From Acidimicrobiaceae bacterium (GTDB lineage: Bacteria; Actinomycetota; Acidimicrobiia; Acidimicrobiales; RAAP-2), in assembly GCA_003142095.1 (NCBI GenBank), contig PLON01000017.1, forward strand, positions 4,651-68,650: a stretch of DNA of 64,000 bases, in the 5' to 3' direction. Below the pieces are notes generated by a model that searched no databases, was not told the DNA's origin, and was given only the letters and a program-made list of their open reading frames with translations. Numbering within the stretch: position 1 is the stretch's first letter; each line of letters starts with the position of its first letter. The translations under genes were made by a program, and so were the position numbers. This document shows positions 1 through 64,000 of the stretch, in pieces.

Positions 1-64
1 CTGGCATCGACTTTCAACCACAGACCACTCGCAGCCCTTAAGACCAGTCTACGCCTGGCAAGAC

Positions 65-904
65 CTAGATCTTCGGGCGCGCGATGAGCACGAGGGCTAG
101 GCGCACGCTCAGCACCACACTCGCGAGCGGCACCAACAGGCGGCGCCAGCCTCGGGCGGTTTGAATCTCAAAGCGCATAGCGCTCTTGTGGTGGGCGATC
201 ACCATCTCGCGAGACACCCGAGCGCGCGAGACGCCCTCGACGTGGGTCACGACCGCGTCAGACGTCGCGGCGACCCGATGACCACGCTCACGAAGGGCCC
301 AACAGAGGGCCATATCTTCGGCGAACATGAAGTATCGCTCGTCGAACCCGCCGACCTCTTCGAAGGCCGCACGGCGCACCATGAAGCACGCTCCCGACAC
401 CCAGTCGACACTTCCGTCAGCGCGCGTTGAACGATAACGCTGTGTCGCGGGGTTGTTGGGCCAGATCGGCGCGAGAATGGCGTGCAGGCCGGCGAGCACG
501 ACATTCGGAAACACGCGCATCGAGGGATACACCGTGCCGTCCGGACGAAGGATGGTTGGACCCACGAGAGCGACGTCGCGATGGTGGTCGAGGTACTCCA
601 TGAGAACTTGCACCGCGCCGTCGTGCACGACCACGTCGGGATTGGACACGAGGACGTAGGGCGTGGCGCGCGCGGCGGCGACGCCGCGATTGACGCCGCG
701 TCCATAGCCGAGATTGACGCCCGGCGAGACCAAGATCACGTCGTGGTCCAACAGTGCCGCGGGTACTGATCCGACTTCACCATTCTCCACGACGACAACT
801 TGGGAGACGTCATTGTCGAACAGTGAATCCACGCACTCGATCAGAAACTGATCGGCGTGATAGTCCACGACGACGGCGACGACGTCGTTCGCGACTTCAC
901 TCAC
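65..904 (-). CDS. Glycosyltransferase family 2 (rhamnosyltransferase-like)
   Basis: 279 aa ORF; GT2 pattern VVVDYHAD...NLGYGRGVNRG...VLVSNPDV...VSGACFMVRRAAFEEVGGFDERYFMFAEDMALCWALRERG. Confidence 0.9.
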   Translation of the reverse strand: MSEVANDVVAVVVDYHADQFLIECVDSLFDNDVSQVVVVENGEVGSVPAALLDHDVILVSPGVNLGYGRGVNRGVAAARATPYVLVSNPDVVVHDGAVQVLMEYLDHHRDVALVGPTILRPDGTVYPSMRVFPNVVLAGLHAILAPIWPNNPATQRYRSTRADGSVDWVSGACFMVRRAAFEEVGGFDERYFMFAEDMALCWALRERGHRVAATSDAVVTHVEGVSRARVSREMVIAHHKSAMRFEIQTARGWRRLLVPLASVVLSVRLALVLIARPKI

Positions 905-1827
905 GTGGTCTCTCCCAGACGCGCGCGGTCAATGATGAGGCGCGATACGCCCTCGCGCCACGGAGGCAGCGCCGACCACGATGAGGCGAATTTCTCCGTG
1001 TTGAGGTCGCTCCTCGCGGGACGCATCGTAACCTGTGAACCCGCTAGCTCACTCGAGGCGATGGGCGTAGCGAACTCCTCACCACGATTGAGAAGCGATC
1101 CCACGAACGCCGCGATCGCAAACCACGTCGTCGCGCCCGAATTCGCCACGTGCCAGATGCCGCCAGACCTCTCACGCACGAACGTGGCGAGAGCGCGCGC
1201 GAGGTCACTCGACGCCGTGACTGTACCCATCTGATCGTCAACGAAACGCACGTTGGCACCACTCAACGCTCGCTCGGCAATCGTGTGCACGACGCTTTTA
1301 CCGCGCACGCCCATCACCCACGACGTGCGCACGATCGTGTCGTCGTCGGCGCAGTGCAGTTCACCTTCGCGCTTGGAGGCACCGTAGACATTGAGCGGAT
1401 GAGCGTCGTCGTATTCGACGTAGGCCTCACCCTTCTTTCCGTCGAAGACGTAGTCGGTGGAAATGGTGATGAGGTGCGCGCCCACCTCGTGGGCGCCGTG
1501 GGACATATTGAGCGTCCCTTGTTCGTTCACGTTGAAACAGGCGTCACTGTCACTCTCCGCGCGGTCGACGGCCGTGTAGGCGGCGAGGTGGACAATAACG
1601 TTGGGTCGCACGTCGCGCAGAGTCGCAACAACCGCGTCGCGGTCGGTCACGTCGAGTTCGCTGCGCGAGAAACCTATCGGCTCGAACTCGCTATCGCCCA
1701 CGGGGCGAGAATCGGGCTGAAACGTCGCGTCGCCACCGAGTGGTGTCACGCCACGCAACACGTCCATCAGATCGACCCCGACTTGGCCTGCGGCGCCAGT
1801 AACGAGCACGCGGGTTGATCGACTCAT
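901..1827 (-). CDS. rfbD: dTDP-4-dehydrorhamnose reductase (RmlD family)
   Basis: VLVTGAAGQVGVDL, STDYVFDGKKG.AYVEYDDAHPLNVYGASKREGE; overlaps the GT2 gene by 4 nt. Confidence 0.92.
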   Translation of the reverse strand: MSRSTRVLVTGAAGQVGVDLMDVLRGVTPLGGDATFQPDSRPVGDSEFEPIGFSRSELDVTDRDAVVATLRDVRPNVIVHLAAYTAVDRAESDSDACFNVNEQGTLNMSHGAHEVGAHLITISTDYVFDGKKGEAYVEYDDAHPLNVYGASKREGELHCADDDTIVRTSWVMGVRGKSVVHTIAERALSGANVRFVDDQMGTVTASSDLARALATFVRERSGGIWHVANSGATTWFAIAAFVGSLLNRGEEFATPIASSELAGSQVTMRPARSDLNTEKFASSWSALPPWREGVSRLIIDRARLGETT

Positions 1828-2573
1828 CGGTGATCCTCGTGGGCGCGAACGTGTACGACGTCGCCCACCGCGAACGTCTGCACCTCACCCTCGACCTCGA
1901 CCAATAGCCGTCCCTCGTGGTCGACGCCGACGGCCAGGCCCTCTACGACGTGGTCGGACTGTTCGACGCGGACCTGTTGGTCGATCGTGGCGAGAGCCCT
2001 TAGGTACTCGTCACGTAGTGCCCCCCTCCCACGTTGGTCGTCGAGCAGCGCTCGTCGAGAATCGATCTCCTCGAGGAGTATGTCGAGCAACGCTCGCGGC
2101 GCAATAGTGAGACCGGTCTGCGCGAGTACCGACGAGCTCGCCACATCCGCCGGACCGTCGTAGGTCAAGTTCACTCCGATTCCCACGATCACAGCGAGGG
2201 CCTCACCACTCGACACGATTTCTGCCAGCAGACCGGCCAGCTTGTCGCCGCCCACGACGAGGTCGTTTGGCCACTTCAACGCAACTCGCAGTCCGCTCAA
2301 ACGTTCGAGCGCGCTGCGAGTGCTGAGCGCGACGAGCGCAACAAAGAGTTGAAGTTGCGTCGTCTCGAGTACGGGGCGAAACAGAATCGAGCACAGTAGC
2401 GACGATCTCGCCGGTGCCTCCCAGTGTCGATCCAATCGTCCACGACCGACGGTCTGGAAATCGGCCAGCGCGACCAGACCCTCGGCCTCGTGCGCTCGAT
2501 CCTTGACATAGGTATTGGTTGAGTCAATCTCGTCGAAGTGCTCAACGCGCCAAAGGGTGGGGCTCACTCTCAA
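1824..2573 (-). CDS. birA: Biotin--[acetyl-CoA-carboxylase] ligase
   Basis: DSTNTYVKD, VALADFQTVGRGRLDRHWEAP, ALKWPNDLVVGGDKLAGLLAE; upstream of and divergent from a biotin carboxylase. Confidence 0.92.
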   Translation of the reverse strand: MRVSPTLWRVEHFDEIDSTNTYVKDRAHEAEGLVALADFQTVGRGRLDRHWEAPARSSLLCSILFRPVLETTQLQLFVALVALSTRSALERLSGLRVALKWPNDLVVGGDKLAGLLAEIVSSGEALAVIVGIGVNLTYDGPADVASSSVLAQTGLTIAPRALLDILLEEIDSRRALLDDQRGRGALRDEYLRALATIDQQVRVEQSDHVVEGLAVGVDHEGRLLVEVEGEVQTFAVGDVVHVRAHEDHR

Positions 2574-2629
2574 AGATTAGGGTTTTGAGGACGGGTGCTA
2601 GAAAATAACAGGCTTACGACGGAGGATTC

Positions 2630-4384
2630 GTGTTACAGAAAGTCCTAATCGCCAATCGGGGAGAGATCGCGGTTCGCGTGATCAGGACCTGTCGCGAGCT
2701 AGGCATCGCCACGGTCGCCGTGTATTCCGAACTCGATCGCAACGCGCTGCACGTACGACTGGCTGACGAGGCCTACGCCTTGGGCGGCCAGACCGCCGCC
2801 GAGAGTTACCTCAATACCGAGGCGATACTTGACGTCATTGAACGCTCCGGCGCCGACGCCGTCCATCCGGGCTACGGCTTCTTCTCTGAGAACACCGACT
2901 TCGCGCGGGCCATCACCTCACGTGGCGTGACCTTCATCGGACCCCCGCCCGAAGCGATCGAAGTGATGGGCGACAAGATCTCTTCGCGACTGGCCGCCGA
3001 GGCGGCTGGTGTCGCGGGTGTTCCGGGACGCAGCCAGGCGCTCGTCAGCGCCGACGAAGTGGTGGCCTTCGGCGAAGATTTCGGATGGCCCGTCGCCATC
3101 AAGGCCGCCTACGGTGGCGGTGGACGTGGCATGAAAGTCGTCAACGCCCCCGACGAAGCGGCCGCGGCATTTGAAAGCGCCCAGCGAGAAGCGCTCAGCT
3201 ACTTCGGTCGCAACGAGTGTTACGTCGAGCGCTACCTGACGTGGCCGCGACACATCGAGATGCAAGTGCTCGCCGACGCGCACGGCACGACCCTATGGCT
3301 CGGAGAACGCGACTGCTCGGCCCAGCGTCGTCACCAGAAGCTGATTGAGGAGAGTCCGGCGCCGAACTTTCCTGACAGCGTTCGTCGCGCCATGGGCGCC
3401 GCGGCCGTCAAGGTCAGCGAAGCCTGCGCGTACGTCAACGCTGGCACCGTTGAGTTTCTCTATCAAAACGGTGAGTTCTTCTTCCTCGAAATGAACACCC
3501 GCCTGCAAGTCGAACATCCCGTCACCGAACTCGTCACCGGACTCGATCTCGTCGAGTGGCAGCTACGGATCGCTGCCGGTGAGGCTCTCGACTTCTCTCA
3601 AGAGGACATCTCGGCGAACGGCCACGCCATCGAGGTTCGCATCAACGCCGAAGACCCCGCCGAGGGCAAGTTCATTCCTTCTCCGGGCACGATCACGCGC
3701 TTCGATCAGCCGGCTGGACCGGGCGTTCGCCTCGACGCCGGGTACAGCGCGGGCGACGAGATCTCGCAGTACTACGACAATCTCATTGCCAAGTTGGTGG
3801 TGTGGGCACCCGATCGCGAACGGGCTCGTCGCCGGATGCTGCGCGCGATTGAAGAGACCACGATTGAAGGCGTCGCGACGACGCTACCGGCCGATGTCGT
3901 CATCCTCGCGAGCGAAGAGTTCGTTAACGGTACGCACTCGACAAAATGGGTGGAGACCAATCTTGACTTCTCGACGCTCCCCTCTCCCGCAACCGCCGCT
4001 GTCTCCATTGGCGAGGGACGCGTGCGCAAGGACGTCACCGCCGAAGTCAACGGTCGACGAGTCACTGTTGCGCTGTGGGTTCCCGACGCGGAAGACGAAC
4101 TTCCCGCACGTCCCCAGAGCACGGCGCTCAAGCCGCGCCGCCAACACCACAGCGGCGTCGTGGGCAGCGGGTCAGGTCGCGTCGCCGTCCCTATGCAGGG
4201 AACGATCGTAAAAGTTAACGTTGTCGAGGGTCAAGCCGTCGAAGCCGGTGACACGGTCGTCATCCTCGAGGCCATGAAGATGGAGAATTCCGTCAACGCA
4301 GAAAAGTCGGGCGTTGTCCTGAAAGTCCACGTGACGACCGGAGCGTCCGTGACGGCCGGCGACGTTGTTGTGGAGATCGAATGA
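2630..4384 (+). CDS. Acetyl-/propionyl-CoA carboxylase alpha subunit (biotin carboxylase-BCCP fusion)
   Basis: IANRGEIAVRVIRTCRELGI, biotin carboxylase motifs, C-terminal biotinylation motif ILEAMKMEN; GTG start after GGAGG. Confidence 0.95.
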   Translation: MLQKVLIANRGEIAVRVIRTCRELGIATVAVYSELDRNALHVRLADEAYALGGQTAAESYLNTEAILDVIERSGADAVHPGYGFFSENTDFARAITSRGVTFIGPPPEAIEVMGDKISSRLAAEAAGVAGVPGRSQALVSADEVVAFGEDFGWPVAIKAAYGGGGRGMKVVNAPDEAAAAFESAQREALSYFGRNECYVERYLTWPRHIEMQVLADAHGTTLWLGERDCSAQRRHQKLIEESPAPNFPDSVRRAMGAAAVKVSEACAYVNAGTVEFLYQNGEFFFLEMNTRLQVEHPVTELVTGLDLVEWQLRIAAGEALDFSQEDISANGHAIEVRINAEDPAEGKFIPSPGTITRFDQPAGPGVRLDAGYSAGDEISQYYDNLIAKLVVWAPDRERARRRMLRAIEETTIEGVATTLPADVVILASEEFVNGTHSTKWVETNLDFSTLPSPATAAVSIGEGRVRKDVTAEVNGRRVTVALWVPDAEDELPARPQSTALKPRRQHHSGVVGSGSGRVAVPMQGTIVKVNVVEGQAVEAGDTVVILEAMKMENSVNAEKSGVVLKVHVTTGASVTAGDVVVEIE

Positions 4385-5538
4385 CCCTCGATCAACAAGC
4401 GGCCGACGCGATCGAAGACGTTCGTGACGAACTGATATCGCTCAGCCACTTCATCCACGCGCATCCCGAACTCGGCTACGAGGAGTTCCAATCGAGCGCG
4501 GCCCTCGCCGACGCTCTCGAAAAGTGGGGCTTCGACGTCGAACGCGGTAGCGCAGGACTGGCGACAGCCTTTCGCGCCACCAAGGGAACCGGCGACTTCC
4601 ACGTCACCTACTGCGCCGAATACGATGCCCTCCCCGATGTAGGACACGCCTGCGGGCACAACATCATCGCCACGTCATCACTTGGCGCGGCGATCGGACT
4701 CGGTGCAGTCGCCGACGAACTCAATGTTCGCGTGACACTTCTTGGTACTCCCTCAGAAGAGGGCGGTGGCGGCAAGATCGACCTTCTGAACGCGGGATAC
4801 TTCAGCGACGAGCACATGGCATTGATGGTGCACCCGTTTGCGAGTGAGCGCCTTGACGCGATCTGTCTCGCCGTTGATCACTTCGACGTCATCTTCACCG
4901 GCAAAGAGGCCCACGCGTCGGCCGCACCGTGGCTCGGAATCAACGCACTCGACGCACTCACGATCTCTCAGGTGGCGCTCGGGCTGCTACGCCAGCAGTT
5001 GCGCCCCGGCGATCAGATACACGGCATCGTGACCGAAGGCGGTGCGGCCGCGAACATCATCCCGAGCCGCGTTGTCGGGCGCTTCATGGCCCGCGCGACG
5101 ACGGCCGGGAGCCTCGCAGAGTTGCGTGAGCGCGTGAACTCGTGCTTCGAAGCGGGAGCGCTGGCGACCGGCGCAACCCTCGAGATGATTGAACTCGGTC
5201 ACCCCTTCTCGCATATGGAGGCCGACCCCGACATCCTCGTCCACTACCGTCACGCGGCCGAGGCGCTCGGGCGCAGTTTCCAATTGGACGACGACGAAGA
5301 GCCCCGGCCTACCATCTCGACTGATATGGCCAACGTCTCGCTCGCTCTCCCCTCCATCCACCCGCTGTTGATGATCCCGACGAACGGCGCCGTCAATCAC
5401 CAGCCGGAATTCACGGCGGCGTGCATTACGCCAGACGCCGATCAAGCCGTCATCGACGGGGCGGTCGCACTGGCGACGACCGCCATCGCCGTGGCCCAGG
5501 ACGCGCCGCTACGCCATCGATTGATGAGCCGCTCATGA
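4381..5538 (+). CDS. M20 family amidohydrolase/peptidase
   Basis: HAHPELGYEEFQSS, CAEYDALPDVGHACGHNIIATSSLGAA; 4-nt ATGA overlap with the upstream gene. Confidence 0.88.
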   Translation: MTLDQQAADAIEDVRDELISLSHFIHAHPELGYEEFQSSAALADALEKWGFDVERGSAGLATAFRATKGTGDFHVTYCAEYDALPDVGHACGHNIIATSSLGAAIGLGAVADELNVRVTLLGTPSEEGGGGKIDLLNAGYFSDEHMALMVHPFASERLDAICLAVDHFDVIFTGKEAHASAAPWLGINALDALTISQVALGLLRQQLRPGDQIHGIVTEGGAAANIIPSRVVGRFMARATTAGSLAELRERVNSCFEAGALATGATLEMIELGHPFSHMEADPDILVHYRHAAEALGRSFQLDDDEEPRPTISTDMANVSLALPSIHPLLMIPTNGAVNHQPEFTAACITPDADQAVIDGAVALATTAIAVAQDAPLRHRLMSRS

Positions 5539-5828
5539 TGCTCGAACACGCACTCCTAAAAGTGCGCTCCGGTGAAGAAGAGGCTTTCGAAGCCTCAATG
5601 CGAGAAGCGTTTCCGATTATCGAATCAGCGCCGGGCTGCCACGGCGCCGAAGTCCGTCGCCAAGCTGAGGACCCTTCGGTCTTTCTTCTCCTCGTACGCT
5701 GGGGCTCCGTCGAGGTTCACACCACGTTTCGTGGGACCGATCTCTACGAAGCGTGGCGCGTGCTAACGCACCCGTTCTACGTCGAGCCACCGAGCGTTAC
5801 GCATTTTCATGAACCACTAGAGCACTAA
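5535..5828 (+). CDS. Antibiotic biosynthesis monooxygenase (ABM/EthD-like) family protein
   Basis: [72 protein letters not shown] overlap with the M20 gene. Confidence 0.75.
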
Positions 5829-7405
5829 CTGGCGCGGTAGACGCCGAATTCGTCACGCAGCACGTCGGCCACTTCTCCCAACGTTGCGAGGCGCGACAGC
5901 GCAATTTTCATTGGATAGAGCAGATTGGACGTTCCGCGAGCGGCGCTTCGCACGTCCTCCAACGCGGCACGCACGGCGTCATTGTCGCGGGTGGTCTTTA
6001 ACAGACGCACGCGATCGACCTGCGCTCGCTGCTGAGCTTCGTCAATGGGAAACACGTCGGTCTTCATGGCGACATCTTCCGAGAACTTGTTGACCCCGAC
6101 GACCACTTTCTCCCCGCGCTCCACGTGACGCGCGAACTCGTAGGCGGCGGCTTCGATCTCGTCTTGGAGGTAGTGGGCTTCGATGGCGGCGACCGATCCC
6201 CCCAGTTCGTCAATGGCAGCGATGTACTCCCTCGCCAGTTCTTCGACCTCGTCGGTCAACGTCTCGAGGAAGTAGGAGCCGGCGAGCGGGTCGACCGTGT
6301 CGGCGACGCCGGATTCGTAGCCGATGATCTGCTGTGTGCGCAGCGCTAACTTCGCCGCTCGCTCAGTCGGGAGGCCGAGCGCCTCGTCGAAGCCGTTCGT
6401 GTGCAGACTCTGAGTGCCGCCGAGGGCCGCGGCGAGCGCTTGGAGGGTCACACGCACGATGTTGTTTTCGGGTTGTTGGGCCGTCAACGTCGAACCACCC
6501 GTTTGGGTGTGAAAGCGCAGCATCGTCGATTTGGGGTCCGTCGAATGGAATCGATCTCGCATGATCGACGCCCATAGACGTCTCGCCGCTCGATACTTGG
6601 CGATCTCCTCGAAGAGATTGTTGTGCGCGTTAAAGAAGAAACTGAGCCTCGGCGCGAAGTCATCAAGCTCGAGTCCCGCCGCGAGAGCCGCTTCGACGTA
6701 AGCAATACCGTTCGCGAGCGTAAAGGCAATCTCTTGGACGGCCGTCGAGCCGGCTTCGCGTATGTGGTACCCAGAAATCGAGATTGTGTTCCAACTCGGC
6801 ATCTCTCTCGCGCAGTAGGCGAACGTGTCCACCACGAGACGCATCGAGGGACGTGGCGGATAGATATACGTACCGCGCGCGACGTACTCCTTCAAGATGT
6901 CGTTCTGAATGGTTCCGCGCAGTTGAGATCCCGCGACGCCCTGCTCCTCGGCCACGAGCTGGTAGAGCAGCAGCAGCGTCGAAGCCGTCGAATTAATGGT
7001 CATCGACGTCGTCACTTCGTCGAGGGGCAGCCCCGCGAGGAGAAGCCGCATGTCGTCGAGCGACGAGATAGCCACGCCCACTTTGCCCACCTCCCCCTCT
7101 GCACGCACGTGATCGGCGTCCAGACCCATCTGCGTCGGCAGGTCGAAGGCGCACGAGAGGCCGGTCTGTCCGGCGCCGAGCAGGAACTTGAATCGCTCGT
7201 TGGTCGCCTCCGCGGTGCCAAAACCCGCGTATTGACGCATGGTCCAGAGGCGCCCGCGGTACATCGTCTCTTGGACGCCGCGCGTATAGGGGTAGCCGCC
7301 GGGCTCACCCAGTTGGGTGGCCTCGTCAAAGTCCTTCAGGTCCGAGGCTCGGTAGACCGATTTGATCTCGATGCCCGAGTCGGTCAGACGTTCATTCGCA
7401 CCCAC
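5825..7405 (-). CDS. Methylmalonyl-CoA mutase family, large (substrate-binding) subunit
   Basis: 526 aa; [57 protein letters not shown]; no B12-binding domain in the ORF. Confidence 0.9.
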
Positions 7406-7496
7406 GGGGCCAGGTTACGCGCTCGTCTCGCACGCTCTCGAGCCGTATTCACGCGCCGTTAACGGGAGCGCTGTTAGAAATGGCCAAGATAGATGG

Positions 7497-8036
7497 ATGT
7501 ACTGCTCGAACTGTGGCTCCGCCATGAACGACAACACCTGTCCGTCGTGCGGACGCAGTCTGCCCGCGAATGCGCGCGGCAAGATCGACCAGTCGACCGG
7601 ACTGATGCTGGCCGGTTGGGGACGTCGCGTTGGGGGGACCTTCTCAGACGCCATCGTGATGTTGCTGCCAGCGCTAATCGTTTATTCGATCTTCACCGAA
7701 CTCGACGGCTATGTCGCCGGCGCTCTCGCCACGGAAGTCGCGGTGGGCGCGTATCTCGTCAAGATGTGGACCACCACGGGCGGCCAGAGCGTCGGCAATC
7801 GAGTCGCCGTCACCCGAGTGCGTGATGGCGCAACCGGCAAGCGCTTAGCGGGACTCCAAGCGTTCAAGCGCTGGATCTTCGTCGCAATCTTGTTCGCCAT
7901 CAGTCTGATCCCGGGGACGATTCCCGCGATCATCTTTCTACTGGTGGCGCTGGCGGACATTTTCTACCCGCTCGTTGATCCTCGAAATCAAACGCTGCAC
8001 GACAAGTTCGCCGGCACGATTGTGGTGGTCGCTTAA
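7497..8036 (+). CDS. Zinc-ribbon + RDD family membrane protein
   Basis: MYCSNCGSAMNDNTCPSCGRSLP zinc ribbon, then RDD-like hydrophobic region (GWGRRVGGTFSDAIVMLLPA...GGQSVGNRVAVTRVRDG). Confidence 0.8.
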   Translation: MYCSNCGSAMNDNTCPSCGRSLPANARGKIDQSTGLMLAGWGRRVGGTFSDAIVMLLPALIVYSIFTELDGYVAGALATEVAVGAYLVKMWTTTGGQSVGNRVAVTRVRDGATGKRLAGLQAFKRWIFVAILFAISLIPGTIPAIIFLLVALADIFYPLVDPRNQTLHDKFAGTIVVVA

Positions 8037-9196
8037 ACGCCCACCGAGTGGGGCATGCAGAGATCATCGTATTCCGCGATGACGATTTCTCCGGCGTGTT
8101 CGCCACAAGCTGGGCAGTCGGGATCGCGACGAACTTTGAAGGTCCGAAACGACTGCTCTAAGGCGTCGTAGGTCAACAACCGCCCGACGAGAGGTTCACC
8201 GAGACTCAGCAGCATCTTGATCGCTTCGACGGCTTGCAGCGAGCCGACGATGCCGCACAACACACCGAGCACCCCGGCCTCGGCGCAACTTGGAGCGAGC
8301 TCCGCGGGTGGCGGCTCGGGGATCATGCAGCGGTAGCAGGGACCGACGAAGGGATCGAAGACCGTGACCTGGCCCTCGAAGCGAAAGATTGAGCCGTGCA
8401 CGACCGGAATGCGCTTCACGAGCGAGGCGTCATTCACCAGGTAGCGCGTGGGAAAGTTGTCGGTGCCGTCCACGATGACGTCGTAGCCGTCAATGATGTC
8501 GAGAACGTTGTCCGCGCCGAGACGCGTGTCGTAGGTCACGACTTTGACGTCGGGGTTCATCGCCGTGAGAGCGGCTTTGGCGCTGTCGACCTTGCGCATA
8601 CCGACCCGGTCGAGGGTATGGAGGATCTGACGTTGAAGGTTCGAGGCGTCCACGACGTCCATGTCGATGATCCCGATCGTGCCCACACCGGCCGCCGCGA
8701 GGTAGAGCGCCGCCGGTGAACCCAGTCCGCCCGCTCCGAGCAATAAGACCTTGGAATTGAGGAGTTTAAGCTGACCCTTCTCGCCCACTTCGGGCAAGAG
8801 AAGGTGGCGGTGGTAGCGAATTCGCTGGTCTTGGGTCATCGTCTGGGGCGTTGACCAGGTGTGGCCTTCGTCCTTCCACTTGTTAAAGCCTCCGGCCATC
8901 GAGACCACGTCTTGGTATCCGAGATCTTGAAGGGTCTTGGCGGCGAAGGCGCTGCGTGTGCCGCCGGCGCAGTAGACGGCGATCGGAGCGTTCTTATCGG
9001 TGAGGCGACCCTCAATGGAGAACTCAAGCTGACCGCGCGGGACGTGGACCGCGCCTGGAAGGGCGCCCTGCTCGTATTCGTCGGGTTCACGCACGTCGAG
9101 AATCGTCAAGTGATCGAGATTCGCCGCAACCTCGTCGGGGGTTACCTCACGGATCTCGGCCTTCGCGGCGTTCAGTAGGTCTCGCGGTGACGGCAC
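8033..9196 (-). CDS. Rhodanese-ThiF/MoeB fusion (sulfur-carrier adenylyltransferase)
   Basis: N-terminal rhodanese (ILDVREPDEYEQGALPGAVHVP...VYCAGGTRS), C-terminal ThiF/MoeB (LLLGAGGLGSPAALYLAAAGVG...CxxC zinc motifs). Confidence 0.9.
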   Translation of the reverse strand: MPSPRDLLNAAKAEIREVTPDEVAANLDHLTILDVREPDEYEQGALPGAVHVPRGQLEFSIEGRLTDKNAPIAVYCAGGTRSAFAAKTLQDLGYQDVVSMAGGFNKWKDEGHTWSTPQTMTQDQRIRYHRHLLLPEVGEKGQLKLLNSKVLLLGAGGLGSPAALYLAAAGVGTIGIIDMDVVDASNLQRQILHTLDRVGMRKVDSAKAALTAMNPDVKVVTYDTRLGADNVLDIIDGYDVIVDGTDNFPTRYLVNDASLVKRIPVVHGSIFRFEGQVTVFDPFVGPCYRCMIPEPPPAELAPSCAEAGVLGVLCGIVGSLQAVEAIKMLLSLGEPLVGRLLTYDALEQSFRTFKVRRDPDCPACGEHAGEIVIAEYDDLCMPHSVGV

Positions 9197-9274
9197 GGCA
9201 CGCTCCTCTTTCAGTGGAGAAATCTTACTGGTTGGGTCAACAATCGGCGACGGCCACCTGATAGACCCGTTCGC

Positions 9275-9868
9275 GTGGATCTTCGCTCATTACTCGCGCA
9301 ACGACGTATGGCGCGCTCCTTTGACGGAACGCCCGTCGATCTCGCCTGGCTCGACGAACTATGCGCCGAAGCCTTGTGGGCGCCGACGGCCGGCAACACC
9401 GCCGGGGTCCGTTTTCACATTGTTGACGCGAACCACGTCGACGACTATTTCAATGTGGCAACCGACGCCGCCTGGCGCCAAGAGTCGCGCCGCTACGAGG
9501 GACTGCGCCGTGCGGGCGCTGTCGTCCTGATCACGACTCGTCCCGGAGACTATCTGAAGCGCTACGGCGAACCAGACAAATCGTCGTCGGGACTCTCCGA
9601 TCGTGAGGCCTGGCCGCTCCCCTATTGGCACACCGACGCCGCCATGGCCACGATGGCTCTGCTTCTCTTGATCGAAGAGGGCGGCTGGCAAGCGGCACTG
9701 TGGGGGAACTTTCGACACGACGACGACGTGCGGCGCTGGGCGAAACTCGACGACGAGGAATTGTTCGCGAGTGTCCTTGTCGGTCGAGGCGACGGGAACG
9801 ATTCGGCCTCGAGTTCGCTGTCGCGTTCGGTGCCCCCGCGAAAAGCGCGCGTGAGGCGCGTCTTCTAG
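9275..9868 (+). CDS. Nitroreductase family protein
   Basis: LRSLLAQRRMARSFDGTPVDLAWLDELCAEALWAPTAGNTAGVRFHIVD. Confidence 0.8.
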   Translation: MDLRSLLAQRRMARSFDGTPVDLAWLDELCAEALWAPTAGNTAGVRFHIVDANHVDDYFNVATDAAWRQESRRYEGLRRAGAVVLITTRPGDYLKRYGEPDKSSSGLSDREAWPLPYWHTDAAMATMALLLLIEEGGWQAALWGNFRHDDDVRRWAKLDDEELFASVLVGRGDGNDSASSSLSRSVPPRKARVRRVF

Positions 9869-9884
9869 GGGATCTGGGTGGTCG

Positions 9885-11372
9885 TTAGCTCGCGAGAGCG
9901 CTGAGGTATTCAACCAGTGTGCGAACGCTGAAGGCCGTTGCACCCTTCGTCGTGTAGCCACGAGTCCCGTCGGCGCGGGCCGGTCCCGCAATGTCGAGGT
10001 GAGCCCACGGTTTGCCCGCGGTGAAACGGCGCAAGATTAAGGCCCCGATGATCGAACCGGCGCGAGGAGGCTTGCCCATATTTTTCATGTCCGCTATATC
10101 GGATTCAAAGTGCGACTCGTAACTGTCGACGAGCGGCAAGCGCCACAGCGTTTCGCCCGAGCGCAACGACGCGTCAAGCAGTTGACTCGCTAGTTCGTCG
10201 TTCGAAGCAAAGAGTGCACCGACCTCATCGCCGAGCGCCACGTTCTGAGCCCCGGTCAAGGTCGCCACGTCGATGATCGAGTCGGCGTTGGTCTCGGCGG
10301 CGAGGCTGAGGCCATCGGCCAAGATCAGTCGACCTTCCGCGTCGGTGTTCAAGACCTCAATCGTCATGCCGTTACGAATGGTGAGTACGTCGCCGGGCTT
10401 CGTCGCCTTATCGCCCACCAAGTTTTCGGTCAATGGCGTGATCGCCGATATCCGCACGCGAAGACCGAGACGACTCGCGAGCGACGTCGCGGCCATGACA
10501 ATCGCGGCGCCACTCATGTCGGTCTTCATCGCCATCATGCCGTCGGGAGTCTTCAGCGATAGTCCCCCAGAGTCGAACGTCACGCCTTTACCCACGAGCG
10601 CCACGTGCGGCATGGTGGCGCCAGGTTCGGGATCGTAGGTCGCATAAACGAGTCTCGTGGGCTGGGCCGAACCTTGACCTACCCCGAGCAGGCCCCCAAG
10701 GCGCTCTTCTCTGATCTTCGATTCAGTCCACACCTGCACGTCGACGTGGGCGTCCTGGCTCAAGCGCTCATCGATCTCATTCGCGAGAGTCCTCGGCGGC
10801 ATGGCGCCGGCCGGCGAGTCGACCAAGAACTTGGCCCAGTTGACAGCCTCGGCCACGAGGGCTCCGCGGGCAACGCCGCGCGTGACGTCGTCGTGGACGG
10901 ACACCGTGGGAAGCGGCACGCCAACCGGAACCACGTCGACACTCGTGGGCGCATCATGGTTCTTAAAGCTGTACGACGCAAGGATCGCCCCCTCGGCGAT
11001 CGCCTGGGCAACGCTCGTCGGATCTGTTATGCCTTCGGTCGGAAGAAGGAACGCGAGCGAACCCTCGCCCGCGGCACGTACCGCGCAGGCACCGGCGAGT
11101 CGATAGTTCGTCGGTGACTGATCATCGTCGCCGAGTGAGATGAGGGCCACGGCGGGACCGGTGACCGAGCGCAGTACGACGGTCGAACCCGCCTCGCGCT
11201 TCAGCCCCTGTTGGCGGCACCAGTCGGCGCTCAGTGATGTCGGAACCGCTATACCCGAGTTTGCGATCGCGTCGCTCAGCGTCGCTCCGCTCTCTCCGAC
11301 AACGACGGGTACGGCGATGGTTGGTAATACCAACGCTTCTTTGATCGATGAAACTCGCGCCGTTCGTGACAT
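9885..11372 (-). CDS. pepA: Leucyl aminopeptidase (M17)
   Basis: GKGVTFDSGGLSLKTPDGMMAMKTDMSGAA, NTDAEGRLILADGLSLA. Confidence 0.95.
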   Translation of the reverse strand: MSRTARVSSIKEALVLPTIAVPVVVGESGATLSDAIANSGIAVPTSLSADWCRQQGLKREAGSTVVLRSVTGPAVALISLGDDDQSPTNYRLAGACAVRAAGEGSLAFLLPTEGITDPTSVAQAIAEGAILASYSFKNHDAPTSVDVVPVGVPLPTVSVHDDVTRGVARGALVAEAVNWAKFLVDSPAGAMPPRTLANEIDERLSQDAHVDVQVWTESKIREERLGGLLGVGQGSAQPTRLVYATYDPEPGATMPHVALVGKGVTFDSGGLSLKTPDGMMAMKTDMSGAAIVMAATSLASRLGLRVRISAITPLTENLVGDKATKPGDVLTIRNGMTIEVLNTDAEGRLILADGLSLAAETNADSIIDVATLTGAQNVALGDEVGALFASNDELASQLLDASLRSGETLWRLPLVDSYESHFESDIADMKNMGKPPRAGSIIGALILRRFTAGKPWAHLDIAGPARADGTRGYTTKGATAFSVRTLVEYLSALAS

Positions 11373-11387
11373 ATCAGCCTTTTCTTC

Positions 11388-11963
11388 TCATTGATCGTGC
11401 AGACGAGCGGTTCGATGGTTGGGACCTTCGGCCCAGCGCGCCATTGCCCACACCAGGTCGCTCAGTCTGTTGAGGTATTGATGCACGAAGGAGCCCTCGA
11501 GCGGATACGTCAGCGCGACGCGCTCCGCGCGACGCACGACGGTTCGCGCCACGTCGAGGGCGGCCGAGAGCATGTTCTCGCCCGGTACGAGGAACTCCGT
11601 CGGCATCGTCGTCTCTTCGGCCAACGCGTCAATCTCGTGCTCGAGTCGTTCGACCATCGCCACCGTGATCAGCGTCTTCTCAGCGACGAGCTTGGAGCGG
11701 TTCGCGGGCAACGTCGCCACCTCGGCCATCAAGACCCACAGATCGCGTTCGATGGTGATCAAGAGATCGTTGAGACGTGATTCACGTTCGCTGAGCGATC
11801 GCGCCCAGCCGAGCGCCGCTTGCGCTTCGTCGACGGCACCATTCACTTCGATCGGTTCAGAAGTCTTCGCCACGCGACCACCAAAGTAGAGTCCGGTGGT
11901 CCCGTCGTCACCCCCACGGGTGTAAATCTTCACAGTGTTCAGCGTAGTGAACGTGAACATCAC
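11388..11963 (-). CDS. Cob(I)yrinic acid a,c-diamide adenosyltransferase (PduO type)
   Basis: KIYTRGGDDGTTGLYFGGRVAKTSEPIEVNGAVDEAQAALGWARS; VRRAERVALTYPLEGSFVHQYLNRLSDLVWAMAR. Confidence 0.92.
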   Translation of the reverse strand: MMFTFTTLNTVKIYTRGGDDGTTGLYFGGRVAKTSEPIEVNGAVDEAQAALGWARSLSERESRLNDLLITIERDLWVLMAEVATLPANRSKLVAEKTLITVAMVERLEHEIDALAEETTMPTEFLVPGENMLSAALDVARTVVRRAERVALTYPLEGSFVHQYLNRLSDLVWAMARWAEGPNHRTARLHDQ

Positions 11964-11981
11964 AAGTAACCTGATGATCCA

Positions 11982-14900
11982 ATGGAGTCCCTACTTCGTC
12001 CGCCGTTTGCGCGACCAAACGCTGACGACCCTTATCTCGCGGCTCTCGCCCAGAAAGTCGTCATCTTTGACGGAGCCACAGGCACGAATTTGCAGCTTCG
12101 CCACCTCGAGGCCGACGACTTTGGCGGCGTCACCTTCGAAGGGTGCAACGAGATTCTCACGGTCACGCGGCCCGACGTCGTCGAAGCGCTCCACCGGTCG
12201 TTTTTTGACGTGGGTGTCGACGCGGTGGAGACCGACTCCTTCGGATCGTTCTCGGTGGTGCTGGGCGAATACGGCATTGCCGATCGCGCCCACGAACTAG
12301 CTCTTGCCTCCGCCCAGATCGCCCGGCGCGTCGCCGACAGCTACGCCAGTCCCGGCGAACCAAAATTCGTCGCGGGATCGATGGGGCCGGGAACCAAGTT
12401 CCCCACTCTCGGACAGATCTCCTACGACAACCTCTCAGCGAGTTACGAAGAGTTGGCCTACGGACTCCTCGAAGGCGGCGTCGATCTCCTGCTGATTGAG
12501 ACCATGTTTGACCTCCTCTCGGGAAAGGCGGCCATCGCCGCCTGTCACCGTGCTATGGCGCGTCACGGACGTATCGTCCCGATTCAAGTCCAGGTCACGA
12601 TCGAGTTGACGGGCCGCATGCTGCCCGGTACTGAAATTGGCGCCGCGATTGCGGCACTGTCACCTCTGGGCATTGACGTGCTGGGACTTAACTGCGCGAC
12701 GGGTCCGGTTGAGATGTACGAGCCGCTCCGTACCCTCAGCGACACCGCGCTCATTCCTCTGTCGTGCATGCCCAACGCGGGTCTACCGAGCGTGGTCGAC
12801 GGAAAGATGCACTACGACCTCACGCCCGACGCGCTCGCGGAGCATCTCTCAAAGTTCGTAACCGAGTGCGGCGTGCAGGTGGTGGGCGGATGTTGCGGGA
12901 CAACGCCCGAGCACCTCACCCGGGTCATCGAGACCGTGCGACCTCTCGGCGCGGCCAAACGCTCTCCGGTCCTCGAGCCGTCCGTTGCGTCGATCTACTC
13001 ACCAGTTAGCTACCAACAAGACCGTTCGGTTCTTCTCGTGGGCGAACGGACCAACGCGAACGGCTCCAAGAAGTTCCGCGAAGCCATGCTTGAGGGCGAC
13101 TGGGACACCTGCGTCGAGATTGGGCGCGAACAGATCAAAGAGGGCGCGCACGTTTTGGATGTCTGCGTCGACTACACCGGCGCCGACGGCGTGAGTGACA
13201 TGAGCGAACTGATGAGCCGTCTCGCCACGCAGTCGTCCGTTCCGGTCATGATCGACACGACTGAGGCCCCGGTCGCGCGCGCCGCACTCACCTGGCTCGG
13301 TGGCAAACCGATGCTGAACTCGGTCAACCTCGAAGAGGGTGACGCGCCAGGTACGCGCCTCGACAGTTTCTTAACGCTCGCGGCGGAGTTCGGGGCGGCG
13401 GTCGTAGCGACGTGCATCGACGAAGAGGGACAGGCCAGAACCGCCGAGTGGAAGGTGCGCGCCGCGCGGGCCATCACCGACCTCGCGGTCGAGCGCTACG
13501 GCCTTGATCCCCACGACATCTTCATTGACGCCCTCGCCTTGCCGCTGTCGACGGGCATGATCGACTCGCGTCGCGACGGGATCGAAACCCTCGACGCCAT
13601 ACGACGCATCAAAGCCGAAATGCCCGGCGTGCGAACGATCCTGGGTCTGTCGAACATCTCCTTTGGCCTTAACCCCGCCGCGCGCCAGGTCCTGAACAGT
13701 GTCTTCCTTCACGAAGCGGCCGAGGCCGGTCTCGACGCCGCCATCGTGCACGCCTCGAAGATCCTGCCGCTGCATCGAATTGACGAAGAGGCCCGCCAAG
13801 TCTGTCTCGATCTCATCTACGACCGACGCCACGACGGTTACGATCCGCTCAGTGAGTTGTTGCGTCTCTTCGAAGGCGTCTCGACGTCGAGCAACCGTGG
13901 GCCGTCGCTCGACGATCTCCCCCTGAACGAACGACTGAAACGCCGAATTATCGACGGCGCCCGGGTGGGTCTGGAAAACGACCTCAACGAGGCGATGGAG
14001 AAGGGCGCGACACCCCTCGACATCGTGAACGAGATTCTCCTTGACGGCATGCGCGTCGTCGGCGACCTCTTCGCGAGCGGTGAGATGCAACTACCGTTCG
14101 TCTTGCAAAGCGCGGAGACCATGAAGTCGGCGGTGTCATTCCTTGAACCCCTGATGGAAAAGAGCGACCAGGGTGGCCGCGGCCGCGTGGTTCTCGCCAC
14201 CGTCAAGGGCGACGTTCACGACATCGGTAAGAACCTCGTCGACATCATCTTGACGAATAACGGATACGAAGTCATCAATCTCGGCATCAAGGTCGGCGTG
14301 AACGAGATGCTGAGTGCGGTCGAAGAACACAAGGCCGACGCCCTGGGCATGAGTGGACTCCTCGTGAAATCAACGCTCATCATGCGCGAGAACCTCGAGA
14401 TCATGAACGAGCGCGCGATGTCCAATGTGCCGGTTCTCTTGGGCGGCGCGGCCCTCACTCGAACCTACGTTGAACGCGACCTGCGCGAGATTTACGCCGG
14501 CCGTCTTTTCTACGGCAAGGACGCCTTCGAAGGACTTCGCGTGCTCGATCAACTCGGGGAAATTCGCCGCGGAGGAACTGACGATCCGACCTTCGGCCGA
14601 GAACTCTCAAAGAAGAAAGTCCAGCGACGTTTTCGCGAAGAGAAGCCCGCCGGCAGCGAAACGACGACGCGTAGCGCCGAGGTTGAAGACGACAATCCTC
14701 TCTTCGTGCCCCCGTTCCTCGGCAGTCGTGTCGCAAAGGGCATGAGCCTCGACGAGATCACCGAATTTTTGAATCAGACTGCGCTCTTTCGAAACCAGTG
14801 GGGCTTTCGACCCGAAGAGGGCGAGAATGACGCCGCCTTCAAGGAACGAGTCAGCGCGACATTGCGCGAGCAACTCAGCCTGGCCAAAGAAGACGACCTC

Positions 14901-15485
14901 CTCGTACCCCAAGTGGTCTGGGGGCATTACCCCGCCGCCTCAGACGGGAACGACCTGGTCATCTTTGCGGACGACTCCCACGACGAAGAAGTCACGCGCT
15001 TTCACTTCCCGCGCCAGAGTGATGCGCCACACCTCTGCATCGCTGACTTCTTTCGTCCGCTCGACAGCCCCGACCGCGACTACGCGAGCTTCATGTTGGT
15101 CACGATGGGCAGCCGGGTCTCCGAACGAGCCCACCAGCTCTTCAGTGAAAATCACTACACCGATTACCTCATGCTCCACGGGCTCGGCGTTGAAATGGCC
15201 GAAGCGCTCGCCGAGATGTGGCATAAGCGCATCCGCGCCGAACTCGGCTACGTCGAAGAAGACGGCCCCACGCTGACCGGGCTTTTTCGCCAGCAGTACC
15301 GCGGAGGGCGATATTCGTGGGGATACCCGGCGTGCCCGGACCTCACGGACAACGCCAAGGTGGCGAACCTCCTCGAGTCCGAGCGGATTGGCGTCTCGGT
15401 CTCGGAGGGTTTCCAGCTGCATCCCGAACAGACGACCGACGCGATCATCTCTCACCATCCGAGGGCCAAGTACTTCATCGCCTAG
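11982..15485 (+). CDS. metH: Cobalamin-dependent methionine synthase
   Basis: 1167 aa; Hcy domain (DGATGTNLQ, GGCCGTTPEH), pterin-binding (GERTNANGSKKF), B12 domain (VKGDVHDIGKNLV), activation domain at C-terminus. Confidence 0.97.
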   Translation: MESLLRPPFARPNADDPYLAALAQKVVIFDGATGTNLQLRHLEADDFGGVTFEGCNEILTVTRPDVVEALHRSFFDVGVDAVETDSFGSFSVVLGEYGIADRAHELALASAQIARRVADSYASPGEPKFVAGSMGPGTKFPTLGQISYDNLSASYEELAYGLLEGGVDLLLIETMFDLLSGKAAIAACHRAMARHGRIVPIQVQVTIELTGRMLPGTEIGAAIAALSPLGIDVLGLNCATGPVEMYEPLRTLSDTALIPLSCMPNAGLPSVVDGKMHYDLTPDALAEHLSKFVTECGVQVVGGCCGTTPEHLTRVIETVRPLGAAKRSPVLEPSVASIYSPVSYQQDRSVLLVGERTNANGSKKFREAMLEGDWDTCVEIGREQIKEGAHVLDVCVDYTGADGVSDMSELMSRLATQSSVPVMIDTTEAPVARAALTWLGGKPMLNSVNLEEGDAPGTRLDSFLTLAAEFGAAVVATCIDEEGQARTAEWKVRAARAITDLAVERYGLDPHDIFIDALALPLSTGMIDSRRDGIETLDAIRRIKAEMPGVRTILGLSNISFGLNPAARQVLNSVFLHEAAEAGLDAAIVHASKILPLHRIDEEARQVCLDLIYDRRHDGYDPLSELLRLFEGVSTSSNRGPSLDDLPLNERLKRRIIDGARVGLENDLNEAMEKGATPLDIVNEILLDGMRVVGDLFASGEMQLPFVLQSAETMKSAVSFLEPLMEKSDQGGRGRVVLATVKGDVHDIGKNLVDIILTNNGYEVINLGIKVGVNEMLSAVEEHKADALGMSGLLVKSTLIMRENLEIMNERAMSNVPVLLGGAALTRTYVERDLREIYAGRLFYGKDAFEGLRVLDQLGEIRRGGTDDPTFGRELSKKKVQRRFREEKPAGSETTTRSAEVEDDNPLFVPPFLGSRVAKGMSLDEITEFLNQTALFRNQWGFRPEEGENDAAFKERVSATLREQLSLAKEDDLLVPQVVWGHYPAASDGNDLVIFADDSHDEEVTRFHFPRQSDAPHLCIADFFRPLDSPDRDYASFMLVTMGSRVSERAHQLFSENHYTDYLMLHGLGVEMAEALAEMWHKRIRAELGYVEEDGPTLTGLFRQQYRGGRYSWGYPACPDLTDNAKVANLLESERIGVSVSEGFQLHPEQTTDAIISHHPRAKYFIA

Positions 15486-15591
15486 CTCCGGACTTCATCG
15501 TCTGGCTCCATGATTCGCCGACGACTCGTCGTTACTCGCGGATATTCCAATTGATCTGACGTCCAGATTTCCCGAAAGTCTGCTCAGTAAG

Positions 15592-15625
15592 CGTTAGTTG
15601 ATACTTACGTAAGCGAATACTAACG
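15592..15625. promoter_or_regulatory. Concentric double palindrome upstream of ArsR-type gene (candidate operator)
   Basis: CGTTAGT-TGATA-CTTACGTAAG-CGAAT-ACTAACG; inner 10-bp palindrome and outer 7-bp arms share the same centre; 8 bp before the ATG. Confidence 0.65.
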
Positions 15626-15632
15626 TAGAGCC

Positions 15633-15935
15633 ATGGACACGCTCCTGAAGACTCTGGGTGAACCGAAGCGCTGCGAGATCATCCGTCTCGTCTGGTCGGA
15701 AGAAAAGGCGGCGACCGAGATCGCCGCACATTTCCCCACCGTCACTCGCTCAGCCATTTCGCAACATCTCGGCGTCCTACGCCGAAGTGGATTGGTCAGC
15801 GAACGACGAGATGGGACGAGACGGATGTACTCGGTCAATCACCGCGAAGTTGCACGACTTCGCGCGTTCCTCGACTCCTTTTGGACCGACAGTCTCGAAA
15901 AACTCCGTGATCTTGCGGAATCGAACGAACAATGA
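15633..15935 (+). CDS. ArsR/SmtB-like winged-helix transcriptional regulator
   Basis: LLKTLGEPKRCEIIRLVWSEEKAATEIAAHF...SAISQHLGVLRRSGLVSERRDGTRRMYSVN. Confidence 0.92.
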   Translation: MDTLLKTLGEPKRCEIIRLVWSEEKAATEIAAHFPTVTRSAISQHLGVLRRSGLVSERRDGTRRMYSVNHREVARLRAFLDSFWTDSLEKLRDLAESNEQ

Positions 15936-15944
15936 AAGGAAAAA

Positions 15945-16382
15945 ATGAGCACTGAAGCCATCAAAGAAATAGTGGTGAAGGCACCGCCGACAAAGGTGTT
16001 TCCCTATCTGATCGATCCCGATCTCATGGTGCAGTGGCTGGGGTCGGAGGTATCGCTGGACCCGGTGAAGGGGGGCGAGTTCCGAGTTGTTTGTGGAGGA
16101 AACCCCGGACTCGGCGAGTTCCTAGAAATTGTCACCAACGAAAAAGTGGTCTTCACGTTCGGATGGAACGTGCCCGGCCACCCGATCCCCGCCGGATCAA
16201 CGGAGGTGGAAATCAGCCTCACGCCTACGGGAGACGACACCATTGTGCGCCTCACGCACCGCGGGTTACCCGATGACGCGATCACCGATCACCTCGCCGG
16301 ATGGGGTTTCTACCTCAGTCGACTCGAGGTGGTCATGAACGGCATCGATCCAGGCCCTGACAGCATGCCCTCTCACGACTAG
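15945..16382 (+). CDS. SRPBCC/AHSA1 domain protein
   Basis: IKEIVVKAPPTKVFPYLIDPDLMVQWLGSEVSLDPVKGGEFRV...VRLTHRGLPDDA. Confidence 0.88.
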   Translation: MSTEAIKEIVVKAPPTKVFPYLIDPDLMVQWLGSEVSLDPVKGGEFRVVCGGNPGLGEFLEIVTNEKVVFTFGWNVPGHPIPAGSTEVEISLTPTGDDTIVRLTHRGLPDDAITDHLAGWGFYLSRLEVVMNGIDPGPDSMPSHD

Positions 16383-16416
16383 TGCGCGCTCAGCCACGCG
16401 GTGAGAGGATGCCCAG

Positions 16417-17043
16417 ATGACGACAGGTGATCTTTGGCAGTACATCGGCTCAGAACGCGCCGCGTTGGCGGACACGTGGGAGTCGCTCAGGCCCGAGCAG
16501 TGGAGCGCTCCGTCGTGGTGTGAGGGATGGACGGTGCAAGAAACCGCGGGACACGTACTTGCTGCCGCGGAACAGACACCGGTCAACTTCTTCAAAGAGT
16601 TTGCGTCGGCGGGATTTAAGTTCAACGTCTTCGCGGAGCGCGGTGCGCAGCGGTACGGCGCACTTGCACCTGACGAACTCGTTCGACGCTTACGGGCACG
16701 AACCTCGACGAGGAATCATCCGCCGGGGCCCGCGAACGCCATGCTCGGTGAAGTCGTCGTGCACGGTGACGATATGCGTCGTCCGCTCGGTCTTTCTCAC
16801 CACACGCCCGAGGCCGCGCTCGTGGTGGTGGCGGACAACTGGAAGAAGACGAACATCCTGATTGGTTCAAAAAAGAGAATCGAAGGGCTTCGTCTAGCGG
16901 CCACGGACGCCCCCTGGACGCACGGCGATGGACTAGAAGTCTCAGGGCCGTTGCAGTCGTTACTGCTCGCGATGACGGGGCGCAAACAGGTGCTCAGCGA
17001 TCTGTCGGGTGACGGCGTTTCGGTACTGGCCAGCCGCACGTAG
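16417..17043 (+). CDS. Maleylpyruvate isomerase / DinB-like mycothiol-dependent family protein
   Basis: SERAALADTWESLRPEQWSAPSWCEGWTVQETAGHVLAAAEQTP; GEVVVHGDDMRRPLG. Confidence 0.78.
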   Translation: MTTGDLWQYIGSERAALADTWESLRPEQWSAPSWCEGWTVQETAGHVLAAAEQTPVNFFKEFASAGFKFNVFAERGAQRYGALAPDELVRRLRARTSTRNHPPGPANAMLGEVVVHGDDMRRPLGLSHHTPEAALVVVADNWKKTNILIGSKKRIEGLRLAATDAPWTHGDGLEVSGPLQSLLLAMTGRKQVLSDLSGDGVSVLASRT

Positions 17044-17062
17044 TACGAGCTGACTGCGAAAA

Positions 17063-18691
17063 TTAGCGCCTGAGAACTGGCGCGCCCACGGGGGTTGCTT
17101 CGCTCAATGCCTCACGCGCGTGGTAACTCGATCGGGTTAACGGCGACGACTGCACGTGGCGAAGCCCGAGACGCCTTCCGCGCTCGGCAAGATCCTCAAA
17201 CTCCGACGGTTCCCAGAATCGTGCGACGGGCAGGTGGCGTTCAGTGGGTCGCAGATACTGACCAATGGTGACGATCTGAACGCCGACAGCGGCTAAATCA
17301 CTCATCGTTTCTTCAACCTCGTCGACGGTTTCGCCGAGACCGACCATGAGTCCCGACTTCGTTGTGAGCCCCGCGTGGGCGCTTCGAGCGAGCACGGTGA
17401 GAGAACGCAGGTAACCCGCACTCGGACGAACCGCTCGTTGCAAGCGAGCGACCGTTTCGATGTTGTGATTCAACACGTCGGGCCGTTCGTCGAAAAGAAT
17501 CTGCAACGAGTCTGAGTCACCGCGCAGATCACTGGTCAATACTTCGACGTCCGTGCTCGGTGAGCGCTCTCGAATGGCCCGCACGCTCGCCGCGATGGCG
17601 GCCGCTCCCCCGTCGTCGAGGTCGTCGCGCGCGACACAGGTGATGACAGCGTGAGCCAGTTTGAGTCGAACCACGGCCTCGGCAACTCGCTCCGGCTCCG
17701 TTGGATCGAGGGCGAAGGGTTTACGAGTGTCAACGAGACAGAAACCACACGCGCGCGTGCACCGTTCTCCGTTCACCATGAACGTCGCCGTTCCCGCGGA
17801 CCAGCACTCGAAGATATTGGGGCATCCCGCCTCTTCGCAGACCGTCACGAGACGCAGGTCTTCGGTCAACTTGCGCAGAGATTGATACTCACTTCCCATA
17901 CGGGCTTCGATACGTAGCCACTCGGGCTTTCGCGTCGCGATCGAGAGACCGGCGTCCGGGTCGACGCCGGCCTTACGGAGACGGCGAATCAGTGGCCGCT
18001 CGTCCGACGTGGTGGCCGCGCTGCGATCAACTTTCGCGACGCGAGACACTTCGTTGAGTTCGCGATCGAGTTCTTCGCCCAGCAGATTCTCCACCTCGAG
18101 CGCGGTGACGTAAAGCCCGAGTGAGGTGAGTGACGCCACGGGCTTATCGGGAATGCCACAAGGCACGATGGCCCGAAAACCTTCCAGGTCAATGTCGACG
18201 TTGAGCGCCACTCCGTGCAGCGTGCGACGCACACCGTTCGCGTTACGCTCGGTACGCACGCCCACCGCGGCAATCTTCGCCGGATGCGTCGCCAGATTCG
18301 CCCACACGCCGGGATATCCCTCGAGCCGACCAACTTCACCGAGTTGTCCTTCGGGGTCGACACGTCGGACCGTTGAAATCACGGCGTCTTCGAGATGGCG
18401 AACGTGCGACTTGCCGGCCGCGGGGTCGTCGGCGACGGTGACGATCGCCCACGCGACCACCTGTCCGGGAGCGTGGTACGTCACGTCTCCCCCGCGATCG
18501 GCGTCAATGACAACGGCGTTCAACTCGGCTGGTGGCACCAGGAAGTGTTCGTCGAGCGTTCGTACGCCACGCGTATAGGTCGGCGGATGCTCGAAGAGCA
18601 AGACGTAGTCGTCACTCGCCTGCAATAACGCTCGTTGGAGATCATTCGCTTCAGCGAAGGAAACTCGTCCGAGGTGGCGACGTCGCAACAT
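17063..18691 (-). CDS. Fused octanoyltransferase (LipB) - lipoyl synthase (LipA)
   Basis: Single 542 aa ORF. LipB: RGGDVTYHAPGQ, PCGIPDKPVASLTSLG. LipA: CEEAGCPNIFEC (Cx4Cx5C), CTRACGFC (Cx3Cx2C), C-terminal RSSYHA. Confidence 0.93.
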   Translation of the reverse strand: MLRRRHLGRVSFAEANDLQRALLQASDDYVLLFEHPPTYTRGVRTLDEHFLVPPAELNAVVIDADRGGDVTYHAPGQVVAWAIVTVADDPAAGKSHVRHLEDAVISTVRRVDPEGQLGEVGRLEGYPGVWANLATHPAKIAAVGVRTERNANGVRRTLHGVALNVDIDLEGFRAIVPCGIPDKPVASLTSLGLYVTALEVENLLGEELDRELNEVSRVAKVDRSAATTSDERPLIRRLRKAGVDPDAGLSIATRKPEWLRIEARMGSEYQSLRKLTEDLRLVTVCEEAGCPNIFECWSAGTATFMVNGERCTRACGFCLVDTRKPFALDPTEPERVAEAVVRLKLAHAVITCVARDDLDDGGAAAIAASVRAIRERSPSTDVEVLTSDLRGDSDSLQILFDERPDVLNHNIETVARLQRAVRPSAGYLRSLTVLARSAHAGLTTKSGLMVGLGETVDEVEETMSDLAAVGVQIVTIGQYLRPTERHLPVARFWEPSEFEDLAERGRRLGLRHVQSSPLTRSSYHAREALSEATPVGAPVLRR

Positions 18692-19900
18692 CTATCGCTC
18701 GCTCTCGAGATCCATCCCCGCGAGCAGTTCGCCCACCCGTTCCAAGTATTTCGCGGCGCCCGTCGGTTCGCAGACCCGATGATCGAAGGAGAGTCCGAGC
18801 ACGAGACGACGACCAACCTCGAGACTTGTTCCGTCACTAGCCACGACCGGCACGACGCGCACGGCGCCCATGGAGAGAATCGCCACTTCGGGTTGAATAA
18901 TGATCGGCTTTGCCCACAGTGTGTGCGCGGTCGGTGCACCGGCAATGGTGAAGGTGCCACCCATGAGATCGTCGGCCGTCAGTTGGCGCGATCCGAGCCG
19001 ATCGTCGAGTTCGTTTACTCGTCGCGCGAGTGCCCGCAGGGTCAAGCCCGCCGCGGCGTAAACGACCGGCACCAGCATGCCGTCATCGGCGATCGCACGG
19101 ATGACGCCCAGATTGACCGTGCGGTGAAGAACCAGTTCGTCCCCCGAATACGTAGCGTTCAAGAATTCAAACTCCGCGAGTGCGCGCACGGCCGCGAGAC
19201 TGACCACCATCTCGTCGCTGATCGACTCGCCGTCGCGCGTGACGCGACCGAGTGCCTCCAGTTTGGCGAAGATGGCTCCGTCTACTTCAACGGCGACGAA
19301 GCCGTGCGGCGTGCCCTGGCTAGAGACCGACATGTGCTGGCCCATGCGACGTTGTCCGTTACTGAGGGGAAGGACAACCTCTTCGGTGGGGCCCTGGGCG
19401 ACGGCTCGCTCCGCATCGCGACGAGTAATCGACCCACCGGGACCAGTACCACGCAAACTCGACGCTTCGACACCGCCATCGTTCAAGATTCGCCGCACCA
19501 CGGGCGAGACCACCACGCCGGACGAGGCGTCAGCGGTTGCGGCAGTTGCCGGCGTGGCCAGGGAGGCAGGAGTAGGGGGCGCGGTGGTAGTTGACGCAGT
19601 AACGGGCTCAGTCGCCGCCTCCGGGGTGTTTGGCGGTGCGTTCTGCGCCGAGGCACTCGCCCCAACCGACTCATCGATGACGGCGACGCGTGACCCCGTT
19701 TCCACGGTGTCGCCCTCAGCCGCAATGATCTCTATTAAGACACCGGCGGCGGGTGAGGGCATCTCTGAGTCAACTTTGTCCGTCGACACTTCGAAGAGTG
19801 GCTCATCGCGGGCGACGACGTCACCCACCTTCTTGAACCATTGCGTGATGATTCCTTCGGTGACGGACTCACCCAACGAGGGAAGGGTGACGTCAGTCAT
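18692..19900 (-). CDS. 2-oxo acid dehydrogenase E2 component (dihydrolipoamide acyltransferase)
   Basis: Lipoyl domain VTLPSLGESVTEGIITQWFKKVGD...VSTDKVDSEMPSPAAG; Ala/Pro/Thr linker; PSBD VSPVVRRILNDGG; catalytic domain with altered HR motif. Confidence 0.9.
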   Translation of the reverse strand: MTDVTLPSLGESVTEGIITQWFKKVGDVVARDEPLFEVSTDKVDSEMPSPAAGVLIEIIAAEGDTVETGSRVAVIDESVGASASAQNAPPNTPEAATEPVTASTTTAPPTPASLATPATAATADASSGVVVSPVVRRILNDGGVEASSLRGTGPGGSITRRDAERAVAQGPTEEVVLPLSNGQRRMGQHMSVSSQGTPHGFVAVEVDGAIFAKLEALGRVTRDGESISDEMVVSLAAVRALAEFEFLNATYSGDELVLHRTVNLGVIRAIADDGMLVPVVYAAAGLTLRALARRVNELDDRLGSRQLTADDLMGGTFTIAGAPTAHTLWAKPIIIQPEVAILSMGAVRVVPVVASDGTSLEVGRRLVLGLSFDHRVCEPTGAAKYLERVGELLAGMDLESER

Positions 19901-21030
19901 GACACGCGCACCAGGACTGGCTGGCGCACTTTGGTGCCGGGGACGGTGAAGTTGACGGCCCACACGGTTCCGTGAGCCGCCGCCACACCTTCAAGAGATT
20001 GCATGAACGGTGAGGACACGATCGTAGAACGACCAGAAACGATTCCGACACGAACAAGACATTCCTGTGAGTTTGAATGACCTCTGCTGGCGGCGAAATA
20101 CACGCTACCGTTCTCCACGGCATCCAGACCGCTCGGCGAGAGTAAGACATGAACATCGTGTGGGAGGATGATCCGGGTGTCTCGGCCAGTCGTGAGATTG
20201 ATTCGTTCGAGACCCTTCTCGTCTTCAACCCATAGATTGGTGCCGTCGTACGCAATCGGCATGCCAGCCTTGACGCCAGGAAATCTGACCTTCGTCACGA
20301 CTCCGGTGTCCATGGAGACGCGAACCAAGAAATTCAGGCCCGTACCGACGGTGGACCCCGTACTGTTGGTGGACGCACTCAGCCATACATAACGCGCGTC
20401 GGCAACCATGTCAGGTCCCAACGGCACACCACTAAGCACGGGTGACGTGATTGTTGAGACTGCCAAGGTCGTAGTGTTCACCCGAATGATTCCCTGTTCG
20501 CCCGAAATCCAGACGTAGCCACCAGCCAAAACAGTCGGGGCGCCGTTGGTCACTATTTTCGCTCGAATGGACGCCGGAATCTTGACACCTGTGACGGCCA
20601 AGGTTGCCGTGTTGATACGAAGGAGTGACCAATTTAGACCATTGCTTATCGCGCCGTTCATCACCCAGACGTAGCGTCGAGACGTCATGATACTCAATGG
20701 CACGGAGATGAGGGGGCTGGTGATGGACTTAGTGGCTCCGGTGGCGACGTCAATGCGTACAATCTTCTCACCGTGATTGCTACCGGTTATGCGGTAAGGG
20801 AGTACACCTGCGTCCGAAATCCAGACGTACTGTCCTTGTGCCGCAAGACCCCTCGCCGCGACGACACCAGTGTGCGAATAGGCCGTGACAACTGGAGCTC
20901 CTTGTGCGTACGCCAACGAGCCCAGCACACCCGCCACAGCGAGCGCTGCGCCGACGCTCACTCGCGCAACGTGGCTTCCTATCTCCGACCTGGATCTCTG
21001 GGGATATTTGCGAACCGTGACGTCAGCCAA
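19897..21030 (-). CDS. Secreted/anchored beta-propeller-like repeat protein
   Basis: N-terminal hydrophobic signal (VSVGAALAVAGVLGSLAYAQG); repeats of the YVWIS/YVWVM/YVWLS...RINTxT type; overlaps both neighbours. Confidence 0.75.
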   Translation of the reverse strand: MADVTVRKYPQRSRSEIGSHVARVSVGAALAVAGVLGSLAYAQGAPVVTAYSHTGVVAARGLAAQGQYVWISDAGVLPYRITGSNHGEKIVRIDVATGATKSITSPLISVPLSIMTSRRYVWVMNGAISNGLNWSLLRINTATLAVTGVKIPASIRAKIVTNGAPTVLAGGYVWISGEQGIIRVNTTTLAVSTITSPVLSGVPLGPDMVADARYVWLSASTNSTGSTVGTGLNFLVRVSMDTGVVTKVRFPGVKAGMPIAYDGTNLWVEDEKGLERINLTTGRDTRIILPHDVHVLLSPSGLDAVENGSVYFAASRGHSNSQECLVRVGIVSGRSTIVSSPFMQSLEGVAAAHGTVWAVNFTVPGTKVRQPVLVRVS

Positions 21031-22438
21031 TGTGCAGCCCTCGACCGGCGAGTGCGAGGAGAGTTTCGCCGAACGTCTCCGAGAGCGACGGGTGCGGCTG
21101 AATCAGCGCGGCCGCCTCTTCGGCGGTGGCCTCCCAGTTGACGGCGAAGTAACCGGCCCCAAGTTGTTCCGTCACCCACGGTCCGGCCATATGAACGCCA
21201 AGAATCTGTCCGCCCGAACCATCGGCTCTCTTCTCGGCAATGATCTTCACGACACCTTCGGTGTCACCGATGATCTGCGCGCGCGAGTTTCCGCCGAAGG
21301 GATCCTTCTTTACGACGACGTCGTAGCCCTTCTCCTTCGCAGCCGCCTCGGTGAGACCGACGAAAGCGACTTCGGGGTTCGAGTAAATCGCCCACGGCAC
21401 GCGCTCGTAGTCAACGGGCATGGCCGGTTCGCCAAGGATCGTCTTGACCGCGACGATCGCTTCGGCGAATCCCACGTGAGCGAGCTGGGGTGTGCCGGCC
21501 ACGACGTCACCGACCGCAAAGACGTTCGCGGCTGCAGTGCGCATGTAACTGTCGGCGACGACGAAGCCACGCTCGTCAATGACAACGCCGGTGCCCTCGC
21601 CGAGGAGACCCTCGGTGCGGGGACGACGTCCGACGGACATGACGACCATGTCGGTCTCAACGCTGTCGCCGCCCTCGATGGCGATCGTGGTCGAACCCTT
21701 CTTTGGCGTGTGACCGGTGATCTTTACGCCGGTACGAATATCGATGCCACGCTTCTTGAACGAGCGGTTGACGACGCTCGCCACCTCGGTATCACAGCCC
21801 ACCAGAATTGAGGGAAGGGCCTCAAGAACGGTCACCGACGTCCCCATGTCGGAGAGCAGTGAGGCGAACTCACAGCCAATAGCCCCACCACCGATGACGG
21901 TGGCGCGCTTGGGCAGAGCGGTGAGATCGAGGAACTCGTCGGACGTCACGACGATCTTGCCGTCAATGTCAAAGCCCGGGAGAGTGCGCGGAACGGAACC
22001 GGCCGCCAGAATGACGTTGGCGCCCTTCGCGACAACTCCGGCGTCGGCACCATCAACGACCGTGACCGTGAGGTCTTGGTCGAGTCGACCGGTCCCTTGG
22101 AAAATGGTGACTTTTCGACCCTTCAAAAGACCCGAGAGGCCCTTGAACAACCGGTCGACGATCTCGTTCTTGCGCGCTTGGCTGACCGAGAAGTCGACCG
22201 TCACGTCCTTGGTGTCGATCCCGAAAGCTGAGGAGTGCTCGACGGTGCGACGAACGTGAGCGGTTTCGAGAAACTCTTTGGCCGGAACGCAACCGCGGTG
22301 CAGGCACGTACCGCCGACCTTGTCGAGTTCGACGATCGCGATGTTGAGACCGGCCGCGGCGCCGTAGAGAGCGGCGGCGTAGCCACCGGGTCCTCCGCCA
22401 ATAACGACCACGTCGAACTGCTGGACCTCGTTAACCAC
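21023..22438 (-). CDS. lpdA: Dihydrolipoamide dehydrogenase (E3)
   Basis: DVVVIGGGPGGYAAALYGA, redox motif GGTCLHRGCVPAK, VFAVGDVV, HPSLSE; GTG start assigned after GAAGGG. Confidence 0.95.
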   Translation of the reverse strand: MVNEVQQFDVVVIGGGPGGYAAALYGAAAGLNIAIVELDKVGGTCLHRGCVPAKEFLETAHVRRTVEHSSAFGIDTKDVTVDFSVSQARKNEIVDRLFKGLSGLLKGRKVTIFQGTGRLDQDLTVTVVDGADAGVVAKGANVILAAGSVPRTLPGFDIDGKIVVTSDEFLDLTALPKRATVIGGGAIGCEFASLLSDMGTSVTVLEALPSILVGCDTEVASVVNRSFKKRGIDIRTGVKITGHTPKKGSTTIAIEGGDSVETDMVVMSVGRRPRTEGLLGEGTGVVIDERGFVVADSYMRTAAANVFAVGDVVAGTPQLAHVGFAEAIVAVKTILGEPAMPVDYERVPWAIYSNPEVAFVGLTEAAAKEKGYDVVVKKDPFGGNSRAQIIGDTEGVVKIIAEKRADGSGGQILGVHMAGPWVTEQLGAGYFAVNWEATAEEAAALIQPHPSLSETFGETLLALAGRGLHIG

Positions 22439-22517
22439 AATCTTTCCCTTCGGTTGAACAGCCAAATCCCCCGCCGAGAAATCCTAATGTTTTTAGGCTT
22501 CGTCCCTTACGGTGAAA

Positions 22518-22955
22518 CTACGAGTGACGCGCGCGTTGCGAGTCGGCGGCGGCCGTTGCCAGGCCGTCGACGAAGTCGTTCATGAGATCGCCCGAATGGC
22601 CCTTCACCCACGAGAAGGCGACCGGGCGACCGCCCTCGAGCACGAGCGGGACGAGCGCCTCCCAGAGGTCACGATTCGCGACCGGCTGCCCCTTCGAGTT
22701 CTTCCAATTGCGCCTCTGCCACCCGACGTACCACTGGTCGTGAAAACATTTCACGACGTAGTTCGAGTCGCTCACGATCTCGACGGCGCCCTCGGAGTGC
22801 TCCAGCAGAGCCTCTATGACCGCCATCACCTCCATGCGTTGGTTCGTCGTGTGGGGATTCGAGCCACTCGCGAAGTCGTCTTGCCCACTCGCCCACGCCC
22901 AGCCGCCGGGACCAGGGTTACCGCGGCAGGCGCCGTCGGTATAGATGCGGATCAT
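22518..22955 (-). CDS. rnhA: Ribonuclease HI
   Basis: IYTDGACRGNPGPGGWAW, NQRMEVMAVIEAL, SDSNYVV, WVKGHSGDLMND. Confidence 0.95.
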   Translation of the reverse strand: MIRIYTDGACRGNPGPGGWAWASGQDDFASGSNPHTTNQRMEVMAVIEALLEHSEGAVEIVSDSNYVVKCFHDQWYVGWQRRNWKNSKGQPVANRDLWEALVPLVLEGGRPVAFSWVKGHSGDLMNDFVDGLATAAADSQRARHS

Positions 22956-23410
22956 ATGACGCGCGTAATCCAGGCGTCCGGGTCCTCGGTGAAGCGCGTC
23001 ACGACCGGCGGCAGATCACCACGCAGAACCTGGCCGAGCGTGACGTGTTCGAGCACTTCGCGAAGCGTTCCACGAACGGCTACCCACACGTCTCGCAGGT
23101 GCTTCGCTTCGCCCTCGTAAATGAGCGTCTCGGGGCGCATGCCGCGAACCCCGGCCAATGGTCCGCTCACCACGCGAAGGATGTCCGCGATCGTGATCGT
23201 GTCGGGGTCGCGGGCGAGTTTGAACCCGCCTTCGGGACCTCGTTGGCTCGTCACCAGTCCCCCGCGTCGAAGGTCGCTCAAAATCGCCCCCAGGAATTTG
23301 GCCGGCAGATCCTGCTCGTGGGCCAGATGGTCGGCACTCACCGAGACGTCGCTCGCCGCCAGCGTTAAGAGCGCACGAATGGCGTACTCGGCCTTGGCGG
23401 GAATCTGCAT
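22952..23410 (-). CDS. Rrf2 family transcriptional regulator (no cysteines)
   Basis: MQIPAKAEYAIRALLTLAASD...LPAKFLGAILSDLRRGGLVTSQRGPEGGFKLARDPDTITIADILRVV. Confidence 0.9.
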   Translation of the reverse strand: MQIPAKAEYAIRALLTLAASDVSVSADHLAHEQDLPAKFLGAILSDLRRGGLVTSQRGPEGGFKLARDPDTITIADILRVVSGPLAGVRGMRPETLIYEGEAKHLRDVWVAVRGTLREVLEHVTLGQVLRGDLPPVVTRFTEDPDAWITRVI

Positions 23411-23477
23411 TCTTACATTCTGCCGCACGGACCCCTCGGGCGTGGTCGTTGGAGGGCGAACTTCTAGGGTAGTCAGT

Positions 23478-24119
23478 GTGTTTGACCTCGCCACGCGCCG
23501 TCTCTACCTCTGCGTGGGCGTACGCGAAGACATAAGTGAGTTCCTGCCGGCGGTGCTGCGCGGTGGCGTCGACGTCGTTCAACTGAGGGAAAAGACCCTC
23601 GACCTTGAGGTACAGCGCGTCGCGGCACTCCTCATGGAACCGATCTGTCATGCCTTCAACGTGCCCTTCATCGTCAACGACTCACCCGAACTCGCGGCCG
23701 ACGTCGGCGCCGACGGGGTACACGTCGGCCAAGAGGACGTCAGTGTCGAACGGTGCCGCGAGGTGCTGGGCGACGCGGCCATCGTCGGTCTGTCCACTCA
23801 TTCGTCGGACGAGTTCGAAAACGCGCTCCTGGAAGACGCCTCGTACTTCAGCGCGGGACCCATCGAGCCCACGCCCACGAAGCCGGGCCGTAGCGGCACC
23901 GGTATCGACTACGCGGTCGCGAGCCAAGTACGAAGTCCTCGACCCGTCTTCGTCACGGGTGGCGTCAACGCAACCAACGTGGGTCTACTCGTCGCAGCGG
24001 GGCTTCGCCACTTCGTCGTGGTGCGCGCGCTCACCGAGGCGAGCGACCCCGAAGCGTCGGCGCGAGCGATTCGCCTGGCGCTCGATAACGCCCTAGCGAT
24101 GACGGTCGAGCCAACCTAA
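23478..24119 (+). CDS. thiE: Thiamine-phosphate synthase family protein
   Basis: GVDVVQLREK, FIVNDSPELAADVGADGVHVGQED, GLSTHS, GPIEPTPTKPG, FVTGGVN; GTG start. Confidence 0.88.
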   Translation: MFDLATRRLYLCVGVREDISEFLPAVLRGGVDVVQLREKTLDLEVQRVAALLMEPICHAFNVPFIVNDSPELAADVGADGVHVGQEDVSVERCREVLGDAAIVGLSTHSSDEFENALLEDASYFSAGPIEPTPTKPGRSGTGIDYAVASQVRSPRPVFVTGGVNATNVGLLVAAGLRHFVVVRALTEASDPEASARAIRLALDNALAMTVEPT

Positions 24120-24839
24120 GAGCGTCGCCACCATCCGAGGGTCGGCGCGCAACTGATGACCGGCCCCCTGAATGAGTCGCAGTTCGGCGCGCCCGTCGGC
24201 CGCGGCCACGAGGTCACGCGCATCCGACGCGGGCACCTCAATGTCATCGGTGCCGTGTCCGATCAAGAGACGACGCGGTGGGAGCTTCGCAATCGCGTCC
24301 GTGGGATCAATGTCCAAGATGTCCTTGTAGAGCGCGTCGGGCGCCAGCAGATCGCTTTCATTGCCCACGACTCCCGAAATCTGAACGGCGCGGTGGATCT
24401 CTTTGGGCGATCCGCACCACGCTTTTAGATGTGCTGGCGCCGCAAACGTGGCAACGCCTCTCACCCGTTCGTCGTTGGCCGCGACCGCGAGCGCGAGTGA
24501 CCCCCCGAAGCCAAATCCCGCGAGCGACACACGAGGCTCGCCCTCGGCGACGCGGTCGAGGATCGTCGCAAGATCTTCTCGCCACTTCGTGGCGGAGAAC
24601 GTCCCAGTGCTGCCGCCCACGCCCGACAATGTGCCGGTCGCGACCAGCCACCCCGATTCGTTGGAGACGTGCTCGGCAAGTTCGGGCAACAACCCGGCCG
24701 CCTGACGTCCCATGCCCACCAGTCGTGGCAACCCGTGCACCAGCACGAGGACGTGACCGACGACCGGTCGCGCGTTCGAGTTTGAGATTCGTAGATCGAG
24801 TAGCGACGTGCCGCTCGTCAGCTGCTCGTGGACGAGCAC
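24093..24839 (-). CDS. Alpha/beta hydrolase
   Basis: VLVHGLPRLVGMGRQAAG, VSLAGFGFGGSLALAVA, LLIGHGTDDIEVPASDARDLVAAADGRAELRLIQGAGHQLR. Confidence 0.82.
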   Translation of the reverse strand: MLVHEQLTSGTSLLDLRISNSNARPVVGHVLVLVHGLPRLVGMGRQAAGLLPELAEHVSNESGWLVATGTLSGVGGSTGTFSATKWREDLATILDRVAEGEPRVSLAGFGFGGSLALAVAANDERVRGVATFAAPAHLKAWCGSPKEIHRAVQISGVVGNESDLLAPDALYKDILDIDPTDAIAKLPPRRLLIGHGTDDIEVPASDARDLVAAADGRAELRLIQGAGHQLRADPRMVATLLGWLDRHR

Positions 24840-24843
24840 GAAG

Positions 24844-25959
24844 CTAAATGCCTAGGCGCTGCGCCAGTAACTCACGGTGATAGGCCGGGTCCCCCAAAAA
24901 GAGTTCGGAGCTCTTCGCGCGCTTGAAGTACAGGTGTGCGGGGTGCTCCCACGTGAAGCCGATCCCACCGTGAATCTGAATATTTTCGGCCGCACAGTGA
25001 AAGTACGCCTCGGAGCAGAACGACTTTGCGAGACTCGCCGCGATCGGAAGCTCCTCGTTGCGCTCCTGAGACGCCCACGCCGCGTAGTAGGCGGCCGACT
25101 TCGCAGACTCCACATCGAGCAGCATGTCGGCGCACTTGTGCTTGATGGCCTGAAACGACCCAATGGGCCGGCCAAACTGCACGCGATTCTTCGCGTATTC
25201 GACCGACGCGTCGAGCACGCGCTGAGCTCCGCCAACCTGCTCGGCGGCGAGCGCCGATGCGGCGATCTGCATCGTGGCTTCGAGCCCCTCGAGTGCGCCG
25301 CCCTCGTCGCCCACCAGCGTGGCCGGCGCGTTGGTGAAGACGATGCGGCTTTGCTTGCGCGTTTGGTCCATCGTCGCGAGCGACTCGCGCTCGACTCCCG
25401 CTGCGTCACCGGCTACGGCAAAGAGCGACAGACCCTTTTCGGTCGTGGCCGGCACCAAGAGCAGCGACGCGGTGGATCCGTCGGTCACGTAACTACGAAC
25501 GCCACTCAACGTGAATCCGTCACCGGACCTCGTCGCGGTGGTCGTCGTCGCGTTGAGGTCCCACTGTCCGTCGTCGTCGGTGAGAGCGACGGTGGCGATC
25601 GTCTCACCCGAGGCGATACCGGGTAAGTAGGCAGCTTTCGCCGCGTCGTCGCCCACGAGAAGTAACGCATTCGCGGCGAGCGCCACGGTGGAGAAATACG
25701 GTGAGCACAGTAGAGCCGCGCCCATCTCTTCGAACACGACGTAGAGCTCGACCGGTCCGTATCCCTGGCCACCGAACTCTTCGGGGATACCGAGGCCTTG
25801 CAGAGCGAGTTCGTTTGCCATCTGGGACCAGACGGCGGGGTCGTAGCCCTCTTCCGTCGCCATTAAGCGGCGCACTTCGCTCTCGGGAGACTTTTCTTCT
25901 AGGAAGCGGCGCACCATTTTGCGAAGCTCCTCTTGCTCTTCGCTGAATCCAAAGTTCAT
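24844..25959 (-). CDS. Acyl-CoA dehydrogenase family protein
   Basis: MNFGFSEEQEELRKMVRRFLEEKSPE...YAKNRVQFGRPIGSFQAIKHKCADM...AAENIQIHGGIGFTWEHPAHLYFKRAKS. Confidence 0.92.
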   Translation of the reverse strand: MNFGFSEEQEELRKMVRRFLEEKSPESEVRRLMATEEGYDPAVWSQMANELALQGLGIPEEFGGQGYGPVELYVVFEEMGAALLCSPYFSTVALAANALLLVGDDAAKAAYLPGIASGETIATVALTDDDGQWDLNATTTTATRSGDGFTLSGVRSYVTDGSTASLLLVPATTEKGLSLFAVAGDAAGVERESLATMDQTRKQSRIVFTNAPATLVGDEGGALEGLEATMQIAASALAAEQVGGAQRVLDASVEYAKNRVQFGRPIGSFQAIKHKCADMLLDVESAKSAAYYAAWASQERNEELPIAASLAKSFCSEAYFHCAAENIQIHGGIGFTWEHPAHLYFKRAKSSELFLGDPAYHRELLAQRLGI

Positions 25960-26045
25960 TTTGGGCCTCTTCTTCCTCGGCGCCATGCACCAGAATCGAG
26001 ATTACTCACTCTTGACGACGCTGATTTACGTGGCAGTCTGGGGAC

Positions 26046-26663
26046 GTGGACAATGTGGAACTGGTCTGGTCCGACGCGTTAAGCGAGGTTCACCGCTTCG
26101 TGGTGGGACCGCTCGCGAACAACGTCTACGTCGTGCGCTGCCGGCGCACCGGCGAAGCGGCGCTCCTCGACGCCGCGAACGAACACGAGCGACTCCTCGA
26201 GGTCGCCCGCGCGCTCGGCGTGACGTCGGTGCTCGAGACACACGGTCATTGGGACCACATCGGAGCGGTGGAAGCGGTGCGTGACGCGGGTATCGACGTG
26301 TGGGTCCGCGAAGAGGACGCCCACTTGCTGCCGAGCTACGACCACCTTCTCGAGGACGACACCGTGCACAGCGTTGGTCAGTTGCGACTGCGCACCGTGC
26401 ACACGCCGGGTCACACGCCGGGCAGCATCTGTTTCGCGCTCGAGAACACGCCACTGCTCTTTACCGGCGACACCTTGTTCCCCGGTGGTCCGGGAAATAC
26501 GACCTTCGAGGGTGGAAGTTTCTCCACGATCATCACGTCGATCGACGAACGAATCTTCGGTGTCTACAGTGACGAGGTCACCTTCTGGCCGGGACACGGT
26601 GCGCCGTCGACGATCGGCGTCGAGCGAGTGCACCTCGAAGAGTGGGTGGAGCGCGGCTTCTAA
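26046..26663 (+). CDS. MBL-fold metallohydrolase
   Basis: ETHGHWDHIGAVEAV, VHTPGHTPGSICF, LFTGDTLFPGGPG, FWPGHGAP. Confidence 0.93.
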   Translation: MDNVELVWSDALSEVHRFVVGPLANNVYVVRCRRTGEAALLDAANEHERLLEVARALGVTSVLETHGHWDHIGAVEAVRDAGIDVWVREEDAHLLPSYDHLLEDDTVHSVGQLRLRTVHTPGHTPGSICFALENTPLLFTGDTLFPGGPGNTTFEGGSFSTIITSIDERIFGVYSDEVTFWPGHGAPSTIGVERVHLEEWVERGF

Positions 26664-26704
26664 AAGCTGGTCGGCGTTTCGTAGTGGCCCAGTAGGCTCA
26701 CTTC

Positions 26705-27463
26705 GTGTCAAAACCGCTCCTCGAACTGCGTAACCTACATGCCGAAGCTGAAGGGTCGTCGATCCTGCGCGGCGTGGACCTCGTGGTCAACGAGGGCGAA
26801 GTACACGCACTCATGGGTCCCAACGGTGCGGGAAAGTCCACGCTCGCGAGCGTCATCATGGGACACCCCGGCTACCACGTCACCGCCGGTGAGATTCTCC
26901 TCCACGGCGAGGACATCTCAAAGTGGACGCCCGACGAGCGAGCTCGTGCGGGCATCTTTCTCGCCTTCCAGTACCCCGAAGCGATCAGTGGTGTCTCGGT
27001 CATCCAGTTTCTGCGCCAGGCCATCGCCGCGCGCAAGGGCCTGGAGGAGTTGAGCGTGCTCGAAGTTCGCCTCGATCTCGCCGAATGGATGGACCGCCTC
27101 GGCATCGACAGCGCCTTCGCCGAGCGACACTTGAACGACGGTTTCTCGGGCGGCGAACGTAAGCGCAACGAGGTTCTGCAGATGGCGCTGCTCGAACCGG
27201 TCATCGCCCTCCTCGACGAGACCGACTCCGGACTCGACATCGACGCTCTGCGCGTGGTGGCTAAGGGCGTTCGCACCGTGCGCGACCAGCACCCGACAAT
27301 GGGCGCCGTCGTCGTGACCCACTACGTGAAACTCCTCGACGAAATTCGCCCCGACTTTGTCCACGTGCTCGTGGACGGCCGCGTGGTGCACACCGGCGGC
27401 GTCGAGCTCGCCCAAGAGATCGACCACGACGGCTACGACGCGTGGCGCCCGGTCAGCGCGTGA
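26705..27463 (+). CDS. sufC: Fe-S assembly ATPase SufC, paralogue 1
   Basis: Walker A GPNGAGKST, FSGGERKRNEVLQ, Walker B ALLDETDSGLDIDAL; followed by sufS-sufU. Confidence 0.96.
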   Translation: MSKPLLELRNLHAEAEGSSILRGVDLVVNEGEVHALMGPNGAGKSTLASVIMGHPGYHVTAGEILLHGEDISKWTPDERARAGIFLAFQYPEAISGVSVIQFLRQAIAARKGLEELSVLEVRLDLAEWMDRLGIDSAFAERHLNDGFSGGERKRNEVLQMALLEPVIALLDETDSGLDIDALRVVAKGVRTVRDQHPTMGAVVVTHYVKLLDEIRPDFVHVLVDGRVVHTGGVELAQEIDHDGYDAWRPVSA

Positions 27464-28695
27464 GCAGCTTCAACGCCCGTCGCGTGCGCGCCGACATCCC
27501 CCAGTTGACGCGCCGCATCAACGGACGCCCCATCACCTACCTCGACTCGGGTGCGAGTTCATTGCAGACACACTCCGTCATCGACGCGATGAGCCGCTAC
27601 TACGAACTGCGCCACGCCAACGTGCATCGCGGCGTCTACCAGACGGCCAACGAAGCGACCGACGCGTACGAAGGTTCGCGTGCGGCGGTCGCCCGATTCA
27701 TCAACGCACCGGGCGAAGAAAGTGAAGTCGTCTTCACGAAGAACACGACCGAGTCGTTTAACCTGCTGGCGAAGGTGTGGGGCGCGACGAACCTCGGCGC
27801 CGGCGACGTGGTGCTCATCACCCAAATGGAACACCACGCCAATATCGTGCCGTGGTTCCAGCTGCGCGAAGCGACCGGCGTGGAGGTTCGCTTCATTCCC
27901 GTCGGTGACGACTACCGGCTCGATCTCACCAACCTCGACGAGCTACTGCGCGACGTCAAGCTGCTGTCGATAACGGGTATGTCCAACGTGCTCGGTACGA
28001 AGAATCGAGTGCACGACCTCGCTGCGATAGCTCATTCGGTCGGCGCCCTTGTGGCTGTAGATGGCGCACAGATGGTGGGCCACGGACCGGTCGACGTGAC
28101 GGCTCTCGACATTGACTTTCTCGCGTTCTCGGGTCACAAGATGCTCGGTCCGACCGGCATTGGCGTGCTCTGGACGCGCGAGAGCGTGCTCGACACGATG
28201 GGTCCGTTCATGGGCGGCGGTGGCATGATCGCAGACGTGACTCTCGACGGCTTCACCCCGGCGAAGGGGGTCGCTCGCTTCGAGGCCGGCACTCCCCCAA
28301 TTGCTGAAGCTGTGGGCCTACACGCCGCCGTTCGCTACCTCGAGGGACTCGGAATGGACCACGTCGCGGCCCACGAGCGCTACCTAACCGAAGACGCCCT
28401 GCGGCGGCTCGACTTGACCTTCGACGGACGCGTACGAGTCATCGGACCGCTCGACGTCATTGACCGCGGTGGCGTCATCAGTCTCGACGTTGAAGGCGTG
28501 CACCCCCACGACGTCGCCCAGGTCCTCGACCAGTTCGGCGTCTGCGTTCGTCCCGGTCACCACTGCGCGAAGCCCCTCATGCGTCGATTCAACCTCGCCG
28601 CGACGGCACGGGCCTCATTTGGCCCGTACTCCAACACCGCTGACACCACCGTGCTGCTCGAGGCTCTTGAGCACGCCCTAAAAATGTTTGGCTAG
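27460..28695 (+). CDS. sufS: Cysteine desulfurase SufS
   Basis: YLDSGASSLQTHSVIDAM, VFTKNTTESFNLLA, DFLAFSGHKMLGPTGIGVLW, CVRPGHHCAKPLMRRF; GTGA overlap with sufC. Confidence 0.95.
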   Translation: MSSFNARRVRADIPQLTRRINGRPITYLDSGASSLQTHSVIDAMSRYYELRHANVHRGVYQTANEATDAYEGSRAAVARFINAPGEESEVVFTKNTTESFNLLAKVWGATNLGAGDVVLITQMEHHANIVPWFQLREATGVEVRFIPVGDDYRLDLTNLDELLRDVKLLSITGMSNVLGTKNRVHDLAAIAHSVGALVAVDGAQMVGHGPVDVTALDIDFLAFSGHKMLGPTGIGVLWTRESVLDTMGPFMGGGGMIADVTLDGFTPAKGVARFEAGTPPIAEAVGLHAAVRYLEGLGMDHVAAHERYLTEDALRRLDLTFDGRVRVIGPLDVIDRGGVISLDVEGVHPHDVAQVLDQFGVCVRPGHHCAKPLMRRFNLAATARASFGPYSNTADTTVLLEALEHALKMFG

Positions 28696-28699
28696 ATCG

Positions 28700-29161
28700 A
28701 TGTCAAATCTCGAAGACCTCTACCGCGAAATCATCCTCGATCACTATCGTTCGCCACGTAACCGCGGCGAACTGGCGTCTCCCCCGGCCCACCGGGTCGA
28801 GGGTTTCAATCCCCTCTGCGGTGACGAGGTCACCGTCTACCTCGACGTGAACGACGGGGTCTTGACGGACATCAAACTGACCGGACACGGCTGTTCCATC
28901 TCGCAGTCCTCATCCTCGTTAATGAGCACCGCCGTCAAGGGCAAGCCCCTCGAAGACGTGCGCGCGACGATTGAGGCGTTCAAAGAGCTCATGACGGCGC
29001 ACGAGACGACTACGGACGAAGAAGAGCGTGACGCGACCAACCTACGCACCTTCGGTGAACTAGCCGCCCTGGCGGGCGTCGTTAAGTTCCCCGTGCGTAT
29101 CAAGTGCGCAACTCTCGCCTGGAACACCCTGCAGCAGGGTCTCCAAGAACTCGCGAGTTAG
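28700..29161 (+). CDS. sufU: SufU-type sulfurtransferase / IscU-like protein
   Basis: LYREIILDHYRSPRNRGEL, NPLCGDEVTVYLDV, GHGCSISQSSSSLM, RIKCATLAWNTLQ. Confidence 0.95.
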   Translation: MSNLEDLYREIILDHYRSPRNRGELASPPAHRVEGFNPLCGDEVTVYLDVNDGVLTDIKLTGHGCSISQSSSSLMSTAVKGKPLEDVRATIEAFKELMTAHETTTDEEERDATNLRTFGELAALAGVVKFPVRIKCATLAWNTLQQGLQELAS

Positions 29162-29176
29162 AACTCCGACAACCTT

Positions 29177-30568
29177 TTACGAGGGCGTGCAGGGCACCGG
29201 GTCGTAGCCAGGAATACCACTCAAGGTCGGGTTCGTCGCCGGTTTCGTCGCCGTCTTGTGATGTTTACTCGTCGTCGACGGTGTCGTCGTAGTCGTCGTT
29301 GACGTGGTGGTCGTGACGACCGGCGGTAACGGCGTTTGCCCGGCCTCGTTGGGCGGCGGGTTCGAGGGCGTCTCAAGCTGCTTGCCGAAGATGTCAACGA
29401 GCATCTGCTGGGTCTGGGGTTCTTGCACGTAGAGCACGTCACCGAGAGCGGTGTTGCTAACCGGGTACGTCGGCAGAGTCCACGTCTGAATTGAGTTGGC
29501 GTTGATTCCGTGGAATCGAACGGCGAGACCGATGAGTTCGTTCAATGAGAAGTTCTGGTCGATGATGATGCCCTGGGGCAACTTCGAGAGGAACGAGTTG
29601 ATCGTCAGCGGGTTGTAGAGCTTCTTGGCGCGATCAACCATCGCGCGGAGGAACGCGTCTTGGCGGTCGATACGTCCGAAGTCACTCGTCGGGTCGTACT
29701 GCCAACCCGCGTTATACAGTTCGTCAGCGCCATAGGAGCTGGAACCCCAGCTGACGGGGGGAAACTTCGTCGCGTGAGCGGTGTTGTAATAGAAGTGTCG
29801 GCTACGACTGAGGGCCAGGGCCTGAAAGCCCGTCACCAACTGACAGCCCGGGTGCAAGATCCGTAGTCCCGAGTAGGGATCCCACGAAGGGTAGCGGAAG
29901 TCCAGGTAAACCCCGCCCAGAGCGTCGGCGGCGTTGATCAATCCCGCAAAACTCACCACAATTGTTTGGTTGATCGGAATGCCGAAATTGGCCGTAATGG
30001 TCTGAGCCAGGAGCGACGGACCGTTACCGAAATTGACGTTGATTCGGTTGAACTGGCCGTACAGCGACTGATTCGCGAGCAACGTCACGATGGTGTCGCG
30101 AGGGATCGAGATCATGTTGATAGTGCCCGCGTTGGGGTCGACGTGAATGATCTTCACGACGTCACTGCGCTGACCCGAAACGGTCCCGCTAGAGGCTCCC
30201 GTCTGGCGATACGCGAGACCACTCAGTCCGGCCCGCGAGTCCGAACCGATCATGAGGATGTTGAAGGGCTGGCCGGAGATCGCCTTTACTTCGCCCGCGA
30301 CATGCATGCGTTGGATCCTGTCGAAGCGCCAGTTGGCGTAGAGGTAACTTCCGCCGACGACGGCCACAATCAGCAGAACAACGACAACCGCACCTATCGC
30401 GATTCGACGTCCAACCCGACGCGGGCCCCGCGGGCCACGTCGGCGACCCTTGGCCCCGCCTCTATCGTCCACGGCATTGCCGAGCGTGAGTAGCCGTTCC
30501 TGGTTAGCGAGGGACCGTCTCGAGTGGTGGCGACCAGATTGCGGCGTGTCATCACGTCCATTGGCCAT
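29177..30568 (-). CDS. LytR-CpsA-Psr (LCP) family protein
   Basis: N-terminal TM; ILMIGSDSRAG, RSDVVKIIHVDPNAGTINMISIPRDT, INNAxG-like core; Thr-rich C-terminal tail. Confidence 0.92.
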   Translation of the reverse strand: MANGRDDTPQSGRHHSRRSLANQERLLTLGNAVDDRGGAKGRRRGPRGPRRVGRRIAIGAVVVVLLIVAVVGGSYLYANWRFDRIQRMHVAGEVKAISGQPFNILMIGSDSRAGLSGLAYRQTGASSGTVSGQRSDVVKIIHVDPNAGTINMISIPRDTIVTLLANQSLYGQFNRINVNFGNGPSLLAQTITANFGIPINQTIVVSFAGLINAADALGGVYLDFRYPSWDPYSGLRILHPGCQLVTGFQALALSRSRHFYYNTAHATKFPPVSWGSSSYGADELYNAGWQYDPTSDFGRIDRQDAFLRAMVDRAKKLYNPLTINSFLSKLPQGIIIDQNFSLNELIGLAVRFHGINANSIQTWTLPTYPVSNTALGDVLYVQEPQTQQMLVDIFGKQLETPSNPPPNEAGQTPLPPVVTTTTSTTTTTTPSTTSKHHKTATKPATNPTLSGIPGYDPVPCTPS

Positions 30569-30601
30569 CGTTGAAGTTTAACCGTGCGTTGAGACGTGAA
30601 A

Positions 30602-31330
30602 TTAGGCGATGACGCCTCGAAAGGCCTCGTATCCATCACGTTCGAGTGTTTCGGCGAGCTCGGGACCACCCGTGGCAACGATTCGTCCATTACCCATGAC
30701 GTGAATCATCGTGGGCGGTAGTTCGAGCAGTAGACGACGAAAGTGCGTGATGGCGAGCACGCCGCAGTTCCATTCGGTGGTCGCTGCTACCAATCGGCGC
30801 GCCACTGCGTCCAGGGCGTCAACGTCGAGACCGGAGTCGATTTCGTCGAGGAGAGCGAACTTGGGCTGCAGGATTCCCAGTTGGACCATCTCGGCGCGCT
30901 TGCGTTCGCCACCGGAGAGGTCAACGTTGACGAATCGATCAAGCAGTTCGGGACGAAGTTCCAGACGCTCCGCCTCTTCGAGCATGCGCGCGCGCAGCGT
31001 CGAACGTTCGGCGCCGGCCGCTTCGAGCAGGTCAAACGCACGGACTCCCGGGATTTCGAAGGGTTGCTGAAGAACCAGCATGAGACCCGCGCGAGCTCGA
31101 TCGGTCGCGGACAGCGTCAACAGTTCGACGCCGTCGATGGTGACTGATCCGTCGAGGACTTTGTAGCCGGGGTGACCGGTCAATGCGTGTGCCAAGGTCG
31201 ACTTGCCCGAGCCGTTTGGACCCATGATGGCGTGCACTTCGCCCGAGCGCATCGTCAGCGAGAAGCCCTTGAGGACTTCCTTGTCGCCCACCGAGACGCG
31301 GAGACCGTCAATCGACAGCGTGGAACTCAC
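30602..31330 (-). CDS. sufC: Fe-S assembly ATPase SufC, paralogue 2
   Basis: Walker A GPNGSGKST, LSGGERKRAEMVQ, Walker B FALLDEIDSGLDVDAL, H-loop ITHFRRLL; GTG start overlaps the ferredoxin gene by 4 nt. Confidence 0.94.
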   Translation of the reverse strand: MSSTLSIDGLRVSVGDKEVLKGFSLTMRSGEVHAIMGPNGSGKSTLAHALTGHPGYKVLDGSVTIDGVELLTLSATDRARAGLMLVLQQPFEIPGVRAFDLLEAAGAERSTLRARMLEEAERLELRPELLDRFVNVDLSGGERKRAEMVQLGILQPKFALLDEIDSGLDVDALDAVARRLVAATTEWNCGVLAITHFRRLLLELPPTMIHVMGNGRIVATGGPELAETLERDGYEAFRGVIA

Positions 31331-31641
31331 GGCGTCTCCACTTCGAGTCGGCCCTCGCGTACTAGGACGTCGTAGTGCTTCACCGGTCTGGTCGCGGGAA
31401 AGGTCATGGGTGCCCCATCGCTCAGACGAAACATGGCACCGTGGCGAGCACACTCGATTTCGGCGGTCTCGAGGTCCACCTCACCCTCGGAGAGTGAGAA
31501 CTCTTCGTGGCTACAGCGGTCATCCAAGACAAAGACCTCCTCGGCGACGCGCACCGCGACGAGAACCCGACCATCGACTTTCAGTTGGCGAGGCACGCCT
31601 TGTTCGAAATCACTCAACTGGCCAATGTCCGTCGTCGTCAC
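31327..31641 (-). CDS. Rieske-type [2Fe-2S] ferredoxin (SUF-linked)
   Basis: CSHEEFSLSEGEVD...CARHGAMFRLSDGAP. Confidence 0.93.
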   Translation of the reverse strand: MTTTDIGQLSDFEQGVPRQLKVDGRVLVAVRVAEEVFVLDDRCSHEEFSLSEGEVDLETAEIECARHGAMFRLSDGAPMTFPATRPVKHYDVLVREGRLEVETP

Positions 31642-32879
31642 GCCGCCACCACCGCGACACTTGACAACACCGAGGCGACGTCGCGCTCAACCAACTCCGC
31701 GAGCTCCGCCGGCAAGGCCGAGAGCATCTCGTAGAAGAATCCCTGAATCATGAGACGCTGCGCGTCGTCGCGACTCACGCCGCGCGATTCGAGGTACCAA
31801 CGCTGAAGTTCGTCGAGGGGACCCACACTCGACGCGTGCGCGCACATGACATCGTTCTCTCGAATGTCGAGATTGGGCACGCTGTCAGCGTGCGCCGTAC
31901 GAGAAAGGAGAAGATTGTGATTCGTTTGACGTGCGTCGGTGCGCTTCGCGCCCTTTTCGATTTCGATCAGTCCGGTATAGACAGAACGTGACGCGTCGGC
32001 GACCGCTCCCTTCGAGAGCAGCGTCGACGTCGTACGTGGTGCGACATGAAACTGGCGAGTGCGAAAGTCGTGGACCTGGTCACCCGAACCGAGGAAGGTG
32101 GTGCGCAGTTCATTTGCGGCGCCAGCCCCAAAGAGCTCGGCGTCGTTACGCGAACGGTCGTAGTGCGCCCCGAGTCCAACGACCGCTTGGTGCAGACGCG
32201 CGTCGCGCGCCAGGCGGCCCGTCGTGCGTGCGACGTGCCACGCGCTCGCGTCCAGGCGTTGGTAGGTGATGAGTTGCAAGGAAGCGTTGTCCTCGACGAG
32301 GTACTCACTCACCGGCACCACGAGTGCGTCCGTGCCCCCCTCGAAGTATTCGACGACGGTGACGCTCGCGCCGCGTCCGACCACGATCTGAGTGCGAGAA
32401 AACGACGCGCTGGCCGAGGATTCGTTGAGAACAACGATCGGATCGGTGACGTCGACCCCGGCTTCCACACGGATCACCGTGGTGCCGGGCGCGAGCGCCA
32501 CGTTCAAGAGTGCAAAGGTGTCGCCCTCGTAGCGCTGGAGAAAACTCTCGCCGTTGAGCGACGACTGCGATCCGAGAAACTCGACACTGACGCCCGGCGT
32601 CGCGTCGCCGGCACTGACACCAAAACCGTCAACGACACGGACAACGAGGCCCGCGCGCTCGCACAACTGTGTCGCGAACGCGGAGTCGGGTGCGCGGTGG
32701 GGTGAACTCGCTACCGCGAAGCGGTCGAGATCGAGGTCGCCCAGTGGGGCGTAGCGCCAGACTTCGTCGCTCGGCGAGGGCAGACCGAGGGACTCGAAGA
32801 GCGACCAGGCGAGACGTCGTTCGGCCGCGTCGGACCGGTCGGCAATGAAGGAGGAGGCTGTGTCAGCGAAGGATGTCAT
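31638..32879 (-). CDS. sufD: Fe-S cluster assembly protein SufD
   Basis: MTSFADTASSF...DEVWRYAPLGDLD; C-terminal RTDARQTNHNLLLSRTAHADSVPNLDIRENDVMCAHASSVGPLDE; start trimmed from the 646 aa ORF. Confidence 0.92.
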   Translation of the reverse strand: MTSFADTASSFIADRSDAAERRLAWSLFESLGLPSPSDEVWRYAPLGDLDLDRFAVASSPHRAPDSAFATQLCERAGLVVRVVDGFGVSAGDATPGVSVEFLGSQSSLNGESFLQRYEGDTFALLNVALAPGTTVIRVEAGVDVTDPIVVLNESSASASFSRTQIVVGRGASVTVVEYFEGGTDALVVPVSEYLVEDNASLQLITYQRLDASAWHVARTTGRLARDARLHQAVVGLGAHYDRSRNDAELFGAGAANELRTTFLGSGDQVHDFRTRQFHVAPRTTSTLLSKGAVADASRSVYTGLIEIEKGAKRTDARQTNHNLLLSRTAHADSVPNLDIRENDVMCAHASSVGPLDELQRWYLESRGVSRDDAQRLMIQGFFYEMLSALPAELAELVERDVASVLSSVAVVAA

Positions 32880-32966
32880 ATGGAAAGAAGACCCAGGCAG
32901 TGTACTGGGGCCGCGCCTACTCTCCCGCGCTACGACGTAGGCTAAGCAATCGATCGAAAGGACCAC

Positions 32967-33794
32967 GTGGAGTTTTCGTCGCCCGTCATCACCCTCGACG
33001 TTGAAGGACACGTCGCGACGCTCTGGTTGAATCGTCCCGACTCGCGAAACGCTCTCGGCAGCGCCTTTTGGCACGACCTCCCCCTCGCCGCTGCAACGGT
33101 CGCCGCGAACAAAGACATTCGCGTCCTCGTGGTCGCGGCCAAGGGTCCGCACTTCACGGTCGGCCTCGATCTCAAAGAGTTCGGCGGTCACTTCCTCTCG
33201 AGCGATACGACAAGTTCGAAGGCAACCGCAAACGCCCGCGCGTACGAGAACGTTCGCACCATGCAGGACTCCGTGACGTCGCTCGCGAAACTCGCCGTGC
33301 CCGTCATTGCCGCCGTGCACGGCTACTGCATTGGCGGTGGCATCGATCTCATCAGCGCCTGCGACATTCGCCTGGCCTCCTCGAACGCAACATTCTCCGT
33401 ACGCGAGACCAAGGTCGCCATCGTTGCGGACCTCGGGACCCTGCAACGTCTGCCGCGCATCGTGAGCGCGGGCCACGTGGCCGAGCTGGCCTTCACTGGC
33501 AAAGACATCGACGCCGAGCGTGCCCGCGAAATTGGTCTCGTCAACTCCCTGCACGGTGAGGGCGCCGAGGATGTCCACGCAGCCGCCCTCGCTCTAGCAA
33601 ATGAGATTGCCGCGAACTCTCCCTTGGCCGTGCAAGGTACGAAGGCCGTCCTCGGCGCCAATGAGGGCAGGACCGTCGACGAAGGACTGGAGTTTGTCGC
33701 GCGCTGGAACACGATGTATCTCGCGAGCAATGACCTGCGCGAAGCGATGACGGCGTTCGTCGAGCGACGCGCGCCGATCTTTCGCGGCGACTAG
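32967..33794 (+). CDS. Enoyl-CoA hydratase/isomerase (crotonase) family
   Basis: VATLWLNRPDSRNALGSAFW, HFTVGLDLKEFGG, PVIAAVHGYCIGGGIDLISACDIRLAS. Confidence 0.93.
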   Translation: MEFSSPVITLDVEGHVATLWLNRPDSRNALGSAFWHDLPLAAATVAANKDIRVLVVAAKGPHFTVGLDLKEFGGHFLSSDTTSSKATANARAYENVRTMQDSVTSLAKLAVPVIAAVHGYCIGGGIDLISACDIRLASSNATFSVRETKVAIVADLGTLQRLPRIVSAGHVAELAFTGKDIDAERAREIGLVNSLHGEGAEDVHAAALALANEIAANSPLAVQGTKAVLGANEGRTVDEGLEFVARWNTMYLASNDLREAMTAFVERRAPIFRGD

Positions 33795-34141
33795 CGACGC
33801 CAGAACTTACCGCCCTTGCGCTTCTTCTTCTCTAGTTCGTCGAGTTCGAGGCGTCGCTCTTCGATCAGTTCGGGCGCGATGGCGTTCACGATCTCGCTGG
33901 CGGAGGCCAGCAGTTCGCGTCGATCCTCAACGGGCACGTCCGGGGGCGCCGACTCGACGGGCCGAGCCACGAGCGTGCCGTGCGACCAGCCGACGTCGAC
34001 GAATCGCCGCTCGTAGGTGAGGCAGTTCTCGGGGCACGACCACGGTTGGTCGGGAGCGTTGCCGAGCACGCAGAAGCGCGCCACTTCGCCCGACTTATAG
34101 GTGCGGCTCTGAAAGTGCTTGCACTCTTCGCGCATTCCCAT
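33791..34141 (-). CDS. Conserved small four-cysteine protein of unknown function
   Basis: MGMREECKHFQSRTYKSGEVARFCVLGNAPDQPWSCPENCLTYERR; basic C-terminus; stop overlaps the crotonase stop. Confidence 0.75.
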   Translation of the reverse strand: MGMREECKHFQSRTYKSGEVARFCVLGNAPDQPWSCPENCLTYERRFVDVGWSHGTLVARPVESAPPDVPVEDRRELLASASEIVNAIAPELIEERRLELDELEKKKRKGGKFWRR

Positions 34142-34176
34142 CCACTCATTGTTTCACGTCATCGCGACTCGTAGGC

Positions 34177-34812
34177 TTGCGCTTTATGACAGCGGACTTT
34201 TCAATAGATCGAAGAGTTCTATCGCGTGATGAAATTGCTTCCGCCGCCGACGTCGCCTCACGCGCATTCTTCGACGACACCTATTTTCGCTTCCTTATGC
34301 CCGACGACCGGGTGCGCGCTCACGCGTCGCCCCTTCTCTTCGCGAGCCAGCTACGCCACGCTGGAGCCCACGCTCGCGTCGTCACCGCCCGCAACGCCAC
34401 CGGACAGATTGTTGGTCTGGCGCTGTGGATCGAGCCGGGCCACTGGCCGCCACCACTCAGTGCGCAGCTGGCCCAGACGCCCAGTTCATTGCGCGCGCTC
34501 TACCACCATCCTCACGCCATTCGACTGGCGGGCACGTATCTGCGGACCATCTTGAAGGTGCACCCCAAGGAGCTGCACTGGTACCTTCCGCTGCTCGCCG
34601 TGGATCCCTTAGTTCAAGGTCAGGGTGTGGGCACGATGTTGATGCTTGACGGCGTCGCCACCATGGACGCGGACGGCGTGGGTGGGTACTTGGAAACGCA
34701 AAAGGACGAGAACCACGCCTTTTACAACCGATTCGGATACGAACTACGCGACACTCTTCGTCCGGTTGCTGACGGGCCACCGTATTACACAATGTGGCGG
34801 CCGGCTCGTTAG
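34177..34812 (+). CDS. GNAT family N-acetyltransferase
   Basis: [58 protein letters not shown]. Confidence 0.9.
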
Positions 34813-36209
34813 CCGATTGAACCTTCCATCTGCAGTTCAATGAGACGTGACCACTCAACGGCGTACTCCATCGGAAGCGTACGGGTCACCGGCTCAATGA
34901 AGCCGTTCACGATCATGCCCATGGCCTGGCTTTCGGTGAGGCCCCGACTCATGAGATAGAAGAGTTGGTCGTCGCCGATCTTGGAGACCGTCGCCTCGTG
35001 ACCAATGGACGCGTCTTGCTCGCCGACTTCCATGTAAGGACGGGTTTCGGAGGTGGACATCTCGTCGAGCAACAAGGCGTCGCAGCGCACGAAAGCCTTC
35101 GCGCCCTTTGCGCCCTCTTCGACCTTGACGAGGCCACGGTAGGCCGTGAGGCCGCCATCCTTGGAGATGGACTTCGAGACGATGGTAGAGGTCGTTTCCG
35201 GTGCGCAGTGCACCATTTTCGCTCCCGCGTCTTGGACCTGGCCGGGACCGGCGTAGGCGACCGAGAGCACTTCACCGGAGGCCTTGGGACCCATGAGATA
35301 GACCGACGGGTACTTCATGGTGAGACGCGAACCAATATTGCCGTCAATCCACTCGACGTGAGCCTCGGCCTCAGCGCGCGCGCGCTTGGTGACGAGGTTA
35401 TAGACGTTGTTCGACCAGTTCTGAATCGTCGTGTAGGTAATGCGCGCACCCTGAAGGGCGACGAGCTCGACGACGGCGGAGTGCAGCGAGTCAGTTGAAT
35501 AGACCGGTGCGGAACAACCTTCGACGTAGTGGACCTGAGAACCCTCGTCGGCGATGATGAGCGTGCGCTCGAACTGACCCATGTTTTCGGTGTTAATGCG
35601 AAAATACGCCTGCAGGGGCTGATCGACCTTGACGCCCGGTGGGACGTAGATAAAGGAACCACCACTCCACACGGCCGAGTTGAGGGCGGCGAACTTGTTG
35701 TCGTTCGGAGGAATGATGGTGCCGAAGTACTTGCGCACGAGTTCTGGGTACTCGCGCACGGCGGTGTCCATGTCGCAAAAGAGGACACCGAGGCGCTCTA
35801 AGTCCTCGCGGTTACGGTGAAAGACAACCTCGGACTCGTACTGCGCGGTGACGCCGGCCAGGTACTTGCGCTCCGCCTCGGGGATACCCAGGCGCTCGTA
35901 AGTGTTCTTGATCGCGTCGGGCAGGTCCTCCCAGGAGTTGACCTGGTGATCGGTGGGCTTGACGTAGTAGTAAATGTCGTTGAAGTCGAGGTCGGGCATG
36001 CGCGTGGCGAACCAGGGCAACATGGGCTTCTTCTCAAAGCGCTTCAGGGCGTCAAGGCGAAACTTGAGCATCCAGGGCTCTTCGTTCTTCATGGCCGACA
36101 TCTCACGAACGATCTCTTCGTTCAAACCCTTTTTGGGCTTAAAGACAGCCAGATGTTCGTCCGACCAGCCCAACTGATAACGGCTAAAGTCCAGGTTGTC
36201 AATCGCCAT
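34809..36209 (-). CDS. sufB: Fe-S cluster assembly protein SufB
   Basis: [84 protein letters not shown]. Confidence 0.96.
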
Positions 36210-36291
36210 TGCGCTCCTTTGGAATAATCCCTATTGCCATAGTACTAACTCCCCGAACGAGCCTGCCCCTAGTTACTGGCAAAGTGGAGAC

Positions 36292-38475
36292 ATGTCTACC
36301 GCCCCTCGTGCGCCCCAAAGGCCCTATGAAATTACCCGTCACGGCGATACGCGAGTCGACCCGTACTACTGGCTCATGGACCGCACGAACGAGGAGGTCC
36401 TCGATCACCTGCGCGCCGAAAATGAGTACCTCGCACAGGAACTCGCACCGTTGAAGGCGCTCGAAGAAGAGCTCTTCACGGAGATAAAAAATCGCGTCGA
36501 AGAGACGGATATTTCGGTGCCGGTGCGCAAGGGTAACTGGTGGTATTTCGAGAGAACCCGCGAAGGACTGAACTACCCCATCAGCGTTCGTGTTCCCGCG
36601 AGCGGAGATGACCTCACTCCCCCCGAGATCGATCCCTTATCCACCTTCGCCGGAGAGCAGATCATTCTCGACGAGAACGTCGAAGCCGGCGACAGTGACT
36701 TTCTCTCGGTCGGCGTCCTCGCCCTCAGCCCCGACGAGTCGTGGGTCGCGGTCGGAACCGACTTTGAAGGGAACGAACGCCATCACGTCACCGTTCGCCC
36801 CCTCGCCGACCAGACGCCGATCGCTGACGAACTCGACGATGTGTACTACGGCTTCGCCTGGGCCCGAGACTCGCGTCATTTTTTCTACACTCGCGTGGAC
36901 GAGGCCATGCGTCCCTGGCAGCTCTGGCGACACGAACTCAACACGGCGGCCTCGTCGGACGTTCTCGTGTACGAAGAGCCCGACTCCGAGTACACCGTCT
37001 CGGTAGGGCGCAGTCGCGACGATCAAATGATCGTCGTCATGATGAACTCCTCGATGACGAGTGAAGTGCGCTACGTGGCCGCCGACGATCCGACCGGCGA
37101 GTTGCAAACACTCGAAGCGCGACGCCACGGCATTGAGTACGGCGTCGAGCACTTCGTCGACGCGCAGGGAACGCCATGGTGGCTCAAAGTGACCAATGAA
37201 AACGCCACCGACTTTCGACTCCTCACACGCCCGCTCAGTGGCGGCGAGTGGCGTGAGATTGTGGCGGAGCGTCCGGGCAGTCGCCTCGACGGAATCGACG
37301 CCTTTTCGACGTTCCTCGCCCTCAGCGAACGCGAAAACGGCTGCGCCGCTTTGCGTCTCGTCAAACTCCTACCTGGCAATGACCCCTTCGGCGACGACCT
37401 GCTCGAGCGCTCGACCTTGGTTGAGGGAGGCGCATTTCCCAACACTGTCGCCATTTCGTCGAATCCGAATTTCGAAACGTCCCAGGTGCGCGTCCTCATG
37501 ACATCGCTCACGACGCCTCGACTCATCGCCGACGTTGTCGTCGAAACGGGCGAGATCATTGTGCGCAAGCAGCAACGGGTGCTCGGCGGCTACGAGGAGT
37601 CGAACTACGTCACGGGTCGCCTGTGGGTCGACACGAGCGATCAGCTGCGCGTGCCGGTATCGGTCGTCGCGCGACGCGATCTCGTCACGGTCGATGCCGA
37701 CGGCACCCTCACTCCAGTTGCGCCGTCGCCATTTCTGCTTTACGGGTACGGCAGCTATGAGATCTCGATCGATCCCGCCTTCTCCTCTCTACGGCTATCA
37801 CTGCTCGATCGCGGCGTTATCTTCGCCATCGCCCACGTGCGCGGCGGCGGAGAGATGGGCCGCTCGTGGTACGAAATGGGTCGACTCGCCCAGAAGCCCA
37901 CGACCTTCAGCGACTTCGTCGCGGTAGCGCGCGCACTTATTGAACGCGGCTGGACGACACCCGAGCAACTCGCCGCGCGCGGAGGATCAGCCGGCGGACT
38001 TTTGATGGGTGCCGTCATGAACCAGGCGCCCGAGCTGTTTCGCGCCATCGTCGCCGAAGTTCCCTTCGTCGACGTCGTGACGACGATGTTGGACGACTCG
38101 CTTCCGCTAACGGCCGGGGAGTGGGAGGAGTGGGGCAACCCCCACGCCAGTGCCACGAGCTATCGAACAATGACGAGCTACTCCCCCTACGACAACGTGC
38201 GCGCGACGAATGACGACGGCGCGCCCGTGGTCTATCCCCACCTCTACGCATCGGGTGGTCTCAATGATTCGCGCGTCGGATTCTGGGAGCCGGCGAAATG
38301 GGTCTTGAAACTGCGTGACGCCAACGAAGCGAACGTCGCCGTGTTAAAGACCGAGATGGGCGCAGGACACGGAGGACCCTCTGGCCGCTACGACGCGTGG
38401 CGCGACGAAGCTCAAGTGGTCGCGTGGCTACTCAACGAGATTACGAACTCGCTAGAGTCGACCCCTTCGCCGTAA
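36292..38475 (+). CDS. ptrB: Oligopeptidase B / S9 family peptidase
   Basis: DPYYWLMDRTNEEVLDHLRAEN, LYGYGSYEISIDPAFSSLRLSLLDRG, RGGSAGGLLMG, HGGPSGRYDAWR. Confidence 0.95.
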   Translation: MSTAPRAPQRPYEITRHGDTRVDPYYWLMDRTNEEVLDHLRAENEYLAQELAPLKALEEELFTEIKNRVEETDISVPVRKGNWWYFERTREGLNYPISVRVPASGDDLTPPEIDPLSTFAGEQIILDENVEAGDSDFLSVGVLALSPDESWVAVGTDFEGNERHHVTVRPLADQTPIADELDDVYYGFAWARDSRHFFYTRVDEAMRPWQLWRHELNTAASSDVLVYEEPDSEYTVSVGRSRDDQMIVVMMNSSMTSEVRYVAADDPTGELQTLEARRHGIEYGVEHFVDAQGTPWWLKVTNENATDFRLLTRPLSGGEWREIVAERPGSRLDGIDAFSTFLALSERENGCAALRLVKLLPGNDPFGDDLLERSTLVEGGAFPNTVAISSNPNFETSQVRVLMTSLTTPRLIADVVVETGEIIVRKQQRVLGGYEESNYVTGRLWVDTSDQLRVPVSVVARRDLVTVDADGTLTPVAPSPFLLYGYGSYEISIDPAFSSLRLSLLDRGVIFAIAHVRGGGEMGRSWYEMGRLAQKPTTFSDFVAVARALIERGWTTPEQLAARGGSAGGLLMGAVMNQAPELFRAIVAEVPFVDVVTTMLDDSLPLTAGEWEEWGNPHASATSYRTMTSYSPYDNVRATNDDGAPVVYPHLYASGGLNDSRVGFWEPAKWVLKLRDANEANVAVLKTEMGAGHGGPSGRYDAWRDEAQVVAWLLNEITNSLESTPSP

Positions 38476-39274
38476 ATACCAATACGAGCGTTGCGGGGAG
38501 TGTCGCGGGAAAGACGACCGGCTTTCCGTCCACACTGACCGTCGCGCTCGACGGCGAACCGAGCGTCACGCGTGAGTCACCCGTCATGACGAGTGACTCG
38601 TCGTGACCCTGATCGACCGGTCCTTGCCACTCGAGTGTGCTCGAGGGGCCCATGGTGTACACGGCCCAGGTTTCGCCCAGTGATCCGGTCACCGTCACCC
38701 GATAGCGCGTCGCGGACACGTTGTAGTTAGCGTCGTCGCCACTGACCGTCACAGGTCGAAACACCGTCGGCACCGTGGTCGTGGTCGTTGTCGTTCGCGC
38801 ATGGGTCGTTGTCGTCGTCGTGGAAGTCGTGTGTTTCCCTGGATGATGGGCGACGTAGTAGGTCACGACGACGACGACCACGAGGACCGCCAGCAACACT
38901 ACGGCGACACTTCGCGCGACGATCGACGCCGTAGAGCGATGCGACGATCGAGAGAGGAACCAGTTGTCGTTGTGGCGAGCTTGTAGCGCGCTCGACTGCT
39001 CGCTGCTCGCGGAGTCGCTGAAGACGTACTGACGCGCGGGGTCTAGGCGAGGTCGTTCGACCGGAGGTCGCGTCACGGGCTCACCCGAACCGTCCAACAG
39101 TCGAAATCCCTTCGAGGGCGTGTAGGGAGACGGAGGCGGCGACACGAGTCGCCGTTCCAGAGGTTTCGAGAGTTCGCGCATCTCGTCGCGTTTCAACTTT
39201 CGAATCCGCAACAGCGTCCCCGCGACGAGCAGGACCGCGACCACGATCCCGGCAATCTCGAGGGCCAGAATCAC
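38441..39274 (-). CDS. Membrane protein with Thr-rich linker and RodZ DUF4115-like extracellular domain
   Basis: Two hydrophobic segments, TTSTTTTTTHARTTTTTTT linker, then YRVTVTGSLGETWAVYTMGPSSTLEWQGPVDQGHDESLVMTGDSRVTLGSPSSATVSVDGKPV. Confidence 0.6.
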   Translation of the reverse strand: MILALEIAGIVVAVLLVAGTLLRIRKLKRDEMRELSKPLERRLVSPPPSPYTPSKGFRLLDGSGEPVTRPPVERPRLDPARQYVFSDSASSEQSSALQARHNDNWFLSRSSHRSTASIVARSVAVVLLAVLVVVVVVTYYVAHHPGKHTTSTTTTTTHARTTTTTTTVPTVFRPVTVSGDDANYNVSATRYRVTVTGSLGETWAVYTMGPSSTLEWQGPVDQGHDESLVMTGDSRVTLGSPSSATVSVDGKPVVFPATLPATLVLVFTAKGSTLASS

Positions 39275-39340
39275 CCTCGCTCCTCTGCGACTTGAATCGC
39301 CTCGCTCGCCCGGGTCACGTCTCGAAGCGTACTGAACTCT

Positions 39341-39817
39341 CTACGGCGCGAGGACCCGATACCCGCCGCGGTAGTACGCGAGGGGCCCACCAGGCTCAGT
39401 GGAGGCGAAATCCAGTTCCGCGACGATGATGTCGTGGTCACCGTGGTTGGTGACCTCACGAATGGTTCCCTCTAAGTACGCGAGCGATCCCTCGAGGAAC
39501 GGTGAGCCGTTGGGAGCCGCTATCCAGGAGACTCCGGCGAACTTGTCCACTCCACTGACAGCGAAACTGCGCGCCAGTGGCTCTTGGTCGTCGCGCAGGA
39601 TGTTGACGCCGACAACACCCACCTGGCGGATCCGCTGCCACGAGGGAGAACTGCTGGTTGCCGCGAAGAAAACCAGGGCCGAATCAATAGAGAGCGACCC
39701 GAAGGTCTGGCACGTAAATCCGGCCGGTCCCTCGGATGTCATTGCCGTGACGATGACAATTCCCGTGACGTAGTGACCGAGGACTTCCTTGCAGTGCGCG
39801 TTGTCGAAGGAGCCCAC
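39341..39817 (-). CDS. Flavin reductase family protein
   Basis: HYVTGIVIVTAMTSEGPAGFTCQTFGSLSIDSALVFFAATSSSPSWQRIRQVGVVGVNIL. Confidence 0.92.
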   Translation of the reverse strand: MGSFDNAHCKEVLGHYVTGIVIVTAMTSEGPAGFTCQTFGSLSIDSALVFFAATSSSPSWQRIRQVGVVGVNILRDDQEPLARSFAVSGVDKFAGVSWIAAPNGSPFLEGSLAYLEGTIREVTNHGDHDIIVAELDFASTEPGGPLAYYRGGYRVLAP

Positions 39818-39863
39818 GGCGCCACACTACCGGTGTCGTCACTTTTCACGGTGAGCCACGCCG

Positions 39864-40751
39864 TCAACGAGAGTCGTCGCCGCTCAATGAGTACGCGCGC
39901 GACACTTTGGTGACGAGTCCGTCGCGCACCAGGCTCTCCAACACAACGTCGGCGCGCGCCTTATCCACTCCGAGGTCGCTCACGAGGCGAGTCTTCGCGC
40001 GTGGACCTTCGCGTAGCGCGTGCAACACTCGCCCACGCAACTGGCGATTCGATCCAGCGAAAGGCGCTTGCGGTCGCGAGACCGCTGCGCTACGTGGCGC
40101 AGGGTCAGAGCCCCCGTGTCGACGCCACGCACACGATCTTGCGAGAGGGCACTGCTCGCAGCGCGGAGCGGCACGACAGAACTGCGCTCCGAGGTCGATC
40201 ATCGCCTGATTGAACTCGGCGGCACCAGATCTCGGCAGGAGTACTTGGGCGAGTATTCGCGCGTCGCTTGTGCGAAGCGATTCATTCGCAAGTGCGCGGG
40301 CGAGCACGCGTCCGACGTTCGTGTCGAGAACTGCGACGTGACGCCCATACGCGAACGACGCCACGGCGTTCGCCGTGTACTCGCCCACTCCGGGCAAGCG
40401 ACGAAGTTCGTCGACATTGCGAGGAACTTGGCCGTCGAACTCATCTCGGATGGTGCGAGCCGCCCCGTGCAGAGCCTTCGCCCGGCGTGGGTAGCCGAGT
40501 CCACTCCACGCGACGAGCACGTGAGCGAGCGGCGCCGTCGCGCAGGCGTCGGGGGTTGGAAACTGTTCCATGAACTTCGTCCAGGGTTGAATAACCCGAG
40601 ACGTCGAGGTCTGTTGGAGCATGACCTCACTCACGAGAACGGCCCAGGGCCTAGGGTCGTTCAGCCAGGGCAAGTCTCGACGCATCGACGGCGCAGCCCG
40701 ACGAAGCGCGCGGCGAAAAGCGACGAGGTCGCTAGGCCCAGACGTCGTCAC
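39864..40751 (-). CDS. mutY: A/G-specific adenine glycosylase
   Basis: VMLQQTSTSRVIQPWTKFMEQFPT, LPGVGEYTANAVASFAYG, LDTNVGRVLAR, four-Cys cluster CRAAPRCEQCPLARSC. Confidence 0.94.
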   Translation of the reverse strand: MTTSGPSDLVAFRRALRRAAPSMRRDLPWLNDPRPWAVLVSEVMLQQTSTSRVIQPWTKFMEQFPTPDACATAPLAHVLVAWSGLGYPRRAKALHGAARTIRDEFDGQVPRNVDELRRLPGVGEYTANAVASFAYGRHVAVLDTNVGRVLARALANESLRTSDARILAQVLLPRSGAAEFNQAMIDLGAQFCRAAPRCEQCPLARSCAWRRHGGSDPAPRSAAVSRPQAPFAGSNRQLRGRVLHALREGPRAKTRLVSDLGVDKARADVVLESLVRDGLVTKVSRAYSLSGDDSR

Positions 40752-41244
40752 CGTAGGGGCGTTGACGCTGCGGCGCGAACTCGCTCTTCCAGACCATGAC
40801 CTTGCGCCGGAAGTAACAGACTTCGAGACCGTCTTGGTTGAAGCCCTTGGTCTCGACCGTGACGATTCCGCGGTCGGGCTTCGAATTCGACGGCGTCACG
40901 TCGAGTACGCGAGTTTCGGCGTAGATAGTGTCACCGTGAAACGTCGGGTTGCGATGAATGAGCGACTCCACTTCAAGGTTCGCGATCGCGGCTCCGGAGA
41001 CATCCGGGACGCTCATCCCCAGCACCAACGAGTAGACGAGGTTCCCGACCACGACGTTCTTATGGTGAACGGTCTCGTGCTCAGCGAACCAGGCGTTCGT
41101 ATGCAGCGGGTGGTGGTTCATCGTGATCATGCAAAAGAGGTGATCGTCGGCCTCGGTGATCGTTTTGCCGGGCCAGTGTCGATAGACGTCGCCAACAGAA
41201 AAGTCTTCGAGGTAACGCCCGAAGGGACGATCGTAGGTCGTCAT
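40732..41244 (-). CDS. MaoC family dehydratase (mesaconyl-CoA hydratase-like)
   Basis: GRYLEDFSVGDVYRHWPGKTITEADDHLFCMITMNHHPLHTNAWFAE...NPTFHGDTIYAETRVLD. Confidence 0.9.
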   Translation of the reverse strand: MTTYDRPFGRYLEDFSVGDVYRHWPGKTITEADDHLFCMITMNHHPLHTNAWFAEHETVHHKNVVVGNLVYSLVLGMSVPDVSGAAIANLEVESLIHRNPTFHGDTIYAETRVLDVTPSNSKPDRGIVTVETKGFNQDGLEVCYFRRKVMVWKSEFAPQRQRPYGDDVWA

Positions 41245-41696
41245 GACGCTTGGTCGGGCTGCTCGTCCGAGTCGACGCGACCGGGGCGAGTCGTGAAAGA
41301 AACGAGCGCGCCCGGTAACGTCTCGCCATCGATCACGACGCGCCAGGTGTAGCGCGAGTTATCGACCAGTGGAATGGGTCCAAAGTTGACCGCGATGGGC
41401 ACTTCCACCGGCGTACCGACGGGAACGTCGGGCGGCGTCGAGGCGGAGAAGTCGCCGCGCACCTCAATGAAGTGTGGTCCGTCAGGCGTCTCGAAACCGA
41501 CCTGCTGTCCGTCGGCATCCTCAAGGAAGAGTTCCCAGTGGTGCGAGATATTGAATTCGTGCGAATCAACACTTACTTTGACGGCGACCGCCATCGGCAT
41601 GGGGTCTGGGCCGACGACGGACCAACCGCCGCCCAGGATGTAGAGCTTGCCGTCGGCGACTTGGGCAGAATCGGCGAGGAGCATGGTCACGTTCAC
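41241..41696 (-). CDS. Conserved hypothetical protein (DUF6941-like)
   Basis: MLLADSAQVADGKLYILGGGWSVVGPDPMPMAVAVKV; 4-nt overlap with maoC. Confidence 0.65.
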   Translation of the reverse strand: MNVTMLLADSAQVADGKLYILGGGWSVVGPDPMPMAVAVKVSVDSHEFNISHHWELFLEDADGQQVGFETPDGPHFIEVRGDFSASTPPDVPVGTPVEVPIAVNFGPIPLVDNSRYTWRVVIDGETLPGALVSFTTRPGRVDSDEQPDQAS

Positions 41697-42064
41697 CGGG
41701 CCAGCCTATTCCGGCAGGGCCGCAGGACCGGCAGTCAGTCTGTCGCCAAGGAACCTCTTGAAAATCGTGCCCGTGTTGCGTACTGTTGAGTCTGCGAGTT
41801 CGGGAATGTCTTACTGAAGCGCCGACGTGAAGAGGGTTCAAGTCGGCCACCCGAGTTGGGCGTAGCCCGTAGAGCGGTCCCTTTTCGACAACCCGGACTC
41901 GCACGTCCCATTTCTGGCATGCAGTTAGAACCATTGAATGGCGACGCGCACTTCCCAACTTCATCCGTCGTAGAAGACCGCCTTCTCCAGTGCAAGGGGC
42001 CGATCTCGCCACGCTAAAGACTCGAGCTTTCGATACGCCTCATGAGAACCAGTACATTTCTCCT

Positions 42065-43663
42065 ATGCCCGCACCCGCCCTCGACGTTGACGTCGCCGAA
42101 CAACTCATCGCCCGCGGCGAGACTCTCCTCGACGGGGCGCTGCGCGAGTTGAGAGCACGCGGCGGAATCGACGCCAACGAAACGCTCGCCTACGATCTCT
42201 CTCACTCCGCGAGTGGACTTGCCGCGGCTCGTTCCTGCCTCGGCTACGCCCGACACGGCGACGACGAAGCGCAGTTGGTAGCCGCATTTCTGGCCATGAC
42301 TCTGAGCGACCTCGCGGAGAGGATTCTCGGTCGAGAGTCCCTGTGGGGAGTAGAGACGGGTTGGTTCGAGCCGTTCCAGTCCTTCGTTGCGGCGTATCGC
42401 GACCCCTCGTTCCTTTCGACGCTCGCCGAGACGCCCGGAGATCGCCATCTGGATGAGGACTTTGAGCTGGTCGCTTCCACGTTTCATCGCTTCGCCGAAG
42501 AGAAGGTGCGCCCCCACGCCGAACACGTGCATCGCGCCAACGACGATATTCCCGAATCCATCATCGAGGGGCTCAACGAACTCGGCGGCTTCGGGCTCTC
42601 CATCCCCGAAGCGTTCGGTGGATTTTCAGCCGGTGGCGAGTCCGAGTACGTGGGCATGGTGGTCGCCACTGAGGAACTTTCGTGGGGTTCTCTCGGCATC
42701 GGTGGTTCACTGATCACTCGACCCGAGATCATGACGCGGGCACTCCTTCGTGGTGGCACTGACGAACAGCGCCAGACCTGGCTGCCGCGTCTCGCGAGCG
42801 CCGAGACACTCTGTGCCATTGCGGTCACCGAGCCAGACTTCGGCTCGGACGTCGCCGGGGTGACGACGAGTGCGACGCGGACCGAGGGCGGATGGCTCCT
42901 CAACGGCACGAAGACCTGGTGCACGTTCGCGGCGCGAGCCGAAGTATTGGTGCTCCTCGCACGTACTGACCCCGACCGCTCGCTCGCCCACCGAGGGCTC
43001 TCACTCTTTCTCGTCGAAAAGCCTCGTGGCGACGGCCACGGATTCGTCTTTCACCAAGAGACTCCCGGGGGCGGACGTCTCGAGGGCCGACCGATTGACA
43101 CCATTGGCTATCGCGGGATGCACTCGTACGAGTTGAGTTTCGATCAGTGGTTCGTGAGCGACGATCACCTCGTGGGTGGCGAGGAGGGACTGGGCAAGGG
43201 CTTCTACTTTCAAATGGCCGGTTTTGAGAACGGCCGCATCCAAACGGCCGCGCGAGCCGTCGGCGTCATGCAGGCCGCGTACGACGCGGCCCTCGAGTAC
43301 GCGCGAAACCGCGTGGTCTTTGGCGAAGCGATCATCAACTTCGAACTCACGCGCACAAAACTCGCCACCATGGCGGCCATCATCCAGTGCGCTCGTCAGT
43401 TCTCTCTTGACGTCGCTCGACAGATGGGCCGCGGCGACGGTTCTCTCCAAGCATCGATGGCCAAGGCGTACGTCTGTCGCGCCGCCGAGTGGGTCACTCG
43501 TGAGGCCATGCAGATTCACGGCGGAATGGGCTACGCCGAAGAGTACGCCGTCAGTCGTTACTTCGTCGACGCGCGGGTGCTCTCGATCTTCGAGGGGGCC
43601 GACGAAACGCTGTGTTTGAAAGTGATCGCGCGCCGCTTGCTCGACGCGCTCGGCGAGTCTTAA
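42065..43663 (+). CDS. Methylsuccinyl-CoA dehydrogenase-like acyl-CoA dehydrogenase with N-terminal extension
   Basis: 532 aa; about 130 aa helical N-terminal extension, then GGSLITRPEIMTRALLRGGTDEQ, AVTEPDFGSDVAG, KTWCTFAARAEVLVLLARTDPDR, IDTIGYRGMHSYELSFDQW, MQIHGGMGYAEEYAVSRYFVDARVLSIFEGADETLCLKVIARRL. Confidence 0.88.
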   Translation: MPAPALDVDVAEQLIARGETLLDGALRELRARGGIDANETLAYDLSHSASGLAAARSCLGYARHGDDEAQLVAAFLAMTLSDLAERILGRESLWGVETGWFEPFQSFVAAYRDPSFLSTLAETPGDRHLDEDFELVASTFHRFAEEKVRPHAEHVHRANDDIPESIIEGLNELGGFGLSIPEAFGGFSAGGESEYVGMVVATEELSWGSLGIGGSLITRPEIMTRALLRGGTDEQRQTWLPRLASAETLCAIAVTEPDFGSDVAGVTTSATRTEGGWLLNGTKTWCTFAARAEVLVLLARTDPDRSLAHRGLSLFLVEKPRGDGHGFVFHQETPGGGRLEGRPIDTIGYRGMHSYELSFDQWFVSDDHLVGGEEGLGKGFYFQMAGFENGRIQTAARAVGVMQAAYDAALEYARNRVVFGEAIINFELTRTKLATMAAIIQCARQFSLDVARQMGRGDGSLQASMAKAYVCRAAEWVTREAMQIHGGMGYAEEYAVSRYFVDARVLSIFEGADETLCLKVIARRLLDALGES

Positions 43664-44595
43664 GAAGAACGCTTCATTCCTGCGCGTACGCCGCGCGAGA
43701 CAAAGGAGTTCGCGATCTTCGCCGACGCTTCGTCGATCATCTCGTCACCGAACATCACGGCGCCCGTCAAGTTCTCCTCGGTCGCAACGCGGTACGCGTC
43801 GAGAATGTCGTAGGACTTGTCGAAGAGTTCTTGACTCGGCGAATAGACGTCGTTCAAAACGATCGCCTGGTCCGGGGTGAGCGCCCACTTACCGTCGAAG
43901 CCGTAGGACGCACTGATCGACGCCGCCCGACGTAACGCGTCGAGGTCGCGCACCTTGAGGAATGGCCCGTCAATGACGTGCAGGCCGTTGGCCCGTCCCG
44001 CCATCAAGATCTTCGCAAACACGTAGCTGAAGGGATTCGACGGAGCGTCGTGAATCGTCTCATCGATGGTCGTCACCGGCATGCCAATTGACGCGGCGAA
44101 GTCGGCGGGACCAAAGACAATGGATTCCAGGCGCGGCGACGCGGCGCAGATTTCTTCCACGTTGATTAGGCCTTCTGCCGTCTCAATCTGCGCCTCGATG
44201 CCGATGTGACCGATTGGGAGGCCGGCGTTCGCCTCGACTTGGCTTAAGAGCAAGTCGAGCGCGACAACGTCCGAAGCCCGACGAACCTTGGGCAGCATGA
44301 CCTCGTCAAGCCGTTCTCCGGCACCGCCGACGACTTCGATGACGTCGCCGTAGGTCCAACGCGTGTCCCATGCGTTGACGCGAACGCACAACACCCGCTC
44401 GTCCCAGTCCAGTGTTCGAATCGCGTTGATGACTTTTGTGCGAGCCGCAACTTTTTCCTTCGGCGCTACGGAGTCTTCGAGGTCGAGGAACGAGAAGTCC
44501 GCCATAGACGTCGGCGCTTTCGCAAGAAATCGATCAGATGAGCCCGGCGTTGAGAGACATGAGCGGCGAGGAAGGTTTCTAGATCGCTGTGACAT
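43660..44595 (-). CDS. HpcH/HpaI-CitE family CoA lyase (malyl-CoA/beta-methylmalyl-CoA lyase-like)
   Basis: FSFLDLEDSVAPKEKVAARTKVINAIRTLDWDERVLCVRVNAWDTRWTYGDVIEVVGGAGERLDEVMLPKV; IEAQIETAEGLINVEEI; FGPADFAASIGM. Confidence 0.9.
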   Translation of the reverse strand: MSQRSRNLPRRSCLSTPGSSDRFLAKAPTSMADFSFLDLEDSVAPKEKVAARTKVINAIRTLDWDERVLCVRVNAWDTRWTYGDVIEVVGGAGERLDEVMLPKVRRASDVVALDLLLSQVEANAGLPIGHIGIEAQIETAEGLINVEEICAASPRLESIVFGPADFAASIGMPVTTIDETIHDAPSNPFSYVFAKILMAGRANGLHVIDGPFLKVRDLDALRRAASISASYGFDGKWALTPDQAIVLNDVYSPSQELFDKSYDILDAYRVATEENLTGAVMFGDEMIDEASAKIANSFVSRGVRAGMKRSS

Positions 44596-44748
44596 GTCGA
44601 GAGCCTACGCGCGCCGCTGCACATGGTTCGAATTCGACAGAACAACGCGGTTGATTGTGTGGCGACATGGCCGCATTGATCAGGTACGTTATGGTGAACA
44701 AGCGAGCGCCACCGTGGGTCGCTCACGTGATTCAACTAGCCTGGTCTG

Positions 44749-45846
44749 GTGACTGACGTCGAGCACATCGTGCTGTCGACACGGCCCGCAGGGGAATCGA
44801 AACGGATTCGTTGCGCGGTCGCCGCCATCGCGCTCAGCGCACTCTCGATGGGCCTCGTCGTGGCCTCGTCACATCCGGCGGGTGCGTCCAATCTTTCGAA
44901 CGATCGTGCGAAGGCCAATATCCTTCTTCGTCAAATCAATCACATGAACGGCGAGGTCGCCTTGCTGGGCCAGAAGTACGACGAAGCCCTCATCAAACTC
45001 CACAAGTACAACAACGAGATCGCCGACACCACGGCCACAGTCGCCGCCATCGAGTCGAACGAGAACAAAGGGCAACGCCAACTGCGCGCCGACGTCGTCT
45101 TCGCGTACGTCACCAACGGCGCGAACGAGGGCGACAATCCTCTCTTCACCAAAAATGCCTCCAAGGTTGACGCCGCCAACGTGTACTCCCAGTTAGCGGC
45201 GGGCAACATCAGCAACACGATCTCCAATTTGAAGAGTGACCGGATCAAACTGGCCGAAGATCGCGGTCTCTTAAATGCCGAAGACCGTAACGCTCGCTCG
45301 TTTACTCGCGCGGCGGCACACTCCTTGAATAAGGGCAATGTCATCCAGGCCGACCTGAAGAGCAGTCTGACGCAAGACAAGGGTCAGATCGCGACCTTCG
45401 TCAGCGAGGCCGAAGCGGCAGCAGCAGCCGCGTCGTCAAGCACCCTAAACAGCGCTCAACCGGTCACCGGATTTCCTGCGCCGCCGCCCGATTCGCGCGC
45501 CAACATTGCCATCCTTACCGCCGAGAAGTATTTGGGCGTTCCGTATGTCTGGGGTGGCGCGAGCAAATCGGGTGTCGACTGCTCCGGGCTCATCATGCTC
45601 GCCTACGAAGCCGCCGGCATCGACTTTCCCCACTATTCGGGCGCCATGTACGAAGAGACCGAGCGCGTACCGCTCTACGACATCGAGCCCGGCGACCTTC
45701 TTTTTTATGGATCCGACGGTGATGAACACGTCGCGATGTACGTCGGCCACGGCGAGATGATCGAGGCCCCCGAGACCGGTGAGGTTGTCCACATCACGCC
45801 CATCCGGCTCTACGGCGGCTTCGTCGGACTCGGCCGACCGCGTTAG
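44749..45846 (+). CDS. Secreted NlpC/P60 peptidoglycan hydrolase with coiled-coil N-terminus
   Basis: Signal-like N-terminus, coiled-coil region, C-terminal VPYVWGGASKSGVDCSGLIMLAYEAAG...GDLLFYG...EHVAMYVGHGEMIEAP. Confidence 0.93.
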   Translation: MTDVEHIVLSTRPAGESKRIRCAVAAIALSALSMGLVVASSHPAGASNLSNDRAKANILLRQINHMNGEVALLGQKYDEALIKLHKYNNEIADTTATVAAIESNENKGQRQLRADVVFAYVTNGANEGDNPLFTKNASKVDAANVYSQLAAGNISNTISNLKSDRIKLAEDRGLLNAEDRNARSFTRAAAHSLNKGNVIQADLKSSLTQDKGQIATFVSEAEAAAAAASSSTLNSAQPVTGFPAPPPDSRANIAILTAEKYLGVPYVWGGASKSGVDCSGLIMLAYEAAGIDFPHYSGAMYEETERVPLYDIEPGDLLFYGSDGDEHVAMYVGHGEMIEAPETGEVVHITPIRLYGGFVGLGRPR

Positions 45847-46659
45847 GTGTCGGGCTTTCCCACTTCGTTCCACCTCGGCCCGCTGGTCTTTCATACATAT
45901 GGTTTTGGGCTGGCCATCGCGGCCTACGTCGCCTTCGTCTACGCCCGCCATCGCCTGCGCAACAAAGGCATTCCCGTCGAACCCTTTGGGCGCTGGACGT
46001 TCTGGGTTCTGGTCAGTGGATTAATCGGAGCACGCGCCGCGAACATCGCGACCAACTGGAGCTACTACGACGGTCACCCCGGTCGCTGGATCGCCGTCTG
46101 GCAGGGCGGACTCGCGAGTTTCGGTGGCATAGGTCTCGCCCTGGTGGTCGGCGTCCTCTTGAAACGACGTCTCTGGTCCGAGACAAGACTCACGTATTTC
46201 ATGGACGCCCTCGTGCCCGCCCTCATTGCTGGTTGGGCGCTGGGGCGCTTTCTCGGTCCTCAGTTCATGGTCGATGGTGGCGGGCACCTGACCCACCAAT
46301 GGTTCGGCCTGCACTACGCGGGTCAGGTTGGTAAGCGCGTCCCGGTCCCGCTCATCCAAGGGTGCGAAGACGGGATTCTCTGGCTCATACTTATTGCGCT
46401 GGAACGCACGCGACTGAAGAACGCGACGGGTTTCATTACCTCCGTCGGCATGATCGTCTGGGGGCTCGTGCGATCCACCGACGAACGCCTGCTCCTCGGC
46501 CAAGAGTCGCACAGCGGTTCGGTGGGCGTGCAACTCGCCGGTCTCGCCCTTGCAGCCGCCGGCATCGTGACGCTCATCGTGCACCGGCCGGGTCGTTCAA
46601 AACCGGACTCCGATCACCACGCTCTCAGCGCCGGATCATCCGGCGCGGACGGTCGTTAG
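45847..46659 (+). CDS. Prolipoprotein diacylglyceryl transferase (Lgt)-like membrane protein
   Basis: LVFHTYGFGLAIAAYVAFVYARHRLRNKG, GLIGARAANIATNW...WQGGLASFGGIGLAL, divergent GRFLGPQF; GTG start directly after the NlpC stop. Confidence 0.8.
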   Translation: MSGFPTSFHLGPLVFHTYGFGLAIAAYVAFVYARHRLRNKGIPVEPFGRWTFWVLVSGLIGARAANIATNWSYYDGHPGRWIAVWQGGLASFGGIGLALVVGVLLKRRLWSETRLTYFMDALVPALIAGWALGRFLGPQFMVDGGGHLTHQWFGLHYAGQVGKRVPVPLIQGCEDGILWLILIALERTRLKNATGFITSVGMIVWGLVRSTDERLLLGQESHSGSVGVQLAGLALAAAGIVTLIVHRPGRSKPDSDHHALSAGSSGADGR

Positions 46660-47666
46660 AAGAGCGCGTTCCATTCGCCCGTCGTGAGCTGGCCGAGCGG
46701 TCGAAGCGGTTCTGCGCCTACGGGCACAGCGACGCGGATGTCGTCGACGTACGAGACGTGATCGAGTCCGACGCGACGCCACGGCGCGAAGATCGCACGT
46801 GTCGGCGATGCGTTGGAGTACAGCGGGCGCACGAGCAACTCTTCGCTCGACGCTGCGACCACCAGTGCCGGACGTTCCTTGGCGGTGACGTCGGGTTGAA
46901 CCGGGTCGAGTGCGTCAAAGGGAACTTCGACCACGACGATCGAACCCGCGAGAGGGTGATCGGCGTTGAATCGTGACTCTTCGAGCGGAGTCAGCAGCAC
47001 TCGACGTCGCGATTCCGGCGCGCTCGCCGCGACGGGCGTCGCGTTCGCGCTAGGGCGCGGTGGCGCGGAGTTCTTGGGCCGGGCGCTGCGCGGAGCGCGC
47101 GGCGGCGCGGCCACTTTCTTACGACGCTTCTCCTCCTCACGGCGGTGCTTACGTTGTTCGCGAATCTCGGGACTGACTTCGCGAGGGGCGGCGAGAACGG
47201 TGGGCGCTTGCATTTCGGGCAATTCCGGCAAGGCGAACTCTTCGCGTTCCGCGAGAAGTTGCCGACAGTGCGCGGTGGCGGGAAAAGCGTCACCAATCGC
47301 GTAGGCGAGGACGCTCACGGCGTCGTCGATCGATCCGCCTGTCGCGAGAAACTCGTCGATCGCCACTGAGAGCTGCTCGTAAGTGGGATGCTCGGAGTGC
47401 TCGCCAAGGAGTTCAATGACCTTTTCGAGCGGTGTCATCGCGATCACTTCCAGCAGTCCTCGCACCGCGGCCATCGGCGCACTCGTCGCGAACGCCTCGA
47501 CGTCGCGGCGCTGCTGCAGTTGACGGAGGGGCACGCCGACAACAGCGCTGACTTTGGCGTTGGCGCGAAGATCCAGCGAATCGACGACCTTGAGAACGTT
47601 CGCTGGATCGAATTTCAACAACGCGGCCCGCACGACGGCGGAGGCGCTGCTCGTGGTGTCGGTCAC
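46656..47666 (-). CDS. Unknown helical domain + basic linker + MazF/PemK-like C-terminal domain
   Basis: C-terminal AGSIVVVEVPFDAL...KERPALVVAASSEELLVRPLYS...GLDHVSYVDDIRVAVPVGAEPLRPLGQLTTGEWNALF resembles the PemK/MazF consensus. Confidence 0.6.
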   Translation of the reverse strand: MTDTTSSASAVVRAALLKFDPANVLKVVDSLDLRANAKVSAVVGVPLRQLQQRRDVEAFATSAPMAAVRGLLEVIAMTPLEKVIELLGEHSEHPTYEQLSVAIDEFLATGGSIDDAVSVLAYAIGDAFPATAHCRQLLAEREEFALPELPEMQAPTVLAAPREVSPEIREQRKHRREEEKRRKKVAAPPRAPRSARPKNSAPPRPSANATPVAASAPESRRRVLLTPLEESRFNADHPLAGSIVVVEVPFDALDPVQPDVTAKERPALVVAASSEELLVRPLYSNASPTRAIFAPWRRVGLDHVSYVDDIRVAVPVGAEPLRPLGQLTTGEWNALF

Positions 47667-47886
47667 AGACGACCTACGAGCGCGACGCGGAGGAGGACAT
47701 TTTAGAAGCGCCCGAGAAGATACGGTGAGGGCGGACGTTCATGAACCCATTATGGCATGTGAGTTTTACGCTCAAACTCGCCGTGATCCACTCGAGACCC
47801 GGTCGCCAATTAACATCACTCGTAGTGGGACAGTCGACACCGTACCGGAGTGAACTGGTCACACATCAATCCAGAGAGGGCATCTA

Positions 47887-49392
47887 GTGTCGCGTCGAAT
47901 ATGGCGACTCGCGATTGTCATGATGATCCTCTTCGCGCTCGTCGTCGGTCAGTCGGCATGGGTCCAGTTCTTTCACGCTTCGGCTCTCGACAAATCGTCG
48001 CTCAATCCGAGAAACAACTCGTCGAACGCCGCGTACCAGCGCGGCGAAATCGTGGCGGCGAACGGCACCGTCCTCGCGGAATCTATCCCCACGTCCAGTT
48101 CAGCCAATCCGTGGCGTCGAATCTATCCCGAAGGTCAGCTCTTTGCGGGCGTCGTCGGCTTCACGTCGTCGATCCAAGGCGACTGGGCCCTCGAGGCGCA
48201 GTACAACAGCGACCTCGAATCTCACTCGCAACCCCCGCAGAGTTTCGAACAACTGCTCGCGCCGACGCAGGCGGCCGATTCGGTCACGCTCACTCTCCAG
48301 CCCGCGCTCCAAAAAGTTGCCCAAGAGCAGTTGGCGGGGCGCGACGGATCGGTCGTCGCCATCGATCCGAGCACCGGAGCGATTCTCGCCTTGTACTCAA
48401 ATCCCACGTACAACCCCACACCATTTGCGTCGACGAACACCAAAGTCCAACAGGCGGCGTGGATCAAGGACAATAAAAAAGACTCTGACGGTTACCCGCC
48501 GCTCGGTCTCGTCGCCACGCAACAGACGATCTTTCCCGGCTCGACGTTCAAAGTGATCACCACTGCGGGCATCGTCAAATACCAACCGTCGCTGTTGACC
48601 AAGTACTACCCCTACATGGTGTCCACCGCACTGCCGGATACCAACAAGCGGCTCTTCAACGATGGAGACGTTTCATGCGGCGGCACCGTCGCGGAGATGC
48701 TCCCCCAATCCTGCGACCCCGGTTATGCGCTGCTCGGGATCGCTCTAGGCGCGCAGTCCCTCACCGCGACGGCGACCGCCTTCGGCTACAACCAAGTCCC
48801 GCCGCTCGATCTGCCGGGCGTTGTGGCGTCCTACTTTCCCAAGGAGTCCTACCTCGCGGCCAATCCCCCGTATCTCGGGTATTCCGCGATCGGCCAAGAA
48901 GACGTCAGTTCGACGGCCCTGCAGAATGCACTCGTGGCCGCCGGCATCGCCGATGGAGGAAAGATCATGACCCCGCACTTGATGTCCTCCATCAGTGGAC
49001 CCGACGGTGCAATCATCCAGCGCTACAAAGATTCAGTGTGGAAGGACCCGCTCACGAAGAGTCAGGCGGCTCAAATTGTTCCGTTGATGCACGCGGTGGT
49101 GACGTCGGGTACCGCTGAAGGGGTGAATTTCCTCGCCCAAGACGACGTTGCCGCGAAGACCGGGACTGCACAGGTGGGCAGCGTTCTCACCAACGACACC
49201 GACGACTGGATGATCGCGTTCGCGCCGGCAAGCGACCCCACCATTGCCGTCGCGGTGAGCGTTCCCTTCCAGAAGTTCAATGTCACCGGCGCCATCGTCG
49301 CCGGACCAGTCATGAAGTGCGTCATCGAGGCGGCCCTCGCGATGCAAGCGGGCAAACCTGTAACCGGCACGTCGACGACGTGCCCGAGCTAA
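47887..49392 (+). CDS. Penicillin-binding protein, class B transpeptidase (PbpA/PBP2-like)
   Basis: N-terminal TM; YQRGEIVAANGTVLAES; PGSTFK (SxxK), SCD (SxN/SxD), AAKTGTAQ (KTG). Confidence 0.93.
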   Translation: MSRRIWRLAIVMMILFALVVGQSAWVQFFHASALDKSSLNPRNNSSNAAYQRGEIVAANGTVLAESIPTSSSANPWRRIYPEGQLFAGVVGFTSSIQGDWALEAQYNSDLESHSQPPQSFEQLLAPTQAADSVTLTLQPALQKVAQEQLAGRDGSVVAIDPSTGAILALYSNPTYNPTPFASTNTKVQQAAWIKDNKKDSDGYPPLGLVATQQTIFPGSTFKVITTAGIVKYQPSLLTKYYPYMVSTALPDTNKRLFNDGDVSCGGTVAEMLPQSCDPGYALLGIALGAQSLTATATAFGYNQVPPLDLPGVVASYFPKESYLAANPPYLGYSAIGQEDVSSTALQNALVAAGIADGGKIMTPHLMSSISGPDGAIIQRYKDSVWKDPLTKSQAAQIVPLMHAVVTSGTAEGVNFLAQDDVAAKTGTAQVGSVLTNDTDDWMIAFAPASDPTIAVAVSVPFQKFNVTGAIVAGPVMKCVIEAALAMQAGKPVTGTSTTCPS

Positions 49393-49463
49393 TTCGGCCC
49401 TAACAACAAGCGTTTCTACGGGCTCACTAGAAATACGGAGCCTCGAACCGTAGAATCACGTTC

Positions 49464-50624
49464 ATGCATCCTCGCCCTGGCTCCGGTCGCGTCGCTCGTT
49501 GGCTGGGCGTCGTCGTAGTTGTCGCAACATGCGCCTGGTTTGTTCCGACCACCGTCGGTGCGACGAGTTTGACCTCGGGGCACGAGTTCGACGTCCCCTC
49601 CGGTCTCGCCTTCGGCGCGGGCCACTTGTGGGTCGCGAATGAAGACGGAAACTCGGTGTCTGAAATCAACCCCTCAAACGGCGCATGGATGGCGTCGCTG
49701 ACCTCGGGCCCCTACGGCATCGATCATCCGATGGCCATCGCCAGCAACGGATCTGACATCTTCGTTGCGAACGCCATCGGCTCGGTCAGTGAGATTCAGA
49801 CGAGCACTCGTAATCTCGTACGCATTGTCTTTGGCTCCAAATACCACTTGAACAAGCCCATCGCGATAACGGTGACCGGTGGCCGAGTCCTCGTCCTCAA
49901 CGCCGGCAACGGTGTCGGATCGATCAGCGAGTTCGATGCTCAAAACGGGGCACTTCTTCGAAACATTTCAGGGTCTCAGTACGCCTTTAACCAACCCGCC
50001 GCCTTCGCCGCGTCCGGTCAAGACGTCTTCGTCGCCGATAAAGGCGACAACTCGGTCACCGAAGTGAATATGGCGAGCGGTCGACTCGTCCATGTGATTG
50101 CCCAGCAAGGCCTAGACGCGCCCGACGGCATCGCGGTTGAGGACGGCCGTGTCTGGGTTGCCGACAGTGCGAGCGCCGCCGCAACTGAGATCAACGCCGC
50201 GAACGGCGCGGTCGTGGCGACCGTAAACGATACCGACGGTCAATACGGCTTCTGGAAACCGTCCACGGTTATCGCCGCTGGCGGAAATGTCTACATCGCC
50301 ACCCCGGACGGAACGAGTCCTATGGTGACCAAGGTTTCCGCGATCGGTGCGGCACCAGCCTGGTACATGTGCAACACCAACGGCCCGTACTACTTCAGTC
50401 TGCTCTCCGCCTTCGCGATATCGGGCAACAATCTCTGGGTGGCCAGTCGATCTGGCGCCAATAGTCCAACTCCCGCCGCGGCCACGGGATCTTTGACCGA
50501 GATGACGATTGACAGTGGCTCGCTCGTCCACACGTATCCCGCGCCACCGGCGTCAACCTTGACGACAACGACGACGTCCACAACAACAACAACAACAACC
50601 ACGACGACGATAACAACTCCCTAG
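49464..50624 (+). CDS. Secreted beta-propeller-like protein with poly-Thr C-terminus
   Basis: Signal peptide, repeated 'LWVANEDGNSVSEINPSNGA', 'IFVANAIGSVSEI', 'VFVADKGDNSVTEVNMASGR', 'VWVADSASAAATEINAANGA'; tail TLTTTTTSTTTTTTTTTTITTP. Confidence 0.8.
   Translation: MHPRPGSGRVARWLGVVVVVATCAWFVPTTVGATSLTSGHEFDVPSGLAFGAGHLWVANEDGNSVSEINPSNGAWMASLTSGPYGIDHPMAIASNGSDIFVANAIGSVSEIQTSTRNLVRIVFGSKYHLNKPIAITVTGGRVLVLNAGNGVGSISEFDAQNGALLRNISGSQYAFNQPAAFAASGQDVFVADKGDNSVTEVNMASGRLVHVIAQQGLDAPDGIAVEDGRVWVADSASAAATEINAANGAVVATVNDTDGQYGFWKPSTVIAAGGNVYIATPDGTSPMVTKVSAIGAAPAWYMCNTNGPYYFSLLSAFAISGNNLWVASRSGANSPTPAAATGSLTEMTIDSGSLVHTYPAPPASTLTTTTTSTTTTTTTTTTITTP
50561..50617 (+). repeat. Trinucleotide low-complexity tract (ACG/ACA/CAA)n encoding poly-Thr
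   Basis: gacgacaacgacgacgtccacaacaacaacaacaacaaccacgacgacgataacaac, including (CAA)6. Confidence 0.85.
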
Positions 50625-50714
50625 TCCGAATCCGATCGAGAGGTTCGAGACGACGGGCGATGATGTCCTCGTTGCCCGTCTCGTGAAATAAGTGATGTCA
50701 GCCATAATGTAGAG

Positions 50715-51287
50715 ATGCCTCGCCTGATTCCGCCTGTTCTCACTCCCGGGTCGATCAACAACCGCGCCCAGCCCGATATAGATATCAACGGCGAACTTCT
50801 GCTTCGTCGGTGGAAGGTCAAAGACGCATCTGTTGTCGCTACCGGATACAGCGATCCTGAAATTCAACGATTTATTCCCTATTCGTACGACATTGGTGAA
50901 GCCGTTGACGTGATTAACGGATGGAACGATGGTTGGAATCATGAGACGCGAGCGTGTTGGGCAATTACGCGAGGATCTGACGACACGCCGATTGGGCGGA
51001 TTGCTCTCCAGGACTTGGACCTCATCAGCGGGTCGGCCGAACTCGCGTACTGGGTGCTACCCCTTTTCAGAGGCGCAGGTGTGGCGTCACTCGCCGCGGC
51101 GGCACTGAGCAACTGGACGTTAAATGAACTTGGCTTTCACCGACTGGAGCTGATTCACTCGGTGAAGAATCTCGCGTCCTGTCTCGTCGCCGAGAGAGCG
51201 CAGTTCGAACTGGAAGGTATCGCAAGGAGCGCGGGCTTGTACTCCGATGGATGGCACGATGTGCATCTGCATGGGCGACTTCGTTGA
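50715..51287 (+). CDS. GNAT family N-acetyltransferase (RimJ/RimL-like)
   Basis: LLLRRWKVKDASVVATGYSDPEIQRFIPY...GSAELAYWVLPLFRGAGVASLAAAALSNWTLNELGFHRLEL. Confidence 0.88.
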   Translation: MPRLIPPVLTPGSINNRAQPDIDINGELLLRRWKVKDASVVATGYSDPEIQRFIPYSYDIGEAVDVINGWNDGWNHETRACWAITRGSDDTPIGRIALQDLDLISGSAELAYWVLPLFRGAGVASLAAAALSNWTLNELGFHRLELIHSVKNLASCLVAERAQFELEGIARSAGLYSDGWHDVHLHGRLR

Positions 51288-51351
51288 TGGTCACGTTCGA
51301 ATCAACGCTTCCGCGTCCACTCGGGATGGTGGCATAGGAACTGCAACTTTG

Positions 51352-51621
51352 TTAGTGACCGACGTGCCATTTACCGCACGTATCGCATCGATAGGCACTC
51401 ATTGGCACACCATCGCGTTTCGTCAAGAGTTGGGCCTGCCCTTGAGCTTCTTCACGCGTTACATATCCGCGCTTAGGTTGACCGCGCGACGTGGTGTGAG
51501 CACCTGGACCACGCCGGAGTGATGTACCTCCCCCTCGTCGTCGACCTCCGAAATGGCCAGACCAATAGAAAACGGCAGCGAAGAGGACAGCGGCTAGGAC
51601 AAGAACTCCAGTGGCGGCCAT
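51352..51621 (-). CDS. Small single-TM protein with C-terminal CxxCxxWHxGH motif
   Basis: MAATGVLVLAAVLFAAVFYWSGHFGGRRRGGG...YVTREEAQGQAQLLTKRDGVPMSAYRCDTCGKWHVGH. Confidence 0.6.
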   Translation of the reverse strand: MAATGVLVLAAVLFAAVFYWSGHFGGRRRGGGTSLRRGPGAHTTSRGQPKRGYVTREEAQGQAQLLTKRDGVPMSAYRCDTCGKWHVGH

Positions 51622-51781
51622 GGGCGCTGAGCGTAGTTGCCGCGCGCTCTGCACCGCGCGAAACCATAGGTGACACGGGGATGTCCAACCGCTAACAGCG
51701 TGTGTCCTATTTGGACCCACCGGTTCGCCTTGACCAACCGAACGAAGTAGTTCAGCAGTGCTTGCTCACCGTCCGACATTC

Positions 51782-51884
51782 CAGACGATTCCTCGTCTGA
51801 GTACTCGGTTCCGACCCAGGGCCCTCATCACGTTGCCGTGATGGTTGTGCGGGTGACGATCGGCTCTTCCCGCGTGCTTCGCGG
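51782..51884 (-). ncRNA. Candidate TnpB-associated reRNA/omegaRNA scaffold (three consecutive hairpins)
   Basis: Perfect hairpins in the tnpB 3' flank: 51870-51884 (CCGCG/CGCGG), 51826-51843 (CATCACG/CGTGATG, 4-nt loop), 51782-51799 (CAGACGA/TCGTCTG, 4-nt loop). Confidence 0.5.
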
Positions 51885-51901
51885 TGTAGATCCCAGTGAG
51901 A

Positions 51902-53383
51902 TCAGGCTGTGGAGAGAAGCGGAGCGCAGGTGGGAGTTGGGAATTGCTCGACGGAAGGCTCTATGGGCTGCCAACGGGCCAGGTTGATGGCCGCGTTGAG
52001 GTCGCGGTCAATGACCAGGCTGCAGATCCCACACGAGTAGGTCCGCGTCGAGAGGTCGAGTTCGTTTCTGATCTCACCACAGCCCGAGCACTTTTTGGAT
52101 GAGGGATAGAACCTATCGGACACTCGGACCTCGACCTCGTGCCAGCGCGCCTTGTAGAGGATCTGGCGAGAGAGTTCTCCCATGGCGGCGTCCGAGATGG
52201 ACCGCGCCAAGTGTCGATTCCTCACCATGCCGGCCACGTTTAGGTCCTCGATCACGAGGACCTGGCATCTGTCCACGAGTGTTTTGGATGCCTGGTGGAC
52301 CAAGTGCCGGCGGGTATTGGCGACCTTGCGATGTCGCTTGGCGAGTCGGGACCTCGCTCGTTGGCGGCCCTTCGACCCCGGTGTGGTTCTGGACAGGGCT
52401 TGATTGGCCGCCTTGAGCGACGCTTGCGCTTGCTTCAGTGTTTTCACCCCCTCGAAGCTCTCGGAGGGAACACCGTTGGCGTCAGCGGCGACGGCAAGGG
52501 AGGTGATTCCCCGGTCGACCCCGACGGGAACGGCGTGACGGTTGGTGCGACTGCGCTCGGTTTGGTGGAGTTCAGCGGCCACCCCGGTCAGCGACCCGGT
52601 CCAGCGCCCTGCACGCTCGGTGAGGGTCGCTGAATAGATGTGAAAGCGACCGGCATTGATCATCCGGCGGACCTTGCGGGTGGGGCCGCAGATCTTGACC
52701 GGCCCGAATTTTGGCAGGCGCAGGTGCGAGGAATCTGTGAAACGGATTGGCTGGCTCGACGGTGCCATCCCTGGCGTCGCGCGATTGCGCAGACGGAAAC
52801 TCGGCGTCACCTTCCCCTTGGCCTGGAAGTGGGGAAACCCGACGGGCGTTCCACCGCGCTTGCCACGCCGTGACGCAGAGAAGTTCTCAAGCGCCCGGGC
52901 CGCGTCCACCGAAGCACACTCAAAGACATCGTTGGGCAGTTCGTGGCGCCAGACCAAGCCGCAACTGCCGTCCTCATTGACCGGCGAGTCCTCGGACTCC
53001 CCGTTCTTCCAGGCGTTGAACTCGTTGATGAAGGTGAACCCCGACCATGAGAGTGAAGGAGTTGATGGCTCGCACGAATCTCCGCCCTCCGAGAGGGATT
53101 CTCTCTCGCCAGACCTCGCGTCCAAGTTGGCCTTGACCCGAGCTAGATGGTGGTTCACGGTGAAGCGCCGAGCTCCCGCGCACTTGGCGAAAAGAACCAT
53201 CTGCTCAGCGTTCGGATCGAGCGTGAACTGGAACGTGACGGCTCGTGACAGCACCTGATCGGTGTGCGACAGCGGAGCTCCATTTCGGCGGGAAGTCACG
53301 GTCTCATCATTGACTTCGGATGTGACATTGAGGGGGGCGTAACTGGATACGTGAAGAGTGGCATCCATGTCACTGCCAATCAA
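51902..53383 (-). mobile_element. tnpB: TnpB (IS605/IS1341 OrfB) RNA-guided nuclease-type gene
   Basis: RuvC motifs VGVDRGI, VIEDLNV, DRDLNAAINLA; zinc finger CSGCGE...CGIC; no TnpA seen nearby; start may be at 53368 (MDATLHVSS). Confidence 0.93.
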
Positions 53384-53507
53384 TGGAGCGACGCTTGATG
53401 GCCACCCCGGGTGTTCACGTTGCGGATCCTGAGGAACGTTCGTCCTCGCAGCCTGGCGCTCTCAGAACCAGGCCGACGGTGGCGAGACGCCACGCCGACG
53501 CCCTAGG

Positions 53508-53939
53508 TCAGATGCTGGGAGATTCTGCAACGAGTTCGACCTCGAACCCATCGGCATTGGAAAGATACGCGGCGTAGTGCTCTGGCCCACCGGCGTAGGG
53601 GTGAGCTTCTTCGAAGAGTAGGACCCAGCCGTGTTTGAGAGCAGCCTCGACCAACTCGTCAACCTCTTGAGTGCTCCCCGCGTGGAATGCCAAGTGGTTC
53701 AATCCCGGGCGAAGCCGGTCGTGGGTGGCACTCGTGAGTGCTGGCGACTGTTCGACCACGATGTAGACGTTGTCCAACTGCCAGCTGTGTCCGTTCTCCC
53801 AACTCTGGAAGAGTTCGTAGCCCAGCGCTTCCAAGAGCCAGCCAACGCTGGCCGTGGCCTCGTTGATCCGAGGCACCCAGATCTCGATGTGATGGAGTTG
53901 ACCGCTTTTCACTGGTTCGACTGTACGCGGTGCCCGCAA
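53508..53939 (-). CDS. VOC (glyoxalase/bleomycin resistance) family protein
   Basis: GQLHHIEIWVPRINEATASVGWLLEALGYELFQSWENG...GLNHLAFHAGSTQEVDELVEAALKHGW...YAAYLSNADGFEVELVA. Confidence 0.88.
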   Translation of the reverse strand: MRAPRTVEPVKSGQLHHIEIWVPRINEATASVGWLLEALGYELFQSWENGHSWQLDNVYIVVEQSPALTSATHDRLRPGLNHLAFHAGSTQEVDELVEAALKHGWVLLFEEAHPYAGGPEHYAAYLSNADGFEVELVAESPSI

Positions 53940-53983
53940 CTACGCACTTGGACTGTCTCACTGGATGTTTACCCAGCGGGGAC

Positions 53984-54790
53984 TCAGCAAAGCGCTCGAA
54001 GGACCTCGCTGATTGAGGCGACGCGGAGCCATCCGGTGGCCGAGGTCACGGTGTTCTCGAAGCAGCGCGCCAGACGGCGGCGACGCACGAGATGACCGTG
54101 GGCCACCTTGACCCGCCAGGCGTGTCGAATGGGTCGAAAGATCTTGGCCCCGTGCTCGTTGCGCGGTGGCTCGTCCCACCCAACCCGGCGAACCTCGTAG
54201 CCGAACCTTACCGAGAGCCGCTTGGCCGCGGACTCCGCGGTGCCGCGGTCCACGAGCACAAGTTCGAGGCGGTGGTCAGCGCCAGTACGGGCGAGGTCCT
54301 CAAGTATCAACTCAACCGCTCGCGCCTCGGACGTCGAGGCGGGAACGACTCTCACGCAGAGCGGCAGACCCGTGACGTCCACGCAGACGATGCGCTTGGC
54401 TCCGTTGGTACGACCGTGGGGACCGCCCTGGTTATGGAAGGTGGCACCCCCATTGGAGGCCCCTCGCGCGAGGTGCGTGTCTATAACCACCATCGAGGGC
54501 AGGAGGTCTTTTCGACCGAGGGCGGTGCGTGACGCGGCGTGCAGCTCGGTGAGAATCCGGGTCCACGTTCCGTTCCTCGACCACCGACGAAACTGGGACC
54601 AGACTCTTGTCCAGGGACCGAACTCCTCGGGTAGGAAGCGCCACTGGCAACCAGTGTGCGAGATATAGAGCATTGCGTCGACGACGTGGCGCAGGTCGTT
54701 GCCGTGCTTCGGTCCTCGTTTGGAGGGAACCAGCAGCAGGGGTTCCAATATCTTCCACTGGGCGTCGGTCAGGTCACTTGAATAGGCCAC
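53984..54790 (-). mobile_element. IS5-family-like transposase
   Basis: LTDAQWKILEPLLLVPSKRGPKHGNDLRHVVDAMLYISHTGCQWRFLPEEFGPWTRVWSQFRRWSRNGTWTRIL; VVIDTHLARGASNGGA; CFENTVTSATGWLRVA. Confidence 0.93.
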
Positions 54791-54870
54791 GACTTGATGG
54801 TGTCGCTCGTGGCTCCTGGCGCACTCGCCAAATAGAACACACGCTCTAAGCTTGCGTTTTAACCTAAGCC

Positions 54871-55230
54871 CTACGACGTGACGTTTTCTTTCAGGATGAG
54901 ATCAGCGGCTTTCGCATCAACGGTCCGTATCTGGGCGAGCAGAGAGCGAATGCGGCGGTCGTTGCCTATCCACTCCTGGTAGAGCTGGGCCTCGTGGGTA
55001 CTCAACCGGCGCGTCACGGTCTTGCCGTTCACCTTCGCGGTCCACTGCCAATACGGTCCGTGCGGAGTAGGTGGATCGGCGTTGCAGCGGCATCCCACTG
55101 AGGTGCAGCGGGTGTAGCGGCGAGTAACGCTCCCGGCGACGACGATGCCGACTTGCGAGATCTGCGCCGCCAACTCTCGGTGTCGCTGCTCAAGCTTCGC
55201 CAGTCGCTGCGCGACGCCCGTCCTCGCCAT
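54871..55230 (-). CDS. DUF6788-like protein, transposase-adjacent
   Basis: RRYTRCTSVGCRCNADPPTPHGPYWQWTAKVNGKTVTRRLSTHEAQLYQEWIGNDRRIRSLLAQIRTV. Confidence 0.75.
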   Translation of the reverse strand: MARTGVAQRLAKLEQRHRELAAQISQVGIVVAGSVTRRYTRCTSVGCRCNADPPTPHGPYWQWTAKVNGKTVTRRLSTHEAQLYQEWIGNDRRIRSLLAQIRTVDAKAADLILKENVTS

Positions 55231-55272
55231 GTTGCTCCCTCGCTCTCAATAAAAGCATCCCTCATTCGTGGA

Positions 55273-55294
55273 CAGACAGTAAGCATACTGTCTG
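55273..55294. promoter_or_regulatory. Perfect 9-bp inverted repeat (4-nt spacer) in divergent intergenic region
   Basis: CAGACAGTA-AGCA-TACTGTCTG, ending 1 nt before the ATG of the transposase at 55296. Confidence 0.7.
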
Positions 55295-55295
55295 C

Positions 55296-56651
55296 ATGGG
55301 ACATTTGGACGAGACCGCCGCCGAACTGATCGACTTTCGCCAGTCACTGCACCAGTGCCTGAATCCGTGGGGTGACGCCCTCTTCGAACTGTGCGACGCG
55401 GTGCTGTGCTCGCCCCACCGCGTCGATTCGGTGCCGGCGCTCAGTCTCGAGCCGGAGTTCCGTCGTAGTCACGGTTCGCTCTATAAGGCACTGGAACGTG
55501 GTGAAGTCAATGAGGAGCAGTTGCGACGTCTCCTGATTAACTACGGGCCCGAAGGATGGCCGCCAGTCTTTGCACTCGACGCGTCTACCTGGGCACGACG
55601 AGACGCCGAGACGAGTCCCGAGCGGGGGTTTCACTACTCGGCCTCGCACCACTCGGGATCAAAGCCCATCGTGCCCGGCTGGTCCTTCCAGTGGATCAGC
55701 CAGTTGAACTGGGCCCACGATTCGTGGATCGCGCCAATGGACGCGCGGCGCATCAAGCCGACCGAGAACGCCACCGACGCCACGATCAGCCAGGTTCTTC
55801 GCCTCGTGAAAGCCCTCGAAGAGAGTAACGGCGCTGGCGTGTCACCGCTGTTCGTTCTGGACGCGGGCTATGACCCCATCGCCATTGGTGACGGACTGTC
55901 AAAGGTGAACGCCCAGGCCCTCGTGCGCATCAGTTCCAAGCGGGTGTTCCACTTCGATCCGGCCCCACCAACGGGTGGCCGCGGTCGACCACCACGCCAC
56001 GGAGCCAGGTTCGCTCTCTCTGATCCCGAGACCTGGACTACCCCCGACGCAGAGCTCGACTCTCTCGACCCGCGCTATGGAGGAGTCAACGTGCGGGTGT
56101 GGCATGGACTGCATCCTCAGTTGATGGCCCGGGGCCGCTGGGGAAAGTCGAGCCCACTACCGATCATTCGCGGCAGCGTCATTCTTGTCGACGTCGAGCA
56201 CTTGCCCAAGCGTTCGACGGCGGTGAAGAAGACGCTCTGGTTGTGGTGGTCGGGACCGGGCGAGCCAGACCTCGATCTCTGCTGGCGTGCCTATCTGCGC
56301 CGTTTTGACATAGAACATGGATTCCGATTCGTGAAGAACACGCTCGGCTGGACCACGCCCGCACTGCGAACACCAGAGCAAGCGCAACGCTGGACGTGGC
56401 TCGTCGTCGCGGCCTATACCCAACTACGACTGGCTCGCGGACTCGTCGAAGACATGCGACTGCCATGGGAGAGGCGTCGGAGTCCTTCACGACTGAGTCC
56501 GGTGAGGGTTCGCCGGGGATTTCCTCGACTGCGTGCACAGATCGGTACTCCAGCGCATCCACCGAAATTCCACAAACCCGGTCCCGGACGTCCCAAGGGC
56601 ACCCAGAAACCACCAAGAACTCGCTATCCGGTGGTCAAGAAAGCAGCCTGA
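55296..56651 (+). mobile_element. DDE-type transposase (IS4/IS701-like fold, NF041680-like family)
   Basis: FALDASTWARRDAETSPERGFHYS, SPLFVLDAGYDP, YLRRFDIEHGFRFVKNTLGWTTPALRTPEQAQRWTWLVVAAYTQLRLAR. Confidence 0.85.
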
Positions 56652-56808
56652 CGAAGTCCGAAGGGTTTAATCGCAAGCTAAGAGAGCAAGTTGATTTGGC
56701 GGTGTCATTCATCGACAAAGTCGCGGAAATAAACCGTGCTTCAACCACCTTCGGCGCTGTATCGTTCACTCCATCTGGCGAGAGCCACTTAGTGGAAGAG
56801 GCTCCACC

Positions 56809-57441
56809 ATGGCTACCTCCTTTCGAATCCACCGCACCCGCCAGCTCTCGTCAGGCGCTCTACTCGTGGGGGTCGCTAGTGCGTTATCCCTCATCGCCGT
56901 GCCGGCAGTCGCCCAGGCCGCCACTCAATCAGGAATCACAGTTGCGGGACGTCACGCAGGTACCGAAAAACCAACCTCGCTGAAGTCATCAATTTGCGAC
57001 AAGGTGAGCGCCGCATCAATCTCGTCGATCATTGGCTACAAGGTTCCGGCGGGCACTGCCACTACTTTCGATATCAAGCCCACCACAGCAAACTATGAAA
57101 TCTCTGGGACTAACACGGTATGCACCTACGGAACGGCCTCGAGCATGTCCGCGCTGCTCAAGGACGTCTCGCTGACTTACGAAGTCATTTCGAAATCGCT
57201 CACCACCGCAGAGATGCAGAAGTCAATCAAGGAAGCGTCCAAGGAAGCCAAGTTCACCTTCACCGCGTACTCGGGTCTCGGCGTTCCGGGCTACTACTTC
57301 AGCTTGACGGAGGAAGGAATCACCGGTCAAGGAATCACGGGCGTGGAAAACAGCACTCACTACTTCGGCGCGAGTGTTGAGTCCAAGACCGTTTCGAAGT
57401 CGGCACTCGCTGCGCTCGCAAAACTGGCCGCGAAACTGTGA
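56809..57441 (+). CDS. Secreted protein of unknown function
   Basis: Signal peptide (LLVGVASALSLIAVPAVAQAA); SICDKVSAASISSIIGYKVP...NTVCTYG resembles small secreted DUF3558-like proteins. Confidence 0.7.
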   Translation: MATSFRIHRTRQLSSGALLVGVASALSLIAVPAVAQAATQSGITVAGRHAGTEKPTSLKSSICDKVSAASISSIIGYKVPAGTATTFDIKPTTANYEISGTNTVCTYGTASSMSALLKDVSLTYEVISKSLTTAEMQKSIKEASKEAKFTFTAYSGLGVPGYYFSLTEEGITGQGITGVENSTHYFGASVESKTVSKSALAALAKLAAKL

Positions 57442-57470
57442 GCTAGTGGGACGAAGTTGCTCGGTCGAAC

Positions 57471-57908
57471 TCAGGCCAAGTCTTTGAAGTAGACGAGTTC
57501 CGGATCTCCCTCATCAATCCCGTCAAGTTGTCCACTGAAAAGCCACTCTTCCTTCTCTAACAAGCGGTTCATCGGAATGTTGGATCGATTGGTCGAGGTG
57601 AAGGTCCGAGTCGTTGGCGACAGTGCTTCTTGGAGCAACAGACTGCCAACGCCGCGACGACGTTCACCAGTGGCCACGGCCAGTAGCTCCACAAAGTCTC
57701 GACCGAAGAACGCGTGTGATCTAATCACTGCGTAACCCGATATACGACCTTCGTGCTCGTAGAGGATCACTTCACCGGTCAACACGCGAGCCGTGAGCAG
57801 CGGGCCTCGTTCGTGACCGATCGGCGCGATGCGGTCAATCTCCAACACCGCCTCAAGGTCTTCTGAAGTCGCACGGCGCACCGTGCCCCTAATGTCCGCC
57901 ATAACCAA
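57471..57908 (-). CDS. GNAT family N-acetyltransferase
   Basis: VRRATSEDLEAVLEIDRIA...FGRDFVELLAVATGERRRGVGSLLLQEAL...TSTNRSNIPMNRLLEKEEW. Confidence 0.88.
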   Translation of the reverse strand: MVMADIRGTVRRATSEDLEAVLEIDRIAPIGHERGPLLTARVLTGEVILYEHEGRISGYAVIRSHAFFGRDFVELLAVATGERRRGVGSLLLQEALSPTTRTFTSTNRSNIPMNRLLEKEEWLFSGQLDGIDEGDPELVYFKDLA

Positions 57909-57977
57909 AGTCTGACACTGTGATCAACATCTCTCGGTAAGCGGTTCGGCGAATGCGTGCACTACAAATATCTATAG

Positions 57978-58015
57978 TTCAACGTCGTTAGGGACAAAGT
58001 AGGGACGACGTCGAA
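57978..58015 (-). terminator. Stem-loop 3' of the acyl-CoA dehydrogenase (11-bp stem, one mismatch; loop with direct repeat)
   Basis: TTCAACGTCGT-TAGGGACAAAGTAGGG-ACGACGTCGAA; TAGGGAC repeated 11 nt apart. Confidence 0.4.
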
Positions 58016-58054
58016 ATACTTCCCAGCGTGCGACAGGAATACTTGGAAGATTCC

Positions 58055-59209
58055 TTACTTGAGGAGGTGTTTCGCCACCACCACCCGTTGAACTTGATTC
58101 GTACCTTCGTAGATCTGAGTGATCTTCGCATCGCGCATGAAACGTTCCACCGGGAACTCTTTGGTGAATCCGTAGCCACCGAGCAGTTGAACCGCGTCGG
58201 TCGTCACGCTCATGGCGGTATCAGACGCGAACGCCTTGGCCGACGCACCGAGATACCCGAGGGTTCCGTCAGGGTCTCCTCCGTCGATGGTGGCACACGC
58301 TCGGTAGACGAGGGCGCGTGCAGCTTCGGTGCGCATCGCCATGTCGGCCAGCATGAAACGCAGTCCTTGTAGTTCGCTAATCGGCGCACCGAAGGCTTTG
58401 CGACCTTTCATGTAGGTGGCCGCGTAGTCAATGGCTCCTTGGGCGATGCCGACAGCCTGCGCGCCAATGGTGGGACGCGAACGATCGAGGGTGTGCATGG
58501 CGATGGCAAATCCTTGACCTTCGTCGCCAATGCGGTGCGACGCCGGAACGCGGACATTGTCGAAGACGACTTCGCCGGTCGGCGAGGCGCGCAACCCCAT
58601 CTTGTCCTCGTGCTTCGGAAACTCCACCCCCCAGCCCTTCTCCACCAAGAAGCACGTGATACCTCGTCCCCCGGCAGAAGGATCAGTTTTCGCGAACACG
58701 GTGTAGATGTCGGAGACGCCGGCGTTGGTGATCCAGTACTTCGAGCCGTTCAAGATGTAGTCTTCCCCGTCGCGCTCCGCGCGACAGCGCATCGACGCCA
58801 CGTCAGATCCGGCGTCGGCCTCGGAGAGGCAGTAGCTGGCCTGAATTTCGCCGGTCGCGATGTGCGGCAGGTACTTCTGCTTGATCTCTTCACTGGCAAA
58901 GTTCATGATCGGCAACATCCCGAGTTTGGAGATGAGGATTGTCACTGACGTCGAAGCGCACCCTCGCGCCAACTCTTCGGCCACGATGGCCTGAGTGACC
59001 ATGTCGGCGCCCGCGCCGCCGTAGGCCTCAGGGACGCCGAGCGACGGCAATTCCATCTCAACGCACGCGTCGAAGCTTTCCTGGGGAAAGATCTGCTCGC
59101 GGTCGTAGCGCGCGGCGTGGGGTGCTACCCGTTCGTCGACAAAACTACGCAAAACGTCACGAAAACTACGTTGTTCATCCGTAAGGTCAAAACTCATCGT
59201 GTCCTTCAC
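58055..59209 (-). CDS. Acyl-CoA dehydrogenase family protein
   Basis: FDLTDEQRSFRDVLRSFVDERVAPHAARYDRE; YCLSEADAGSDVASM; QLLGGYGFTKEFPVERFMRDAKITQIYEGTNQVQR. Confidence 0.95.
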   Translation of the reverse strand: MKDTMSFDLTDEQRSFRDVLRSFVDERVAPHAARYDREQIFPQESFDACVEMELPSLGVPEAYGGAGADMVTQAIVAEELARGCASTSVTILISKLGMLPIMNFASEEIKQKYLPHIATGEIQASYCLSEADAGSDVASMRCRAERDGEDYILNGSKYWITNAGVSDIYTVFAKTDPSAGGRGITCFLVEKGWGVEFPKHEDKMGLRASPTGEVVFDNVRVPASHRIGDEGQGFAIAMHTLDRSRPTIGAQAVGIAQGAIDYAATYMKGRKAFGAPISELQGLRFMLADMAMRTEAARALVYRACATIDGGDPDGTLGYLGASAKAFASDTAMSVTTDAVQLLGGYGFTKEFPVERFMRDAKITQIYEGTNQVQRVVVAKHLLK

Positions 59210-59221
59210 TTCGTTGTGTGC

Positions 59222-59698
59222 TTAATGCGATGATTTAGCGTCGTTCGCACCTGAGACTAATTGGTCACCGGGTACGGCGTCGACGAAACGGCGCTGGGCC
59301 GCGTAACTGTGTGCGAGACCACTAAACGGTTTGGTCGTGGCGCGAGTTATGGGCGACGCTTGGCGCAGCCCGAAGTAGTCCATCGCGACGTGCACATCGC
59401 CGAGAGTCGGACCGCGCCCGATGAGGCTGGCGCGTTTGGCGGCGACGAGGGCCACACCGGTCGTGACGTCGTGCGAATCGTGAGGATGTTCGAAGGTCAA
59501 CTTGTGGCACTCTCGATCGGCGATCGTGAGTGCGTACCCTTCACCCGGGGCGGGCGTTCCGTATCCGGCGCCGACGGGCGGGTGGGCCGAGCGCTCAAGG
59601 CCGGGCTTCTTCACGCGCCCGAGTTCGGCGATCGTCGTCGACATCAAGGGCCGAACTTCACCGGCGAGGGGAACGGGAGAAAAAGTAGGTTGGGCCAC
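59222..59698 (-). CDS. Hypothetical protein
   Basis: 158 aa ORF between ilvE and the acyl-CoA dehydrogenase on the same strand; contains GPTLGDVHVAMDYFGL; no family recognised. Confidence 0.5.
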   Translation of the reverse strand: MAQPTFSPVPLAGEVRPLMSTTIAELGRVKKPGLERSAHPPVGAGYGTPAPGEGYALTIADRECHKLTFEHPHDSHDVTTGVALVAAKRASLIGRGPTLGDVHVAMDYFGLRQASPITRATTKPFSGLAHSYAAQRRFVDAVPGDQLVSGANDAKSSH

Positions 59699-59726
59699 CT
59701 GACGAGGTTACCGTCCGCCGTCGCGA

Positions 59727-60650
59727 CTACACCCTCGCGAGCCAGTCCTCGTACTGAGGACGTTCGCCGCGGACCGTCTGGTGATAGGTCTTTCGAATCA
59801 CGGTAGTGATCGGTCCCGGCTTGCCGTCGCCCACGAGTCGATCGTCAACCGACGAGAGGGGCACCACTTCGGCCGCCGTGCCGGTCAAGAACGCCTCGTC
59901 GGCCAGGTACAGGTCGTCGCGGCGCAGCGCCTCAAAGTTGACCTCAAAGCCCAGGTCGTTCGCAATCTTCACGATGCTCGACTGGGTGATGCCACTGAGG
60001 GCCCCGGCCTCGGAGGGAGGCGGCGAGTACAGGCGACCGTCGCGAATGATGAAGAGATTCTCCCCCGTGCACTCACTCACCCGACCGTCGGGGCCGAGCA
60101 TGATCGCTTCGTCGTAGCCGGCCTTGATGGCTTCGACCTTGGCCAGACTGGCGTTCACGTACCCGCCGACCGTCTTCGAGGCAGTGGGCATGGCGTTCGG
60201 GGCATGGCGACTCCACGAGGAGATCTTCATGCGCACACCGGTCTCGGCGTGATCACCGAGGTAGGCACCCCACGACCAAGCGGCGATCGCCGTCTGCACC
60301 GGCGCGCCAATCGGATTGACGCCGATCTCGCCGTATCCGAGGTAGACGAGCGGTCGTATGTAGCAGCCTTCGGTGAGGTCATTGACCCGCACGAGCTCTT
60401 TGGCTGCCTCACACAAGTCGCTCAGGTTGTAGGGAACGTCGAGCATCAAGATCTTGCAGCTGCGAAGGAGGCGCTCCATGTGATCTTTCAGTCGAAAGAT
60501 GGCGACGCCGTTGGGCGTCTTGTAGGCGCGAATGCCCTCGAAGGCTCCCGTCCCGTAGTGCAGGGTGTGACTGAGGACGTGCACCGTGGCGTCGGGCCAA
60601 TCAACGAACGAACCGTCCATCCAGATCTTTTTGGTGGGGGTTATGGGCAT
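59727..60650 (-). CDS. ilvE: Branched-chain amino acid aminotransferase
   Basis: KIWMDGSFVDWPDATVHVLSHTLHYGTGAFEGIRAY; GYDEAIMLGPDGRVSECTGENLFII. Confidence 0.96.
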   Translation of the reverse strand: MPITPTKKIWMDGSFVDWPDATVHVLSHTLHYGTGAFEGIRAYKTPNGVAIFRLKDHMERLLRSCKILMLDVPYNLSDLCEAAKELVRVNDLTEGCYIRPLVYLGYGEIGVNPIGAPVQTAIAAWSWGAYLGDHAETGVRMKISSWSRHAPNAMPTASKTVGGYVNASLAKVEAIKAGYDEAIMLGPDGRVSECTGENLFIIRDGRLYSPPPSEAGALSGITQSSIVKIANDLGFEVNFEALRRDDLYLADEAFLTGTAAEVVPLSSVDDRLVGDGKPGPITTVIRKTYHQTVRGERPQYEDWLARV

Positions 60651-61673
60651 TTACAAACTCTCCTGTAACTGAATGATGACGCCGTCGGTACCGAGCGAGG
60701 TGACGTCGCCCTCAAAGTCTGCCACCGCGCGCGCAATGCGTTGGGCGGCGTCACTTTCACCAACGTGCTCAAGCATCAGCGCGGCGGAGGAGACGGCGGC
60801 CAGCGGATTGGCTTTCTTCGTGCCGGCGATGTCGTGCGCGGCGCCATGCACCGGCTCAAAGAGGGACGCCCCGGTGCGTTCGGGGTTCAAGTTGGCACTC
60901 GCCGCGAAGCCGATCCCGCCCGTCACGGCACCCGCGAGGTCTGAGAGAATATCGCCAAAGAGATTGTCCGTCACGATGACGCCGTAACGCTCGGGCGTCT
61001 CCACCATGTAGATGCAGGCCGCGTCCACGTGTTGGTAGTCGACCTCCACGTCGGGAAACGACTCGCCCACTTCCGCGACAACCCGGCGCCACAGATCCCC
61101 CGCGAAGGTCAAGACGTTTGTTTTATGCACGAGGGTCAGCTTTTGGCGCTCGAGTTGGCTCGCGCGCATGAAGGCGTACCGCACGCATCGTTCGACACCA
61201 AAACGTGTGTTCACCGAGCCCTGCGTCGCCACCTCCTGGGGCGTGCCGTAGCGCAGCACTCCTCCTTCGCCGGCGTAAGGACCTTCGGTATTTTCCCGCA
61301 CGATGGCGAACTCGCAGCCTTCTGCGAGAGAGCCTTCGACGCCGCGAAATGGGCGATAGTTGATGTAGAGGTCGAGTCCAAAGCGCATGCGCAGGAGTAG
61401 CCCGCGTTCGAGAACGCCGCCGGCGATGCGCGTGTCGCCAATGGCCGGCCCGATCGCACCGAGAAGGATTGCCTCAAAGCCGCGCAGCTCTTCGAGGGTG
61501 GCGTCGTCGAGGACGAAGCCGTCGTGCAGGTAGCGCGCCGCACCCAGGTCGAATTCCTTGGTGTCGAGACGGATGCCGACCGCGGCAACAACTTCGAGGG
61601 CGGCTGCAGTGACTTCAGGGCCGATGCCGTCTCCACCGATCACGGCCACCCGGTGGCTCGGCTGGTTACTCAT
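60651..61673 (-). CDS. leuB: 3-isopropylmalate dehydrogenase
   Basis: [65 protein letters not shown]. Confidence 0.96.
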
Positions 61674-61782
61674 CAATCTCCTCTTTTCTCTATTTTGCTC
61701 GCTACGGCGCGCATCGAGCAACTTTCAGGTGTTTCGGGGCCCAACGGTAGAATTAAAACTCTCTACAAGTTGGGGTTGCGGT

Positions 61783-62259
61783 ATGGCCGACGAAATTCAC
61801 CGAATCACGAAAGAGACGCTCGAAAAGCTCCAAGCGGAGTATCTGCACCTGACGACGGTGGGCCGAACCGAGATCGCCCGCGTGATCGAAGCCGCCCGAC
61901 TACTCGGTGACCTGTCAGAAAACGGCGACTACCACGCCGCAAAGGACGAACAGGGAAAGATGGAGTCGCGCATCCGCCAGATTGACCACGTGATCCGCAA
62001 CCACGAGATCGTCCAGCGCGACGAGCATGCCGGAACCGTCCAACATGCCTCGATCGTGAAGGTTGTCTACGACGGAGACGACGAGAACGACTTTCAGGAG
62101 TTCTTCATTGGCTCCATCGAAGAGAAGCCCGAAGGAGTTCTCGTGGCTTCGCCCACGTCGCCCCTCGGCGAGGCGCTGCTCGGTAAAAGCGTCGGCGCCA
62201 CCGTCGAATATGAAGCTCCCTCGGGAGTCCTAAAGGTCAAGATCATCGGACTGCACTAA
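61783..62259 (+). CDS. greA: Transcription elongation factor GreA
   Basis: RITKETLEKLQAEYLHL...EAARLLGDLSENGDYHAAKDEQGKMESRI; SPLGEALLGKSVGATVEYEAPSG. Confidence 0.95.
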   Translation: MADEIHRITKETLEKLQAEYLHLTTVGRTEIARVIEAARLLGDLSENGDYHAAKDEQGKMESRIRQIDHVIRNHEIVQRDEHAGTVQHASIVKVVYDGDDENDFQEFFIGSIEEKPEGVLVASPTSPLGEALLGKSVGATVEYEAPSGVLKVKIIGLH

Positions 62260-62262
62260 CCC

Positions 62263-63666
62263 ATGGCCAGAACCCTGTACGAAAAAATCTGGGACGACCA
62301 CGTCATCGAGGGCCCGAAAGACGAATCGGCGCTTCTCTACATCGACTTGCACCTCGTGCACGAAGTGACGAGCCCGCAGGCCTTCGACGGTCTACGACTC
62401 AACGGTAGGACGGTACGGCGTCCCGACCTCACGCTCGCGACCGCCGACCACAACGTGCCCACCGACCCGTTGTCCACGCCCATCACCGATCCCATCTCGC
62501 GTCGCCAGTTGGAGGCGCTCGACGAGAACTGTCGTGAGTTCGGCATCACCGTCTTTCCCCGCGGCCACGAGAACCAGGGCATCGTCCACGTCATCGGCCC
62601 CGAACTTGGCGTCAGCCAGCCGGGAATGACCATCGTGTGCGGCGATTCGCACACCGCGACTCACGGGGCGCTGGGCTCGTTGGCCTTCGGCATTGGCACC
62701 AGTGAGGTCGAGCACGTCCTCGCGACCCAGACGCTGCCCCAGCAGAAGGCGAAGACCATGGCCGTCGTTGTCAACGGCACTGCCCCGTCGAACGTGTCGG
62801 CCAAAGACATCGTGCTCGCCATCGTCGGACGCCTGGGCACGGGCGGAGGCGCCGGTTACGTCATCGAATACCGCGGCGAAGCGATTCGCAACCTCACCCT
62901 GGAGGGCCGCATGACGCTCTGCAACATGAGCATCGAAGCCGGCGCCCGCGCCGGTCTGGTCGCCGTTGACGAGACAACCATTGAATACTTGCGTGGTCGA
63001 CCTGGCGTGCCAGCGGGCGACGCCTTCGAAGAGGCCGCCGCCCGCTGGCGCACCTTCGTCTCCGACGACGACGCCCACTTCGACGAGACCATCACGCTCG
63101 ACGCGTCGGACCTCGTCCCCTATGTGACGTGGGGCACCAACCCGGCCCAGGTTGTCGCCCTCAACGGCGTCGTGCCCTCGCCCGACGACAGCGTTTCGAG
63201 CGACGAGCGCGACACGATCAGCCGAGCCCTCGAGTACATGGATCTCACTCCCGGCACACCGCTACGCGACATTCCGGTCGATGTGGTCTTCATTGGTTCG
63301 TGCACCAACTCTCGCATCGAAGATCTGCGCGCCGCCGCCGCGGTCGCGGCCGGGTCAAAGGTCAGCGCTGGTGTTCGCGCGCTCGTGGTGCCGGGCTCAC
63401 GGCGCGTCAAGAACCAGGCCGAGCTCGAGGGCCTCGATCGAGTTTTCATCGAGGCCGGCTTCGAGTGGCGTGAACCGGGCTGCTCGATGTGCCTCGGAAT
63501 GAACCCGGATATCTTGACCCCGGGCCAGCGCTGCGCCTCGACGTCGAATCGAAACTTTGAAGGTCGCCAGGGTCGCGGTGGTCGTACTCACTTGGTCTCG
63601 CCCGTCGTCGCCGCCGCGACCGCCATCATGGGCCGCTTCGCCTCCCCCGAGGAGGTATCGGCGTGA
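62263..63666 (+). CDS. leuC: 3-isopropylmalate dehydratase large subunit
   Basis: [73 protein letters not shown]. Confidence 0.97.
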
Positions 63667-64000
63667 AGCCGGTACGAGTGCTCGAAGGCAGGGCTGTCCC
63701 CCTCGAACGATCCGACGTCGACACCGACCAAATCATTCCCTCCGAGTGGCTAAAGCGCGTCGAGCGCACGGGCTTCGGACGCGGACTCTTCAGTGAGTGG
63801 CGCGACGACACGACATTTGTTTTAAATCAGCCCGAGTACGCGGGCGCCACAATCCTCGTGGCCGGAGCTCGCTTCGGCACCGGCTCGTCTCGGGAACACG
63901 CCGTCTGGGCGCTCATGGATTACGGCTTTGGCGCCGTCGTGGCCTCGTCCTTCGGCGATATCTTTCGCAACAATTCCTCCAAGCAAGGACTGGTCACCGT
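63663..64000 (+). CDS. leuD: 3-isopropylmalate dehydratase small subunit (truncated by window end)
   Basis: GTG start with GTGA overlap of the leuC stop; [25 protein letters not shown]...[43 protein letters not shown]. Confidence 0.94.

Follow-up and report, generated by a model that had tools for sequence, protein, structure and literature searches.

LipB and LipA are textbook enzymes that act in successive steps of lipoic acid assembly and are normally separate. The octanoyl intermediate stays covalently bound to the lipoyl domain of another protein (E2), and the transfer of the octanoylated domain from LipB to LipA has been studied mostly with separate enzymes. With standalone LipB (TIGR00214; structures 1W66 and 2QHS) the protein considered here shares, in its N-terminal half, the whole domain, the Cys/Lys dyad, the RGG loop and the fold, and with standalone LipA (TIGR00510; 5EXI-5EXK) its C-terminal half shares both cysteine motifs, RSSY and the fold; the difference is that here each is one half of a fusion. 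In Mycobacterium, Nocardia, Jiangella and other Actinomycetota homologous genes occur in the same order, lipB before lipA, but as two genes with a stop codon between them, where the present locus has one frame.

Is there precedent for an acyl-attachment enzyme joined to lipoyl synthase? The NCBIfam model NF053790 describes a bifunctional lipoate--protein ligase/lipoyl synthase (LplA-LipA) with, as here, the acyl-attachment enzyme N-terminal and the synthase C-terminal. However, its N-terminal half is an LplA ligase whereas ours is a LipB transferase, and our protein falls outside that family, scoring 353 bits where 800 are required and matching through residues 251-527, the LipA part only. Such proteins may already carry a multifunctional label in the automatically annotated entries of protein databases. 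A GTDB-wide survey of lipoate assembly mentions ligase-domain fusions, and the portions of it reached by keyword search hold no mention of a LipB-LipA fusion (PMC10332631); nor was a prior description, which would have gone against the original prediction, found in the open literature searched.

One frame, two complete enzymes

The window, i.e. the whole stretch of 64,000 nucleotides that was analysed, contains the single 542-codon open reading frame in which the original prediction saw a natural fusion of LipB to LipA; it lies on the minus strand, which the prediction left unstated.

17063..18691, minus strand: LipB-LipA fusion gene, 542 aa, ATG at 18691, stop at 17065-17063
18077..18691, minus strand: LipB octanoyltransferase domain, residues 1-205 (Pfam, NCBIfam, structure alignment)
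18277-18275 and 18160-18158, minus strand: codons of catalytic Lys139 and catalytic Cys178, respectively (alignment with M. tuberculosis LipB 1W66)
17936..18076, minus strand: linker, residues 206-252
17066..17935, minus strand: LipA lipoyl synthase domain, residues 253-542 (Pfam, NCBIfam, structure alignment)

The analysis confirms that a whole LipB octanoyltransferase and, after it, a whole LipA lipoyl synthase share one chain. Pfam places LplA-B_cat at residues 16-204 (2e-23), LIAS_N at 253-290 (a partial model match) and Radical_SAM at 309-466 (1.5e-17), and the protein exceeds the cut-offs of both equivalog models, with 115.3 bits against 83.55 for lipB (TIGR00214) and 341 bits against 310.25 for lipA (TIGR00510), while scoring under the cut-offs of narrower LipB models (NF010925 and others). 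With both equivalogs above cut-off and the same frame in congeners, the fusion of these consecutive enzymes is well supported, and the motifs on which it had been proposed, RGGDVTYHAPGQ, PCGIPDKPVASL, both cysteine motifs and RSSYHA, are all present.

The M. tuberculosis LipB dyad is Lys142/Cys176 (PMC9307952). Alignment with 1W66 brings R66-G67-G68 (the RGG loop), Lys139 and Cys178 of the fusion protein into register, and Lys139 and Cys178 are invariant in an alignment of 89 diverse fused proteins (89/89). In the C-terminal half, which matches M. tuberculosis LipA 5EXI in a comparison with solved structures, the auxiliary-cluster cysteines are C285-x4-C290-x5-C296, those of the radical-SAM cluster C311-x3-C315-x2-C318, and RSSY occupies residues 520-523; CX4CX5C, CX3CX2C and the C-terminal Arg520-Ser521-Ser522 are again invariant in 89/89. 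The activities predicted from these features are, for the LipB half, octanoyl transfer from acyl carrier protein (ACP) to the lipoyl domain and, for the LipA half, sulfur insertion with two [4Fe-4S] clusters. At residue 74 (18470-18472) the window's protein, like many congeners, has alanine in the active-site-loop motif of LipB, giving HAPGQ in place of HGPGQ.

Could one of the halves be inactive and kept just for docking or structure? The alanine in the HGPGQ motif, present in 9 of the 89 aligned fused proteins, is what could be cited for this, but the invariance of the catalytic residues of both halves and the strong purifying selection on each speak against it, and we regard it as very improbable. 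Searching the window's genome turned up a single LplA-B_cat domain and a single LipA, with no further copy of LipB, LplA or LipA. Since each half is the sole copy found of its type, both should work, and the fusion protein is probably the genome's only route to lipoylation.

Distribution and origin

How widespread is the single frame? Both domains lie in one frame in all of the approximately 175 readable Acidimicrobiia loci that were read as DNA, a set in which the same genome may appear twice via two collections; among them are 35 loci chosen to include genomes whose search match came split in two, and all 35 have one frame. Every complete locus in the window's genus has the same open frame, and no split lipB/lipA was seen in any readable locus of the class. 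Separate genes in close relatives, which the original prediction gave as a potential refutation, were not seen. As to the taxonomic mapping of the two-domain architecture that accompanied the prediction, the sampling covered Actinomycetota, and the architecture proves class-wide in Acidimicrobiia. The fusion is old and stable there, no peculiarity of the window's genome, and it is a candidate lineage marker. Acidimicrobiia loci lacking a complete fused frame end at contig ends or in runs of N, and incomplete assembly is the likely explanation for the few genomes of the class, e.g., G122, that gave no match whatsoever. Internal stops in some matches of the class (1 TGA; families f44 and f39) had suggested split genes, and the DNA has one frame; the interruption that made locus L031 appear frameshifted is N.

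That the frame itself might be an artefact of assembly or binning is a thought prompted by the window's genome being a draft in 77 contigs. It is extremely improbable, as the same frame is present in many independent assemblies, single-contig genomes among them; a frameshift or assembly error at the junction, about which the original prediction had been cautious, was not seen, congeners at 67-89% identity having the same open frame.

Elsewhere in Actinomycetota lipB and lipA, wherever both were seen together, are separate genes in tandem, the start of lipA following shortly after the end of lipB; the two lie near each other or overlap. Of 144 distinct complete fused proteins, 143 belong to Acidimicrobiia, judged by their origin or their place in the tree. 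The tree was built from both domains, a quick build whose support is SH-aLRT and not bootstrap; in it a branch with a value of 96 sets 70 Acidimicrobiia fusions apart, and no further change is needed. That branch points to a single ancient fusion of an ancestral gene pair, and the simplest reading of the sequences is one old event in the ancestor of the class, in which adjacent lipB and lipA genes lost the stop that had kept them apart. Locus L080, with separate genes, was considered as an exception within the class; in the tree it groups with the outgroup. Four genomes outside the class (G505, G496, G502, G668) were at one point taken to have fusions as their open-frame values ran through stops, and their DNA has separate genes.

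One LipB-LipA fusion outside Acidimicrobiia is real: locus L145 of genome G526, from family f107 of another order. Its congener and sister in the tree, G511, has two genes in different frames, and so fusion has arisen at least twice; on this gene comparison the L145 event is independent, replaying that in Acidimicrobiia. Among the genomes read from the 61 sampled in its order there was no other confirmed fusion.

Linker and predicted structure

Between close relatives pN/pS is 0.22-0.37 in the linker compared with 0.07-0.16 in both domains, and synonymous change in the linker is as frequent as elsewhere in the gene. The low pN/pS together with normal synonymous change argues that the junction is translated as protein. 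Is the product nevertheless an ordinary pair of proteins in the cell, generated by internal initiation or cleavage? Potential starts exist, namely GTG at codons 200 and 215 and ATG at codon 265, but no obvious Shine-Dalgarno-like stretch precedes any of the three, the ATG falls within the LipA domain, and substitutions in the linker follow the pattern of coding sequence; two products are, in our estimation, a most unlikely outcome. Scans for promoters and terminators gave results at chance level.

For the whole chain AlphaFold2, given the alignment of fused proteins as input, returned a single compact, confidently predicted unit with pLDDT 94.9 and pTM 0.94 in which the linker is ordered and has a short helix at 233-240. 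For a distant relative (family f40), in which the linker region is longer, pTM was also 0.94. Such values in two distant members with different linkers suggest, from the predicted pTM, that the LipB and LipA halves have a fixed relative placement. In Foldseek comparisons (TM normalised by target) the LipA half scored 0.93 to 5exk and the LipB half 0.82-0.84 to 1w66/2qhs; both folds are thus intact, each half found its own family, and no solved chain among the top matches listed spans both.

Linker length among the fused proteins spans 29 to 108 residues, which exceeds what would be expected if its geometry were critical and so counts against fixed placement. It is also what makes one consider that the halves, each active, are independent on a passive tether, the fusion having been fixed by history or for the sake of equal expression and bringing no gain in catalysis. 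Loss of a stop would have sufficed for such a tether, as lipB and lipA of the outgroup were already close or overlapping, and the independent fusion in one species (G526) whose congener keeps two genes is in keeping with it. Yet all readable loci of the class remain fused with zero splits, the modelled linker is ordered in a chain whose pTM is matched in a distant member, and the linker has a conserved element, the recurrent RRLxxAGV (237-243) immediately ahead of the LipA start RKPEW. A passive tether deserves to be taken seriously as a minority reading.

Proposed hand-over of the lipoyl domain

The reading that we favour, with reasonable though not full confidence, is that the gene product is a single bifunctional enzyme of lipoyl assembly, a fusion of single origin whose halves are fixed and between which a lipoyl domain is handed over. 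The LipB half would take octanoate off acyl carrier protein via Cys178/Lys139 and put it on the lysine of a lipoyl domain, for instance the one in the E2 whose gene lies just upstream, after which the LipA half would add two sulfurs by radical-SAM chemistry. With the halves fixed, the lipoyl domain could reach the two sites in turn and would be spared the search for another enzyme, and the fusion would keep the LipB and LipA activities at a 1:1 ratio. As the intermediate remains attached to a lipoyl domain that belongs to a different protein, channelling of the tunnel type is unnecessary, and we infer that handing this domain over from one site to the other is a likelier advantage than literal channelling. 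The predicted fixed arrangement is compatible with hand-over, without proving it.

A more ambitious version, in which LipBA across Acidimicrobiia is an integrated two-site machine of fixed geometry that passes the lipoyl domain on without release, is put forward tentatively, and we would sooner bet against it than for it. If it is true, LipBA is a ready-made single-chain system for coupling of both steps. The natural single chain is in any case a defined object for testing hand-over and the relative position of both sites, and it offers a one-gene lipoylation module.

Neighbouring genes

18692..19900, minus strand: E2 acyltransferase, one lipoyl domain, 402 aa
21023..22465, minus strand: E3 dihydrolipoyl dehydrogenase (TIGR01350), first gene of the E3-E2-LipBA cluster

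The TAG stop of E2 (18694-18692) directly abuts the ATG of the fusion, and an abutting or overlapping arrangement of the two recurs in the window's genus. Of 64 Acidimicrobiia loci whose DNA extends far enough, 58 have E2 as the gene immediately preceding the fusion, in most cases itself preceded by E3, and the adjoining E2 is the likely substrate of the fusion protein. Five loci of the class (L050, L063, L065, L072, L073) have no recognisable E2 directly upstream.

Between E3 and E2 of the window is a 377 aa frame (19897-21030, minus strand) with a start like that of a secretion signal, a sub-threshold match to DUF6923 as its best domain evidence, and a stop that overlaps the E2 start (ATGA). 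Its GC content is 0.55-0.57 compared with approximately 0.62 in the surroundings. In near relatives E3 abuts E2 with nothing between, and the frame is missing from 60 congeners save for one weak 23% match; it is apparently an orphan gene inserted in the lipoamide operon.
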